Positions 1 to 50,470 of a stretch of 50,470 bases of DNA are shown here, in pieces. The notes below the pieces were generated by a model. That model saw only the letters and a program-made list of their open reading frames with translations, was not told the origin of the DNA and did no database searches. Position numbers and translations under genes: made by a program. Numbering within the stretch: position 1 is the stretch's first letter; each line of letters begins with the position of its first letter. Origin of the DNA: a virus; the IMG/VR virus record IMGVR_UViG_3300025083_000060, positions 1 through 50,470 of that record, one strand, 5' to 3'.

Positions 1-4
1 CATA

Positions 5-472
5 ATGATAGAAGTATTAGCTTTAGCAGGTGCAGTTACTAAAATAGCTGGTGCAGTTAGTTCTGCAGTTAAAGCTGGTGGTGATGTAGCAGACTTACTG
101 CCTCACTTTGGTAAGTTAGCTAAGTTAGAAGCTGACATAGGTTTAGCTGAACAAGGTAGACACAAAGGTCCTCTAGGTAGACTTACATCATCTGAAGAAG
201 AAGGCTTTGCAATTGCACAAGCCAAGATGAAACACAAAGAAGCACAGAACGAACTACGTGAAGTGTGTAGATTGTATGGACCGCCGGGCATGTGGGATCT
301 TGTTGTAAAAGAACAAGCAGCAGCTAGGGTCAGACAAAAAGAAGCACTAGAGGCCCAAGCAAAAGCAAGAGATAAATTGTTTTGGGGTATATCATTAACA
401 GTAGGTGTGCTATTATTCTTAGGTGGTACAGGTGCAATGATCTGGGGTCTTAACGAAGTAGTAAATGGTTAG
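5..472 (+). CDS. Putative internal virion or virion membrane protein
   Basis: A 155-residue protein with an Ala/Gly-rich hydrophobic N-terminus (about residues 5-30), a charged Lys/Glu/Gln-rich middle (about 65-125) that should be helical, and one clear membrane segment near the C-terminus (about 127-150). It is the first gene of a + strand block that continues with two large ejection-like proteins, so a role in the virion core or in DNA entry is inferred from context, analogous to the small internal core protein of T7-like phages. I recognise no domain. Only four bases precede the ATG, so the ribosome site cannot be judged. Confidence 0.75.
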   Translation: MIEVLALAGAVTKIAGAVSSAVKAGGDVADLLPHFGKLAKLEADIGLAEQGRHKGPLGRLTSSEEEGFAIAQAKMKHKEAQNELREVCRLYGPPGMWDLVVKEQAAARVRQKEALEAQAKARDKLFWGISLTVGVLLFLGGTGAMIWGLNEVVNG

Positions 473-506
473 TTATAAAAAGAAGACATGCAAGAAAGTT
501 TAAAAC

Positions 507-3221
507 ATGAGAAATAGTTTGTATAATCCTTTTATGCCATCCTTAAGTGTTAAGGATCTAATGGTTTATAATATGAGTTCTGGAGGTGTTGACCCAAGGT
601 TTCAACCCAAGCTACCTTTTGCTGAATTTAAAGAAGAAGAAGAAGATGTACAAAAGTCATCTCAAGATGAAGGTACTTCTGCCCCTACAGGCTTTGCTAA
701 GGGTGGTATGCCTAAAGCACCGGGTGTAGCTCCTACTCCTGTACAAAACCCCGGTGATTTCACTGAAAAAGATCCGGGGAAATGGGGGCATTCTCAGAAC
801 TGGATATCAGGAGGTAGAGAACGTGGAGAAATTAAGAACAAAAAAACAGGAGCTAAAAAGTTTACAGCGTACTTTAAAAAGGGTGACAAGAAAAGTATAG
901 CTAAAGCTGCTAAAGAGTTAATGGGTCCTTTAAATAAAGCTTACACTGAATACACAAAGAAAAAAGCAGCCCACACAAAAAAAGTTAATGCATTTAAAAC
1001 TTATCAAAAAGCACAAAAAGCTTATGATAAAAAAGCATCAGCCTATCAACAAGCTAATGTAAAAGGTCAGCAGGAGCTTGTACAATCTGCTTTAACTGAT
1101 CCCGGATCTTTAGCTGAAAAAGCAAAAGTAGATACTATTAGCGCTAAGACTAAAGGCACTACCATTGCTGCAGGTGTAGGAGATGCTGCAGGTAAAACCC
1201 CTCAGATGGGAGTTACTACAGCGGGCACTGCTGCTCAAGCAGGAGGTGTTGGTAAAGTAAAAGCAGAAACAGTAAGTGCAGACAAAGTAGCAGGTGATAC
1301 CCAAAAACTAATTAAGGATACAGGTGTAACAGGCGAAGTATCTGATGAATCTCAGATAGATGCTGCACAAGGTGAACTATCTAAAGATGCTATGGCTGAT
1401 GCAGCCACTATGGACCCTGAATATGTTCAAGAGGTTACTGCAGGAGAGCGTCAAGTTTCTTCAGAAGAGTTGGCTTCTGCTCAAGGGTTAGATGAAAAAG
1501 CAGTAAAGAGTCAGATAGCTCAAGCTAATGTTCCTGATAATATTAAAGCTGCTCAGACTTCTGTACAACCAGAAGAGATTCCACAACCAGCACAAATACA
1601 AGAGTCTGAAATGGCTGCTGCTGAAGCTATGACTATGGACGGTCTTAGTGACGATGCTACAGCAGTTGCAGCTAAACTTGAATCTTTTAACGTAGACGAT
1701 GGTACACTAGCAGAGTTTAAAGAAGGTAAGATTGAAGCGCAAGATACTGTACAAGGTCAGCTTGCAGGTCTTATGAAGCAGTTTGATGATGGCACACCAG
1801 CATGGGCTGCAGGTGCTATGCGGGCTGCTAACTCTGCAATGGCGGCTCGTGGTCTAGGCTCTTCGTCTATGGCAGGTGCTGCTGTTCTTCAAGCAGCTAT
1901 GGAATCAGCTTTGCCTATTGCATCTAAAGATGCTGATGCTTTCCGTAGCATGAAGATGGACAACCTTAATAGACAACAGCAAATTTCATTAGCTAATGCG
2001 GCTGCACAGCAAGGCGTAGAGCTTGCAAACTTTAATGCTGAACAACAAACCGCATTACAAAACTCTCAGAATGCTTTCTCACTGCAGTCACAGAACTTGT
2101 CTAACATGCAACAGACTGTTCTAGCTAACGCACAAATCAAAGCATCTTTGCAAGGACAGAACTTATCTAACCAACAACAATCTAACATGGCTGAAGCTGC
2201 TCGTTATGCAGAGGTTAATAATCTTAACCTTAATAACCGTCAGCAAGCTGTCTTACAAGATAATGCTAATGAGATGCAAGTCAACTTAGCTAACATGAAC
2301 TCTAAGCAACAAGCTTACTTAGCTAATGCGCAGCTAGAGGCTGCACTACAAGGTAAGAAGATTGACAACAAACAGCAGACAGCTATGGCTAATGCTGCAC
2401 GATTTGCTGATGCTGCTAATCTTACATTCACTGCGGCAGAGCAAGCTAAGATCCATAACTCAGAGCTTATGAAAACAGTAGGACTTGCAGAGCTTAGCTC
2501 AGAACAAGCGGCTACATTACAGAATGCTGCAGCCGTGGCTTCTATGGATATGGCTAACTTAAGTAATGAGCAGCAAGCTAAAGTTCAGAATGCTAAAGCT
2601 TTCCTTGATATGGATATGGCTAACTTAAACAATGAACAACAGGCTGTTATGTTTAAGCGGCAAGCTATGCAGCAATCTCTGTTGTCAGATCAGGCTGCTG
2701 AAAATGCTGAGCGTCAGTTTAATGCGTCATCTAAAAATCAAACTAAACAGTTTATGGCAACTACTAAGGCACAGATTAATCAGTTTAATGTGGCGCAAAA
2801 TAATGCTATGAAGCAGTTTAACGCAGGAGAGAAGAACGCTGCTGCAAAGTTTAATGCAGAAATAAAGAATCAGAGAGCACAATTCAACGCCTCTAATAGA
2901 TTAGTTGTAGCACAAGCTAATGCTCAGTGGAGACAGAATGTAGCAACTCTTAATAGTGCTGCAAAGAATGAAGCTAATAGACAGCACGTCATGACAGCTA
3001 ATGCTATGACTCAATCGACTATGGATCAGATATGGCAACGAGAGCGAGACGTTATGTCTATGGCATGGAAGTCTCATGAAAGTAATAAAGATAGAGCTAA
3101 CGCAATTATCATGGCTCAGATGAGTGCTGACGCTCAAGCAGCCGCCCTTAAAGCGCAAGAACGTGCCGCTAATAGTAGATCAATAGGTAACTTTTTTGGT
3201 GGACTTATCTTCAGCGGTTAA
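507..3221 (+). CDS. Large repeat-containing internal virion protein (22- and 11-residue helical repeats)
   Basis: A 904-residue protein. The N-terminal 70 residues carry an AKGGM motif also seen in other virion genes of this phage. Residues about 100-180 are Lys-rich and residues 180-440 Ala/Thr/Val-rich. From residue 486 it contains eleven tandem 22-residue repeats (pattern NLsNxQQaxLaNAxxxxxxxL), then six or more 11-residue repeats (pattern xQFNAxxKNxx). No other domain is evident. An 11/22 period is typical of long helical hendecad coiled coils or amphipathic helices, so a long helical rod or trans-envelope channel ejected with the genome is inferred. It lies between two other entry-type genes. 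The ribosome site before the ATG is weak. A start at Met10 is possible. Confidence 0.8.
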   Translation: MRNSLYNPFMPSLSVKDLMVYNMSSGGVDPRFQPKLPFAEFKEEEEDVQKSSQDEGTSAPTGFAKGGMPKAPGVAPTPVQNPGDFTEKDPGKWGHSQNWISGGRERGEIKNKKTGAKKFTAYFKKGDKKSIAKAAKELMGPLNKAYTEYTKKKAAHTKKVNAFKTYQKAQKAYDKKASAYQQANVKGQQELVQSALTDPGSLAEKAKVDTISAKTKGTTIAAGVGDAAGKTPQMGVTTAGTAAQAGGVGKVKAETVSADKVAGDTQKLIKDTGVTGEVSDESQIDAAQGELSKDAMADAATMDPEYVQEVTAGERQVSSEELASAQGLDEKAVKSQIAQANVPDNIKAAQTSVQPEEIPQPAQIQESEMAAAEAMTMDGLSDDATAVAAKLESFNVDDGTLAEFKEGKIEAQDTVQGQLAGLMKQFDDGTPAWAAGAMRAANSAMAARGLGSSSMAGAAVLQAAMESALPIASKDADAFRSMKMDNLNRQQQISLANAAAQQGVELANFNAEQQTALQNSQNAFSLQSQNLSNMQQTVLANAQIKASLQGQNLSNQQQSNMAEAARYAEVNNLNLNNRQQAVLQDNANEMQVNLANMNSKQQAYLANAQLEAALQGKKIDNKQQTAMANAARFADAANLTFTAAEQAKIHNSELMKTVGLAELSSEQAATLQNAAAVASMDMANLSNEQQAKVQNAKAFLDMDMANLNNEQQAVMFKRQAMQQSLLSDQAAENAERQFNASSKNQTKQFMATTKAQINQFNVAQNNAMKQFNAGEKNAAAKFNAEIKNQRAQFNASNRLVVAQANAQWRQNVATLNSAAKNEANRQHVMTANAMTQSTMDQIWQRERDVMSMAWKSHESNKDRANAIIMAQMSADAQAAALKAQERAANSRSIGNFFGGLIFSG
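1962..2687 (+). repeat. Eleven tandem 66-bp units encoding 22-residue repeats
   Basis: Residues 486-727 of the 904-aa protein divide exactly into eleven 22-residue units with no insertions. The conserved positions are N-L/F-x-N at 1-4, Q-Q at 6-7 and A-N-A near 11-13. The DNA has diverged between units, so selection is on the protein period rather than on recent DNA duplication. Confidence 0.9.
2712..2909 (+). repeat. Six tandem 33-bp units encoding 11-residue repeats
   Basis: Residues 736-801 of the 904-aa protein form six 11-residue units, each with (Q/K)F at positions 2-3 and usually N-A after it. They begin 8 residues after the 22-residue array, and the period is exactly half of it. Weaker 11-residue units may continue to about residue 834. 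Confidence 0.88.
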
Positions 3222-3242
3222 GTATAATAAAGGTATAACATA

Positions 3243-4190
3243 ATGTCAAAAGAAACTAGAAAATCTTTAATGAGCCTTCGTCAATCTATGGCTTTACTGG
3301 GTGCAGCAGGAGGTGCGCAAGCTGGTATAGGTGCGTCTATTGCGGCTCAGATAGAACAAGATAAACAGGGTGGCTTTATGTCTGGTACAGAAAGATCTAG
3401 AAAAGCTAGAGCAGATATAGAAAGTATAGATACTAAACCTATAGAAACCTCAGAAGGCTTAACTAGAAGCAAGGATGATGAGCCTCTTAAATTAAAGGAT
3501 TCAATAAAAGATGCAATCAGTGGTTGGTTTTCTGTGCAGAATGATCCTGAGATACAAGCAGAGATAGATAAAGCTGCTCCTAAAAAGGAAGACACAACAT
3601 CCTACAAAGGCCCTTCTCAAAACAAAGCCACTAATCCTGACCCCGTAGTGGCTAAGGAGAAGCCTCTTGTAAAAGCTCCTGCTCCTCAGAAACCTAAAGG
3701 AGACATGCCTGAGCCTCTTGTTCTGAGTGCAGAAGATGCGGAGCTACTGGAGACTGTTGTATGGGCTGAAGCTGAAGGCGAAGGTATTGAAGGACGTAAT
3801 GCAGTACGTGGTGTTATCCTTAATCGCATTGCATCTGGTGAATTTCCTGATACATTAGAGGGTGTGTTGAAGCAGAAAAATCAGTTTGAACCCGTAGGTA
3901 AGGCTAAAGGAAATATAAGAAACGTCACACTTGCAGGTAAGACTATAGATCCTAAACTTTTAGATCAACGTAAGTTTGAATTAGATAGCTATCTTAGAGA
4001 GGGTGTGGATGCTTCTCAAGGAAGTACCTTCTTTCTTAATAAAGAAGTAAGTGAAAAACGTGGTACAGATTTTTATGGAGCTAATCCTATTACCATAGGA
4101 CAGCATACATTCTATTCTAGCTACAAGAAAAATGCACCTGTGGTTGTGCCTTACTACTCCCATAATGTTGTTATAGAAGGTTTACAATAA
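3243..4190 (+). CDS. Virion-associated cell wall hydrolase, SleB-like (Hydrolase_2)
   Basis: 315 residues. The N-terminal half is low-complexity, basic and probably a linker. The C-terminal half (about 165-310) matches the SleB/CwlJ-type hydrolase fold: a VVWAEAEGEGIEGRNAV segment with the expected catalytic Glu, then VILNRI and a QFEPV-type motif. The family cleaves peptidoglycan. Sitting among entry proteins and far from the lysis genes at 30 kb, it most likely acts locally on the wall during DNA injection rather than in lysis. AAAGG lies upstream of the ATG. Its stop overlaps the next start (TAATG). Confidence 0.82.
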   Translation: MSKETRKSLMSLRQSMALLGAAGGAQAGIGASIAAQIEQDKQGGFMSGTERSRKARADIESIDTKPIETSEGLTRSKDDEPLKLKDSIKDAISGWFSVQNDPEIQAEIDKAAPKKEDTTSYKGPSQNKATNPDPVVAKEKPLVKAPAPQKPKGDMPEPLVLSAEDAELLETVVWAEAEGEGIEGRNAVRGVILNRIASGEFPDTLEGVLKQKNQFEPVGKAKGNIRNVTLAGKTIDPKLLDQRKFELDSYLREGVDASQGSTFFLNKEVSEKRGTDFYGANPITIGQHTFYSSYKKNAPVVVPYYSHNVVIEGLQ

Positions 4191-4774
4191 TGTTTGAAGC
4201 ACCCATCCCCGGACAGTCGCTGACGGATGAACCCGGAAACTTTGACTGGGAGCAACCCCCTACAATTACAGATCCAGATCCCGCTATTGTATACCACTTA
4301 GATAGATTATACACAGAGGAAGTGGCAGAGAGTGCTCTGTTTATGTTGGAGTTTGGATTTTCTGTAGAGTTGTTGGTAGATAGTATTCTTACGGGTGCTG
4401 TTGGTCAAGGTATGCACAGTATTGATATGAGCTTGACTATTGCACCAATCATTCACGAAGAGATTACTTGGATGGCAAAGACTGCAGGAATAGATTTTGT
4501 GGAGTTCTTTAGTGGCGACGATGAAAAGAAGCAAAAAGAAGAAGACAAGCTGGAAGCTCTTATTAAGAAAAGTTTGGAAGACCAACTGTCAGAGGAAGAA
4601 GACGAGATAGATGAAAGCTTTGTTGAAGAAACAGCGGAAGCTTTCGGTACTCCTCAAAGAGAGAAGCTGACTGAGATGCGAGAAGAGCAGCCGCAACAAC
4701 CCCAAGAACCAGAAGTAAAACCTGATGCAGCGCCTAAAGCTAGTGGTCAAGGACTTATGAGTAGAGGAGCTTAA
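4190..4774 (+). CDS. Conserved phage protein of unknown function, probable virion component
   Basis: 194 residues. A mixed central part (about 40-105) contains a long hydrophobic helix around a FGFSVELLVDSILTG-type stretch. It is followed by a strongly acidic Glu/Asp/Lys helix (about 108-150) and a Pro/Gln-rich tail ending in Arg-Gly-Ala. No domain is recognised. Its start overlaps the hydrolase stop by one base, so the two are translationally coupled, and it sits in the entry-protein block, which suggests a structural or chaperone role. Confidence 0.72.
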   Translation: MFEAPIPGQSLTDEPGNFDWEQPPTITDPDPAIVYHLDRLYTEEVAESALFMLEFGFSVELLVDSILTGAVGQGMHSIDMSLTIAPIIHEEITWMAKTAGIDFVEFFSGDDEKKQKEEDKLEALIKKSLEDQLSEEEDEIDESFVEETAEAFGTPQREKLTEMREEQPQQPQEPEVKPDAAPKASGQGLMSRGA

Positions 4775-4777
4775 GCT

Positions 4778-6151
4778 ATGAGTTGGATGAATTTTATGGC
4801 GGGGGTTGCCGAAAAAGGCACTGAAATAATGGACGAAAGACGTAAGTACATTAGAGACAAGCGTCAAGCAAATCAAGATTGGCTAGATACTTATGGCAGA
4901 AAGATCGTAGCAGAAAGACAAGAAAGTATTAATAATGTTTTAAATATGTCTAACTACATTTTAGGTAGAGGCGTAGAGAAAAATTTTGTAAACTACTTGT
5001 ATGAAACTGGTGGCGTTCCCGCTATCAGTAGTACGTATAATGCTATTAAAGATGACACCTCAATAACAGGACAAGATATCCAGTCCTTCATAGGTGATAT
5101 TGGTACATACACTTCTCCAGAAACACCTCTGGGTGACAGAATTAAAGATAGCTTTAATAACTTTTCTAGAGCAGAGCGCCCTGAAGATCAAGAAGAAAAG
5201 AACTTTATGGCAAGTCTTGGTGGTGGCTTTGGACTTTTATTTGGGGATGAAACAGAAGCAGTTTCTAGAGATCTAGATGAAATGATGATTGGCGAGTATA
5301 CAGGTACTGAAGTTAAGGCTATGGCAGGGCTAACCTCAACACCAAAAGCACCGGGTCTTGTAGAGTTTAACTATAGTGCCTTACCTGCTTCTCAAGCAAG
5401 TGCTACAGAGAAGAAAGCAGTGGCGTCCGAAATAGAAAGTAACTTAAAGACTATAATAGAAGATAAGATTAAGGATCTTAGAATAGCTTCAGATACTGCG
5501 TCTCAACTGGAATTGCAGGATCTACTTGATATTGAAGATTATGCAGGTATCGCAAAAAAATATCCAGATCTGTTACAACCTGTGCTAAATGCTGCAAAAA
5601 GATTTGAAAAAAAGTATCCGGGATCTATGACAGATCCTACTTTTATAGATCAATCTTTTGTAGACTACTACATAACAGCGTCTGCACCTTTAACTTTAGA
5701 AGACAAGCATAAAAACATAAAAGATGCGGGGTATAACATACCACCCCTAGATACTCTACGAGAGTTCGACAGTGATGAGGCCGCTGCAGAAGAGTTGGGA
5801 CCTGATACATATTATCTTGTAGGGGATGAAATAAGAAGGACAGAGCCTGACGATAACGGTGACGATAACGGTGAAGATGACGGTGAAGACGGCGGTGAAG
5901 ACGGCGGTGACAATGAAGGAGACGATACAGGGGTAGACTTGACACAACCTACAGACCCCCGTCCTACAATGTCACAGCTTATCCTTAAGTTTAAAGAAGA
6001 GAACGACATAGCTTCTAGGCGGCGCTTAACTCCTGCGCAAAAGCGCCCATTACAAAAACAAATTGATGATTGGAATGCCACATATGGAGCTACCCATAAC
6101 CCCGTAACAGGCGAGCTTAAAAGAAAAACAAGGCAGAGAAGGCCCCGCTAA
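4778..6151 (+). CDS. Unknown virion-block protein with acidic Asp/Gly repeat linker
   Basis: 457 residues beginning MSWMNFMAGVAEKG, preceded by GAGGAG about 9 bases upstream. The body is helical and soluble. Residues about 358-385 form an Asp/Glu/Gly/Asn tract encoded by a 12-bp tandem repeat, followed by a short basic C-terminal domain ending RQRRPR. No catalytic motif was found. The next gene starts immediately after its stop codon. A structural or ejection-related role is inferred from position only. Confidence 0.72.
   Translation: MSWMNFMAGVAEKGTEIMDERRKYIRDKRQANQDWLDTYGRKIVAERQESINNVLNMSNYILGRGVEKNFVNYLYETGGVPAISSTYNAIKDDTSITGQDIQSFIGDIGTYTSPETPLGDRIKDSFNNFSRAERPEDQEEKNFMASLGGGFGLLFGDETEAVSRDLDEMMIGEYTGTEVKAMAGLTSTPKAPGLVEFNYSALPASQASATEKKAVASEIESNLKTIIEDKIKDLRIASDTASQLELQDLLDIEDYAGIAKKYPDLLQPVLNAAKRFEKKYPGSMTDPTFIDQSFVDYYITASAPLTLEDKHKNIKDAGYNIPPLDTLREFDSDEAAAEELGPDTYYLVGDEIRRTEPDDNGDDNGEDDGEDGGEDGGDNEGDDTGVDLTQPTDPRPTMSQLILKFKEENDIASRRRLTPAQKRPLQKQIDDWNATYGATHNPVTGELKRKTRQRRPR
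5849..5932 (+). repeat. 12-bp tandem repeat encoding acidic Asp/Glu-Asn/Gly-Gly linker
   Basis: Seven consecutive 12-base units follow one another in frame. The first two are identical (GACGATAACGGT), the fourth and fifth are identical (GAAGACGGCGGT), and the last two have decayed. It is a likely slippage-prone linker. The whole tract keeps the reading frame. Confidence 0.85.
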
Positions 6152-9100
6152 ATGGCAATAACATATGAACAAATGATGGCCGCTGCCCGAAAAGATGAGG
6201 ACCGTCAAACAGAAGATGTGTTTGGTCCTGCAGATGCTTCTTCTGTAGGAGATCTTACTGAAGATCAAAACTTTAACATTGTTGAAAAGTATATGAACCA
6301 ACGCTTTGGTATGAGTGAGATGACTCATGACAGACAGAACATTGTTGATTCCTATGTCAATCATATGCGTAAGTTTAACTTCGGTCAGTCTGTTACCACA
6401 CTAGGTGAGATGACTTACCTGCACAACCCAGCTAAAGAAGAGGGTGAGATAAACTCTAGACGTGCTGCTGCTGCAGATGCTTATCAGTTATTTGATAACA
6501 TGAAGGGTGCCTTCTCTGATGAAACTACCTTCGGTCAAAAGGTAGATGCTGTAGGTGATTACGCTAGAGCTTTGATTATAGACCCTGCTAACCTTGCATC
6601 TTTGGGTGTAGGTAAACTAGCTGCACAAGCTGGTATGAAAGGTGTGACAGCCGCAGCCAAGAAAGCTGCTATGTCTTTCGCTAAGAAGCAGCTTAGAGAG
6701 AGAGGCATAAAGAAGCCTACTGAAAAACTATTACGGGAAGAAGCTTTCAAGCAAGAGCGTAAGATCCTAGCTCGTATGATGCAGTCTGAGGCTGGCAAGG
6801 AAGCAGCACAGAAGTCTGCCAAGATGGAGATAGGTGCAACAGCTTTATCAGATGCAGCCTTTGGGTTGAGTGTTGACTGGGCTTACCAAGAATCCTTTGA
6901 GAAGGCAGGACTTCAAACAGACTATGATGCGGTGCAAGGTAGTGTTGCATTTGCTGGGGGATTGTTTGGCGGTGGGATTGCATACGGTTTAAATCGTATA
7001 TCTAAAGGTGGTCCTGAATCCATAGGTGCTTCAGCTAAATTCTTTGCAGACGCTGCAGAAGCTAAAGCTAAAGCTGCTGACTTAGCAGGAGAAGAAGTAC
7101 GTAGACAGACTAAAGAAGCTACAGAAAATCTAAAGGCAGACCCTGAAGCTGTAGAATCCTTGTCAAGAGACTTGGCTGATACAAAAGCTAGATTAGGTGA
7201 CTGGTTTAATAAAGTCCAACGTGGGGATATGGCAAGGGCTGTACCACTAGAGCCGGGTTCACCCGGTACACCTCGTAGTGATATCATTTTAGATTTGTTT
7301 CTAAGGGGATCTCCTCAAGATGGCTTTGAGGGTGTGTCAACTATCCTAGCTAAGCGAGGTATCAAACAGCCTATAGGCCGTGAAGGTTTTGCTAATCACT
7401 TTGACTGGTTGTCTAGCACTGTGATGGAAATGCCTGACAGTGTTATAGATGACATACAAGGTATCTTTGATGAAACTCTAGGCAAATTCATACCAGACTT
7501 TAAAGGCAAGACCCTTGAGCAAGGCTTAGATGTTCTGTCTTCTGAGGTTAGTCAGAGTGCTAGATACTTAAATATTTTATCTAAGACTAGTCGGGCTATA
7601 GGTTATGAGCCTGAGACAGACGAACCCTTGCAAAGACTTATTGGCGCAGCTAAGGCAGAGCTAGATTCAAAGCAAGCTGAGATGTCTGCTAAAGAAATGA
7701 TTGCTGAAGGTATGACACCCTTTGCTGCACGTAAAGCGGCTGTCTCTAAAGGCGCTGCCAAGTTTCAAAACAACTTCATTCGTACTTTGGTTACGCATCC
7801 GGGCACAACTATGCTCAACTTGATTGGTTGGACACAGGCATCTGCATTACAAAGTATAACTGATACTACTCGTGGTGTACTATACGGTCCTGCATCCTTT
7901 GCATATTCTGTGATGGGCAGGAAAGCTGACGCTGTACAAGCTCGTAACAAAGGCATACAGTTACTCAAGCTGCAGAAGCAGAAGATATCTAACATCCTAG
8001 ATCCTAACGCCACGTTCAACGAAGCAATGGACTTCTTTGCTCACAACCCTAAAGCGCAGAAAGAAATGTTTCGCTTTATGGCGGGTGAAATTGAGATGGA
8101 AGACACGCTCAAACAGTTGAACATTAAAATAGATGACATGGATAAGCCCGGCGTCCCTGAGAAAGTAATGGACTTCTTCCAAACAGTCTATGGTGTTAAG
8201 GCGCAAGACTTCTTAACTAAGACGCAAGAGTTTATGTACAACATAGATAAACAGGTACGTCTTAAATACAACATGTCTTACTCTGAGTTCATTGCAGATG
8301 CAGATCTATACAAGAAGATGGATGGAGAAGAGTATGCAGAAGTAACAGCTACTGCTGTGTCTGATACCTTACGCACTGTATTTTCTAAATCATATAAACC
8401 TAAGTCAGAAGACATTGATAAAAGTGCATTGGGCTATGTAGCTGCTGCTATCGAAGATGCACGTAGAGTTCCTGTTGTTGGTGCACTTGTACCTTTCGGT
8501 AAGTTCTTTAACAACACTGTCGTACACATGGCAGATTACACAGGCATAAGCTTTATGCATAAATATTTAGGCAAGTCTGAGAGAGATCCTTATGAGCTTG
8601 CTATCAAAGGTGCAGTAGGACTAGGTTTAATAGGGGCTTGGGGAGCTTACGACTATAAGAATATGGAAGAAGGTCTTGCTTGGAATGAAGATCGTATGAG
8701 TGACGGCACTATACGAGATCGTAAGTATGACTTCCCTTTCAGCTTCTATAAGGCTATGGGTCGTATGGCAGCGCATCAATACAGAGATGGTTATGTACCG
8801 AAAGAACTAGTCGCAGATATTACTGCCACTTTTGGTATTGAATCAATCACAAGACAATTAGGTGAAGTCAGTAAAGCACCCTATCAACTTCTACTAGATC
8901 TCTCTGCAGGTGATATAGATGCAGTTAAGTCTAATGCAAGTTCTGCTGTAGGTGGTGCAGTATCTATGTACATATCAGGATATACACGTCCCTTAGATCC
9001 TATCAATCAAGTAGCCGCTATCTCTCGTGGAGAAGATTATATAGCAGTAGATCGTAATGATGGTAGCAAGTGGCTAAACAATTCAGTGCGCTACGTAGAT

Positions 9101-9697
9101 CAAATGTTTGATGCTATGGATCTGTCCGTACAAGAAATGGTAGGGCAGAAAGCACCCCAAGAAAAGAATAGAGCTTTATCTGATACTCCGGGTAGAGCAC
9201 CTATAGGAAGACTGTTTGGTTTTAGGGAGAAAGATGCACCTTCCACTATCAATAGAATGTTTAATGAGATAGGTTTACCTGAGTGGAAGTCTAACATCAA
9301 AGCTGACATTGCTGTAGCTGATAATAGAATGAATGAAATAATTGTAAACTATTTAGATTACTATTCTGAAAATGTCGTAAACTCTGCTAAGTGGCGGGAT
9401 GGTACAGATGAAGAGCGTAGATATTTAGTTAGTCGTGTTCTGTCTGTATCCAAAAAGCAAGCAATGAAAACTCTACAGCTTCACGGTAGGACAGGGGATC
9501 GTCGCATGGAAATCATGTACGACATCAGTAAGCGAGGCGGCTCTATCAGTAAGAGAGAACTAGCTGATGGTATGGAAGCTTTGGGTATGAAAGGAGAAGT
9601 AGAAGATCTTTCTAACGAGGCACTAGAACTCTTATACTTCTATCTCAAGGATGAGAACAACAGAAAGAAACTACTTCAAACACAAAGTAACCTATAA
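6152..9697 (+). CDS. Large internal virion / DNA ejection protein
   Basis: 1181 residues, by far the largest protein here and close in size to the T7 gp16 class of ejection proteins. Gly/Ala-rich hydrophobic stretches occur at about 265-285 (AFAGGLFGGGIAYG) and about 820-840 (GAVGLGLIGAWGAY), with amphipathic helices between. There are no recognisable enzyme motifs, and the transglycosylase seen in T7 gp16 is not evident; the separate SleB-like protein may do that job. It begins directly after the preceding stop (TAA-ATG) and ends the + strand block at a terminator. Function is inferred from size, composition and position. Confidence 0.78.
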   Translation: MAITYEQMMAAARKDEDRQTEDVFGPADASSVGDLTEDQNFNIVEKYMNQRFGMSEMTHDRQNIVDSYVNHMRKFNFGQSVTTLGEMTYLHNPAKEEGEINSRRAAAADAYQLFDNMKGAFSDETTFGQKVDAVGDYARALIIDPANLASLGVGKLAAQAGMKGVTAAAKKAAMSFAKKQLRERGIKKPTEKLLREEAFKQERKILARMMQSEAGKEAAQKSAKMEIGATALSDAAFGLSVDWAYQESFEKAGLQTDYDAVQGSVAFAGGLFGGGIAYGLNRISKGGPESIGASAKFFADAAEAKAKAADLAGEEVRRQTKEATENLKADPEAVESLSRDLADTKARLGDWFNKVQRGDMARAVPLEPGSPGTPRSDIILDLFLRGSPQDGFEGVSTILAKRGIKQPIGREGFANHFDWLSSTVMEMPDSVIDDIQGIFDETLGKFIPDFKGKTLEQGLDVLSSEVSQSARYLNILSKTSRAIGYEPETDEPLQRLIGAAKAELDSKQAEMSAKEMIAEGMTPFAARKAAVSKGAAKFQNNFIRTLVTHPGTTMLNLIGWTQASALQSITDTTRGVLYGPASFAYSVMGRKADAVQARNKGIQLLKLQKQKISNILDPNATFNEAMDFFAHNPKAQKEMFRFMAGEIEMEDTLKQLNIKIDDMDKPGVPEKVMDFFQTVYGVKAQDFLTKTQEFMYNIDKQVRLKYNMSYSEFIADADLYKKMDGEEYAEVTATAVSDTLRTVFSKSYKPKSEDIDKSALGYVAAAIEDARRVPVVGALVPFGKFFNNTVVHMADYTGISFMHKYLGKSERDPYELAIKGAVGLGLIGAWGAYDYKNMEEGLAWNEDRMSDGTIRDRKYDFPFSFYKAMGRMAAHQYRDGYVPKELVADITATFGIESITRQLGEVSKAPYQLLLDLSAGDIDAVKSNASSAVGGAVSMYISGYTRPLDPINQVAAISRGEDYIAVDRNDGSKWLNNSVRYVDQMFDAMDLSVQEMVGQKAPQEKNRALSDTPGRAPIGRLFGFREKDAPSTINRMFNEIGLPEWKSNIKADIAVADNRMNEIIVNYLDYYSENVVNSAKWRDGTDEERRYLVSRVLSVSKKQAMKTLQLHGRTGDRRMEIMYDISKRGGSISKRELADGMEALGMKGEVEDLSNEALELLYFYLKDENNRKKLLQTQSNL

Positions 9698-9709
9698 GAC
9701 AAAAAAAGA

Positions 9710-9727
9710 GGGGGCAACTAAGCCCCC
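9710..9727. terminator. Bidirectional intrinsic terminator between convergent blocks
   Basis: A perfect 6-bp GC stem (GGGGGC / GCCCCC) encloses a 6-base AACTAA loop. On the + strand it is followed by TTTTATTATTTT. On the - strand the preceding A7 run becomes a T7 run. It lies between the end of the 1181-aa gene and the end of the convergent minus-strand block, so it can stop transcription from both sides. Confidence 0.9.
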
Positions 9728-9732
9728 TTTTA

Positions 9733-9972
9733 TTATTTTAAACCTGTTGTTTCTGCAGCATACTTACTTATCATAGCCACATCTTCTACTCTTTCTAATG
9801 CTCGTTCTTTTACTTTAGATTCTTGCAAGTTAAATTGTATGTGGTTTCGTACAGGCTCTAGAAGTCGTAAGATTTCCTCATTAAATCTTCTTTGTCGAGC
9901 TTCTGTATGTCTCTTTGCTTCTTCCTCAATACGACTTATCAATGTTACGTACTCTCTGGTAGCTGTAGACAA
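9733..9972 (-). CDS. Small helical protein of unknown function
   Basis: 79 residues, almost entirely charged helix (Glu/Arg-rich), read from a TTG start. No ATG is available before residue 67 and no clear ribosome site precedes it, so the start is uncertain. It overlaps the upstream small gene by 28 bases and its stop lies next to the terminator, making it the last gene of the long minus-strand block. Confidence 0.5.
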   Translation of the reverse strand: MSTATREYVTLISRIEEEAKRHTEARQRRFNEEILRLLEPVRNHIQFNLQESKVKERALERVEDVAMISKYAAETTGLK

Positions 9973-10133
9973 TAGACATTAGCATATGAATTTACTGAAG
10001 GTCTAGTGTCAATTAGCTTTTTATATACAAGAGCAGAAACTCTTTCGCAGTGTTCTGATGTTTCAAACAGCTTCTCTATTGCTTGTACTTTTACTTCACC
10101 TAAATGAAACAGAACTATAAGTAGTGCATACAT
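9945..10133 (-). CDS. Small protein with hydrophobic N-terminus
   Basis: 62 residues. The first 12 are hydrophobic (MYALLIVLFHLG), suggesting a short membrane anchor or signal-like segment; the rest is polar. AGGAGATAAAA precedes the ATG with good spacing, which supports translation. It sits just downstream of the ribonucleotide reductase gene. No family is recognised. Confidence 0.55.
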   Translation of the reverse strand: MYALLIVLFHLGEVKVQAIEKLFETSEHCERVSALVYKKLIDTRPSVNSYANVYCLQLPEST

Positions 10134-10142
10134 TTTTATCTC

Positions 10143-12041
10143 CTATGTTAGGTCTACAATTTCACATACATCTCCCGTACACGCCATAGTCTGCATGGCA
10201 ACAGTGTTATCTTCTTTCTCGTAGTTAGAAAGCTCGCTCCAAGCAATACTAGAAGGCATCAAAGAAAGTAAGTCTTTGTATTTAACTTCTTCAACCTCTT
10301 GATAGGGTGCTTGTTGATAAGTGTGCTCGTTGTAAGGCAAGAAGGATACGCCCGACATTTCGTCAAAGTATTTGTACACAAAGGCACCCACTTCAAACCA
10401 CTCATCCTTACGTACATTGATTGTTACTGAGGGTTTATGCTCACACCAATGTCGTTGATACATCAGCCAAGTTTCTAGCTGCTCAATGGCTGTCATATCT
10501 TCAGTAACCACTGCCTTAGTCGGAGACTTCACAGGGAAACTAAATACTGTTGTTTGATCTGGCTTCATAACACACGGCTCACTAGGTATACCTTGATCTG
10601 TCATGAACTGTGTTAGGGGATCTTTATTATCACCACGCACAGTACGGATATAATAGGGACTATGGCGAGCATGTATGCCACTGGCACTATCCACCAACTG
10701 GGAGACTGTGCCCGATGGTTTAATGCAGCTAATCGCAGCAGCAACAGGTATACCAAGACGTTCAGCCCATTCAGCATTAGTAGAAACACAAATCCCACGA
10801 AGATGTTCAAGAGTCTTCTCCAAGCCTTTGTTCTTAGTAGTCATCAAAGGATTGTCCATTATCCCTGTAAGTGACACACCCAACAGACGCTCTTCTTCTG
10901 TGTTCTTGTTCCACACCTTACGCAAGTATGGAAACTTGGTGTAGGTGGATTGTATGGTTCCCAGAATCGTAGCCAGTCTAACCTTACGTTCAAGGTCTTC
11001 AATAGTATCTGTCGCACGGATAACAACTTCCGTAAGATTACAGAACTGATTTGGGCGCAAGATGATTTCGCTGCAAGGGTTAGTCCCAAACTCATAGTTA
11101 GGATCACGCCTACCATTTTTTGCAGCTTGTGCTTTACTTGCTTGACGATTAAATACACCACGTTCTCCACTTCCTGATTCTACTAATGCCATCCACTCAC
11201 GCATAAACGACACAGCATCTGGCTTCTCTGTATAGCTCACAGAGTTATTAGCTAAGGCCCGTTGTGGGTCATTCTCCCACCATGCACCTGACTTAGCATG
11301 ACGCATACGATCATCTGACAAGTTAGATAAACTAATCATGGCTGACCTACGTACACCACCTACGACAACTACCTCACCAATCTTACACATGATGTCGTGA
11401 CACTCAATGCTAGATAGCTTACGTCCTTGTGCATTCTTGAATGTATTAATAACAAAGTTAAACAACTCAACAAGAGGTGCTGGCCCAGAGGCTCTGCCAC
11501 CAAAGGTCTTAAGCTTTGCACCTGCAGGACGTACCAAACCAATATCCCACTGAGGGATTTCACCAGCCCAGAGGAGAGCAAGAACTTGACGAAGAGCTTT
11601 AGCCCAACCTTCCTTACTGTCTTTAACAACGATAGTAGTCTCACTGTCGAACAACTCAGGGATCTCAGGAAGCTTACTAATGAACTGACGCTCGACACTG
11701 AAGCCGACTCCCGTACCGCACAAGAGAATGAACATAGCCTCATCGAAGGACTTAGGGTCCTCTACGGGTAGGTAACTACAGTTATACATGCAAGTGTTGT
11801 CACGGTTAGCTGCTGGACCTGCGGTCATCATGGCTCGCATGGAAGGCATAACCTCTAGGTTAAGAATAGAAAACATTAAATCATCCTTAGTGTTCTCATC
11901 AATCTTATGCCCTACTACATTGTTAATGTAACGATCTACTGTTTCGCCCCAAGACTCTCTTCGTCCTTCATCATCAAGCCATCGTGCATACCGTGAGGTA
12001 TGAATAAAAGCTTGGTAGTCTGTTGGTAGGTAGTTATTCAT
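10143..12041 (-). CDS. nrdJ: Adenosylcobalamin-dependent ribonucleotide reductase (class II, monomeric)
   Basis: 632 residues. Reduces ribonucleotides to deoxyribonucleotides for phage DNA synthesis, using an adenosylcobalamin-generated thiyl radical. All five expected cysteines are present. C88 and C334 would be the substrate-reducing pair and C323 in NPCSEI the radical cysteine. C621 and C626 in CTGDVC near the C-terminus would be the re-reducing pair, at the same 11- and 5-residue spacings as in the Lactobacillus leichmannii enzyme. The sequence CIKPSGTVSQLVDSASG is also typical. It depends on host or environmental B12. A GGAGATAATAG ribosome site precedes the ATG. ATGA overlap with the MazG gene upstream. 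Confidence 0.96.
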   Translation of the reverse strand: MNNYLPTDYQAFIHTSRYARWLDDEGRRESWGETVDRYINNVVGHKIDENTKDDLMFSILNLEVMPSMRAMMTAGPAANRDNTCMYNCSYLPVEDPKSFDEAMFILLCGTGVGFSVERQFISKLPEIPELFDSETTIVVKDSKEGWAKALRQVLALLWAGEIPQWDIGLVRPAGAKLKTFGGRASGPAPLVELFNFVINTFKNAQGRKLSSIECHDIMCKIGEVVVVGGVRRSAMISLSNLSDDRMRHAKSGAWWENDPQRALANNSVSYTEKPDAVSFMREWMALVESGSGERGVFNRQASKAQAAKNGRRDPNYEFGTNPCSEIILRPNQFCNLTEVVIRATDTIEDLERKVRLATILGTIQSTYTKFPYLRKVWNKNTEEERLLGVSLTGIMDNPLMTTKNKGLEKTLEHLRGICVSTNAEWAERLGIPVAAAISCIKPSGTVSQLVDSASGIHARHSPYYIRTVRGDNKDPLTQFMTDQGIPSEPCVMKPDQTTVFSFPVKSPTKAVVTEDMTAIEQLETWLMYQRHWCEHKPSVTINVRKDEWFEVGAFVYKYFDEMSGVSFLPYNEHTYQQAPYQEVEEVKYKDLLSLMPSSIAWSELSNYEKEDNTVAMQTMACTGDVCEIVDLT

Positions 12042-12424
12042 CTATTATCTCCGCTTCCCTTTAATACACCACGTTGTTCTCTATCGTCTAACTTTGCCAT
12101 GTTCATCTCCATGACCTTCTTTAGGTTGCCCCCAAAGATATTGGCTAACGCTACAGTATAAAACAATACATCACCCAGTTCTTTAAGGACTTCTTCATCT
12201 GTAAATTTATTCTTATCTCTAAATAGTTTCTTTACCTTTTCTGATACTTCTCCTGCCTCTCCTACCAGACCCAAAGTATTTTCTACTAAGCGCTCTCTCC
12301 CTTTAGTGAACACCTTATCCTCTACAAATTGACTGTAGAATCTTACAGGGTCTTGATCGTATTCAGTACTATTCTGAAACATATCGAAATATCCAAACGC
12401 CTCTAAGTCACTCTTGTTAATCAT
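12038..12424 (-). CDS. mazG: MazG-like nucleotide pyrophosphohydrolase
   Basis: 128 residues with the metal-binding pattern of the all-alpha NTP pyrophosphatase superfamily: GEAGEVSEKVKK (ExxE type) followed by KELGDVLFY (ExxD type). The family hydrolyses NTPs or dNTPs to monophosphates. In marine phages it is thought to adjust nucleotide pools or (p)ppGpp signalling; that link is from the literature, not from this sequence. It is coupled to both neighbours by ATGA overlaps and lies directly upstream of nrdJ in the transcript. Confidence 0.88.
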   Translation of the reverse strand: MINKSDLEAFGYFDMFQNSTEYDQDPVRFYSQFVEDKVFTKGRERLVENTLGLVGEAGEVSEKVKKLFRDKNKFTDEEVLKELGDVLFYTVALANIFGGNLKKVMEMNMAKLDDREQRGVLKGSGDNR

Positions 12425-12591
12425 GGTCTATCCCTTACCAATAACTTTGATATTGTCACATCATCTACGTCATAGAACATATTTAAAACTAACTCTTCTA
12501 TATCTTCTTTGTGTGCCTCTTGTAGAGATGATAGTAGATTGTTATCCTCGTCTACTTTAATTACAAAAGAAACAGTGTAGTCATGTGTCAC
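12421..12591 (-). CDS. Small acidic protein, GTG start
   Basis: 56 residues starting at GTG, with AAGGAG eight bases upstream. The start overlaps the upstream stop (GTGA) and the stop overlaps the mazG start (ATGA), so it fills the gap exactly in a coupled operon. The protein is acidic, mostly helical, and ends in VRDRP. No family is recognised. Confidence 0.72.
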   Translation of the reverse strand: MTHDYTVSFVIKVDEDNNLLSSLQEAHKEDIEELVLNMFYDVDDVTISKLLVRDRP

Positions 12592-12827
12592 TTGTGAATC
12601 TCCTTTAATGTTTCTACTAACTTGTTGAGATAGTACTGTGCTTTTTCCATATCCTCTACAGGCTTGCCTTTATATCCATGCCTATGTTGATACTTAATTA
12701 AGTTGCCGTGGCAGTAACCTTTGAACTCCTCTGGGGTAAGTACTTGTTTGATATACTCAATACACTCCACTCCATTTCCTATTGTGTAGTGCGGCGGGCT
12801 ATTAACAGGATCAAACTGTTTTGACAT
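12588..12827 (-). CDS. DUF3310 protein (T7 gp1.7-like family)
   Basis: 79 residues beginning MSKQFDPVNSPPHY. The motif NSPPHYT, then ECIEYI, FKGYCHGNLIKYQHRHG and EDMEKAQYYLNKL, is characteristic of DUF3310. The T7 member gp1.7 has been reported as a nucleotide kinase; whether this one is active is not shown here. The start at 12827 is chosen because it overlaps the upstream stop (TGATG) and has AAGGGA upstream; an in-frame ATG at 12854 lacks a ribosome site. Confidence 0.83.
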   Translation of the reverse strand: MSKQFDPVNSPPHYTIGNGVECIEYIKQVLTPEEFKGYCHGNLIKYQHRHGYKGKPVEDMEKAQYYLNKLVETLKEIHK

Positions 12828-13186
12828 CAAGCATTCCCTTTTGTTTTTGTCCATGCATCTAATCGTATAACTTTACCGCTGCTAGTCTTTACATCTACAG
12901 GGGGTAGACCTTCTTCCTCTTCTATAAAATCCATATCTTCCAGATGTTCCAAGTCTAACAAAGCGTTTCTATATTCCATAACTTGTTTGCGTAAAGTTTG
13001 ATTTCTCTCTGCTAAATGTAGGAATGATGTAAGGAATGTAGTTACGTTTAGTAATTCGTCAAGGGTATCCCTATCTAAATCACAATCCTTGGGTACATAA
13101 GTAACTACACTCAACGCATCCTCTTCTTCTGAATCATCTAAGGATAGAATGATAGCTACTTCTTGATTGGATATTTTTCTAACCAT
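12827..13186 (-). CDS. Unknown acidic protein
   Basis: 119 residues, rich in Asp/Glu/Leu with a likely coiled helix at about 45-85 (TFLTSFLHLAERNQTLRKQV). No family is recognised. It directly follows the endonuclease I gene and is coupled to the DUF3310 gene by TGATG, so it belongs to the replication/nucleotide operon. Confidence 0.65.
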   Translation of the reverse strand: MVRKISNQEVAIILSLDDSEEEDALSVVTYVPKDCDLDRDTLDELLNVTTFLTSFLHLAERNQTLRKQVMEYRNALLDLEHLEDMDFIEEEEGLPPVDVKTSSGKVIRLDAWTKTKGNA

Positions 13187-13633
13187 TTATATTTTCCTTT
13201 GTACAGTAATCTTATCTAAGTTTATGTCAGTAGTAGGATCTTCTTTTAACCATTCTTCCGGGATAACTCTGTGCGCCCATTTAAAATTGTTCTTGTCGCA
13301 CCATTCCTGATACATTGTTTTAGCTCCTTTGTAAAGCTTAGATCTTGAGTTACTAAATACAAACCTAATGTCTAGATGAGGGTGTTGCTTTTTTATCTCC
13401 AAGTGTTTGCGTCTATCTTCACTATCAAAGATACCTTTGGTTTCAATTATTATGTTGTTATCCAACACAAAGTCAGGGGTATAAGTTCTATATCTAAAGT
13501 CTTCCCATTCTATCTTTAGTTTCTCATACCTTACAGACTTCTGATTACTACTCAAGAATGCAGCGACTTCTTTCTCTAAGCCGCTGCGATACCTTCTTGA
13601 GTTATGCCTTCTAGGTTTCTTCTTTGGTGGCAT
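13187..13633 (-). CDS. Endonuclease I (T7 gp3-like Holliday junction resolvase)
   Basis: 148 residues. The catalytic set of phage endonuclease I is visible at nearly the T7 positions: E20 in the first helix, D54 in YTPDF, E64 and K66 in IIIETKG. The N-terminus is strongly basic (MPPKKKPRRHNSRR), as in the family. It cleaves branched DNA, resolving replication and packaging intermediates and, in T7, degrading host DNA. It overlaps the upstream small gene by 23 bases and abuts the 119-aa gene. Confidence 0.93.
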   Translation of the reverse strand: MPPKKKPRRHNSRRYRSGLEKEVAAFLSSNQKSVRYEKLKIEWEDFRYRTYTPDFVLDNNIIIETKGIFDSEDRRKHLEIKKQHPHLDIRFVFSNSRSKLYKGAKTMYQEWCDKNNFKWAHRVIPEEWLKEDPTTDINLDKITVQRKI

Positions 13634-13820
13634 TAGCGGGTTCCAAAGAAGATTTTAACTCGTTTGTTTTTAACTGCTGCACCGCTTGTACACATTGTGT
13701 AATGTGATTCAAGAGGGCAGATGCATTGGAGCCTATGTTTAATACGTTTAGTATCTCCTTCTGATCCTCTGTCATATCTTCTATATCATATTCTTTGTCG
13801 TCTAGAGTTAGCTTAGTCAT
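13611..13820 (-). CDS. Small conserved phage protein (DUF6447-like)
   Basis: 69 residues starting MTKLTLDDKEYDIEDMTEDQKEIL. This short pattern (MTK-hydrophobic-DDKEYD followed by an acidic helix and a longer amphipathic helix) resembles a small family common in marine phages; I recall it as DUF6447 but cannot verify it. Function unknown. Its 3' end overlaps the endonuclease start. Confidence 0.7.
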   Translation of the reverse strand: MTKLTLDDKEYDIEDMTEDQKEILNVLNIGSNASALLNHITQCVQAVQQLKTNELKSSLEPANATKEET

Positions 13821-13831
13821 GTCTTTCCTTT

Positions 13832-14677
13832 CTATAAGATGTAATCGACTAGGGGTGCTTCTTTGTTTCCTGAGTAGACCTTAGAGGGTAACGTCTGCAT
13901 AGTAGGCCAGCACTTACGCTTATGTGAACAGAACCTACAGGAAGAGTTTAACTTCATGTTACCTGATGGTTTCTTTCTATACGTTTCTGGTACTGCCCCA
14001 AAGCAGCGCTCAAAAGGTTCATCATTATTAATGTAATCATATGTTCCTTCTATGTCCTCTATTACCTTCTCTTCATTGACACCCTCTGCTGATACGTATT
14101 TAAACTCGCCATTGGATTTGTTGACAACCCACCAACCACCTACACCTACGTTAGCTGCCTTAGCATAACCAACCAGTTGAGGTACATACCCAAATGAGTC
14201 TCCTTGGGCAAGTGTTTCAAAGTTAGTGAACTTGTTAGTGTAGGACCACGGCGATGCAGACTTAACATCATCAAGCTTATTGTCCAGTATCATATCAAAC
14301 TCACCCTTGATATCTTTACCTTCACCTAAGTTCAATGTTACCTTGTCATTGTCTTTAAACTTAACACCAGCTTCACGAAGCAGCCCTTTGAATAACGCCT
14401 CAACAAAATCGCCTAGCATCATCTGTAGTAGGAATGATGTAGGCTTATGCTCATCTGTCTCAGGGTCATTCTTTTCAAACCAGAGTTGGCACTTAGGACG
14501 CCCGATATTAGACATCCTAAGTTTAAATGCATCTCTTGGCCCGCCATTAAACTGCTTCTCTAAAGCCTTAGCAACGTCTGCTACTATGGCTTCAATGTTT
14601 TCTTTAGACATACCTGCATCACCATCTAAGGCTTTGCGTAGATACGAATGTACGGACAGTTCTGCGGGGTGCATCAT
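13832..14677 (-). CDS. Cas4/RecB-like PD-(D/E)XK exonuclease with probable Fe-S cluster
   Basis: 281 residues. The nuclease core shows GEFDMILD (D128), DVKS (D137, K139) and a PQLVGYAKA motif of the QxxxY type seen in RecB-family nucleases. C63 near the N-terminus and C247, C250 and C256 (CRFCSHKRKC) give the one-plus-three cysteine pattern that in Cas4 and AddB binds a 4Fe-4S cluster. It lies between the polymerase-side gene and endonuclease I, which suggests a recombination or host-DNA-degradation role. There is no CRISPR array, so this is a phage replication nuclease rather than CRISPR adaptation. Confidence 0.85.
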   Translation of the reverse strand: MMHPAELSVHSYLRKALDGDAGMSKENIEAIVADVAKALEKQFNGGPRDAFKLRMSNIGRPKCQLWFEKNDPETDEHKPTSFLLQMMLGDFVEALFKGLLREAGVKFKDNDKVTLNLGEGKDIKGEFDMILDNKLDDVKSASPWSYTNKFTNFETLAQGDSFGYVPQLVGYAKAANVGVGGWWVVNKSNGEFKYVSAEGVNEEKVIEDIEGTYDYINNDEPFERCFGAVPETYRKKPSGNMKLNSSCRFCSHKRKCWPTMQTLPSKVYSGNKEAPLVDYIL

Positions 14678-15525
14678 TACTCTGCTTCTTGTACTTCTAC
14701 GATTGAAGAAACAAGATCTGCATCACTAGCACTCAATGCTGATGAACTATTCTCCTGCCACTTCTGAGATACATAACTGTTGGAGTACTCTACCCAGTTC
14801 AAGAAGTCCTGTAGTGTAGCACTGTCCTGCTCTTGAAAGTTTACCTTGCTTCCTAAATCAGCCACTAACACAGCGTACTTAGCACCTGTAGGCAACTCAC
14901 GCTTAGCACTAGAGAGTGCAACAGTATGCTCTACTGGAGTGAGCTTCTTAGACATGATCTTACTTAGTGCATTGTCTAATGACTTCATGCTCTCTGTATT
15001 CTTGATGTCCATAACAAACGGAATCTCATCCTCGTAACCTTGTAAAGGATTACCCGAATAGTCCATTGGATTGTCCAGAATAATCATACCCAGCGTAACC
15101 TTTACACGTTTGATGCTGCGAATAAGATTCTTCGTTGCCTCTGGTAAAGATTGAAAGTCTTCAATGTAACCACTAGGTCGGCCCAAGTTGAACTTACCTG
15201 TGGTATCTTTTAGATCCCCATTCAAACTATTAGACATGAGACTTTTGTTCATTGTCTCTGATGCTGAATCCCAGCGCTGCCACTGCTGACGCTGTGCAAA
15301 CACACGAATAGATGCCTTGCGAGTATAGACAACTTCCCCGTCAGGCATTGTTACTTTGAATGCACCTACAGGTACGGTGATCTTCTCATCATCACCAATA
15401 GATACGGTGATAGGATTGTGCACCTGTGCTACACGAGCAAGGGTTGATGCGGTGGGTGTAGATGACATTCCCATTGCCTCTGATAAAGACATACCATCTA
15501 CGGATAATGCTACTGATGTACTCAT
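14677..15525 (-). CDS. Replication-block protein of unknown function, possible ssDNA-binding protein
   Basis: 282 residues. The N-terminal 30 are Ser/Thr/Ala-rich. A beta-rich middle (TVSIGDDEKITVPVG, KASIRVFAQRQQWQRW) carries aromatic and basic residues, and the C-terminus is acidic (SSIVEVQEAE). This composition and its place between DNA polymerase and the RecB-like nuclease would suit a single-stranded DNA-binding or annealing protein, but I do not recognise the family and call that inference only. Its stop overlaps the next gene start by one base. Confidence 0.7.
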   Translation of the reverse strand: MSTSVALSVDGMSLSEAMGMSSTPTASTLARVAQVHNPITVSIGDDEKITVPVGAFKVTMPDGEVVYTRKASIRVFAQRQQWQRWDSASETMNKSLMSNSLNGDLKDTTGKFNLGRPSGYIEDFQSLPEATKNLIRSIKRVKVTLGMIILDNPMDYSGNPLQGYEDEIPFVMDIKNTESMKSLDNALSKIMSKKLTPVEHTVALSSAKRELPTGAKYAVLVADLGSKVNFQEQDSATLQDFLNWVEYSNSYVSQKWQENSSSALSASDADLVSSIVEVQEAE

Positions 15526-15569
15526 ATTTATTTTCCTTTGTTGAGTTTGTCGGAAGTGAAGTTATATCA

Positions 15570-17648
15570 TTAAACGTCTTTTGTGTCAAGCCAATTAGGA
15601 CCAATCTTGGCTTCTAATAACATAGGCACATTCATTTCTACGCCGTATGCTTCGTATATAATTTTGTCTAAGTCCTCGTTAAGATCTGTTATCATTTGTA
15701 TTACATAATCTGTCTCCTCTGGATGTACATCTACCACCATTGAGTCATGCACTGTGTTCACAACTTTAGATTGTAAGGGCATAAGTCTGTTCTCTAGCTC
15801 CATAAGAATGACAGGAGTGACATCCCCTGTAGCAAAGCCCTGCACTGGATAGTTTTTTATGGTAGTAAAATTAGTAGGTGTGCCATTCATACGTCTCTCT
15901 GTATTAGGGAAAGCATACTGTCGGCCTGACACATTGGTTATCTTCTGGTAGCGAACTGCCTCATCTCCTAACTTCTTATGCCAAGCAGCTATACCTTTGT
16001 ACTTCTCGTTGAAGTGCGTGTAGTACGCAGCTTCTGCCTTACTCCTGCCATACCCACTAGCACCAAAGAGAGGAGCAAAGGTATGAGCCTTAGCTTCTTG
16101 TCTGCCCGTAGGTTGCCCTGCATCAGTGATAACCTTTGCAGTGTAAGCGTGTACGTCAAACCCTGTGGCAATCTCTTCCATAGCTACCTTGTCCTGAGAC
16201 AGGAATGCTGCCGCCCTAAATTCAAGCTGGGCAAAGTCTGCTTCCATAACGCTCCCGTCTTTCCAGCGTGAAACAAAGACACGTTTGACTGGGAATGTAT
16301 TACCTCGTGGCATGTTCTGCATGTTAGGGTTACGCCCACTGAACCTGCCCGTTGAAGTTATGTGCTGGGTAAGACCTACATGAAGGAATCCATCAGGCTT
16401 AGTATAAGTACGTATGCCATCAACAAAACTAGAAAGGTAAGAACTGATAGCGCTAAGCCGCTTAAGATCTGAAAGAAAAGATACTGCACTTTCCATGTTA
16501 TTTGTTTTAGCCGTTGCAATAAGTGCATCCATGTTATCCTTTCCTGTACTGAAACCATTGGCACTAACCCATGATTTACTAGGTGGGAAGAAGCCTAAGC
16601 CTGCCATCTCGTTTGTCTGCTGTAGCTGGTAGCCTCGTGCATCACAGTCCTTACACTTGTTAGCTTTGCTGTATCTTGAACCATCTTTCTTCTTCTTGAA
16701 AGCCTTGCCTTCTCCATCACAAGTAGGACAAGTAAAAGCCTTAGTCTTACGTAACAGGGTACTGTTTTTGTTTACTGCGTCTTTATACTCTTCAGCAGTA
16801 GAAGTATATTCAAACAGATCTGCCCATTCCTTTTTGTTGTTTACCTTTCTACTGAACAGTACCTGAGAGGATTGCTCTGGACTATTAAGATTGATAGGCG
16901 TGTCACCCATAAGCTCTCTTGTTTTCTTCTGTAGTCTTTCTTCTATCTCTGCTTTCTCTTTCTCAAACTCCTGTTGCACTACATCTAAAGCATCCTGATC
17001 TATCTTGATGCCATTCATATAGATACGAGTAAGTGTCTTACAGACGTTGAACGTGATATCCCGGATAGTATGTAAAGACTTTGACTCTGGTGCGTTGTAG
17101 TCTACCTCAGTAGCTTTATACAAAGCTGCAGTTGTTTTTAGATCACACGATAAGTAATGTGTTAGTTCATCTAGAGGTATCTGATTTGTACCATAGCCAT
17201 CCTTGAAGTATCTCTTTAGGGTATCGTCCTTCTGATAGTACAACTCTCTACGCTTAGCACAATTGTCTAAGCTCAGTGATTTCTTTTTAACACTACCTGT
17301 AACTAATATCTCTAAGTGATCCCCTCGCATTAGTACATACTCTGCCAGCATAGTATCATAGATCTTACCGTCATACTTGAAACCACTAGCCCATAGCCAC
17401 GCCAAATCATGCTGTGCATTGTGCATGATAAGTAGTGTGGTAGTATCTAATATAGCTTGTACAGCTTTGAATGCATCTCCACTATAATCTTGCTGCTCCT
17501 CATGATCAAACGTATAGATGTATTGACGGTGAGTATCTACATCCTGCACACCTACTTGTGTCAGTGTATTGTCTGACTCAAAGGGGTCCATGTGTAGTTT
17601 GTTGTTTCGTTTGGTAGTTGTATTCTCGACATCAAGAACACGCTTCAT
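15570..17648 (-). CDS. polA: Family A DNA polymerase with 3'-5' exonuclease and DnaJ-type zinc finger insert
   Basis: 692 residues; the replicative polymerase. Exonuclease motifs: D6/E8 in LDVENT, D81 in NAQHD, Y165-D169 in YLSCD. Polymerase motifs: A with D471 (EADFAQLEFR), B with R516, K520, F524, F528, and C with H634/D635 (HDSMVV). Between the domains, C307/C310 (CPTCDGEG) and C332/C335 (CKDCDARG) form a DnaJ-like zinc finger, the reported signature of HMO-2011-type phages. The residue aligned to E. coli Pol I F762 is Phe. The residue aligned to Y766 is also Phe (F528), which is unusual. The ATG is at 17646-17648, just after the helicase gene. Confidence 0.96.
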   Translation of the reverse strand: MKRVLDVENTTTKRNNKLHMDPFESDNTLTQVGVQDVDTHRQYIYTFDHEEQQDYSGDAFKAVQAILDTTTLLIMHNAQHDLAWLWASGFKYDGKIYDTMLAEYVLMRGDHLEILVTGSVKKKSLSLDNCAKRRELYYQKDDTLKRYFKDGYGTNQIPLDELTHYLSCDLKTTAALYKATEVDYNAPESKSLHTIRDITFNVCKTLTRIYMNGIKIDQDALDVVQQEFEKEKAEIEERLQKKTRELMGDTPINLNSPEQSSQVLFSRKVNNKKEWADLFEYTSTAEEYKDAVNKNSTLLRKTKAFTCPTCDGEGKAFKKKKDGSRYSKANKCKDCDARGYQLQQTNEMAGLGFFPPSKSWVSANGFSTGKDNMDALIATAKTNNMESAVSFLSDLKRLSAISSYLSSFVDGIRTYTKPDGFLHVGLTQHITSTGRFSGRNPNMQNMPRGNTFPVKRVFVSRWKDGSVMEADFAQLEFRAAAFLSQDKVAMEEIATGFDVHAYTAKVITDAGQPTGRQEAKAHTFAPLFGASGYGRSKAEAAYYTHFNEKYKGIAAWHKKLGDEAVRYQKITNVSGRQYAFPNTERRMNGTPTNFTTIKNYPVQGFATGDVTPVILMELENRLMPLQSKVVNTVHDSMVVDVHPEETDYVIQMITDLNEDLDKIIYEAYGVEMNVPMLLEAKIGPNWLDTKDV

Positions 17649-17662
17649 ATTAATATACCTTC

Positions 17663-18898
17663 CTACGCAGAATACTGCGCTCTAGCTCCATCTAACTCGC
17701 AGGGTATCTTACCATGCCAGCCACCTTTTAACTTGTTCTTAGCCAGTACAAGATAGCGCTGATTGTCTACCTCATCCTCATCCCCTAGCTCTGCCATTGA
17801 AGGGTTCTTAGATATAAGAATCATGAGGTCTGCCTCTGCAGCCTTGCCTGTTTTACTCCCTTCAAGCATAGACTGGTCTACGTTAATCCTATTCTCTGCT
17901 GCTGCAGACAATTGGGACATCCATATAATTGCTGTGTTGTATTGCTTTGCAATGTTACGTGCATGAATAGCCGCATCCTTTAGGTACACGTCTGACTTGT
18001 CACTGGTACGAGGTGCAAACTTATCACCCATGTCAAGTACCACAATGTCAGGCTTGTAGTTTTTAATAGCCGCCTCTACCCATACCATGTCTTTACCCGT
18101 ACTGTCGTACAGATCTATGTTATCTCTAACACGTTGGTATCTTGTCGAAGCTAAAGGAAAGTTATCTTTAACTTCTTCCATAGTCAGGCTGGTAGCAGCA
18201 GTAAGATAGCGAAAAGCTACACGTTCATACGCCTCTTCATTACAAAGAATAAGACAACGTGCACCCTGCTTCGCAAAACCATTAGGCCCTGCAATAAGAG
18301 ATGCATGAAAGCTTGTCTTACCTGTGTTAGGCCGTGCGCCTACAATTAAGAAGTGCCCACCACTAATACCCTCAACCTTACGGTGTAAGCTAGGGATGTT
18401 GAACTTCCACTGAGATTGTTTCTCGTTAGCCTTGAGCAGTGTCTCAATAGATATATCACAGAAATTTAAGTTAAGGCTTGGGGTAAAGTCATCCTCGTAA
18501 TCACTCAGTAGTTTTCTCAGTGGCTCAAGACTTTTCTGTGTACCATTAACATAATCAAAACCTATGTTGGCTACCTCTTCCCCTACCATCTGCTGAAAAA
18601 GTTTAGACAAAACTTCCTTGGCGATAGGCTTAGACATAGGTTCTTCTTTGCGGATCTTGTTAAAGATTTCCTTATATACTGTCTTGTTAGATGTAGTAAG
18701 TGTTGCGTTGGAAGAGAAGAACAAGCCCTCTACTTCCGACACAGATAGATCCTTATCATACTCCTGCATAGCCATCTCTACGGTGTGTTTAATCTTTCTA
18801 ACATCTTTCGTAAAGAGTTTGTCTGGGGTACGGATACCCTTATGTCCCTCATAAAATTCTTTATTCATGAGAGATCTTATGAGTGCTAATTCCATCAT
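17663..18898 (-). CDS. Replicative DNA helicase, DnaB/RecA-type core
   Basis: 411 residues. Walker A GARPNTGKT at 187-195, Walker B DIVVLDMGD at about 284-292, and a WMSQL segment with a following TGKAAEADL region match DnaB-type helicase domains. The N-terminal 140 residues are helical, as in primase-interaction domains. The primase is a separate gene at 20.7-21.5 kb rather than fused as in T7 gp4. The start overlaps the upstream gene stop (ATGA); Met2 is an alternative. It unwinds the fork for the adjacent polymerase. Confidence 0.9.
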   Translation of the reverse strand: MMELALIRSLMNKEFYEGHKGIRTPDKLFTKDVRKIKHTVEMAMQEYDKDLSVSEVEGLFFSSNATLTTSNKTVYKEIFNKIRKEEPMSKPIAKEVLSKLFQQMVGEEVANIGFDYVNGTQKSLEPLRKLLSDYEDDFTPSLNLNFCDISIETLLKANEKQSQWKFNIPSLHRKVEGISGGHFLIVGARPNTGKTSFHASLIAGPNGFAKQGARCLILCNEEAYERVAFRYLTAATSLTMEEVKDNFPLASTRYQRVRDNIDLYDSTGKDMVWVEAAIKNYKPDIVVLDMGDKFAPRTSDKSDVYLKDAAIHARNIAKQYNTAIIWMSQLSAAAENRINVDQSMLEGSKTGKAAEADLMILISKNPSMAELGDEDEVDNQRYLVLAKNKLKGGWHGKIPCELDGARAQYSA

Positions 18899-19440
18899 AC
18901 TTTATTGGCCTCGCTTCTTTCTATGGCACGTTTACGTTCTTCATCAGTCATGTCTGATATAGATCTACTCTTTACCTTTTCAATAAGCTCTAATGCATTT
19001 TGCCATGAAAGCTTGAACCATTCTTTAACGTAGTCATTGGACATAGATTTAGCAAGGTCGTGTACATCTGACTCTGCCTTACGTCTGTCACTGAAATGGG
19101 CATACCCTCGTAGGTGAAAGTCTCTGAAGGGACTAGACGTTTGATATGCATTAACCCTATCCTCAACATCAATAGCCATACCAATCTTAACCCAGTCACG
19201 CCATGCAGGATTAGTCAGAGCATATACATAGCCTTCCTTGGTGTTAGAGTACTTACCTAACCCTTCAAAGGCTGCATCATTAAAAGATTTATATCGTCCC
19301 GGCTTATGTAAGTCATGCGTCTGTGGAATATACTTACCGTTGACCCACATACGGCTCTCATTTCTTTTACGCATAGCATCTGGGCTATCCTTGTAATACT
19401 TATCACGGCCTGTCGTATCGTTATGTTCTTTCTTATACAT
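18895..19440 (-). CDS. GIY-YIG-like (T5orf172/MUG113-type) nuclease domain protein
   Basis: 181 residues. About 68-125 read GYVYALTNPAWRDWVKIGMA, then DVEDRVNAYQTSSPFRDF and an AHFSDRRKAE helix, the layout of the T5orf172 branch of GIY-YIG domains (YVY in place of GIY, VKIG in place of YIG, conserved Arg and Glu). The N-terminal 65 residues are polar and basic and may bind DNA. It may be a homing-type or repair nuclease; it sits inside the replication operon between tiny genes and the helicase, a typical place for homing endonucleases. ATGA overlap with the helicase gene. Confidence 0.72.
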   Translation of the reverse strand: MYKKEHNDTTGRDKYYKDSPDAMRKRNESRMWVNGKYIPQTHDLHKPGRYKSFNDAAFEGLGKYSNTKEGYVYALTNPAWRDWVKIGMAIDVEDRVNAYQTSSPFRDFHLRGYAHFSDRRKAESDVHDLAKSMSNDYVKEWFKLSWQNALELIEKVKSRSISDMTDEERKRAIERSEANKV

Positions 19441-19621
19441 GTTTTTCTTTCCCTATATAGGCTGAATAGTTTATTACTCGTCCTGTATTCCACCTTGCAG
19501 CTTCTGTCTCTGCTTCTTTTTCCGTACTGAATGTGCGTACCTCTGTGTCATACGTCCAAGGATCTTCCTTTCTTACTAAGGTGTATTCACCTTTCTCTAT
19601 TTCAATCTGAACTGCGTACAT
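19433..19621 (-). CDS. Small conserved phage protein
   Basis: 62 residues (MYAVQIEIEKGEYTLVRKED start, then a TFSTEKEAETEAARW helix). The beta-beta-helix layout with a DPWTYDTEVRTF stretch is seen in many short phage proteins of unknown role. It is coupled by overlaps to genes on both sides. No function assigned. Confidence 0.65.
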   Translation of the reverse strand: MYAVQIEIEKGEYTLVRKEDPWTYDTEVRTFSTEKEAETEAARWNTGRVINYSAYIGKEKHV

Positions 19622-19772
19622 CTTTAATCCTTTCTGATTCTAAACCCGCCTTAACTAAGGCAACAAACCCTACGTTAAAGATAGCTGCGAATATCTCAGG
19701 GGCACATTCTATTTGTAGAGTAGCGCTACCATCACGATGTTCTTCTACATCTATTACTTTTATCTCATTCAT
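19602..19772 (-). CDS. Small protein of unknown function
   Basis: 56 residues: MNEIKVIDVEEHRDGSATLQ, then a mildly hydrophobic helix (EIFAAIFNVGFVALV). AGGAG lies six bases before this ATG; another ATG three bases earlier is too close. It overlaps the upstream membrane protein gene by 8 bases and the next gene by 20, so it fills an otherwise empty gap. Not recognised. Confidence 0.68.
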   Translation of the reverse strand: MNEIKVIDVEEHRDGSATLQIECAPEIFAAIFNVGFVALVKAGLESERIKDVRSSD

Positions 19773-19920
19773 CATTCACTCCTATACATGGTAACAAGAT
19801 AGACAGCTTGCAGTACTTAGGGTACTCATCATATGTCATAGCTATCAGCACGGGTGGTGCTGCTATAAGTAAAGCTACAATAGCTGACGCCTTGATTGCA
19901 CCATTGATGTTACCCCTCAT
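19765..19920 (-). CDS. Small membrane protein
   Basis: 51 residues with one clear transmembrane helix at about 12-28 (SAIVALLIAAPPVLIAM) after a short basic N-terminus. GGGAG precedes the ATG, and the start overlaps the thyX stop as TAATG, so it is translationally coupled to thyX. No family is recognised; an effect on the host membrane is possible but unsupported. Confidence 0.66.
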   Translation of the reverse strand: MRGNINGAIKASAIVALLIAAPPVLIAMTYDEYPKYCKLSILLPCIGVNDE

Positions 19921-20588
19921 TAGTCATTCTCCCTTAATGATTCCCATGACACAGGAAATAATTTTACCATTACACGATCAATCTCCCATGCTACCTCTGC
20001 TGTCTCTGCTTGTGTGTCAGGCGCACAGCGAAGCTTACACATGTCAGCAAAGGCATCCAAGCTACCTGACCAGTACCACTCAGTCATCATGCTCTGTGGT
20101 AGTACCATACGTGCTTGCTCTGGACATACACCCTTCTCAAGCAACTCTTTGTAGTCGTGTAGACAAACTTTGTGACAACTCTCAAGTAATAGATCCATAT
20201 CCTCATCATACCACTCGCCAGTACTGCCTTGCTTCTTATCCTCGCTACGTCCACGCCAAGACTTAGGCACATAAAACTCAGGCTCACTATCCACATACCT
20301 ACGGCTAATCTCATTCCACCGTAGGAACTTATGCTTGACTAGCTGTCTAGCTACAAAGACTGGTGCCTTGATGTGGAAGCTGGCAAAGCAATGCCCAAAT
20401 GGGCTGATGTGCTTGTGATTGGCTAGGTATTGTATAAGCTTCTTATCCCTAACTTTCATGTGTTGCTTGAAGCTGTAAGCATCTGACTCTTCATAGTCCC
20501 ACTCACTCTCCTTGCCAAAGCTTACTCGTGCAGCATTGACTACAGTCAAGTCGCTACCCATGCTACCTTTATATGTTACTTCAATCAT
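19920..20588 (-). CDS. thyX: FAD-dependent thymidylate synthase
   Basis: 222 residues. ThyX converts dUMP to dTMP using methylene-THF and FADH2. The family motif RHRx7S appears as KHK-FLRWNEI-S at residues 85-95, followed by RRY, so both arginines of the triad are replaced by lysine. The remaining family features (VVNAARVSFG, HISPFGH, the QxSMMTEWYW-like region near 180) are present. It pairs logically with NrdJ and MazG for dNTP supply. Its start overlaps the stop region of the 45-aa gene. Confidence 0.93.
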   Translation of the reverse strand: MIEVTYKGSMGSDLTVVNAARVSFGKESEWDYEESDAYSFKQHMKVRDKKLIQYLANHKHISPFGHCFASFHIKAPVFVARQLVKHKFLRWNEISRRYVDSEPEFYVPKSWRGRSEDKKQGSTGEWYDEDMDLLLESCHKVCLHDYKELLEKGVCPEQARMVLPQSMMTEWYWSGSLDAFADMCKLRCAPDTQAETAEVAWEIDRVMVKLFPVSWESLREND

Positions 20589-20718
20589 TATCTTTACCTT
20601 TATGTTTTTCTTTTCTTTTAGTTACAGGTTTTTTCTTATCAGGTATAACCTGTTGTTTATACTTAGGCTGTCTTACATCCTTAGCCATAGGATTTTGTTT
20701 ATTATTAAACTTTATCAT
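20581..20718 (-). CDS. Small basic protein
   Basis: 45 residues, strongly Lys-rich (MAKDVRQPKYKQQVIPDKKK core). Similar tiny basic proteins accompany replication genes in other marine phages, to my recollection. The ATG overlaps the primase stop (ATGA) and the stop overlaps the thyX start region. Met11 could be the true start. Nucleic-acid binding is likely from charge alone. Confidence 0.7.
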   Translation of the reverse strand: MIKFNNKQNPMAKDVRQPKYKQQVIPDKKKPVTKRKEKHKGKDND

Positions 20719-21503
20719 AATAACATTTCCCTTAACCGCTTTACATCGGATTGTAATCTGTATTTGATGTCATCGTCAAGTCTAAAAGCTTGTGTTCGTA
20801 TGCCTGTCCATGCCTCTACCTCTCTCCTATACTGAAGTGTCTTGGTCATGGCATCAGGGTCTAACGCTATGATAACATTAGAAAATTCTCCTATGTGTTC
20901 CATGTGTTCATGCCCTAGTGACGTACCCATAATAGCCAAGCCTGTGACTTGGGGTAGAAGCTTAGCAACTGTGATAGCACTTATAACATCCTCGACTATA
21001 ACTGCTGTACCGTTTGGTTTACCTACTATCCTTTTGTATACACTAGCCTTTCCGGTATATCTGTACCACTTTGGTATAGCATTGTGCAATGCTCTGCCTA
21101 CCGCATCAATGATAGAACCTTTGTGTTTAATAGGAAACACAGCACGTTTCTCACTTACATCATATAAGACACGCTCGCCTTGTAGATCCCACTTATCTAG
21201 GAATGAATCAAGTAACGTGTATTCCCGGCCAACAGGTTCAACCACATACTCAGGTATTACCATACACTCAGGCTCAGGCTTAACGTATGCCTCTGCAGTA
21301 AGCTTAGCTTGTATCTCTGCTGCTGTCAGGTTGACATGCACTGCACCTCTAGATCTACAGCCTAGCTTGTAGCAGTTGTATATCATGGAGCCAGATCTAT
21401 TTACTACAGTAAATGTATTGGAGCCACGGCATGACGGACAGTCAGATCTGTGTGTCTCACCATCACCCAAACTTAATGACTTAACGTAATCACTTATCGT
21501 CAT
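20715..21503 (-). CDS. DNA primase: zinc-binding plus Toprim domains
   Basis: 262 residues. C22, C25, C44 and C49 (CPSC ... CYKLGC) form the template-reading zinc site of a T7 gp4-type primase. The Toprim domain follows, with AVIVEDVISA carrying the expected Glu (about 165-180) and VIIALDPDA carrying the DxD pair (about 213-222). There is no helicase domain; that is a separate gene, so the T7-type fusion is split here. It lays RNA primers for the polymerase at 15.6-17.6 kb. Confidence 0.92.
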   Translation of the reverse strand: MTISDYVKSLSLGDGETHRSDCPSCRGSNTFTVVNRSGSMIYNCYKLGCRSRGAVHVNLTAAEIQAKLTAEAYVKPEPECMVIPEYVVEPVGREYTLLDSFLDKWDLQGERVLYDVSEKRAVFPIKHKGSIIDAVGRALHNAIPKWYRYTGKASVYKRIVGKPNGTAVIVEDVISAITVAKLLPQVTGLAIMGTSLGHEHMEHIGEFSNVIIALDPDAMTKTLQYRREVEAWTGIRTQAFRLDDDIKYRLQSDVKRLREMLL

Positions 21504-22425
21504 TGGATCTCCTTTGCGCTAATGCAGCAGACGCACCACTGAATGTGTTTACCAAGTAAGGCTTAACACTTTGGGGGTTGGTGTGTCCACTGACTTGCAT
21601 AATACCTGCCATGTCTACGCCTGACTCTACCATCTCTGTAATGCCAGTACGCCGTAAGTCTCGTGCTTGTAGCACAAAAGGTAATCCTGCAGCTTCCTTA
21701 ACTTGATTGACTAGCACATGTATCTCTTGATCGTCGTAAGGTGTGTGTGCCCCTGCTCTGGGGAGTACACGAGGCGCTACGTAGTCTTGGAAGTCAAAGT
21801 CTTCCTTCTGCTCTCGGAGCATCTGACACAAGCTTTCATCTGTAATAGGTAAGTGTACATCGGCCCTACGTTTACTCTGCTCTAAGTCTAGGCGCTTGGC
21901 ATCTAAGTCTAGGTTGTCCCACCTGAGGAGACGCATGTCACCTACACGCTGTGCCCACTCGTATGCCATGTGAACGATCAGGCCAACGCTACGCCACTTC
22001 CACTCAGAGTATGCGGTATCTAAGAAGAGACGCACCTGATCCTTAGTCCATTTAATTTTACGAGGCTTATCCGTTGTACGTTGTAACAATGTCACAGGGT
22101 TAGAGAGTATAGCCTCATGTCGTATGGATGTATTGAATACAATACTGAGACACGTAGCCATATAGTTAGAGCTACGTACCCCATGCACGAGAAGCCACCT
22201 GTCATATGCGGTAGTCACATGTTTGAAACGTACATCCATAAGCTTGATGTTACCTAACTGCTTACCCTTTTGCACAGGGGTATCGCATACCTTAGATAGG
22301 TACATCATGTAATCTTTCTGAGTACGAGGACGCAATGCAGCAAACTTAGGTGTGTGCATATAGAAGTCACATGCTTGCTTTATTGTGTGCTTACCTTTTA
22401 GTTCTACTACATTGCGTTTCGCCAT
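21490..22425 (-). CDS. int: Tyrosine recombinase (integrase)
   Basis: 311 residues. The N-terminal core-binding helices (about 12-100, ALRPRTQKDYMMYL) are followed by the catalytic domain. Arg-I lies in AQRVGDMRLLRW, the beta-hairpin Lys in EQSKRRADVHLP, box II is RDLRRT (the usual first His is Arg), then SGHTNP, and the nucleophile Tyr is in KPYLV. It would catalyse site-specific integration or resolution. AAAGGA lies before the ATG. It overlaps the primase by 14 bases. No attP core or repressor is recognisable in the window, so a temperate lifestyle is unproven. Confidence 0.9.
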   Translation of the reverse strand: MAKRNVVELKGKHTIKQACDFYMHTPKFAALRPRTQKDYMMYLSKVCDTPVQKGKQLGNIKLMDVRFKHVTTAYDRWLLVHGVRSSNYMATCLSIVFNTSIRHEAILSNPVTLLQRTTDKPRKIKWTKDQVRLFLDTAYSEWKWRSVGLIVHMAYEWAQRVGDMRLLRWDNLDLDAKRLDLEQSKRRADVHLPITDESLCQMLREQKEDFDFQDYVAPRVLPRAGAHTPYDDQEIHVLVNQVKEAAGLPFVLQARDLRRTGITEMVESGVDMAGIMQVSGHTNPQSVKPYLVNTFSGASAALAQRRSNDDK

Positions 22426-22437
22426 TGCGGTTCCTTT

Positions 22438-22527
22438 CTATAACAGTCCTGTGCCTAGCCCAAAGAATATGATAGCCATGATAAACATGAAGATGTAGTT
22501 CAATAGCTTATCAAAAAAGCGGCTCAT
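22438..22527 (-). CDS. Tiny single-span membrane peptide
   Basis: 29 residues, MSRFFDKLLN followed by a hydrophobic helix to the end. GGGAGAT precedes the ATG, which lies inside the 3' end of the 57-aa gene upstream. Short basic-start membrane peptides of this kind occur as host-membrane effectors in phages; the role here is unknown. Confidence 0.55.
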   Translation of the reverse strand: MSRFFDKLLNYIFMFIMAIIFFGLGTGLL

Positions 22528-22684
22528 ACATATCTCCCTGTGCTATACGTCCTTTGATATACTCAAGCTCACGTTCCATGTTCTCTACGTCCTCGTCGAT
22601 CCACAATAGATCGTCAATGCTGCGAGCAAGATCATCGTGATATCGCTGTAAAGGTACAACATATTTATTACCTACACTTTCCAT
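22511..22684 (-). CDS. Small acidic protein of unknown function
   Basis: 57 residues, polar and helical, with a DDLARSIDDLLWIDEDVENM helix. GGGAATAGATA precedes the ATG. It overlaps the 29-aa membrane peptide gene. Not recognised. Confidence 0.62.
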   Translation of the reverse strand: MESVGNKYVVPLQRYHDDLARSIDDLLWIDEDVENMERELEYIKGRIAQGDMYEPLF

Positions 22685-22696
22685 TATCTATTCCCT

Positions 22697-23020
22697 TTAT
22701 CCGTTTACACAGTGGTCGTGGTTGATGTAGTAGGACACGCCAATCTCGTAGCTGTCATGATCGTACTGATACAGTGCAACCAAAGAGTCACATACATTCT
22801 TGACTAGCTTGTACTTATCTTCGTCATCTAGCTCATGGCTGTACCCAAAGTCTACAGGGATAGCTGTCAGTACATCTTTCCAGTGACTGTATATATCAGT
22901 ACCTGATTCAGTCTTCTCACCTGTCTTTTCGTAGCGCTGTTGAGTTACAAACACTACTGCATCGTGGTGATCCCATACTTTTACTTCTAAAGTTTGTGTC
23001 TCAATCTTCATATCTATCAA
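22697..23020 (-). CDS. Unknown protein
   Basis: 107 residues, beta-rich N-terminal half (ETQTLEVKVWDHHDAVVFVTQ) and an acidic helix later, with several Tyr/His near the C-terminus. Met4 (position 23011) is an alternative start. The ATG overlaps the stop of the next gene upstream. No family recognised. Confidence 0.65.
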   Translation of the reverse strand: MIDMKIETQTLEVKVWDHHDAVVFVTQQRYEKTGEKTESGTDIYSHWKDVLTAIPVDFGYSHELDDEDKYKLVKNVCDSLVALYQYDHDSYEIGVSYYINHDHCVNG

Positions 23021-23358
23021 TCCATTCTTGTTACATAGTGTCCATTGTCTGTAGGTAATGCTACCATACCATAGGGGTAAAAGTAAACATCACCCTTCTT
23101 GAGTTTGACCTTAGCAATAGGATTAAGGTCATCATCTTCTGGATAGGTGTATGTACCATTAGGTAATACCTTACCCTTGAACTGGTACAGCTTACCGAAT
23201 CCATACGCTTCTGTCATGTGGTCTACAAGATCAAGACCTTCTTCGTCACCGCCATCTTCTACATAGTCGGCAACCCAATGCGGTAATAAACCCAACCACT
23301 CTACGAGTTGATCTTGTGTGTAGTCAGGGTAAGCTTCTGTGTTAAGTAGTAGTCTCAT
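23017..23358 (-). CDS. Unknown acidic protein
   Basis: 113 residues, acidic N-terminal half (YVEDGGDEEGLDLVDHM), then a beta-rich part with VKLKKGDVYFYPYGMVALPT. No domain recognised. One of the ten palindromes lies 30-45 bases upstream of its ATG, inside the 3' end of the methyltransferase-like gene. Confidence 0.67.
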   Translation of the reverse strand: MRLLLNTEAYPDYTQDQLVEWLGLLPHWVADYVEDGGDEEGLDLVDHMTEAYGFGKLYQFKGKVLPNGTYTYPEDDDLNPIAKVKLKKGDVYFYPYGMVALPTDNGHYVTRMD

Positions 23359-24128
23359 AGTACATTCTCCATTGTTAATTCTTTACTGTCGGACGGTCCG
23401 TCACCAGAGTTGAACTCATAAACTGCACGAGCAAAGCCACGGGGTGTAGCACTGCGAATGTTCTTAGTCTTAACAGACTTACCACCAAGTTTCAAGTGTT
23501 GTCTGCTGTGCCCTTGCTCTGGCTCTACTGGGTCAGTCCACGGCATAGTGAACCCATTGCCTGTCCAGAGGCATGTCTTCTTAGGGTATGCATCACGAGG
23601 TGCAATGTAGTCAGGCCACAAGGGATGCTCTGCCTCACTGTCAGCGATGTACTTGCCGTACTCATAGGGGTGGAATGAGTAGTTAGGTTTACGCCACAAC
23701 GTAGACAACACACTGACAGGATTCTCTATGAAGTAAGGTACGCCTAGCTCATTGAAGAACTGCGAGCACATCATAGCATAGCTTGCTGCTTTAGTCTGAA
23801 ACTCAGGGTCACGCTTAGCCTTAGCCTTGAAGTGTGGCGCACCTGATACAGCCAAGTCAGTACACACAGGAAACGCCATGCCGAATACAACACTCTCAAA
23901 CTGAAAGTTTACAGCTATCCTGTTGAGAGTGCTTTGATCGTGAAGGTCTGCATGAACATAACGGATCAGACCACCGCCCTCAAAATTATCTATACATATT
24001 TTTTCTGCATCATGCTGTATGTCAAAGGCATAGCAAATATATCCTGCTTCTGCCCACGGCTTGAGTGCCTCACCTGTGTAGTCATATAGGCTTATGACAT
24101 ACTTACCTGCGTTAGGATTCGTCATCAT
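23355..24128 (-). CDS. Putative DNA cytosine methyltransferase-like protein
   Basis: 257 residues from the ATG at 24128, chosen because GAAGGGA lies just upstream; an in-frame ATG 39 bases earlier has none. SAM-binding-like start (YVISLYDYTGEALKPWAEAGY), then FPVCTDLAVSGAPHF and YFIENPVSVLSTLW. Phage methyltransferases of this group usually read PPCT..LAVSGA and ENP. Here the first motif has FPVC: the cysteine remains but one proline is Val. Activity is therefore uncertain. The C-terminus contains a palindrome copy read as GDGPSDS. Confidence 0.68.
   Translation of the reverse strand: MMTNPNAGKYVISLYDYTGEALKPWAEAGYICYAFDIQHDAEKICIDNFEGGGLIRYVHADLHDQSTLNRIAVNFQFESVVFGMAFPVCTDLAVSGAPHFKAKAKRDPEFQTKAASYAMMCSQFFNELGVPYFIENPVSVLSTLWRKPNYSFHPYEYGKYIADSEAEHPLWPDYIAPRDAYPKKTCLWTGNGFTMPWTDPVEPEQGHSRQHLKLGGKSVKTKNIRSATPRGFARAVYEFNSGDGPSDSKELTMENVL
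23387..23403. repeat. Palindromic element copy 1
   Basis: TGTCGGACGGTCCGTCA. The conserved ACTG/TTTACT flank is on the left here, so this copy is inverted relative to most others. It lies in the last codons of the methyltransferase-like gene and 29 bases before the 113-aa gene start. Confidence 0.9.
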
Positions 24129-24267
24129 CAAAGTTCCCTTCTTCAAATATAACTTTATACCCTGCATCTAATAGTTCATGCGCTCTGTCAAGAGCATTCT
24201 CACGATCAAGAGTCCACATCTTATTATAATAGAAACCATCCTTGCCTATCGTAGCTACGTAGTACAT
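24112..24267 (-). CDS. Small protein of unknown function
   Basis: 51 residues (MYYVATIGKDGFYYNKMWTL start, acidic end FDDDES). GAAGAGG lies upstream of the ATG, which comes just after the previous stop. It overlaps the methyltransferase-like start by 17 bases. The beta-strand/helix layout suggests a small folded domain. Not recognised. Confidence 0.68.
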   Translation of the reverse strand: MYYVATIGKDGFYYNKMWTLDRENALDRAHELLDAGYKVIFEEGNFDDDES

Positions 24268-24268
24268 C

Positions 24269-24634
24269 TCACGATACCTCTTCAAACATTTCTAAAGCTT
24301 GATTGTGTGTAAGCTTCCACTGCTTGTCACTAGTCAAAGACTTAACTTGCCACGGCATTTTCTTAGCGTTGGTGTTGTACCCTACGAGAGTAACCTTCTG
24401 CCCACCAATCTCAGAGATACGAGTAGTGTCTAACTTGTAGAACTGTGCAAAATGTGTAAGCGCAATCTGCTCTTGTGTATCCGCACCATCAAGCAATACC
24501 TGTACCTTGTATGTAGCTTCACCGCCTGAGTAGGAGCAGTTACCTACCTTGATAGTCACATCGTGTATGCCAGCATTCTCTAATGCTTCCTGCATTGCTT
24601 CACGTATTTGTCTTAGCTTTTGTTTGTCAAACAT
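24269..24634 (-). CDS. Unknown protein
   Basis: 121 residues, helix (LRQIREAMQEALENAGI) followed by a beta-rich middle (VTIKVGNCSYSGGEATYKVQVLL) and a C-terminal WQVKSLTSDKQWKLTHNQALEMF. It looks like a compact alpha/beta domain but I recognise no family. A palindrome copy lies about 25 bases upstream of the ATG in the gap to the next gene. Confidence 0.68.
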   Translation of the reverse strand: MFDKQKLRQIREAMQEALENAGIHDVTIKVGNCSYSGGEATYKVQVLLDGADTQEQIALTHFAQFYKLDTTRISEIGGQKVTLVGYNTNAKKMPWQVKSLTSDKQWKLTHNQALEMFEEVS

Positions 24635-24658
24635 AATGTAATCCTTTCAATGAGTTAG

Positions 24659-24675
24659 TGACGGACGGTCCGACA
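24659..24675. repeat. Palindromic element copy 2
   Basis: TGACGGACGGTCCGACA followed by GTAAAGCCAGACCG, an extension shared with copies 6 and 8. It lies in the gap between the 75-aa and 121-aa genes. Confidence 0.92.
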
Positions 24676-24704
24676 GTAAAGCCAGACCGCCCTGCTAGGG
24701 AGTG

Positions 24705-24932
24705 CTACCCTGCGAAGTGTTGCAAGCGGCGCTCAGTGTTACGGTTACGCTTGTGCTCAAAGTACACAGTGCGTTTGCCTAAGTGATAGGCAGTCATGCA
24801 ATCGCCTAGCTCACGGCGCAAGCCACGGCTGACCACCTTACGCTTACGTGTCAGGCCCTTGATGCCAGCGAAGTTGAAGCGAAAACCTTTAGTACCATCG
24901 TTAAGTTTTTTGGTTGCGAATAATACGAACAT
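24705..24932 (-). CDS. Small basic protein
   Basis: 75 residues, very Arg/Lys-rich (KGLTRKRKVVSRGLRRELG). CAGGAGAAAT precedes the ATG. Likely nucleic-acid binding from its charge; no family recognised. Confidence 0.62.
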   Translation of the reverse strand: MFVLFATKKLNDGTKGFRFNFAGIKGLTRKRKVVSRGLRRELGDCMTAYHLGKRTVYFEHKRNRNTERRLQHFAG

Positions 24933-24933
24933 A

Positions 24934-25071
24934 TCATTTCTCCTGTGTGAGTTCGTTACGGATCTGGGTTAGTAGTTCTTTTAGTTTGGCATCGTTTGCC
25001 ATACGTGTACTTGGCAGTATTTTTTCACACATGTCAAGTACCTTCAAGTTAAGTGCATTAGAAATGCTCAT
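24934..25071 (-). CDS. Small helical protein of unknown function
   Basis: 45 residues with GGAGG nine bases before the ATG. The start overlaps the previous stop (ATGA), and its last codons supply the ribosome site of the next gene. Amphipathic helix LKELLTQIRNELTQEK at the end. Not recognised. Confidence 0.68.
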   Translation of the reverse strand: MSISNALNLKVLDMCEKILPSTRMANDAKLKELLTQIRNELTQEK

Positions 25072-25349
25072 GCTGTAAGACCTCCGTCAATCACGATAAG
25101 CTTAGGTTTCTTAGCAACAGCGCTGGGCTTTGTCAAGAGGCAGTAGATATCTGCATAGAAAGCAGGGTCGTGATCCTTGAGGTGTAGTGACGGACGGTCC
25201 GACAGTACATCCCACCACAGCATGTCGTATTCTGTAGACAACATGTCGTATATGTTAGATGCATTCTCTTCACTGCGACATGCAGCGACAAGGCAGGTAT
25301 CTGCCTCATCGTAATCCATAACGCATACATAGTGCATGTTTGGTTTCAT
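25068..25349 (-). CDS. Unknown protein containing an in-frame palindrome copy
   Basis: 93 residues. AAAGGA lies upstream of the ATG. The N-terminal half looks like a small alpha/beta domain (HYVCVMDYDEADTCLVAACRSEENA). In the middle the 17-bp palindrome is translated as VLSDRPSL, between WWD and HLKDHDP, without breaking the frame. The C-terminus reads KKPKLIVIDGG. No family recognised. Confidence 0.65.
   Translation of the reverse strand: MKPNMHYVCVMDYDEADTCLVAACRSEENASNIYDMLSTEYDMLWWDVLSDRPSLHLKDHDPAFYADIYCLLTKPSAVAKKPKLIVIDGGLTA
25188..25204. repeat. Palindromic element copy 3 (inside a gene)
   Basis: TGACGGACGGTCCGACA followed by GTACA. It lies in the middle of the 93-aa gene and is translated as LSDRPSL. 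Confidence 0.92.
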
Positions 25350-25369
25350 TAAGTAATATCCTTTCGTTG

Positions 25370-25984
25370 TTATGTCATTACTACAGCATCAACATGATAG
25401 CGTGACACTGCATCACCAGTAGGCAGGGACTTGTTCATACCACCACGATCAGCAACAAAGTTGCACCATGTGTCCCACCAGTATTCGGAACCCTTGCGGC
25501 GGCATAGCTTGACGTACTCACGTATCTTTTTGAGACGTACTTCTTGCGATGCTTTCTTGTTGATACGCAAGGCTGACTCACTCAACCCTAACGCCCTGAC
25601 ATTGTGTCTGTCAAGACATGCTACTTGAAAGCCTAGCATCTGACCAATGAAGCCAGCCTTGACCATACCAATGCTAGGTATACGCATAAACAGATCTACC
25701 ACAGCTTGTGCACCATCAATGGTGTCACATCCAGCAGTCTCACGTATGTTAAGCATGAGTGTGTGCAACTCTACCTTGTGCTCTTGTGCATAGGTAATGC
25801 CTTGAGCCTTAGTACTGCTGACCCACTTGGACATGATGCCATGCAGCTTGATAGACTTGCGTTGCTCTATCACACGAGACAACGGCATGTTGATCGTGCA
25901 TAAGGTGAACTCAATCACGTCATACAATCCATCAGGGGATTGCAATGCGTGTTGTACGATTTCTGTGCAGTCACGTTGGTACAT
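25370..25984 (-). CDS. Unknown protein with helix-hairpin-helix (HhH-GPD-like) segment
   Basis: 204 residues. AGGAG lies upstream of the ATG. Residues about 100-130 (MRIPSIGMVKAGFIGQMLG, then ACLDRHNVRALGL) resemble the HhH-GPD motif of DNA glycosylases and lyases, where a P-x-I-G-x-x-x-A hairpin is followed by a catalytic Asp; D125 would fit. The rest is helical. DNA repair or base excision is possible, but the match is short. A palindrome copy lies just upstream of the start. Confidence 0.68.
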   Translation of the reverse strand: MYQRDCTEIVQHALQSPDGLYDVIEFTLCTINMPLSRVIEQRKSIKLHGIMSKWVSSTKAQGITYAQEHKVELHTLMLNIRETAGCDTIDGAQAVVDLFMRIPSIGMVKAGFIGQMLGFQVACLDRHNVRALGLSESALRINKKASQEVRLKKIREYVKLCRRKGSEYWWDTWCNFVADRGGMNKSLPTGDAVSRYHVDAVVMT

Positions 25985-26005
25985 AGGGAAGCACTCCTGT
26001 TGTTA

Positions 26006-26022
26006 TGTCGGATCGTCCGACA
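26006..26022. repeat. Palindromic element copy 4
   Basis: TGTCGGATCGTCCGACA followed by GTAAG; one inner-arm base differs from the consensus. It lies in the 43-base gap upstream of the 204-aa gene. Confidence 0.9.
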
Positions 26023-26027
26023 GTAAG

Positions 26028-26444
26028 TTAAGTCGTTGATAAGTAACGTATTTTAGGTTTGATGTCTGTATCAACCACCTTAGATAAGCATACCATATCT
26101 GATTTGTCAATAGGTTCCAGAGTTTTGCTATCAACAAAGCTTGTGAATTTGTACGGGTTGTACGTTGCCTTGCCATGTAAGCGCCAAGCTGGACCCATCA
26201 ATGGGTCACTATCATCTCGCTTGCTGTAGCCACTGACCTGTATGAAATCACCAAGCGTACCACGCACAAAGGCATGCACATTTTTCTTGCCCTCACGTAG
26301 TACACGCTTACGTCCAGACTGACGCACCACAAATTGCGCATCATCTATCCACACTTCATCAGCGTGAAAGAGTACACGCCCTGTCTTAGTATTACGGACA
26401 GAGAATGTATGCTTGTGCAGGTTCCAGTAAACTTCAACTCGCAT
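26028..26444 (-). CDS. Conserved phage protein of unknown function
   Basis: 138 residues, starting MRVEVYWNLHKHTFSVRNTKTGRV. Basic and beta-rich (RKRVLREGKKNVHAFVRGTLG). I recall similar short proteins in phages of several groups, without a known role. GGGAG lies upstream of the ATG. A palindrome copy lies 32-48 bases upstream, in the 3' codons of the next gene. Confidence 0.72.
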   Translation of the reverse strand: MRVEVYWNLHKHTFSVRNTKTGRVLFHADEVWIDDAQFVVRQSGRKRVLREGKKNVHAFVRGTLGDFIQVSGYSKRDDSDPLMGPAWRLHGKATYNPYKFTSFVDSKTLEPIDKSDMVCLSKVVDTDIKPKIRYLSTT

Positions 26445-26457
26445 GGTAGTCTCCCAT

Positions 26458-26916
26458 TTATGCAGATTGTTTTAGTGACGGACGGTCCGACACAACACCA
26501 TTACATACTAGGGATGAGCGCCATCCGTTAAGTTTCAATTCTATGTCAAGCTCCTGCCATCCAAAGGACAAAACCACGAAGGCTCTACGTAATTGTAGAC
26601 ACAGCACGATGTCACCCACCGACATACTAGGGGAGGGCCTGATGGTCGTGCGCCTAAGCTTGCCACTGCCGTAGCCATTGCACTCATCAAAGATCCACTC
26701 AAGTACGTCATCCATGTCATGACTAGTCTGCGCTGTCATCACACCCATATGTAAGAAAGATGTCGGCTCATAGAAATCTTTAGCTAAGGCTTTCTGTATT
26801 ACATCCACGCCATTTCCTGCAGGTAAACTACGCAAGGACACATACATATCTATGTCATCCTGCCTAATGATTTCACTCTTGGGTTGATAGACTAAGAACG
26901 ATTGCGATGCGGTCAT
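26458..26916 (-). CDS. Unknown protein with palindrome-derived C-terminus
   Basis: 152 residues. AGAGGAG lies upstream of the ATG. The body ends with a SMSVGDIVLCLQLRRAFVVLSFGWQEL region. The final residues VVSDRPSLKQSA are encoded by a palindrome copy, as if the element had been added to the end of the gene. No family recognised. Confidence 0.67.
   Translation of the reverse strand: MTASQSFLVYQPKSEIIRQDDIDMYVSLRSLPAGNGVDVIQKALAKDFYEPTSFLHMGVMTAQTSHDMDDVLEWIFDECNGYGSGKLRRTTIRPSPSMSVGDIVLCLQLRRAFVVLSFGWQELDIELKLNGWRSSLVCNGVVSDRPSLKQSA
26476..26492. repeat. Palindromic element copy 5
   Basis: TGACGGACGGTCCGACA without the usual GTA flank. It lies in the 3' codons of the 152-aa gene, 32 bases before the 138-aa gene start. 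Confidence 0.9.
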
Positions 26917-26920
26917 GGTA

Positions 26921-27100
26921 TTACTCCTCTTGCGGGTTAAAATAGGGCATTGACAAGTTATCCATGAGGATATCTTTCACTTCTCCACCAGTCATGCCAA
27001 GCATTCCAGCATATGTCAAGATAGAAATGTTAGGGTTGAGATCATAGAAGTCACGTATCTCATCATCAGTCCACTCATGTATGTATTTTAGATCAGGCAT
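26921..27100 (-). CDS. Small acidic protein of unknown function
   Basis: 59 residues from the ATG at 27100, preceded by AAAAGGAATCATGAC, the same leader that precedes the gene at 27625. A longer in-frame reading reaches 27274 but has no ribosome site. Helical, with a WTDDEIRDFYDLNP start and a TYAGMLGMTGGEVKDILM helix-turn-helix-like pair. DNA binding is conceivable but not shown. Confidence 0.66.
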   Translation of the reverse strand: MPDLKYIHEWTDDEIRDFYDLNPNISILTYAGMLGMTGGEVKDILMDNLSMPYFNPQEE

Positions 27101-27135
27101 GTCATGATTCCTTTTCAGTGATTTCATTTTGTTAG

Positions 27136-27149
27136 GTCCAACGTTGGAC
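27136..27149. repeat. 14-bp perfect palindrome in an intergenic gap
   Basis: GTCCAACGTTGGAC reads the same on both strands. It lies about 36 bases upstream of the 59-aa gene start, in the 273-base gap 27101-27373. It is unrelated in sequence to the ten-copy family except for the GTCC/GGAC ends, and could be another operator. Nothing else in the gap is supported apart from palindrome copy 6 and a degenerate half-copy near 27190. Confidence 0.6.
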
Positions 27150-27331
27150 TTAAGTTTCAATTGAGCAGGTAAAAATACACTTGGGTTGTAGACTGTCGGC
27201 CTATCTCCACACCATTGATTATGTATAGTGAAAGTTAAATATAACTTCCAAGTGTACTTATATCTGCCTAACAAACAGGCCAGTATTTGCTAAGGCTGCT
27301 GGGCCACGCCATTTTACGAAGGCTTTTGAAG

Positions 27332-27348
27332 TGTCGGACGGTCCGACA
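27332..27348. repeat. Palindromic element copy 6
   Basis: TGTCGGACGGTCCGACA, a perfect inverted repeat around one central base, followed by GTAATGCCAAACCG. It lies in the gap upstream of the 59-aa gene. Confidence 0.92.
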
Positions 27349-27373
27349 GTAATGCCAAACCGCCCCATGATTG

Positions 27374-27625
27374 TCAATAGATTTCGTCTAGCTCTTCATC
27401 AAAGCCGAACTCTTCGTCCCACTCTTCGGGTGTCATACCTGACATCAAGAACTCACGCTGTTCTGCTGACAGGTCAGGCATAACATTCTGTATTAGATCA
27501 CCTGATGCAAGCCAGTACTCAATCACACCTTGAGTGGTAGGCAAGAGCATGTTGTTTATCTTGCCAGTCATCATAGACTTTTTGTGCACCAAAACTTTAT
27601 TCTCTGCTATATGTTCTATCTGCAT
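27374..27625 (-). CDS. Unknown acidic protein
   Basis: 83 residues from the ATG at 27625, preceded by the AAAGGAATCATGAC leader shared with the gene at 27100. N-terminal beta strands, then helices, ending in a strongly acidic WDEEFGFDEELDEIY tail. A longer in-frame reading to 27694 would translate a palindrome copy and lacks a ribosome site. Not recognised. An acidic, DNA-mimic-like tail is notable but no function follows from it. Confidence 0.66.
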   Translation of the reverse strand: MQIEHIAENKVLVHKKSMMTGKINNMLLPTTQGVIEYWLASGDLIQNVMPDLSAEQREFLMSGMTPEEWDEEFGFDEELDEIY

Positions 27626-27626
27626 G

Positions 27627-27827
27627 TCATGATTCCTTTTTACTTGGTTGTTTTGAAGTTGAAGTGTCGGACGATCCGACAGTAGAAGTCCCATAACTGT
27701 CAGCCATCCATGCTAGATTGTCAAGGGGTTTGGGATGTTTGCGCTGCTGCATATTACACAGCCACCTGCTACGCCACACCTTATCAGCACGGCGAGCGTA
27801 CCTGTCACGTCTGCTCACACCTAACAT
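27627..27827 (-). CDS. Small basic protein, palindrome copy near its 3' end
   Basis: 66 residues from the ATG at 27827, following a GGGGGG-TGACGTAC leader that overlaps the previous stop. Basic N-terminal half (MLGVSRRDRYARRADKVWRSRW). The C-terminal region GTSTVGSSDTSTSKQ is low-complexity and partly encoded by a palindrome copy. A TTG start at 27866 is possible. Not recognised. Confidence 0.55.
   Translation of the reverse strand: MLGVSRRDRYARRADKVWRSRWLCNMQQRKHPKPLDNLAWMADSYGTSTVGSSDTSTSKQPSKKES
27665..27681. repeat. Palindromic element copy 7
   Basis: TGTCGGACGATCCGACA followed by GTAGA. One inner-arm base differs. It lies 40 bases upstream of the 83-aa gene start, inside the 3' end of the 66-aa gene. 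Confidence 0.9.
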
Positions 27828-27832
27828 GTACG

Positions 27833-27961
27833 TCACCCCCCATGCATGGCATAGAGCATGCCACAAAAGAACATCATACCTGACGTGCTGACGTAGGTAA
27901 GAAAGTAAGCAAAGTTTTGAAGGCGAGTAGGTCTAAGAATGTATTTTGTACGATGGCGCAT
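27833..27961 (-). CDS. Small hydrophobic protein
   Basis: 42 residues. CAAGGAATTGACCC precedes the ATG, nearly the same leader as the gene at 28276. Basic N-terminus (MRHRTKYILRPTRLQ), then a hydrophobic, Met/Cys/Phe-rich segment (GMMFFCGMLYAMHGG) that could insert in a membrane. A palindrome copy lies 30 bases upstream. Not recognised. Confidence 0.55.
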   Translation of the reverse strand: MRHRTKYILRPTRLQNFAYFLTYVSTSGMMFFCGMLYAMHGG

Positions 27962-27990
27962 GGGTCAATTCCTTGTGTGTGTGTTTGAAG

Positions 27991-28007
27991 TGTCGGACGG
28001 TCCGACA
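27991..28007. repeat. Palindromic element copy 8
   Basis: TGTCGGACGGTCCGACA followed by GTAAAGCCAGACCG. It lies in the gap 30 bases upstream of the 42-aa gene. Confidence 0.92.
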
Positions 28008-28036
28008 GTAAAGCCAGACCGTTGATACTGGTATCA

Positions 28037-28276
28037 TTACCAAGCTTCTGATTGGATCTCTTTGCGATGGTCATCATAAAGCTTTACAGCTTTGTGCATA
28101 CGCTTGAGGGCGGTTTCATACTTGCGACAACCTTGTATTTCTTGAAGTATTTCTTTGAGGGTCCAACATTCAACCAGCACATCCCAACCGTCTTCTTCGT
28201 AATGCGCCTTAGCGTGATCCTGAATTTGTGTGGCAAAGTAAAGCGGGACATTAAATGTTTTTTCTAGATCTGTCAT
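28037..28276 (-). CDS. Unknown helical protein
   Basis: 79 residues, charged and helical (ALKRMHKAVKLYDDHRKEI). CAAGGAATTGACCCA precedes the ATG. No domain recognised. It is the second gene of the minus-strand block, so probably early expressed. Confidence 0.67.
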   Translation of the reverse strand: MTDLEKTFNVPLYFATQIQDHAKAHYEEDGWDVLVECWTLKEILQEIQGCRKYETALKRMHKAVKLYDDHRKEIQSEAW

Positions 28277-28313
28277 TGGGTCAATTCCTTGTATGTATGT
28301 GAGAGAGAGTGAT

Positions 28314-28337
28314 GCGCCCCGCTGTGATGCAGGGCGC
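28314..28337. other. GC-rich hairpin between the first two early genes
   Basis: GCGCCC and GGGCGC form a perfect 6-bp inverted repeat around a 12-base loop in the 70-base gap between the 195-aa gene and the 79-aa gene. There is no T-run on either strand, so a simple intrinsic terminator is unlikely. An mRNA-processing or partial attenuation hairpin is possible. Confidence 0.5.
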
Positions 28338-28346
28338 TTGACTGTG

Positions 28347-28934
28347 TTAGCCTACGATTTCAGCGTGTAGGGCCTTGAGGAAAGCGCTGGTGTTCAACCC
28401 GTTGCTTTCGAGGGCGGCTTTTACGAATGTCGCAAGCTCCGCTTCAGTCTGAAATTGCTTGGTGTCGGACGGTCCGTCAGTAGCAGCCTCTGGCTTGGCT
28501 TGGGCTTTTCCTGCAGATGTATTACCTGCAGACTTAGGCGCTTTCGGCTCCGCTGGCTTGCTTGCCTTGGTGATCCGCTTACGGATGGCGCTCATCCCTA
28601 GACCGTCAAGTTTCCCGTCAGTGTTTAAGCGCTGCACAAGCTCCCAGTTTTCCGCAATCTTTTTGCAATCATTGTAATCTTGCCGACTAATAGTCGTATG
28701 CTGAGCCATTGCTTGGCCGAAAAGCTTGTCAGATTTGTACAAGGGACGAAGCTGGATCACAAGCAATCCGATTTCTTTGTAGCAATCCAATTGCTGCTCT
28801 TGCAAGAGCCACATACGATCATGAACCGCTTCCATCTGAGCAAAGGCGGCGCTTGCTGTGAACGTCTGACCGTTGTGTGTTACCTTGCCGTCCAAGTGTA
28901 CTTTTGCGTTTGTGTTTGTTTTTGCGTTTGTCAT
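28347..28934 (-). CDS. First early gene; unknown protein with Ala/Lys/Pro-rich linker
   Basis: 195 residues from the ATG at 28934, preceded by AAAAGGAATACTTCG; an earlier in-frame ATG lacks a ribosome site. The N-terminal part (about 30-115) is a helical domain (MWLLQEQQLDCYKEIGLLV, ISRQDYNDCKKIAENWELV) with some likeness to DUF3102-type DNA-associated proteins. Then comes an AKPEA-type linker that contains a palindrome copy (TDGPSDTK), and a short C-terminal helical domain. As the promoter-proximal early gene it may be a regulator; this is inference. Confidence 0.7.
   Translation of the reverse strand: MTNAKTNTNAKVHLDGKVTHNGQTFTASAAFAQMEAVHDRMWLLQEQQLDCYKEIGLLVIQLRPLYKSDKLFGQAMAQHTTISRQDYNDCKKIAENWELVQRLNTDGKLDGLGMSAIRKRITKASKPAEPKAPKSAGNTSAGKAQAKPEAATDGPSDTKQFQTEAELATFVKAALESNGLNTSAFLKALHAEIVG
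28463..28479. repeat. Palindromic element copy 9 (inside a gene)
   Basis: TGTCGGACGGTCCGTCA followed by GTAGC. It lies in the linker-coding part of the 195-aa gene and is translated in a different frame from copy 3, giving DGPSD. Confidence 0.92.
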
Positions 28935-29053
28935 CGAAGTATTCCTTTTTTGCTGTGGCCGGTGTTGGCCGTTTCGATGCAATCAATCTGGCCGATGGTC
29001 GAGGGAATGTCAACGGCTTTTGGTGCGCATTATGCGCAAGGAAAAGGAAGCAG

Positions 29054-29070
29054 TGTCGGACGGTCCGACA
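29054..29070. repeat. Palindromic element copy 10
   Basis: TGTCGGACGGTCCGACA followed by GTAGG. It lies 120 bases upstream of the first early gene, at the edge of the divergent control region. Confidence 0.92.
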
Positions 29071-29478
29071 GTAGGGTAGGGTAAAAGCAGAACATCCGGT
29101 GAGAACGAATCAGGAACAGCCTCGTGCGTGATCATGTGTGTGATCATATGTGCATGCATGTGTGTTTGTGCATAAGCGATGCATGATCGCATCACGCTGC
29201 AGATGTGCGCATAGCAGGCCTATATGTGCGGCTTGCAGATACACAATCGGTAGAAAAAGCGTGTAAAAACAAGCGTTTAGCCCTATGCACATGCGCAGAA
29301 TGCACACACACGGCCCCACATACACCCCCCTGCGTGGGCCACCCCCCCGGTGTACGTACGTATATACATACTCTGCAACAGAACTGGATTTTACTTTTCA
29401 TGTACGAGCACTTACACACAACTATACCGTGTAAACAGTAATGTTATACTATAACAATGCTTAAAGCTGTGCATAAAG

Positions 29479-29515
29479 TTGTAACATAGATCACGTTTTG
29501 TTACAATTGTTACAA
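29479..29515. repeat. TTGTTACAA repeats
   Basis: Two exact tandem copies of TTGTTACAA (29498-29506 and 29507-29515) are preceded by an inverted copy TTGTAACA (29479-29486). The layout suggests a protein-binding array, for example for an initiator or regulator. Confidence 0.75.
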
Positions 29516-29542
29516 ATGCATCACTTTTTGGCGAAACAAGGA

Positions 29543-29570
29543 TTGACAATGGGGGTGCTTTGTGTAAAAC
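29543..29570 (+). promoter_or_regulatory. Weak candidate sigma70 promoter
   Basis: TTGACA at 29543-29548, 16-base spacer, TAAAAC at 29565-29570 (4 of 6 to the -10 consensus). It would read rightward into the AT-rich region. Less convincing than the promoter at 29732. Confidence 0.4.
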
Positions 29571-29696
29571 TACGTAGTAGTAGTAGGTAAGTTAAACTTA
29601 AAAGTTAAACTCTTTAGAATACAACTAATAATACTTAACTTAAATAACTAAACTATATACAGTTACACTTATATCATTGGACTTAGGAAGAGTTAG

Positions 29697-29719
29697 ACAT
29701 TAAAGTTAAACTTTAATGT
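29697..29719. repeat. 23-bp perfect inverted repeat
   Basis: The arms ACATTAAAGTT and AACTTTAATGT (11 bp each) flank a single A, just upstream of the promoter at 29732. It is bordered on both sides by GTTAGAC-like sequence. It is placed like an operator or origin element. Confidence 0.8.
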
Positions 29720-29731
29720 TAGACTTACAAG

Positions 29732-29760
29732 TTGACAGCTTTATATTTGTATGATAGTAT
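29732..29760 (+). promoter_or_regulatory. Sigma70-like promoter for the late + strand block
   Basis: TTGACA (29732-29737), 17-base AT-rich spacer, TAGTAT (29755-29760). It lies 136 bases before the first + strand gene and directly after the 23-bp inverted repeat. The -35 is a perfect match to the consensus. Its TATGATAGTAT segment resembles the promoter at 34178. Confidence 0.7.
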
Positions 29761-29895
29761 ACTTATATGAGTGGTATTGATAATTATAACTATAAATATA
29801 CCACTATACTTTAACTTAACGTGTGACTTTAAAGTTTAACTATCACTAATTTTTTAGTCGCACGTAATTTCCCTTGTAATTACCCCTTGACTCTT

Positions 29896-30150
29896 ATGAA
29901 AAAACAAGTAAAACTATACCCTAGTGAGGATGTATTAGTACAATTCTATAGTGCTTTAGCGTCTAATAACTCTGATGCACTTAAAAAGGTACATATTCCT
30001 AAGAGTGATGTATTCTATGTACGTGAAAAGATATTTCAGGACACTGGAGAGAAGTATACGTTAGATAGAGTTGAAAGAGCTATGTACTTAGAGGGTATGA
30101 TTGACTCTAGAGACGTACTTGATCCTAAAAGAAAGAGGGACTGGGAATGA
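29896..30150 (+). CDS. First late-strand gene, unknown protein
   Basis: 84 residues from the ATG at 29896 (MKKQVKLYPSEDVLVQFY); an in-frame TTG nine bases earlier is possible. No clear ribosome site precedes it. Mixed alpha/beta, with YVREKIFQDTGEKYTLDRVERAMYLEGM. Its stop overlaps the next start (ATGA), joining it to the lysis cassette. Function unknown. Confidence 0.68.
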   Translation: MKKQVKLYPSEDVLVQFYSALASNNSDALKKVHIPKSDVFYVREKIFQDTGEKYTLDRVERAMYLEGMIDSRDVLDPKRKRDWE

Positions 30151-30350
30151 CTGTAGCAATGGAACGTATTTTAGCGTGGAAAATTATGCCACGTTTAATG
30201 ATGTTAGTTATGACTGTTATGTATATCCGCTGTATTGAGTGGGCCTTATCACAACCAGACTTGTCTACCCAACAATCAGCTTTAATATCTGTAGTTACTG
30301 GTGCTATGACTGGTGCTTTTGCTGTATGGCTAGGAAATGAGAACAAATGA
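30147..30350 (+). CDS. Small two-span membrane protein, putative holin or holin partner
   Basis: 67 residues with membrane helices at about 14-32 (MPRLMMLVMTVMYIRCIEW) and about 43-62 (ALISVVTGAMTGAFAVWLG), separated by a polar turn. The N-terminus is short and basic. Coupled by ATGA overlaps to both neighbours and followed by a 3-TM holin and a muramidase, so a part in membrane permeabilisation at lysis is likely. Confidence 0.75.
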   Translation: MTVAMERILAWKIMPRLMMLVMTVMYIRCIEWALSQPDLSTQQSALISVVTGAMTGAFAVWLGNENK

Positions 30351-30700
30351 TTGGTCAAATCTTAGGAGCAGTTGGTGGATTAGCTACAACATACTTGGAT
30401 GGCAAGGTAGCAATACAGAAAGCTAACGCAGAAATCAAAGTAAAGCAAGCTACTGGTGAGATTGACTGGGATTTAGCTGCAATTCAAGCTACTCAGAATA
30501 GCTGGAAAGACGAATGGATAACATTACTTTTCAGTATTCCTCTTATTCTGGCGTTTTGTGGTGACTGGGGGAACAGTATAGTACAAGCTGGCTTTGCTGC
30601 ACTGGAGTCTATGCCTACGTGGTATCAATACAGCCTTGGTGGTATAGTATCAGCCAGTATAGGCATTCGTTCTGTAAGTAAATTCTTTGGGAAAAAATAA
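30347..30700 (+). CDS. Holin of the GTA 3-TM type
   Basis: 117 residues. A short amphipathic N-terminal segment (MIGQILGAVGGLATTYLD), a charged helix, then hydrophobic helices at about 60-75 (WITLLFSIPLILAFCG) and about 91-110 (WYQYSLGGIVSASIGIRSV). The W-KDEW then IPLILAF then MPTWY pattern resembles the 3-TM holins found with alphaproteobacterial gene transfer agents. It should form the lesion that releases the downstream muramidase. The start overlaps the previous stop. Confidence 0.8.
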   Translation: MIGQILGAVGGLATTYLDGKVAIQKANAEIKVKQATGEIDWDLAAIQATQNSWKDEWITLLFSIPLILAFCGDWGNSIVQAGFAALESMPTWYQYSLGGIVSASIGIRSVSKFFGKK

Positions 30701-31209
30701 TGAAAAAGAACTTTGACAAATGCCTATCAATGCTACTTCATCATGAAGGTGGTTTTGTAAATCATCCTCAAGATCCGGGTGGAATGACTAACTTAGGTGT
30801 AACTAAAAGAGTATATGAAGCTTGGGTAGGACGTGAAGTAACAGAAGGTACTATGCGTGACTTGACGTTTGTAGATGTTGCACCTATATACAAAAAGAAT
30901 TACTGGGATAAGGTACGTGGAGATGATCTTCCTAGCGGTGTAGACTGGTGTGCCTTTGATTGGGCTGTGAACAGTGGATCTGGACGCCCAGCTAAGGCTA
31001 TTCAACGTGCAGTGGGTGCTACAGCAGATGGAGCTATTGGACCTAAAACACTTCAGTCTGTTATGAATCATGAACCTAAGATGATCATTGAGAGTGTATA
31101 CACTCAACGACAAAGTTTTTATGAGTCACTAGGACACTTTGATACTTTTGGCCGTGGTTGGACCAGAAGAAATAAAGAGACGCTAGACCAAGCTTTATCA
31201 ATGATTTAG
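30700..31209 (+). CDS. Endolysin, GH108 N-acetylmuramidase
   Basis: 169 residues. HHEGGFVNHPQDPGGMTNLG at residues 14-33 is the glycoside hydrolase 108 signature, with E16 as the catalytic acid. The C-terminal part (ATADGAIGPKTLQSV and after) matches the associated peptidoglycan-binding domain. There is no signal peptide, so export depends on the holin. TAATG overlap with the holin gene. Cleaves the glycan backbone at the end of infection. Confidence 0.92.
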   Translation: MKKNFDKCLSMLLHHEGGFVNHPQDPGGMTNLGVTKRVYEAWVGREVTEGTMRDLTFVDVAPIYKKNYWDKVRGDDLPSGVDWCAFDWAVNSGSGRPAKAIQRAVGATADGAIGPKTLQSVMNHEPKMIIESVYTQRQSFYESLGHFDTFGRGWTRRNKETLDQALSMI

Positions 31210-31226
31210 TTTTAGAGGAATATAAA

Positions 31227-31748
31227 ATGCGAAGACAACAACCTACAACAGGTATGCCTAAAGGCCGTGCTGGTAAACTTACCCCTGCTCCGGGCGCAGG
31301 TAAACCAAAGCAAGCTGTGGGCGTAGGTAAACTCAAACCCCCAAAGGGTATGCCAGCACCTGCACCGGGTCGAGGTAGAGGCAGAGGTAAACCATTGCCA
31401 GCACCACTACCATCACCGACTCCGGGTCGTGGTAGAGGCGGTAGACGCCCTACTCCTATGCCAGCACCTGCGCCGGGTAGAGGCCAAGGCAGAGGTAAAC
31501 CATTACCAGCACCTGCGCCGGGTAGAGGTAGAGTTAAACGTCCTATGCCAGTACAGGCAGGTCAAGCACAACAAAAAAAGTTGACCCCTGTACAGTTGGC
31601 CCGTAAAAGGCAGATGGCTGCTAAAAGAAGACCTGCTCAATTAGCAAGAGCGCAAGCTCAACAAAAGAGAGCTTTAAACAGAGCAAACCGTGTAGCACAA
31701 AGAAATAATAGGTCTACCACCCCCACTCAGGCAGCACGTAGGCGGTAA
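31227..31748 (+). CDS. Pro/Gly/Arg-rich low-complexity basic protein
   Basis: 173 residues. Residues about 30-115 consist of repeats around PAPAPGRGRGRGKPLPAP, four to five degenerate copies, like RG/RGG nucleic-acid-binding proteins. The C-terminal 60 residues are Arg/Gln/Ala-rich and probably helical. GAGGAATATAAA precedes the ATG. It is probably disordered and binds DNA or RNA, perhaps in DNA condensation for packaging or as a virion internal protein. No homologue family is known to me. Confidence 0.75.
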   Translation: MRRQQPTTGMPKGRAGKLTPAPGAGKPKQAVGVGKLKPPKGMPAPAPGRGRGRGKPLPAPLPSPTPGRGRGGRRPTPMPAPAPGRGQGRGKPLPAPAPGRGRVKRPMPVQAGQAQQKKLTPVQLARKRQMAAKRRPAQLARAQAQQKRALNRANRVAQRNNRSTTPTQAARRR

Positions 31749-31751
31749 TAA

Positions 31752-32048
31752 ATGGCTATTCCTGAACGAGTCAAAACTAAGATGAAGGATGCAGGACTTA
31801 AGGCGGTGAATAAACCCCAGCGCCTTAAGGATGGCAGTGGTAAGTCACATCACGTTATGGCTAGTGAGGGTGGTAAGTATAAATATATTAAGTTTGGTGA
31901 AAAGGGAGCCAGTACTGCAGGTAAGCCAAGGGAAGGTGAATCTGAGAAGATGAAGAAGAAACGTGCAAGCTTTAAAGCAAGACACGCTAAGAATATCAAA
32001 AAAGGCAAGATGTCTGCTGCATACTGGGCAGACAAAGTAAAATGGTAA
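31752..32048 (+). CDS. Conserved small basic phage protein (DUF6321-like)
   Basis: 98 residues. The C-terminal motif KKKRASFKARHAKNIKKGKM followed by SAAYWADKVKW is strongly conserved in marine phages. I recall it as DUF6321 without being able to check. The middle contains KYKYIKFGEKGASTAGKP. Function unknown; small, basic and in the late block, it is probably virion- or DNA-associated. Confidence 0.8.
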   Translation: MAIPERVKTKMKDAGLKAVNKPQRLKDGSGKSHHVMASEGGKYKYIKFGEKGASTAGKPREGESEKMKKKRASFKARHAKNIKKGKMSAAYWADKVKW

Positions 32049-32069
32049 ACACATAAAGGAAACTAAGAA

Positions 32070-32435
32070 ATGAAAACTCTAGCAATCGCATTAGGTCTTA
32101 CTGGTTTGTTGGCTACGTCAGCCACAGCAGCGGATTTTCCAATCGCAGGACAAGCAGTAGAACTGGGTGCAGAATCAGATACAAACTATACGACAGGCAT
32201 TGAAGATTGGGATTGGGAACTAACTCCATATGCCGCTATCACTATGAATAACCTTCGCTTGGGGGTAGAGACAGACATTGATATGTTGAAGTTGGATGAA
32301 GATAAAGTATTTCAAGGTGTAGATCTAACTGCAGATTATCCGTTATCTACATCTGTAAATCTTTATGGGGAAGTATCCTCAGACGATAGCTTTACATTTG
32401 GTGACGTTAAGTTAGGCGCTACTGTAAAGTTCTAA
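32070..32435 (+). CDS. Secreted outer-membrane-like beta-strand protein
   Basis: 121 residues. A clear signal peptide (MKTLAIALGLTGLLATSATA, cleavage near AxA-A) is followed by about 100 residues with alternating strands and no further membrane helix, ending GATVKF. A terminal Phe after a strand is the usual assembly signal of outer-membrane beta-barrel proteins. At this length it could make only four to six strands. AAAGGAAAC lies upstream. It could alter the host surface, for example in superinfection exclusion; this is inference. Confidence 0.8.
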   Translation: MKTLAIALGLTGLLATSATAADFPIAGQAVELGAESDTNYTTGIEDWDWELTPYAAITMNNLRLGVETDIDMLKLDEDKVFQGVDLTADYPLSTSVNLYGEVSSDDSFTFGDVKLGATVKF

Positions 32436-32677
32436 TGTCTTTAATATCTCACCTTCCCTTACCTAACATGCCATTCCAGACACATGTAAATATTGTGTTT
32501 GAGAATGGTGTGGGAGAGCCTGTAAAAAAAGATGTAGATACAAAAGAACCTAACAAGATTACTCCTGATACACCAGTAGAAGATCTTAAGATAGTGAATC
32601 AGATGTATGCCTACAATCCTAATCCAAATAAACTACGAACTCCTGATGGACAGATCGTAGACTTTATTATAGCCTAG
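32435..32677 (+). CDS. Unknown protein
   Basis: 80 residues, Pro/Asn-rich, mostly strand and loop (MPFQTHVNIVFENGVGEPV). The start overlaps the previous stop (TAATG), coupling it to the secreted protein. No family recognised. Confidence 0.65.
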   Translation: MSLISHLPLPNMPFQTHVNIVFENGVGEPVKKDVDTKEPNKITPDTPVEDLKIVNQMYAYNPNPNKLRTPDGQIVDFIIA

Positions 32678-32690
32678 ATAGGAATTACTA

Positions 32691-33023
32691 ATGCCTAAAA
32701 CAGAAACATCTCGTGCTGATCAAAAGGTAAAGCAGTTACGAAAGCGTATATCAAATTTAGCACCTGTACATAAGCGTAAATTATTAAAAGAAAACACTGT
32801 CAGTAATGTTATTGAAGGTTTAAGGGCTACAGGTACTGCAGCTAAATCTGCTTGGAACTCTAAAAAGGTAAGTGCTCTTGAGGCTAAGATAGTTAAATTA
32901 GAAGCGGCTAAAGAAGAAGCTCGCCAGTTGAAAGAAACAAAAGCTTTTAACAAGGGTAAACCTTTTGCGGAATACCACGGTAAATCTGCTAAGCTATTAA
33001 AAAAAGCTAATGCAAAAAAATAA
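32691..33023 (+). CDS. Basic coiled-coil protein
   Basis: 110 residues, Lys/Ala/Glu-rich with a long helix at about 60-85 (ALEAKIVKLEAAKEEARQLK). ATAGGAATTACTA precedes the ATG. No family recognised. A virion-internal or DNA-binding role is plausible from charge and position. Confidence 0.66.
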   Translation: MPKTETSRADQKVKQLRKRISNLAPVHKRKLLKENTVSNVIEGLRATGTAAKSAWNSKKVSALEAKIVKLEAAKEEARQLKETKAFNKGKPFAEYHGKSAKLLKKANAKK

Positions 33024-33045
33024 TAATTACTTATAGGAGAAGCGC

Positions 33046-33216
33046 ATGAATAAGAAAATGAATAAAGGAATGGCCGCATTAAAAAAAGAAGCACCAGCAG
33101 TAGCAGCAAAGATGGGCTACAAGTATGGTGGCATGGCTAAGAAAAAATCGGGTTATAACAAAGGTGGTATGGCTAACTGCGGTGCTTCTATGAAAGCTAC
33201 ACAGGGGAATAAATAA
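33046..33216 (+). CDS. Small basic protein with GGM motifs
   Basis: 56 residues. ATAGGAGAAGCGC precedes the ATG. It carries two copies of a Tyr-x-x-GGMA motif (KYGGMAKK and NKGGMANC) and ends GASMKATQGNK. The same (N/K)-x-GG-(M/L) motif ends two large virion-block proteins of this phage. The stop overlaps the next start (TAATG). Confidence 0.75.
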   Translation: MNKKMNKGMAALKKEAPAVAAKMGYKYGGMAKKKSGYNKGGMANCGASMKATQGNK

Positions 33217-33800
33217 TGGCTAGTTATAAAGATTATAAAAGTATCTCTGCTGCACGAAAAGCAGGATCTATGTACTACACAGATAAGAATGGTAAGAAAG
33301 CTTTAGCTGTAACCAAAGAAACACTAGATGCTTGGAAAAAGAAAAACAAGGGTAAGTTTAAAGGTTCTGCTTTAACTGCTTGGGCTAATGCTAAAGGTAA
33401 GAACATTGGTGCCTCTGCTGGTACAGCCCCACCTAAGAAACCTTCTGTTCCCGGTGCAAAGCGTCCACCTAAACGTCCTGTAGATCCACGTTCACAGCGT
33501 CCTAAACAGCCTAAAGGTGCACCAACTCTTAGAGAAAGAAACCCTGTAGAGACAGATTATCTTCTTCCGGGTACAGATAAAACTCTTAAAGATGTCTTTA
33601 CTAAAGCAGAGATTGATGCAGCTTCTAAACGTGCACGAAAGCAGTTGGGTACGGATGCTAAGCCTTACACCAAACCTGTTCCGGGTAAAGCTATTTACGA
33701 TGCTATTAAAGAACGCACAAGTGTTTCTGAAATTAAAGCACGGGCAAAGCGGGAATCAGAGAAGCGGTCACGTTATAAGCGTGGTGCGAGTGCTGGATAA
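33216..33800 (+). CDS. Basic protein with Pro-rich centre
   Basis: 194 residues. The N-terminal 65 residues (YKDYKSISAARKAGSMYYTD) look like a small folded basic domain, about 65-110 are Pro/Lys/Arg-rich and disordered, and the C-terminal part is helical and ends RSRYKRGASAG. Coupled by TAATG to the previous gene and followed immediately by the next. Unknown; the pattern resembles several marine phage late proteins. Confidence 0.68.
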   Translation: MASYKDYKSISAARKAGSMYYTDKNGKKALAVTKETLDAWKKKNKGKFKGSALTAWANAKGKNIGASAGTAPPKKPSVPGAKRPPKRPVDPRSQRPKQPKGAPTLRERNPVETDYLLPGTDKTLKDVFTKAEIDAASKRARKQLGTDAKPYTKPVPGKAIYDAIKERTSVSEIKARAKRESEKRSRYKRGASAG

Positions 33801-34172
33801 ATGCCTGATCTAACTAATTCAAAGTTTCATACGCAAGGGTACACTATTGCATCTACTTCGGCAGATGCTAGTGCTACCGTTGTGTATACTTGCCCTGCTA
33901 ACTTCAGTTCTATTACTAGGTATCTACACATTAGTAACAGTTCTAATTCTACTAAGAAAGTGTTTGTACAGTTTTACCATGCTGACGACAACGAATATCA
34001 CTATATAGCTAATGGACTTAGTATGGCAGGACACTCTGTAACTAATTTAGTTAATGGTGGATACTTTAACCTACACTCAGGCGATAAAATTTTAGTGTAC
34101 GGTGAAACTACTAACACTATGGAAGTACTTGTTTCAGTAGAGGAATACTTTGACCCTGCAAGGAGAGCATAA
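33801..34172 (+). CDS. Beta-rich putative virion protein
   Basis: 123 residues, dominated by strands (ATVVYTCPANFSSITRYLHISN, KVFVQFYHAD, GDKILVYGETTNTMEVLVSVEEY). This is the layout of small beta-sandwich capsid decoration or fibre-attachment proteins. It starts right after the previous stop. Function inferred from fold and place only. Confidence 0.65.
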   Translation: MPDLTNSKFHTQGYTIASTSADASATVVYTCPANFSSITRYLHISNSSNSTKKVFVQFYHADDNEYHYIANGLSMAGHSVTNLVNGGYFNLHSGDKILVYGETTNTMEVLVSVEEYFDPARRA

Positions 34173-34177
34173 CGGGG

Positions 34178-34206
34178 TTGCAATCTTATCTATAGTATGA
34201 TATAAC
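34178..34206 (+). promoter_or_regulatory. Sigma70-like promoter upstream of the DUF1127 gene
   Basis: TTGCAA (34178-34183), exactly 17 bases, TATAAC (34201-34206), in an 80-base gap before the ATG at 34253. The spacer end TAGTATGA resembles the promoter at 29732. It would give the DUF1127 gene and the packaging genes their own start. Confidence 0.72.
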
Positions 34207-34252
34207 TAAATATGGTAAAACTATTCCTGCACAAGACAAAAGGAGTAGTGCT

Positions 34253-34393
34253 ATGTTTAAGAATATCTTAAAGAAGTTTCAAGAAAATCAACAACGAAGA
34301 GCAGACTATTGGATACTCATGAATCTGAGTGACAAAGAACTGCATGATATGGGGATCAGTAGAGGTGAAATCAGGCAAAAAGTCTACGGTTAA
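34253..34393 (+). CDS. DUF1127 (YjiS-like) small protein
   Basis: 46 residues. AAAAGGAGTAGTGCT precedes the ATG. The C-terminal core LMNLSDKELHDMGISRGEIR is the DUF1127 signature (L-x-x-LSDxEL-x-DxGISRxxI). In Alphaproteobacteria these small proteins are abundant, and one (CcaF1 of Rhodobacter) is reported to act on RNA. The N-terminal helix is basic. A copy in a phage, behind its own promoter, suggests interference with host RNA turnover or stress responses; that is inference. Confidence 0.82.
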   Translation: MFKNILKKFQENQQRRADYWILMNLSDKELHDMGISRGEIRQKVYG

Positions 34394-34550
34394 TGCAGCG
34401 GGTAATTATACTAAGCCTAGTATGCGTAAGCGCCTCGTTGCTTCCGTCAAAGCTGGCGGGAAAGGTGGAGCACCCGGACAATGGAGCGCCCGCAAAGCAC
34501 AGATGGTTGCAAAGCAATATAAAGCTAAAGGTGGAGGATACAAGTCGTGA
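34365..34550 (+). CDS. Conserved small basic phage protein (KAGGKGG family)
   Basis: 61 residues from a GTG at 34365 (KSGKKSTVNAAGNYTKP...). The sequence RKRLVASVKAGGKGGAPGQW followed by SARKAQMVAKQYKAKGGGY is strongly conserved in marine phages and some bacteria. Function unknown. The start is uncertain: an ATG at 34344 is also in frame. It overlaps the DUF1127 gene and the following small gene. Confidence 0.75.
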   Translation: MKSGKKSTVNAAGNYTKPSMRKRLVASVKAGGKGGAPGQWSARKAQMVAKQYKAKGGGYKS

Positions 34551-34699
34551 AAGTAGATGCACCTAAAGGTTATCATTGGATGAAGCAGAAAGATGGTGGC
34601 CTAAAGCTAATGAAACATAAAGATAAGTTTGTACCTCATAAGGGTGCATCTCTTACTGCTAACTTTCCTGTACAAAAGAAACACGATGCCAAAAAGTAA
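34547..34699 (+). CDS. Small conserved basic protein, GTG start
   Basis: 50 residues read from a GTG that overlaps the preceding stop (GTGA): KVDAPKGYHWMKQKDGGLKL, then KHKDKFVPHKGASLTANFPVQ. The 'PKGYHWMK...VPHKGASL' pattern recurs in marine phage late blocks, to my recollection. Unknown function. Overlaps the next gene by 14 bases. Confidence 0.72.
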   Translation: MKVDAPKGYHWMKQKDGGLKLMKHKDKFVPHKGASLTANFPVQKKHDAKK

Positions 34700-34946
34700 A
34701 AGTCAAAAGAGCCTGACCAGTTGGACCAAGCAGAAGTGGAGAACCAAAAGTGGTAAGCCATCGACGCAGGGTCCAAAGGCTACAGGTGAAAGGTATTTAC
34801 CTGAGAAGGCTATTAAGTCTCTTAGTGCTTCTGAGTATGCCGCTACATCACGAGCAAAACGAAAAGGCACTAAGGCGGGTAAGCAGTTTGTGGCTCAGCC
34901 TAAAAAAGTTAGAGCCAAAGTAAAACCGCATAGGAAGATAACATGA
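34686..34946 (+). CDS. Conserved basic protein (DUF5872-like)
   Basis: 86 residues from the ATG at 34686. The core LTSWTKQKWRTKSGKPSTQG, PKATGERYLP and KRKGTKAGKQFVAQPKKV is a widespread small family of unknown role that I associate with DUF5872 (unverified). It precedes terminase and is coupled to it by an ATGA overlap. Confidence 0.76.
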   Translation: MPKSKSQKSLTSWTKQKWRTKSGKPSTQGPKATGERYLPEKAIKSLSASEYAATSRAKRKGTKAGKQFVAQPKKVRAKVKPHRKIT

Positions 34947-35311
34947 CTCGTACACTTACAGAGAATCAACAAAGATTTATGGAAGTTCTCTTTGAAGAGG
35001 CTTCGGGTGATGTGGTACGTGCTAAGAAGTTAGCGGGTTACAGTGAGAATACTCCTACTCGTATGATTGTTGAATCTTTAAAGGATGAGATATTTGACGC
35101 AACTAAAACGTATATGTCTCGCTTGGGTCCTAAAGCGGCTTTTGCTTATTCAAGTGCTTTGGATGATCCTACCCAGTTAGGGATTAAGGAAAAGATGGTA
35201 GCTGCAGGTCAAGTATTAGATCGTGCTGGTGTTGTTAAGACAGAGCGTGTTTCTGTAGAAAGCTCTGGTGGTCTGTTTATTCTACCGCCTAAAGAAAGTG
35301 ACGATGGCTAA
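34943..35311 (+). CDS. terS: Terminase small subunit
   Basis: 122 residues. The N-terminal part (LTENQQRFMEVLFEEASGDVVRAKKLAGYS) is a helix-turn-helix typical of small terminases that recognise the packaging site. The middle carries a helical oligomerisation region and the C-terminus a short beta tail (GGLFILPPKE). It lies one small gene before the large subunit. Confidence 0.85.
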   Translation: MTRTLTENQQRFMEVLFEEASGDVVRAKKLAGYSENTPTRMIVESLKDEIFDATKTYMSRLGPKAAFAYSSALDDPTQLGIKEKMVAAGQVLDRAGVVKTERVSVESSGGLFILPPKESDDG

Positions 35312-35723
35312 GTACACTAAGAAGGAAGACTTAGGTTATTGGATGTTACCTAAGCCTGACTTTAAGAAAAGACAATGGGAAAAGATCCCTAGATTAACTA
35401 AACAATATGTTCCCTTCGGTTATGAGATAGACCCTGAAGACGATTCTTGGTTGATTCCTATAGTTAAAGAACTAGAACTATTAGAGCTTGCAAAGAAACA
35501 TATAAAGCAGTATAGTTATAGAGAAGTATCTGCATGGTTATCCACTCAGTCTGGTAGATACATTTCTCATATGGGATTAAAGAAGAGAATAGATGTCGAA
35601 AGAAGACGTAAATCAGTTGCTCAAATTAAGCGCAAGCTTGCCCAAAGGTACAAAAAAGCGATCCAGCAGTACGAAACGCTTGAAAAAGAAAGGGTCGGCT
35701 ACCACACCTACACCCAAGAGTAA
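35304..35723 (+). CDS. Terminase-linked helix-turn-helix-like protein
   Basis: 139 residues from the ATG at 35304 (MAKYTKKEDLGYWMLPKPDF). The segment AKKHIKQYSYREVSAWLSTQ followed by GRYISHMGLKKRI looks like a resolvase-type helix-turn-helix. A basic coiled helix ends the protein. It overlaps terS by 8 bases and its last 131 bases overlap the start of terL in another frame. A role in packaging-site binding or terminase assembly is inferred. Confidence 0.75.
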   Translation: MAKYTKKEDLGYWMLPKPDFKKRQWEKIPRLTKQYVPFGYEIDPEDDSWLIPIVKELELLELAKKHIKQYSYREVSAWLSTQSGRYISHMGLKKRIDVERRRKSVAQIKRKLAQRYKKAIQQYETLEKERVGYHTYTQE

Positions 35724-37182
35724 GGCTGAGTCTGCACAGGAAACAGTACCTGCAACAGTAATATCAGCGCCTTATGACGAAGAGGTAGCACAGAACGTAG
35801 TATTTAAGCCTAATCCCGGCCCTCAGACACAGTACTTAGCTTCAAGTGAACGTGAGGTCTTGTATGGTGGGGCAGCAGGTGGTGGTAAGAGTTACGCAAC
35901 TCTAGCTGATCCTTTACGTAGTTTGAATGACCCTGACTTTAGTGGGTTACTTGTACGTCACACAACAGAAGAGTTGCGTGAGCTTATACAAAAAAGTCAG
36001 GAACTTTATCCTAAAGCTATTCCGGGGATCAAGTGGTCTGAACGTAAGAGTCAATGGACTACACCTAGAGGTGGCAAGCTTTGGATGTCTTATCTAGATA
36101 GAGATACTGATGTTATGCGGTATCAAGGTCAGGCATTTAACTACATAGCATTTGACGAACTTACTCAGTGGTCTAGTCCTTTTGCGTGGGATTATATGCG
36201 CTCACGTTTGCGTACAGCTTCGCCTAACTTGAGCTTGTACATGAGAGCAACAACTAACCCCGGCGGTAGCGGCCACTCATGGGTCAAGAAGATGTTCATT
36301 GATCCTGCTAAGCCTAATACACCTTTTTGGGCTACTAATATAGAAACAGGTAATAGGCTAGAGTTTCCTAGAGGTCACTCCAAAGAAGGTGAGCCTTTAT
36401 TTAAAAGACGATTTATTCCTGCCAGTTTGTTTGATAACCCTTACTTAGCTGACAGCGGTGACTACGAGGCAATGCTTTTATCTTTGCCTGATCATCAGAG
36501 AAAGCAATTACTAGAAGGTGACTGGGATGTAAATGAAGGAGCAGCGTTTCCTGAGTTTAATAGAAAAGTACATGTAGTAGATAGCTACGATATACCTAGA
36601 AGCTGGACTAAGTTTAGATCATGTGACTACGGTTATGGAAGTTGGACAGGAGTTTTATGGTTTGCGGTAACTCCTTCAGAGCAACTAGTAGTGTACAGAG
36701 AGATGTACGTAACTAAAGTCACAGCTACAGATTTAGCTGATATGATACTAGAAGCAGAAGAAGATGATGGAACTATAAGATACGGCGTACTTGACTCGTC
36801 CCTCTGGCATAAAAGAGGTGATACTGGCCCGTCACTTGCAGAACAGATGAACATGAAGGGATGTCGCTGGAGGCCCTCAGATCGTTCTCGTGGTTCAAGG
36901 GTAGCAGGTAAGAACGAGATACATCGCCGTTTGCAGGTGGATGAGTTCACTGAAGAATCCCAACTCGTGTTCTTTTCCACCTGCACTCATACTATAGCGC
37001 AGATACCTAGTATTCCTCTAGATAAAAGAAACCCAGAGGATGTAGATACAAACGCAGAAGATCACTTGTATGATGCTTTGCGGTACGGTATAATGACACG
37101 CCCAAGAAGTTCCTTATGGGATTATAATCCTGCAACATCACGATCAGGCTTTCAAGCATCTGATCCAACATTTGGATATTAA
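35593..37182 (+). CDS. terL: Terminase large subunit
   Basis: 529 residues. ATPase: Walker A YGGAAGGGKS at 91-100, Walker B with D188/E189 in YIAFDELTQW, and coupling motif RATTNPGG. Nuclease: RSCDYGYG at about 350 with the first catalytic Asp, LDSSLW, and a late Asp in EDHLYDALRYG. The N-terminal 70 residues are basic and Ser/Thr/Lys-rich, and the first 44 lie inside the upstream gene in another frame. It drives DNA packaging and cuts concatemers. Confidence 0.95.
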   Translation: MSKEDVNQLLKLSASLPKGTKKRSSSTKRLKKKGSATTPTPKSKAESAQETVPATVISAPYDEEVAQNVVFKPNPGPQTQYLASSEREVLYGGAAGGGKSYATLADPLRSLNDPDFSGLLVRHTTEELRELIQKSQELYPKAIPGIKWSERKSQWTTPRGGKLWMSYLDRDTDVMRYQGQAFNYIAFDELTQWSSPFAWDYMRSRLRTASPNLSLYMRATTNPGGSGHSWVKKMFIDPAKPNTPFWATNIETGNRLEFPRGHSKEGEPLFKRRFIPASLFDNPYLADSGDYEAMLLSLPDHQRKQLLEGDWDVNEGAAFPEFNRKVHVVDSYDIPRSWTKFRSCDYGYGSWTGVLWFAVTPSEQLVVYREMYVTKVTATDLADMILEAEEDDGTIRYGVLDSSLWHKRGDTGPSLAEQMNMKGCRWRPSDRSRGSRVAGKNEIHRRLQVDEFTEESQLVFFSTCTHTIAQIPSIPLDKRNPEDVDTNAEDHLYDALRYGIMTRPRSSLWDYNPATSRSGFQASDPTFGY

Positions 37183-37184
37183 GT

Positions 37185-39347
37185 ATGGACCCTAAAGATT
37201 TTGACGATACCTACGAGGAAAACATTGAATCCTCTGACTCTTCTTTTATTAAGGATGTATCAAACGCTGATGCACTTTTTGACGAGAAGGTAGGAACTAT
37301 TACTGGTTTCGTTAGCGAGCGTTACAAAAAAGCGGAGGATGCTCGTCTTGTAGATGAAGAGCGTTGGATGCGGGCTTACCGTAACTACCGTGGTATGTAC
37401 AGTTCAGATGTACAATTTACAGAAGCTGAGCGTTCTCGTATCTTTGTTAAGGTAACTAAGACTAAAACTTTAGCAGCTTACGGACAAGTAATTGACGTAC
37501 TGTTTGGTAATTCTAAGTTTCCTATTAGCGTAGATCCTACTACTTTACCTGAAGGTGTTGTTGAGTCTGTACACTTTGACGCTAATCCGCAAGCAGAGCA
37601 AGGTAAAGACGAACTTACTTCTGCATTTGAGCCTATGAAAACACCTTTCACAGGTGATGAAAAGCTTCAGCCCGGCGAGACTTTAAACGACTTACAAGAG
37701 CGTTTAGCAGGTATGAAGAATAAACTGGCTCCTGTACAAGAGAAGCTTGTTGAGGGTTCGGGTACGTTACCTACTAGTGTTACTTTCTTTCCTGCACAAG
37801 TGGCAGCTAAGAAGATGCAAAAGAAAATTCATGATCAACTAGAAGAAAGCGGAGCCAATAAACAGCTTCGCCTTAGTTCTTTTGAACTAGCTCTTTTTGG
37901 TACAGGTATTATGAAAGGACCTTTTGCTGTCAATAAAGAATATTCTAATTGGAATGAAGAAGGTGAGTATACGCCTGTAATTAAAACAGTACCTTCTACA
38001 AGTCATGTTTCTATCTGGAACTTCTATCCTGATCCTGATGCAGCAAACATGGATGAAGCAGAGTATATTGTTGAGCGTCATAAGATGTCTCGCTCACAAC
38101 TACGTGCTCTCAAGGGGCGTCCCTTCTTCCGTGACAATGCTATCGACATCTCGCTTAACTTGGGTGAGTCCTACGACAAGAAGTGGTGGGAACAGGAGAT
38201 GGAAGATGATAAGCAAAGCAGTAAAGCAGAACGCTATGAAGTGTTTGAGTTCTGGGGTTTTGTTGATAAAGAAGTACTAAAAGGGTATGACATAGATATC
38301 CCTAAAGAGTTAAAAGATTCAGATCAACTTAACGTAAACATTTGGGTATGTAACGGACAAGTACTACGTTTGGTTATGAATCCATTTAAACCTGCACTGA
38401 TTCCTTACTATGCTGTACCCTACGAAGTTAATCCTTACTCATTCTTTGGGGTAGGTATTGCGGAGAATATGGATGACACACAGACCCTTATGAATGGGTT
38501 TATGCGTATGGCGGTAGATAACGCAGTACTTTCGGGTAACTTGTTGATCGAAGTTGACGAGACTAACTTAGTACCGGGACAGGATATGTCTGTGTACCCG
38601 GGCAAGGTGTTTCGGAGACAGGGGGGTGCCCCGGGTCAAGGCATTTTTGGGACCAAGTTTCCGAATGTCGCTGGCGAGAACATGCAACTATTTGATAAAG
38701 CAAGAGTATTAGCAGATGAGTCAACTGGATTCCCATCTTTCGCACATGGTCAAACAGGCGTTACGGGTGTTGGTCGTACTGCTAGTGGCATTAGCATGCT
38801 TATGGGTGCAGCCAACGGCTCTATACGGAATGTAATCAAGAACGTAGATGACTATCTGCTTAGCCCTTTAGGTAAAGCTTTCTTTAATTTCAACATGCAG
38901 TTTGATTATGATCCTGAAATTAGAGGTGACTTAGAAGTAAAATCTCAGGGTACTGAAAGCTTAATGGCTAATGAAGTACGCTCACAACGCTTGATGCAGT
39001 TCTTGCAAGTTGCACAGAACCCAACACTAGCACCGTTTGCTAAGATGGATTACATCATTCGTGAGATTGCTATCAGCATGGATCTGGACCCCGATAAGGT
39101 TACTAACTCTATGCAAGACGCAGCTATCCAAGCAGAGATCCTAAAGGGGTTCACAGCGCCTCAACAGCCGCCGCAAGGGGTGCCTAGCCCAGAAGGTGGA
39201 GAGGCTCCTCAAGGCGCTCCTCAAGCGGCCCCTGAAGGTGCACCACCACAGGGCGCAGCAGATATGAGTGGCGGTGGCGGTGGTAACATTGGTATCGGTG
39301 GTGCAGCAGCGCCGGGTGAACAAGGCTTTAGCGGGAACGTACAGTAA
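37185..39347 (+). CDS. Portal protein
   Basis: 720 residues, the size of podoviral portals of the P22-like or HMO-2011-like kind. Typical portal features: the N-terminal wing (SERYKKAEDARLVDEERWMRAYRNYRG), the region with SIWNFYPDPDA and MSRSQLRALKG, the helical stem near TASGISMLMGAANGSIRNVI, and a Pro/Gln/Gly-rich C-terminal tail (QPPQGVPSPEGG..., GGGGGN) that is probably disordered. It follows terL and overlaps the next gene (TAATG). Forms the dodecameric DNA channel. Confidence 0.92.
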   Translation: MDPKDFDDTYEENIESSDSSFIKDVSNADALFDEKVGTITGFVSERYKKAEDARLVDEERWMRAYRNYRGMYSSDVQFTEAERSRIFVKVTKTKTLAAYGQVIDVLFGNSKFPISVDPTTLPEGVVESVHFDANPQAEQGKDELTSAFEPMKTPFTGDEKLQPGETLNDLQERLAGMKNKLAPVQEKLVEGSGTLPTSVTFFPAQVAAKKMQKKIHDQLEESGANKQLRLSSFELALFGTGIMKGPFAVNKEYSNWNEEGEYTPVIKTVPSTSHVSIWNFYPDPDAANMDEAEYIVERHKMSRSQLRALKGRPFFRDNAIDISLNLGESYDKKWWEQEMEDDKQSSKAERYEVFEFWGFVDKEVLKGYDIDIPKELKDSDQLNVNIWVCNGQVLRLVMNPFKPALIPYYAVPYEVNPYSFFGVGIAENMDDTQTLMNGFMRMAVDNAVLSGNLLIEVDETNLVPGQDMSVYPGKVFRRQGGAPGQGIFGTKFPNVAGENMQLFDKARVLADESTGFPSFAHGQTGVTGVGRTASGISMLMGAANGSIRNVIKNVDDYLLSPLGKAFFNFNMQFDYDPEIRGDLEVKSQGTESLMANEVRSQRLMQFLQVAQNPTLAPFAKMDYIIREIAISMDLDPDKVTNSMQDAAIQAEILKGFTAPQQPPQGVPSPEGGEAPQGAPQAAPEGAPPQGAADMSGGGGGNIGIGGAAAPGEQGFSGNVQ

Positions 39348-40915
39348 TGTCATCAATCAGTAGGCTTATATCTAAAGAACTTAGGAATGCATTTAACATG
39401 CCTTCGGGCGCTATTGATAATCCTAAGTATAATCCTCTGTTTAAAGAAGGTAAAAGAGATCCTGTAAAGCTGTCTGAAGAGGATGAAAAACTTACTTGGG
39501 ATATGGTTGGTTTAGAAGATACTGTAGTTGCAGAATTTTATAGTCCTTTAGAATCCGCTATACAGGAAGCACCTATAGGTAAAAAGGGTACTAAAGGTCA
39601 GAACATAGAAGCGTTTGTGCGTAAACGTGCACCTAAAGTTTCTCAAGGAGAATTAGACTTTAGGCAGTTTGGATTAGAACCTGAAGAAAAGTATACTAAG
39701 GATGTGATAAGCGGAGCTTTTGAATTAGATCCTCTAAAGATACAAGCTTTAAAAAAAGCACCTAAATATAGAGGTACGCAAAGACAGACAGACCTAGAAG
39801 ATTTAGATATAGGTTATCAGGAAATAGGCATTGATGTTATACAAAAAGACTTAGGTTTAATGACGCATCATGGACCTTCTACACTAGCACATGCTAGGTA
39901 TAGCTATAGACAAGAAACTCCTTTGTATAAAACAGAGGCAGAAAAACTTTCTAATGTAAGATTCGATGAAGATGCTGATTATCTTTTAATAGAAGAACTT
40001 CAATCTGATGTAATTCAAAAAATGGTAGACAACCCTGAAAAAGCTAAAGCAGAATCTATACAAAAATATAGAAAACAATTTGAATCAGATATAGATGATA
40101 TAGCCTTTAACAGAGAGTTTGCACAACCCGGAGACTTATTTGAAGAATTTGAAGATTACGTATTTGACAAATATATACCTATAATGACAGACAAAAAACT
40201 TACAGAGGTAGAAAAGTCAGAAAAACTTAAAAAAATATTAGGTGAAAATACACCTGACACCGCTAATAAATTTTATGACGTAACATCCCCTCTTACACTC
40301 CGAATGTATTTTGATGTGTTAGCCGCTAAAAAACTTAATGTATTTGATTTCCCCGATAGATCTGATGTATTACAGAGTATCGTGTCAGGGGCGAATGAAG
40401 TTATAAACAATAGTCGAATGGCTACATCTAAAAAAGACACTCCCTTACCTAAGCTTACAGATTCTGTAAGAGTCTTATTGCAATCTATTATTGCAGATGC
40501 TAAAGCTAATAATGTTGATGAAATTGTATTACCGCCTATTGAAAAGCTTGCAGAAAAACGCTTCTCGAAAGGTTCAAAAGAATATGAGAGTGCTATAAAA
40601 AAAGGTTCAGGTTTCTACAATACATACGTTACCGCTTTTGATAAAGCACTTAAGCAATTAAAAGATGAACTAGGCGATCAAATAAAGATAGGCAAAAAAG
40701 ATTTAAACTATAAACGTACTGGTATGAGTAAAAAAGATCAGTTACTAGCTGAGCGTTTTCCTAGAGGGGATTTGGCTAAAAGATTAAAAGCAGCAGCAGA
40801 AAAACCTGAAATACTACAAGGTAAGTCTATTAACATTAAAGATTTAAAGCTAGATCCTAAAAAGCAGAAACTACGGTTTAACCAAGGTGGCTTAGTACAA
40901 AGACCCAACAAATGA
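39347..40915 (+). CDS. Unknown protein with a polyvalent-protein-like motif
   Basis: 522 residues, more AT-rich and Lys/Asp-rich than its neighbours. Residues about 180-230 (HHGPSTLAHARYS ... YLLIEELQSDVIQKM) resemble the 'TLAHxR ... xLxIEExQSDxxQ' motif of phage and mobile-element polyvalent proteins. A later part (NVDEIVLPPIEKLAEKRF, FYNTYVTAFDKALKQL) has the matching downstream layout. It ends FNQGGLVQRPNK, sharing the GG(L/M) ending. In the portal-capsid interval it may be packaged and ejected. The enzymatic role is unknown. Confidence 0.72.
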   Translation: MSSISRLISKELRNAFNMPSGAIDNPKYNPLFKEGKRDPVKLSEEDEKLTWDMVGLEDTVVAEFYSPLESAIQEAPIGKKGTKGQNIEAFVRKRAPKVSQGELDFRQFGLEPEEKYTKDVISGAFELDPLKIQALKKAPKYRGTQRQTDLEDLDIGYQEIGIDVIQKDLGLMTHHGPSTLAHARYSYRQETPLYKTEAEKLSNVRFDEDADYLLIEELQSDVIQKMVDNPEKAKAESIQKYRKQFESDIDDIAFNREFAQPGDLFEEFEDYVFDKYIPIMTDKKLTEVEKSEKLKKILGENTPDTANKFYDVTSPLTLRMYFDVLAAKKLNVFDFPDRSDVLQSIVSGANEVINNSRMATSKKDTPLPKLTDSVRVLLQSIIADAKANNVDEIVLPPIEKLAEKRFSKGSKEYESAIKKGSGFYNTYVTAFDKALKQLKDELGDQIKIGKKDLNYKRTGMSKKDQLLAERFPRGDLAKRLKAAAEKPEILQGKSINIKDLKLDPKKQKLRFNQGGLVQRPNK

Positions 40916-41103
40916 TAATAAAAAAACTAGTAAACGATAAACCTCTATGGGATTCTTTTTGTGAAACTGTTGATAATAAAATCAGTCAGGTACATAAGAA
41001 CATGGAACAATTAAAATCACCAGAAGAGTTGTTTCGCTGTCAAGGTGAGATAGCTGCTCTACGTAAACTCAAATACTTGAGGGATGAAATAAATGGCTCT
41101 TGA
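40912..41103 (+). CDS. Small helical protein
   Basis: 63 residues, an amphipathic helix pair (NKISQVHKNMEQLKSPEELF, GEIAALRKLKYLRDEI). Coupled by overlaps at both ends (ATGA with the 522-aa gene, 11 bases with the next). Small proteins of this kind next to portals are common in marine phages; role unknown. Confidence 0.7.
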   Translation: MIIKKLVNDKPLWDSFCETVDNKISQVHKNMEQLKSPEELFRCQGEIAALRKLKYLRDEINGS

Positions 41104-42736
41104 AGATCAGATGAACGAAATGATAACAGAACCTTCTGTTGATCCTGTTAGTGGAAACGAAATACCTCTAGGCTCTACTGCTGAAGAAGTACGAGATGAC
41201 ATAGACGCTAAACTTTCTGAGGGTGAGTATGTTGTACCTGCAGATGTATTACGTTTCTACGGTGTAAAGTTTTTTGAGGATTTGCGTGACAAGGCAAAGT
41301 CTGAGTATGCTGAAATGGCAGAAGAAGGACGCATAGGTGGAGAGCCTGTCTCTGAAGAAGGTCCTGAAGATGTAGAGATTTCTGACGAGGATATGATGGA
41401 AGGCATCTCTGATGAGGACATGGCTGACATAAAAGCGGTATTGGAAGGTACAGCTTCTTTGCCTATGGATGCCAGTGATGAAGATATGGCTGAAGTACAA
41501 AGCGTTATGGAAGGTGAAGCTACAACGACTATGGCACAAGGTGGTATTACTTCTATGCCTAAAGCCTCTCAGATGAATGTACGAGAAGATGTAGACGGTA
41601 TGATAGACCGCATGTATGAGATGGTTAAGAACAACCCAGAGGTAAAAAAGAAACTGGATGCTAAAGGTATTAAGATGGCAGAAGGTGGTTATGTAAAGGG
41701 TTACGCAGATGGCGGCTTTGAAGATGGCTCTGAACCTGACTTTTTATCAGGCTCTAATACTGGTCCTGTTCCTAGCTTTCTTTCAGGTATGGGTGCATTA
41801 GGTTTTTCCCAGACTTTAGGTGCTACACAAGGTTACTCAGGTCCTAGAGCTACAGAGCTTGTGGACTACTATAATCCTTCTACAGGTGCTACTATGCAGA
41901 TTTCTGTATATTCCGACACTAAGCAGCCTGTAACTCCTGTACCTCAAGGGTTTCAATTAGGTAAACCTCAAGCTCCTTCTCGGAGGGATTCTGATGACGA
42001 TGATGACGATGATAAACCACCAGCACCTAGATGGTATGATGACATAGAGTTTGGTAATTCTGAGTCTGTTTCTGAGTGGGCTAAGACACAGAAGGGTCCA
42101 CCTTCTTTACTGAGAGCTTCTGCTATTGGTGCTGCTGGTACAGTTAGTACTGTAGCAAACTTACGTGCTGCTGCTATACTAGAGAAAGCTAAGAATGGCG
42201 GTAAAGATAACAGCACTAGTACTTCTTTGAATGAACAAGCTAATGCTATGCAAGAAACGTATAGCCCTTTTGAGAAGTTTCTCTCTAAGATGTTTGGTGA
42301 TTCAGGTGAAGTACAAGCTAAGTTTGCATCTTCGCAGGTAGGAATTAACTTGGCAGATCCTACTAAGAATACTATTGAGCCTACTCCACCAGAGAAAGAT
42401 AATAACGGCGGTGGCGGCTCAGATAATAACGGCGGCGGCTCAAATGATGATCCAATCACACCAACTCCCCCTTCAACACCCAGCAAGGATAGTTCAGGTA
42501 GTGGTTCAACAAATCCCGGAGACAGAGGATTTACGCCCGGAAGTCAAACACCTCCTTCTGCCTCTTCAGATGTAGGTAATGATGGTATGACAGATGCAGA
42601 AAGAGAATCTGGTGCTGGATCATATAGTAGAGACACAGAAGATGATAATAAGGGTTTATCTGGTAGTGCATCAAATGTTGCTGATGCAAAGGACTTAGGC
42701 TATAACAAAGGCGGCTTGATGAAGAAACGAAAGTAA
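41093..42736 (+). CDS. Conserved marine-phage virion-block protein
   Basis: 547 residues. The N-terminus (DPVSGNEIPLGSTAEEVRDD, LSEGEYVVPADVLRFYGVKF) is a conserved module found in many marine phage genomes near portal and scaffold. The middle is acidic with EGGYVKGYADGGF and AQGGI motifs, about 300-310 is an Asp run (DDDDDDD), about 430-520 is Gly/Ser/Pro/Asn-rich, and the protein ends YNKGGLMKKRK. Probably a structural or assembly protein. No enzyme motif seen. Confidence 0.75.
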   Translation: MALEDQMNEMITEPSVDPVSGNEIPLGSTAEEVRDDIDAKLSEGEYVVPADVLRFYGVKFFEDLRDKAKSEYAEMAEEGRIGGEPVSEEGPEDVEISDEDMMEGISDEDMADIKAVLEGTASLPMDASDEDMAEVQSVMEGEATTTMAQGGITSMPKASQMNVREDVDGMIDRMYEMVKNNPEVKKKLDAKGIKMAEGGYVKGYADGGFEDGSEPDFLSGSNTGPVPSFLSGMGALGFSQTLGATQGYSGPRATELVDYYNPSTGATMQISVYSDTKQPVTPVPQGFQLGKPQAPSRRDSDDDDDDDKPPAPRWYDDIEFGNSESVSEWAKTQKGPPSLLRASAIGAAGTVSTVANLRAAAILEKAKNGGKDNSTSTSLNEQANAMQETYSPFEKFLSKMFGDSGEVQAKFASSQVGINLADPTKNTIEPTPPEKDNNGGGGSDNNGGGSNDDPITPTPPSTPSKDSSGSGSTNPGDRGFTPGSQTPPSASSDVGNDGMTDAERESGAGSYSRDTEDDNKGLSGSASNVADAKDLGYNKGGLMKKRK

Positions 42737-42764
42737 AGACTAACCATAATAACTATAAGGCTAC

Positions 42765-42778
42765 CCAGCTACGGCTGG
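42765..42778. other. CCAGC-TACG-GCTGG hairpin with UNCG-type tetraloop
   Basis: A perfect 5-bp stem closes a TACG loop by C-G, giving the very stable cUACGg tetraloop in RNA. It sits in the 65-base gap before the scaffold gene, with no T-run after it. It may protect the 5' end of the scaffold/capsid transcript or mark a processing site. Confidence 0.65.
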
Positions 42779-42801
42779 CCCCAACATAAAGGAACTAAAC
42801 T

Positions 42802-43680
42802 ATGGCACAACTAGAGAGTGTAGAACAACCAAAAGTAGCAGGATTTGTAGATTCTAATTACAGCAATGCTAATAAGAGACGTATTGAAAAAGAGGAAGAG
42901 GAACTTCAGAAGCTTGTAAATGGAGAGACTACTGAAGAAGATCAAAAAGTAGAAACCAAAGAAGCCTCTGAGGAAGAAACCAAAGACGAGAAACTTTCTG
43001 GTGAAGAACGTACATATAAGAAACGCTATAGTGATTTACGTAATCATTTAAACAAGCAGTCAGAAGAACTAAAGAAGCTAAAGACACAGTTAGAAAATGC
43101 GCAGGAACGTGGTGAGATACGTGCACCTAAGTCTGATGAAGACATTGCTAATTGGGCAGAGAAGTACCCTGATGTCGCAGCTATCGTTGAGACAATTGCA
43201 GAAAAGAAAGCTCAAGAGAAGTTTAACTTAGCTGAAGGGCGTCTACAAGAACTAGACCGTATGTCTGCAGAAGCTGAGCGTAACAAGAATGAAGATGCTA
43301 TTCGTGATGCGCATCCTGACTTTGATGATTTACGAGAGAGTGATGCCTTTCATGATTGGGCTGGAGAGCAACCTAAGTGGGTACAAGATGCTATCTACGA
43401 GAACAGTGATGATCCAAGATCTGTAGTTCGTGTTATTGATCTATATAAAGTAGATAATAATATGGACACCAAGTCTCGTAAGAAGTCTAGTAAGGAAGCA
43501 GCATCTGCTGTGGTCACTAAACGAACAACTAAACCTGAATCAAACGACTCAGCAGGACGATTCAGTGAATCTCAAGTTAATAGCATGTCTGTGCATGAAT
43601 ATGAAAAGAACTCAGATGCTATTATGGAAGCTATGCGCACTGGTAAGTTTGTCTACGATATGACAGGCGGCGCACGGTAA
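42802..43680 (+). CDS. Capsid scaffolding protein
   Basis: 292 residues, highly charged. An acidic N-terminal half (EEETKDEKLSGEERTYKKR), a coiled coil at about 75-105, and a C-terminal basic/helical coat-binding part ending MTGGAR. Length, composition and position directly before the major capsid gene fit scaffolding proteins of T7-like and related phages. AAAGGAACTAAACT precedes the ATG. Confidence 0.85.
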   Translation: MAQLESVEQPKVAGFVDSNYSNANKRRIEKEEEELQKLVNGETTEEDQKVETKEASEEETKDEKLSGEERTYKKRYSDLRNHLNKQSEELKKLKTQLENAQERGEIRAPKSDEDIANWAEKYPDVAAIVETIAEKKAQEKFNLAEGRLQELDRMSAEAERNKNEDAIRDAHPDFDDLRESDAFHDWAGEQPKWVQDAIYENSDDPRSVVRVIDLYKVDNNMDTKSRKKSSKEAASAVVTKRTTKPESNDSAGRFSESQVNSMSVHEYEKNSDAIMEAMRTGKFVYDMTGGAR

Positions 43681-43694
43681 ATCAAAAATTGTTA

Positions 43695-43722
43695 TTGACA
43701 ACCTATATTTAGTAAGTATAAC
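43695..43722 (+). promoter_or_regulatory. Strong sigma70-like promoter for the major capsid gene
   Basis: TTGACA (43695-43700), 16-base spacer, TATAAC (43717-43722), in the 267-base gap between scaffold and capsid. This is the longest gap in the late block apart from the origin region, and the only strong promoter within the head genes. The rest of the gap holds no gene; it would form a long 5' leader of about 220 bases. Confidence 0.78.
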
Positions 43723-43947
43723 TATAGGTGTTATAGGAGTATAGTACAAGCCTCTGAAAAGACTACCTTGTATTATACTCAACTCACTAAGCTAAAAACT
43801 AATAAGTTAAGACTTACCTGTTAGAATAGGCCCGTTGTTTTGTTGGTTGGCCGACTGACATAATATACGCACCCTAGAAAGACAGCCTCTTACTAAATGT
43901 TACAAGCTTAATTAAACCTAAGCCAAACATCTATGGAGGATTATATC

Positions 43948-45021
43948 ATGGCTTTTACATCAGCAGCAGGTTACGGGAATTTGCCAAACGGCAATTTTAG
44001 CCCAGTAATCTATTCAAAAAAAGTACAGCTTGCTTTCCGCAAGAGTACAGTATGTGGTGACATCACCAACTCTGATTATTTTGGGGAGATTTCTGCCCAA
44101 GGTGATACAGTGAAAATTATCAAAGAGCCTGAAATTTCTGTAAGCTCATACGCTCGTGGAACACAGGTTTCAGCACAAGACTTAGACGATGAGGATTTCT
44201 CCTTAGTCGTTGATAAAGCTAACTATTTTGCCTTCAAGATGGATGATATTGAGGAAGCGCACTCCCATGTCAATTTCATGTCTCTTGCAACGGATCGTGC
44301 AGCTTATCGTCTTGCTGATCAGTATGACCAAGAAGTTCTTGGCTATCTGTCAGGCTATAAACAGTCTGCTTTGCATGCAAATGCTGGCGCTGTTAATGAC
44401 CAAGTAAACGGCACTAAAGCTGTTGCTACTGCTGGCTCAGATGAGTTGTTGACTTCAATGAAACTCCGTAAGGATTCATTTGGCAACATCACAACTGGCT
44501 CTGCTGGGGATCACTCAATCCCATTGGCAGCACGTTTGCCCGGCGCTACTGAACTACCGACTGCAACTGCTTCACCTGTAATGGTTGTAGCACGTATGGG
44601 TCGTTTGTTGGATCAACAGCAAGTTGATACTGCAGGGCGTTGGCTGGTTGTTGACCCGGTATTCATGGAGCTACTTCGTGACGAAGATAGCCGCTTCTTG
44701 AACGCCGATTTCGGTGACTCAGGCTCACTTCGCAATGGTCTAAACCTCAACAACTTCTTTGGTTTCCGCTTGTACGTATCAAGCAACTTGCCTTCAGTAG
44801 GCACTGGTGCTGGAACTACAGGTTCTGCAAACCAAAACGCCAACTATGGTGTTATTGTTGCGGGTCATGATTCTGCTGTAGCAACTGCTGAGCAAATCAA
44901 CAAGACTGAAACTTACCGTGACCCTGACAGCTTTGCTGACATTGTTCGTGGTATGCACCTTTACGGTAGGAAGATTCTTCGCCCAGAAGCTCTTGTTACT
45001 GCTAAATATAACGCAGCTTAA
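43948..45021 (+). CDS. Major capsid protein
   Basis: 357 residues from the ATG at 43948. The ATG at 43933 belongs to ATGGAGG, which serves as the ribosome site (GGAGG, 10 bases upstream), so it is unlikely to be the start. The sequence (NGNFSPVIYSKKVQLAFRKS, VCGDITNSDYFGEI, VDKANYFAFKMDDIEE, a central LLDQQQVDTAGRWLVVDPVF, a C-terminal GMHLYGRKILRPEAL) has the layout of podoviral HK97-fold capsid proteins. Codons are more GC-rich than in neighbours, as expected for the most highly expressed gene. Confidence 0.93.
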   Translation: MAFTSAAGYGNLPNGNFSPVIYSKKVQLAFRKSTVCGDITNSDYFGEISAQGDTVKIIKEPEISVSSYARGTQVSAQDLDDEDFSLVVDKANYFAFKMDDIEEAHSHVNFMSLATDRAAYRLADQYDQEVLGYLSGYKQSALHANAGAVNDQVNGTKAVATAGSDELLTSMKLRKDSFGNITTGSAGDHSIPLAARLPGATELPTATASPVMVVARMGRLLDQQQVDTAGRWLVVDPVFMELLRDEDSRFLNADFGDSGSLRNGLNLNNFFGFRLYVSSNLPSVGTGAGTTGSANQNANYGVIVAGHDSAVATAEQINKTETYRDPDSFADIVRGMHLYGRKILRPEALVTAKYNAA

Positions 45022-45034
45022 GGGAGAATACAAG

Positions 45035-45448
45035 ATGGCTTTACAATCCCCCGTCCGTATTGAGACTGCCGTGATTGCTCACGGTGATCTCACCACTAGT
45101 TCAACTCATGACATTGGTACAGTCCCAGACAATTGTGTGGTACTTGCTGCTGGCGCTGAGTGTACTGCTGCAGCTACCATTGGTGGTGCTAACGCAGTGA
45201 GCTTTGGTGTAACAGGTGGTGACGTTGATCTGCTAGGTACTGCAGATATTAACGGCGCTAAAACATTGGCTGCTACCACTACTACAGTGAATGGCATCAC
45301 AAATGTTACTGTTGCTGACACTGTTATCACAGCTAAGCTGGCTGGCTCAAACGCACCTTCTGCAGGTTCGTTCAAGTTCTTTGTAATGTACATGCCTATG
45401 GGCGCTACAAAGGCAGCGGCAGAAGTAGATCGTGATACGCTTGCATAA
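45035..45448 (+). CDS. Head decoration or capsid-associated protein
   Basis: 137 residues from the ATG at 45035, with AGGGAGAAT upstream. Beta-rich, Ala/Thr/Val/Gly-rich (TVPDNCVVLAAGAECTAAATIG), like small trimeric capsid decoration proteins. It lies 13 bases after the capsid stop and its codon use is like that of the capsid gene, suggesting abundant expression. A terminator-like hairpin follows. Confidence 0.75.
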   Translation: MALQSPVRIETAVIAHGDLTTSSTHDIGTVPDNCVVLAAGAECTAAATIGGANAVSFGVTGGDVDLLGTADINGAKTLAATTTTVNGITNVTVADTVITAKLAGSNAPSAGSFKFFVMYMPMGATKAAAEVDRDTLA

Positions 45449-45461
45449 ATGAACTAACTTT

Positions 45462-45485
45462 AGGGGCTGCTTTCTAGTGGCCCCT
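45462..45485 (+). terminator. Weak terminator or attenuator after the capsid genes
   Basis: AGGGGC (45462-45467) pairs with GCCCCT (45480-45485) around a 12-base loop, followed by TT and then mixed sequence. The T-run is short, so partial termination is more likely; this would raise capsid transcripts over tail transcripts. Confidence 0.6.
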
Positions 45486-45508
45486 TTAGGCTATCTTAGG
45501 GAAATATA

Positions 45509-46216
45509 ATGGCTTACACTTATCTTGATCTTACAAACGAAGTACTAGCTAGGTTTAATGAAGTAGCTTTAACTTCATCTAACTTTGTCAACTCTCGTGG
45601 GTTTCAAACTCAGTGTAAGAACGCTGTAAACGATGCCATTAACTATATTAATACTCGTGAGTTTAGTTGGCCTTACAATCACGCTACGCAGACAGAGACA
45701 CTTGTAGCGGGAACAACTAGATATACTATACCTACAAATGCTAAGCATGTAGATTATGATACATTTAGACTTGTAGATGATTCTTCTCTAGGAGTAGAAG
45801 GTAAATCTCTTACTATTATTGACTATAAAGATTACTTAAATAAGTTTATTAATCAAGAAGACAGATCAGATGTTGGAGGCGTACCCTCTCATATATTTAG
45901 AACACCAGATAATAACTTTGGTTTATATCCCTACCCCGACAAAGCATACTCTTTAAAGTTTGAATATTACATATACACTACTGCATTAAGTGCATCAACT
46001 GATGTACCTACTATACCTGCACAATATCGGCAAGTAATTGTGGACGGAGCTACCGCCTTTGGTTATCAGTATAGAGGGGAAGGTGGCGAATATCAATTAA
46101 ACTTTGCAAGGTTTGAGGACGGTATTAAAAGCATGCAAACTTTACTGTCCAACAGAGCCGATTACATTCGCTCTACAGTAATATACAAATCATCCGTAGG
46201 AAGTTCTTTAGTATAA
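45509..46216 (+). CDS. Tail tubular protein A (T7 gp11-like / head-tail adaptor)
   Basis: 235 residues. The start (AYTYLDLTNEVLARFNEVAL, then AVNDAINYINTREFSWPYN) and the middle (RYTIPTNAKHVDYDTFRLV, FGLYPYPDKAYSLKFEYYI) match podoviral tail tubular protein A / gp4-type adaptors. It forms the ring between portal and nozzle. AGGGAAATATA precedes the ATG. The stop overlaps the start of tail tubular B (TAATG). Confidence 0.88.
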   Translation: MAYTYLDLTNEVLARFNEVALTSSNFVNSRGFQTQCKNAVNDAINYINTREFSWPYNHATQTETLVAGTTRYTIPTNAKHVDYDTFRLVDDSSLGVEGKSLTIIDYKDYLNKFINQEDRSDVGGVPSHIFRTPDNNFGLYPYPDKAYSLKFEYYIYTTALSASTDVPTIPAQYRQVIVDGATAFGYQYRGEGGEYQLNFARFEDGIKSMQTLLSNRADYIRSTVIYKSSVGSSLV

Positions 46217-47940
46217 TGGCAGATGAAGCAGGTCTTAATCCTTTTATCTTTCCGTGCCAAGGTGGACTAGTCCTTAATAGGTCTACGTTTACTATGCAAC
46301 CGGGACAGGCTTTTGAGTTGCAAAACTTTGAGCCTGATATTAAAGGTGGGTATAGACGTATCAATGGATATGCTAAATGGAATACTAATATTGTTCCCCA
46401 ATCTGCTACTGATACTGAAAAAGTTCTTATGTCAGCTTTTCATAGAGATGAAATTATAGCTGCTAGAGGTACTAAAATATATAGAGCAGCTAATGGTAGC
46501 AGTAATACTAATGGCGCTACTACTAACTCAGCCACAAGTATTACAGTAAACAGTACTGCAGGGTTTAGTGCTACTGGTACTATTTTAATTGGGTCAGAAC
46601 AAATTACTTACACTAGTATTGACTCCGTTACTTTCATTGGTTGCACTCGTGGTGCCAATAGTACAAGCGCAGCAGCACACGCAGATGATGTGGTAGTAAC
46701 TCAATACTGGACTGAGATTGACACAGGACGTACAGGTGCAAAAAAGTATTCGCACTTTAGGTATAATATAGACGGTAATCCTACTCTTGTTTTTGCTGAT
46801 GGGGCCAATAGTGCATCTTTATATACAACAGGAAACTCCGTAACCGATATTAATACTACTAATGCTCCAGCAGATCCTCAGTTTGTAACAGGATTTAAGA
46901 ATGCTTTATTCTTTGCGGGTATGACATCTAATCCCCAAGAGTTAATATTTAGTGCACCTTATGGTCCTACTGATTTTACACCTGCTAATGGTGCTGGATC
47001 AATACGAGTAGATAGTCCTATTACTGGTATATTTCCTTTTCGTGATTCTTTATTTATTTTTTGTGAAGAACGTATTTTTAGACTTGATGGTAATACTATA
47101 GCAGACTTTCAGCTACAGCCTGTATCAAGAAACATTGGTTGTATGAATGGTTTTACTATACAAGAATTTGCAGGGGATATTGTATTCTTAGGTAGAGATG
47201 GTTTAAGAACTGTTGCAGGAACTGAACGTATTGGTGACGTTGAACTTGGATCAATTAGTACCCCTGTTCATCAACTATTTAATGTCTATTCTGATATTTC
47301 TGAATTTGATTCAGTTATTGTTCCAGATAAAACTCAATATAGAATATTCTTTTGTGATACGTCTGGTAACGATGCAAGAACTAAAGAACGTACTAAAGGT
47401 GTAATCTGCCATAGAACTGCAGAGGGTTACGAGTTTGCGGAAACTTTAGGTATTCAACCTTCTTGCACAGATCACATAAATGAAGATGGTGTTGTATATG
47501 TAATACACGGCGGTTATGACGGTTATGTATATCAACAAGAGCAAGGTAATACTTTTGATGGTACTACTATTATTGGTAGATACAGATCCCCAGATATTAC
47601 TATGGGGGACGCAGGTATAAGAAAACAATTTCAACGTGCAGTAATTAACTATGCACCAGAAGGTTCTATAAACTCAGATTTATTTGTGAGGTATGATTAC
47701 GAAGATCCTAACTCAGCAAGACCTGCAGCTTACCCTTTTGATTCAAGTAAGGTTGTGGCTTTGTATAGCGTGGGTGAGTACGGAACAGTTACATATGGCG
47801 GTCAGTCAAACCCATTGATTAGACAACCAATAGAAGGTTCAGGTTTTGCGATAGCATTGCGTGTTGTGGATAATGGTGTATCAGTACCTTATTCACTTAA
47901 AGGCTTTCAGTTAGAATTTAAAGCAGCCGCTAGGAGATAG
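46216..47940 (+). CDS. Tail tubular protein B (nozzle)
   Basis: 574 residues, beta-rich. The opening (LNPFIFPCQGGLVLNRSTFTM, FELQNFEPDIKGGYRRINGY) and the central repeat-like strands (FPFRDSLFIFCEERIFRLDG, DIVFLGRDGLRTVAG) resemble podoviral nozzle proteins. Position between tail tubular A and the fibre genes supports this. Slightly shorter than T7 gp12. Forms the tail tip through which DNA leaves. Confidence 0.85.
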   Translation: MADEAGLNPFIFPCQGGLVLNRSTFTMQPGQAFELQNFEPDIKGGYRRINGYAKWNTNIVPQSATDTEKVLMSAFHRDEIIAARGTKIYRAANGSSNTNGATTNSATSITVNSTAGFSATGTILIGSEQITYTSIDSVTFIGCTRGANSTSAAAHADDVVVTQYWTEIDTGRTGAKKYSHFRYNIDGNPTLVFADGANSASLYTTGNSVTDINTTNAPADPQFVTGFKNALFFAGMTSNPQELIFSAPYGPTDFTPANGAGSIRVDSPITGIFPFRDSLFIFCEERIFRLDGNTIADFQLQPVSRNIGCMNGFTIQEFAGDIVFLGRDGLRTVAGTERIGDVELGSISTPVHQLFNVYSDISEFDSVIVPDKTQYRIFFCDTSGNDARTKERTKGVICHRTAEGYEFAETLGIQPSCTDHINEDGVVYVIHGGYDGYVYQQEQGNTFDGTTIIGRYRSPDITMGDAGIRKQFQRAVINYAPEGSINSDLFVRYDYEDPNSARPAAYPFDSSKVVALYSVGEYGTVTYGGQSNPLIRQPIEGSGFAIALRVVDNGVSVPYSLKGFQLEFKAAARR

Positions 47941-47943
47941 AAT

Positions 47944-49707
47944 ATGGCAGGTTACGCACGGCAGAGTACGTATACAGACGGTGACATTATTCAGGCATCA
48001 GACTCTAATGACGAGTTCGATCAGCTTGTTGCTGCATTTAACGCACTTAGTGGACACAAACATGATGGTACTGCAGCAGAAGGTCCGATTATTGGCTTCT
48101 TAGGTGATCCCGGTGTAGGTACAGCCCTAAACAAAATTGAAGTAGATGCTACCAATAGTAGGATTAAATTTTCTATTAATGTTTCTACTGTATCTACAAA
48201 CAAAATCTTTTTTCAATCAGAAGGTATTATCCCTGCAACGAACAATGATATTGATTTAGGCAGCAGTTCTCTAAAGTTTAAAGATGGTTACTTTGCAGGT
48301 AATCTTGATGTAGCTGGTAACATTACTCTTGGTGGTAACATTACATTAGGTGATGCAGATACAGATGGCATTACACTAAACTCTGAGATTGCATCTCATG
48401 TAATTCCTGATGCAGATGATACTTACGACTTAGGCGAGGTAGGTAAAGAGTGGCGTAATCTTTATATTGATGGCACTGCTAATATTGACTCTCTGGTAGC
48501 TGATACTGCAGACATCAACGGTGGTACTATTGATGGTGCTACTATTGCTACCTCAGACATTACAGTAGGCTCAGGCAAAACACTTGATGTATCTGCGGGT
48601 ACACTTACACTAGCTGCTGATCAAATCTCTGGTGATAAAGTTGAAGGTGGTACAATTAATGCTATCACCATTACAACACTAGCATCTACCACAGGCAACA
48701 TTACAAATGTAAATGCTACTACAGTAGATACTGCTAATATTGAAGTAACTAATATTAAAGCTAAGGATGGCACAGCAGCAGCTACAATAGCTGACTCTAC
48801 TGGTGTTATTACAGTACCATCTGCAGTACTAACTACAGCAGACATCAACGGTGGTACAATAGACGGTGTAACTATTGGTGGCTCTAGTGCAGGTGATATT
48901 ACTTTCGCTAATCTGTCGGATGGTACAATCACTGCTACAGCATTTGTCGATGAAGATGATATGTCTTCTGACTCTGCTACACTTATTCCCACACAGCAAT
49001 CAGTTAAAGCTTACGTAGATGCACAAGTAACTGCACAAGACCTTGACTTCCAAGGTGATAGTGGTGGTGCATTAAGTATTGATTTAGATAGTGAAACCTT
49101 GACAATTGCAGGTGGAACTGGTATAACTACCACGGGTTCTGGTAATACAGTAACAGCCGCTATTGACTCTACTGTAGCTACGCTTACTGGCACTCAAACT
49201 ATTACAAACAAAACTATTGATGTAGATAATAATACTGTATCTAATATTGAAGTAGATAACTTTAAAGCTGCTGCTATTGTAACTGAGTCAGAAGGTATTG
49301 CTTCTAACGATAATGATACTACATTACCTACCAGTGCTGCAGTAAAAGATTATGTAGATACAGCAATTACTGCAGAAGATCTTGACATCACCACAGATTC
49401 TGGTACAATAGCTATTGATTTAGATAGCGAGACACTTACTGTAGCTGGTGGTACAGGTCTAGCTTCAAGTGCTACAGGTAATACAGTAACTCTAGCAATT
49501 GATAATACAGTAACTACACTTACTGGAACACAGACGCTAACCAATAAGACTTTGACATCACCTACAATAAACGGTGGTTCTCTTGACAGTGCTGTAACTG
49601 GTGCCACTCAAAGCTCTGGTACTAACAACACTACAATCGCTACTACAGCTTTTGCAACTACGGTAGCTGTAGACGAAGCGACAGCATTAGCCATCGCATT
49701 AGGATAG
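47944..49707 (+). CDS. Tail fibre protein with internal duplications
   Basis: 587 residues. The N-terminus (AGYARQSTYTDGDIIQASDS, AALSGHKHDG-like) is a conserved tail-attachment module of marine podoviral fibres. The rest is Thr/Gly/Asp/Ile-rich strands in repeats: ADINGGTIDG twice, and an about 85-residue module twice (LTGTQTxTNKT endings at about 420 and 535). Such repeats form trimeric beta-helical shafts. The C-terminus is an Ala/Thr helix (TTAFATTVAVDEATALAIAL). AGATAGAAT precedes the ATG. Confidence 0.85.
   Translation: MAGYARQSTYTDGDIIQASDSNDEFDQLVAAFNALSGHKHDGTAAEGPIIGFLGDPGVGTALNKIEVDATNSRIKFSINVSTVSTNKIFFQSEGIIPATNNDIDLGSSSLKFKDGYFAGNLDVAGNITLGGNITLGDADTDGITLNSEIASHVIPDADDTYDLGEVGKEWRNLYIDGTANIDSLVADTADINGGTIDGATIATSDITVGSGKTLDVSAGTLTLAADQISGDKVEGGTINAITITTLASTTGNITNVNATTVDTANIEVTNIKAKDGTAAATIADSTGVITVPSAVLTTADINGGTIDGVTIGGSSAGDITFANLSDGTITATAFVDEDDMSSDSATLIPTQQSVKAYVDAQVTAQDLDFQGDSGGALSIDLDSETLTIAGGTGITTTGSGNTVTAAIDSTVATLTGTQTITNKTIDVDNNTVSNIEVDNFKAAAIVTESEGIASNDNDTTLPTSAAVKDYVDTAITAEDLDITTDSGTIAIDLDSETLTVAGGTGLASSATGNTVTLAIDNTVTTLTGTQTLTNKTLTSPTINGGSLDSAVTGATQSSGTNNTTIATTAFATTVAVDEATALAIALG
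48508..48857 (+). repeat. 20-bp exact direct repeat in tail fibre gene
   Basis: GCAGACATCAACGGTGGTAC occurs at 48508-48527 and at 48838-48857, both encoding ADINGGT in frame. An exact match inside otherwise diverged repeats points to recent conversion or gives a target for it. Confidence 0.85.
48970..49560 (+). repeat. Duplicated about 85-residue fibre module
   Basis: Two modules offset by about 342 bases begin DSATLIPTQQSVKAYVD and DNDTTLPTSAAVKDYVD. Both continue through a (Q/E)DLDxxxDSG segment, IDLDSETLT(I/V)AGGTG and NTVTxAIDxTV, to LTGTQT(I/L)TNKT. Clear tandem domain duplication. Confidence 0.85.
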
Positions 49708-49716
49708 GAAAAGAAA

Positions 49717-50061
49717 ATGGCAAATACATTTAAGGTCATAACTAAGGCAGGGGTTACATCAGAAGATGTTATCTATACTGTTGCAAGTTCTACTACTGCA
49801 GTAATCCTTGGGTTAGTTTTAGGCAATACTACAGGCTCACAGATTACTGGTACAGTTACACTATCAAGTGATACAGCTAACAGATCAGGTGCTAACGATG
49901 AAGCAAACCAAGATGTAGAACTTGTAACTAACGCAGCTATACCTGCTGGATCATCACTCTCTGTATTAGATGGTAAAGTAGTTATGGAAGCAACAGACGT
50001 AATTAAAGTTACAGCATCTGGTGCAACAGATATTGTAATCAGTGTAATGGAGCAAACCTAA
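49717..50061 (+). CDS. Small beta-rich fibre-region protein
   Basis: 114 residues (MANTFKVITKAGVTSEDVIY, TAVILGLVLGN, then strands to ISVMEQT). Similar small proteins sit between fibre genes in marine phages and are thought to be structural. AGGAAAAGAAA precedes the ATG. The stop overlaps the next start (TAATG). Confidence 0.75.
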   Translation: MANTFKVITKAGVTSEDVIYTVASSTTAVILGLVLGNTTGSQITGTVTLSSDTANRSGANDEANQDVELVTNAAIPAGSSLSVLDGKVVMEATDVIKVTASGATDIVISVMEQT

Positions 50062-50470
50062 TGGCAGGATATATCGGTTCTAAGGCGGTCAACCTCAGTA
50101 CCACTGGGGCTGATATTAATGGTGATGCCAATATAGATGGTAATCTCTCCTTCGGCGACAACGACAAAGCCGTCTTCGGTTCAGGGTCTGACCTACAGAT
50201 TTACCATGATGGATCGAATAGCAATATATACGATGCGGGTCAAGGAAACTTAATCTTAAGAACTAATGGGGTTGCGTCTCTTTTTACAGATGCTAACAAC
50301 AAAATCCTTGGTAGCTTTAACGGAACATTAGGTGCGGTATATCTTAACCATGTTAGTGGCGGCGTGGCAAGCACTCGCCTCGCCACCACCAGCACAGGTG
50401 TAGAAATCACAGGCTCTTTAGGCATTGGCACATCAACACCCCGCACAGGCTTGCACCTATACGGCGCAGG
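50061..50470 (+). CDS. Tail fibre or receptor-binding protein, 3' end outside the window
   Basis: At least 136 residues, open to the right edge. MAGYIGSKAVNLSTTGADIN, then DLQIYHDGSNSNIYDAGQGN, and later GSLGIGTSTPRTGLHLYG. The 'LQIYHDGSNSxI' and 'GIGTSTP' motifs are typical of long marine phage fibres, often followed by a chaperone or receptor-binding domain. From about 50340 the codons become clearly GC-richer than elsewhere in the window, suggesting exchange of this part. Incomplete, so length and C-terminal domain are unknown. Confidence 0.82.
   Translation, partial: MAGYIGSKAVNLSTTGADINGDANIDGNLSFGDNDKAVFGSGSDLQIYHDGSNSNIYDAGQGNLILRTNGVASLFTDANNKILGSFNGTLGAVYLNHVSGGVASTRLATTSTGVEITGSLGIGTSTPRTGLHLYGA

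Follow-up and report, generated by a model that had tools for sequence, protein, structure and literature searches.

We report a length quantum in the rod of a 904-residue phage protein: among its relatives, rod length varies almost only in whole repeats, and most of the longer length values fall into two series that step by exactly 110 residues. The protein is encoded in the virus record IMGVR_UViG_3300025083_000060, of which positions 1 to 50,470 (50,470 bases, hereafter the window) were analysed; the features discussed are collected in Table 1. The length quantum of the rod is a new finding, and a search of the open-licence literature yielded no account of the repeat or of a 110-residue step in it.

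Table 1 Features of the rod gene and its neighbourhood in the window
Feature	Position (nt)	Strand	Remarks
155-aa ORF upstream of the rod gene	5..472	+	PHROG 32327; hydrophobic segment near the C-terminus (by eye)
Rod gene, 904 aa	507..3221	+	Contains the whole array; homologue of HMO-2011 gp25 (phage1322_25); from ORF listing and tblastn
N-terminal part, residues 1-424	507..1778	+	Contains Pro and Gly; length varies between relatives
Conserved non-repetitive region, residues 425-478	1779..1940	+	Holds anchor A (P470); from alignments
Continuous 11-residue register, residues 479-830	1941..2996	+	Asn column 23/32
Eleven 22-residue units, residues 486-727	1962..2687	+	Gly at 550 and 616 marks the start of two units, at a distance of 66 residues
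Eight residues between the arrays, 728-735	2688..2711	+	Register kept
Six 11-residue units, residues 736-801	2712..2909	+	Phe every 11 residues; long helix in both AlphaFold2 runs
C-terminal helices, then Gly-containing hydrophobic end	2910..3218	+	Conserved W808 (anchor C), W843 and R863
Cell wall hydrolase, 315 aa	3243..4190	+	Pfam Hydrolase_2
194-aa partner gene	4190..4774	+	Relative in 110 loci
457-aa partner gene	4778..6151	+	Variable in sequence and length
1181-aa partner gene	6152..9697	+	Last gene of the late block

Rod length among relatives

Rod length was measured between three anchors, P470 (anchor A) and W808 (anchor C), which lie outside the arrays, and N733 (anchor B), which lies between them. 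The sample comprised 201 sequences (200 loci and the window), of which 195 were complete, the six that were incomplete at an anchor being dropped; it contained 147 distinct A-to-C segments. The A-B distance took 14 values between 65 and 593 residues and equalled 21 modulo 22, corresponding to whole 22-residue units, in 137 of the 147 segments and 10 modulo 22, corresponding to a half unit, in nine, with one segment off the register. The B-C distance took five values, all of them 9 modulo 11 (147/147). To guard against a slip of anchor B by one repeat, the spacing was also taken directly from anchor A to anchor C, and was 8 modulo 11 in 146 of the 147 segments. Comparing repeat number between relatives, as the first-pass annotation had suggested, shows that over the 147 distinct segments the rod changes length almost only in whole repeats, and more so in the 22-residue units than in the helix marked by phenylalanine. 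The sole out-of-register rod, that of locus L073, has an A-B distance of 591 residues, two short of 593, and could be a sequencing error or a real exception.

From 109 residues upward, nine of the 12 A-B values fall into two series stepping by exactly 110 residues, or five 22-residue units (153, 263, 373, 483 and 593; 109, 219, 329 and 439), with 142, 274 and 591 outside them. When nine lengths were drawn at random from the 23 whole-unit lengths, a grouping so tight was obtained in 13 of 200,000 draws, in a test that was chosen after the pattern had been seen and with length values that are linked by descent. A tree of the flanking regions requires at least 33 changes of length class, against an average of 73.6 for shuffled labels; this tree is based on about 180 residues and its deep support is poor, so that it gives a rough count of changes only. 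By hand tally, 25 of the 33 length changes in one parsimonious set are multiples of 110.

Rod length also differs between phages of the same host. Among isolates of host strain FZCC0040, CRP-3, CRP-235 and CRP-212 have an A-B distance of 87 residues and CRP-207 one of 142, and Pelagibacter phages have distances of 65 and 219. Because rods of different length occur on one host strain, a role of the rod as a ruler of the host envelope was ruled out. The lengths of the partner genes show no trend with rod length by eye.

The two arrays form one hendecad series

The eleven 22-residue and six 11-residue units without indels that had been described in the first-pass annotation were recovered with the same count and coordinates. 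The repeat had also been called exact, which is true of its spacing and not of its units, which are degenerate rather than identical copies: without any gap, the 22-residue units match their own consensus at 6-14 of 22 positions and the 11-residue units at 4-10 of 11, the latter with phenylalanine at positions 738, 749, 760, 771, 782 and 793. Identity at lag 22 in the last 450 residues lies 11.0 SD above that of shuffled sequences, and the periodicity z scores are 9.5 at lag 22, 5.6 at lag 11 and 2.0 at lag 7. Tandem Repeats Finder reported no array in 1962-2909, indicating that the units are well diverged at the DNA level.

The 22-residue unit is a pair of unlike hendecads, and about 30% of the rod is asparagine plus glutamine. 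The eight residues between the arrays do not interrupt the phase: a single 11-residue register marked by asparagine runs through them, from residue 479 to about residue 830. In this stretch (residues 479-830) asparagine occupies one column in 23 of 32 hendecad rows, and the largest column in 5,000 shuffles held 13. Both arrays belong to one series of hendecads, which are paired in the first array and unpaired in the second; the series extends slightly beyond the bounds first annotated, and the eight-residue gap is a mere choice of where the units begin.

Elsewhere in the window, a 66-bp tandem repeat (1.9 copies, 41410-41534) is located in a 547-aa ORF (41093-42736), the protein of which has a weak lag-22 signal (z 3.1).

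A block of 110 residues

In the longest rods, identity within the rod peaks at lag 110, reaching 0.44 in the 593-residue class, where lags 22-88 and 132-198 give 0.25-0.35; in the class of the window (263 residues), lag 110 is unremarkable (0.29). In series I rods of at least 373 residues, glycine starts 68% and 47% of the units of two kinds and at most 8% of those of the other three, an unevenness over the five unit kinds that was matched by 0 of 1,000 shuffles. The boundaries marked by glycine alternate at distances of 44 and 66 residues. Two pairs of closely related proteins (L058/L079 and L160/L067) are each set apart by a single clean insertion of 110 residues, and in a third close pair the aligner split the insertion as 66 + 44 residues, where a single insertion also fits.

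Helical character and structure prediction

No proline was found in 42,040 rod residues, for which the proline rate of the relatives' N-terminal parts (5.66%) would give about 2,379, and the charged residues of the window's rod recur with a period of 3.67 residues per turn. Both results agree with the hendecad helical character predicted earlier. In the 22-residue unit, large hydrophobic residues lie on two faces, which show no simple barrel geometry, and one position is serine, asparagine, aspartate or threonine in about nine of ten units, resembling a helix start.

The rod had further been expected to form a single helix of about 35 nm, which AlphaFold2 did not bear out: the predicted helix is unbroken only in the 11-residue units and the C-terminal part, and the 22-residue units are broken in both runs. 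The first run, made with the segment of the window and 24 sequences (mean pLDDT 55.9), placed a turn in nearly every 22-residue unit and a single long helix between about residues 709 and 814. The second run, made with the 153-residue class and 61 sequences (pLDDT 62.8), gave long helices with three breaks, at segment residues 82-86, 126-130 and 187-193, where, in a count from the end, units 5, 3 and 0 begin. These breaks coincide with the two kinds of boundary that are marked by glycine in longer rods, although only unit 5 is glycine-initial in the protein that was modelled. Both models are weak (pTM 0.34 and 0.22) and they disagree on the 22-residue units; because of this low model confidence, the predicted breaks lend weak support to a module of two helical segments.

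Sequence searches against the PDB gave only insignificant matches (E 0.26 or more), and a fold search against the PDB gave no match (best E 0.39). A fold search of a viral library gave four matches at E <= 0.001; judging by length and identity, two of these proteins are probably the CRP-9 and CHOED relatives.

The phage, the distribution of relatives and the gene neighbourhood

The coat protein of the window shares 81% identity with that of Roseobacter phage CRP-9 and 72.5% with that of Puniceispirillum phage HMO-2011, and the portal and adaptor proteins match Pfam SU10_portal and SU10_adaptor, which identifies the window as an HMO-2011-type short-tailed phage. In the available text of PMC9038755, this group is described as short-tailed and is counted among the viral groups of the sea that are most abundant and most widespread.

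The 904-aa protein has no family match in Pfam or PHROG. A tblastn search found its relatives in 27 phage records, a scan of viral contigs found them encoded by at least 594 stretches (594 of the 600 examined), and a scan of a genome collection found six loci, all in metagenome-assembled genomes. Two phage contigs (L208-L211) recur in metagenome-assembled genomes both under the label Flavobacteriales and under the label Neomarinimicrobiota; since contigs of the same name occur under two organisms, binning is unreliable for these phages and we infer no host from it.

The N-terminal part of the relatives measures 184-1042 residues up to the anchor proline. Ahead of the same rod, it carries LysM, PASTA, RTX, dockerin or DUF4214 domains, each in one or two of 67 relatives, with the wall-binding LysM and PASTA domains in one relative each and RTX in two. 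Such domains would suit a protein in contact with the cell wall or the exterior, and the RTX repeats would also fit an outer fibre. At the other end, 113 of 144 complete C-termini are rich in glycine, but the same holds for 123 of 361 other ORFs, and the feature was therefore given little weight. An S74 chaperone domain ends four of 32 relatives (L033, L036, L038 and L041), where it follows a glycine-rich hydrophobic stretch, and is absent from the window's own protein.

In HMO-2011, CRP-9, CHOED, phiM6 and most of the loci listed, the rod gene is followed by a small gene or a hydrolase gene, a gene of about 175 aa, one of 300-600 aa and a large gene that closes the late block. The slot 3' of the rod gene holds an ORF of hydrolase-like size in many relatives and one of 60-100 aa in many others; because of this variation in size, the hydrolase in this slot seems exchangeable. 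In the window, the 457-aa partner gene contains a 12-bp tandem repeat (5848-5910) that encodes an acidic run of glycine, aspartate and glutamate. The protein had previously been assigned to an ejection block. Its position ahead of three late genes stands, while the ejection role is one that we infer, with the S74 domain of a few relatives as its only tie in sequence to a known ejection protein.

Proposed function and alternative explanations

We favour, with a little better than even confidence, the product of ORF 507-3221 as an ejected pilot protein of an HMO-2011-type short-tailed phage. In the available text of PMC9509320, gp20-24 of phage SU10, which are encoded at a comparable position, are virion proteins that are lost on genome release, and the S74 domain of four of the 32 relatives matches PHROG 4287, to which SU10 gp21 and gp22 belong. 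Profile comparison with SU10 gp18-gp24 and with the Salmonella phage 7-11 group detected nothing outside this domain. Matches to PHROG 4287 and 6121 were considered as whole-protein homology and dropped, given that rod segments without the C-terminus match neither. In the open-licence literature, including the available text of PMC9038755, PMC6918029 and PMC6256558, we found no virion proteomics for this group, and the same literature yielded no description of how HMO-2011-type phages pass their DNA through the envelope. Taken as a whole, an ejection protein with a modular helical rod is the best explanation, and we give it an even chance of being correct.

Under this explanation, the 110-residue block would be a structural module of two helical segments, and gain or loss of whole modules would keep the geometry of the rod ends. 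The protein would be packaged and, along with the 194-, 457- and 1181-aa products, would exit ahead of the DNA; side by side, several copies would form a helical conduit across the envelope, whose asparagine and glutamine side chains may face the DNA as in the tube of phiX174 H. By analogy with that tube, the rod could be an amide-lined homo-oligomeric tube, a suggestion that we regard as possible but doubtful. Somewhat more doubtful is the complete model, in which abundant marine podoviruses would build a DNA-delivery conduit as an amide-lined tube from a helical rod whose module is fixed at 110 residues (44 + 66 segments), and this conduit would evolve in length by whole modules, about one to five of them, independently of the host. 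Natural variants of the rod that differ by exact modules provide a ready length series in which roles in measuring, spanning or lining could be tested.

The main rival of the ejected pilot protein is a tail needle or tail-tip fibre, that is, a trimeric helical rod that plugs the nozzle and bears variable terminal domains, as P22 gp26 or SU10 gp18. We consider it unlikely, while recognising that several features suit it. The SU10 needle gene, as far as the available description of that phage goes, sits between the nozzle and ejection genes, a position comparable to that of ORF 507-3221; a variable rod length suits a needle; and the RTX domains in two of 67 N-terminal parts would suit a needle or fibre. 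S74 chaperone domains are more usual on, and typical of, trimeric fibres, so that their occurrence in the four relatives also speaks for a needle. However, no similarity to SU10 gp18 was found, the lag-7 signal is almost nil beside those at lags 11 and 22, and the rod, rich in asparagine and glutamine, has few of the large hydrophobic residues that make up a trimeric core.

It is improbable that the unit steps reflect only a mode of mutation, by slippage or recombination between repeats, without structural meaning. Repeats ease the gain and loss of units, and lag-110 identity is highest in the longest rods, but in 20 long rods the DNA at a lag of 330 nt is 42-54% identical, with longest exact runs of 8-20 nt, and the inserted blocks of L058/L079 and L160/L067 reach at best 0.37 and 0.55 identity to the other blocks of their own proteins and are thus no fresh duplicates. 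Given this low block identity and these short exact runs, recent tandem duplication does not explain the 110-residue steps, for which an exchange of older blocks under constraint does better. The lack of proline and the register kept between non-repetitive anchors likewise argue against mutation alone.

Least probable is a scaffold resembling a tape measure, in which a helix in the portal-tail lumen would be bound by other proteins through a phenylalanine every 11 residues and enter the cell with the DNA: tape measure proteins do have aromatic 11-residue units (available text of PMC3271669 and PMC5099701), and six phenylalanine or tryptophan residues spaced 11 apart occur in 81 of 117 relatives (0 of 5,850 shuffles, 0 of 303 other ORFs), but the published pattern 1, with seven such residues, occurs in 0 of the 117, length changes more in the 22-residue units than in the phenylalanine helix, and the phage group is short-tailed (available text of PMC9038755), so that there is no long tail to measure.

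Comparison with known systems

The ejected pilot protein proposed here resembles several known rod-forming or ejected proteins in part, and would connect three subjects that have been studied separately: tape measure proteins with their aromatic 11-residue units, the phiX174 tube of amide-lined hendecads, and the ejection proteins of podoviruses. With gp21 and gp22 of the kuravirus SU10 (PHROG 4287) it shares a late-gene position, related portal and adaptor proteins and a glycine-rich C-terminal end, as well as an S74 domain in part of both groups; in contrast, its body has no detectable homology to these two proteins, which lack the 11- and 22-residue periodicity. The layout of S74 after a glycine-rich stretch in four relatives is like that of the DNA ejection proteins of the Salmonella phage 7-11 group. 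As with the needles P22 gp26 and SU10 gp18, a rod-shaped helical late protein is encoded near the ejection genes, but it shows no heptad signal and no similarity to SU10 gp18. The repeated helix-turn rod suggested by the first AlphaFold2 run for the 22-residue units resembles the helix-turn-helix supercoil in the stem of the phi29 head fibre gp8.5, as described in the available text of PMC6542822; unlike for gp8.5, the second run gives long helices, and the PDB fold search returned no match.

The 904-aa protein belongs to neither the tape measure proteins with aromatic 11-residue units nor the phiX174 H family. Tape measure proteins of long-tailed phages can carry aromatic residues every 11 positions (available text of PMC3271669), and in phage TP901-1 whole repeats could often be removed, whereas one removal of part of a repeat abolished visible plaques (available text of PMC5099701). 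The phenylalanine every 11 residues, the variable repeat number and the helical character are shared with proteins of the TP901-1 type, as far as these sources describe them, but there are six aromatic units rather than seven, the phage is short-tailed, and the main length variation lies in the 22-residue units rich in asparagine and glutamine and proceeds by 110 residues.

The H protein of phiX174 is described in the available text of PMC7354561 as a decameric helical tube, partly of hendecads, with a lumen lined by asparagine, glutamine and arginine. Among the PDB sequences searched, no homology to H was found, and H belongs to a microvirus whereas the present phage is tailed. The rod of H, as far as that description goes, consists of three hendecads, a transition and 11 heptads, in contrast to about 32 hendecads in modules here. 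Hendecad helices rich in glutamine and asparagine are common to both, with one asparagine column in the present rod, and just as the H rod has been proposed, in the available description, to line the path of the DNA across the envelope, we propose that the modular rod of HMO-2011-type phages may do the same.
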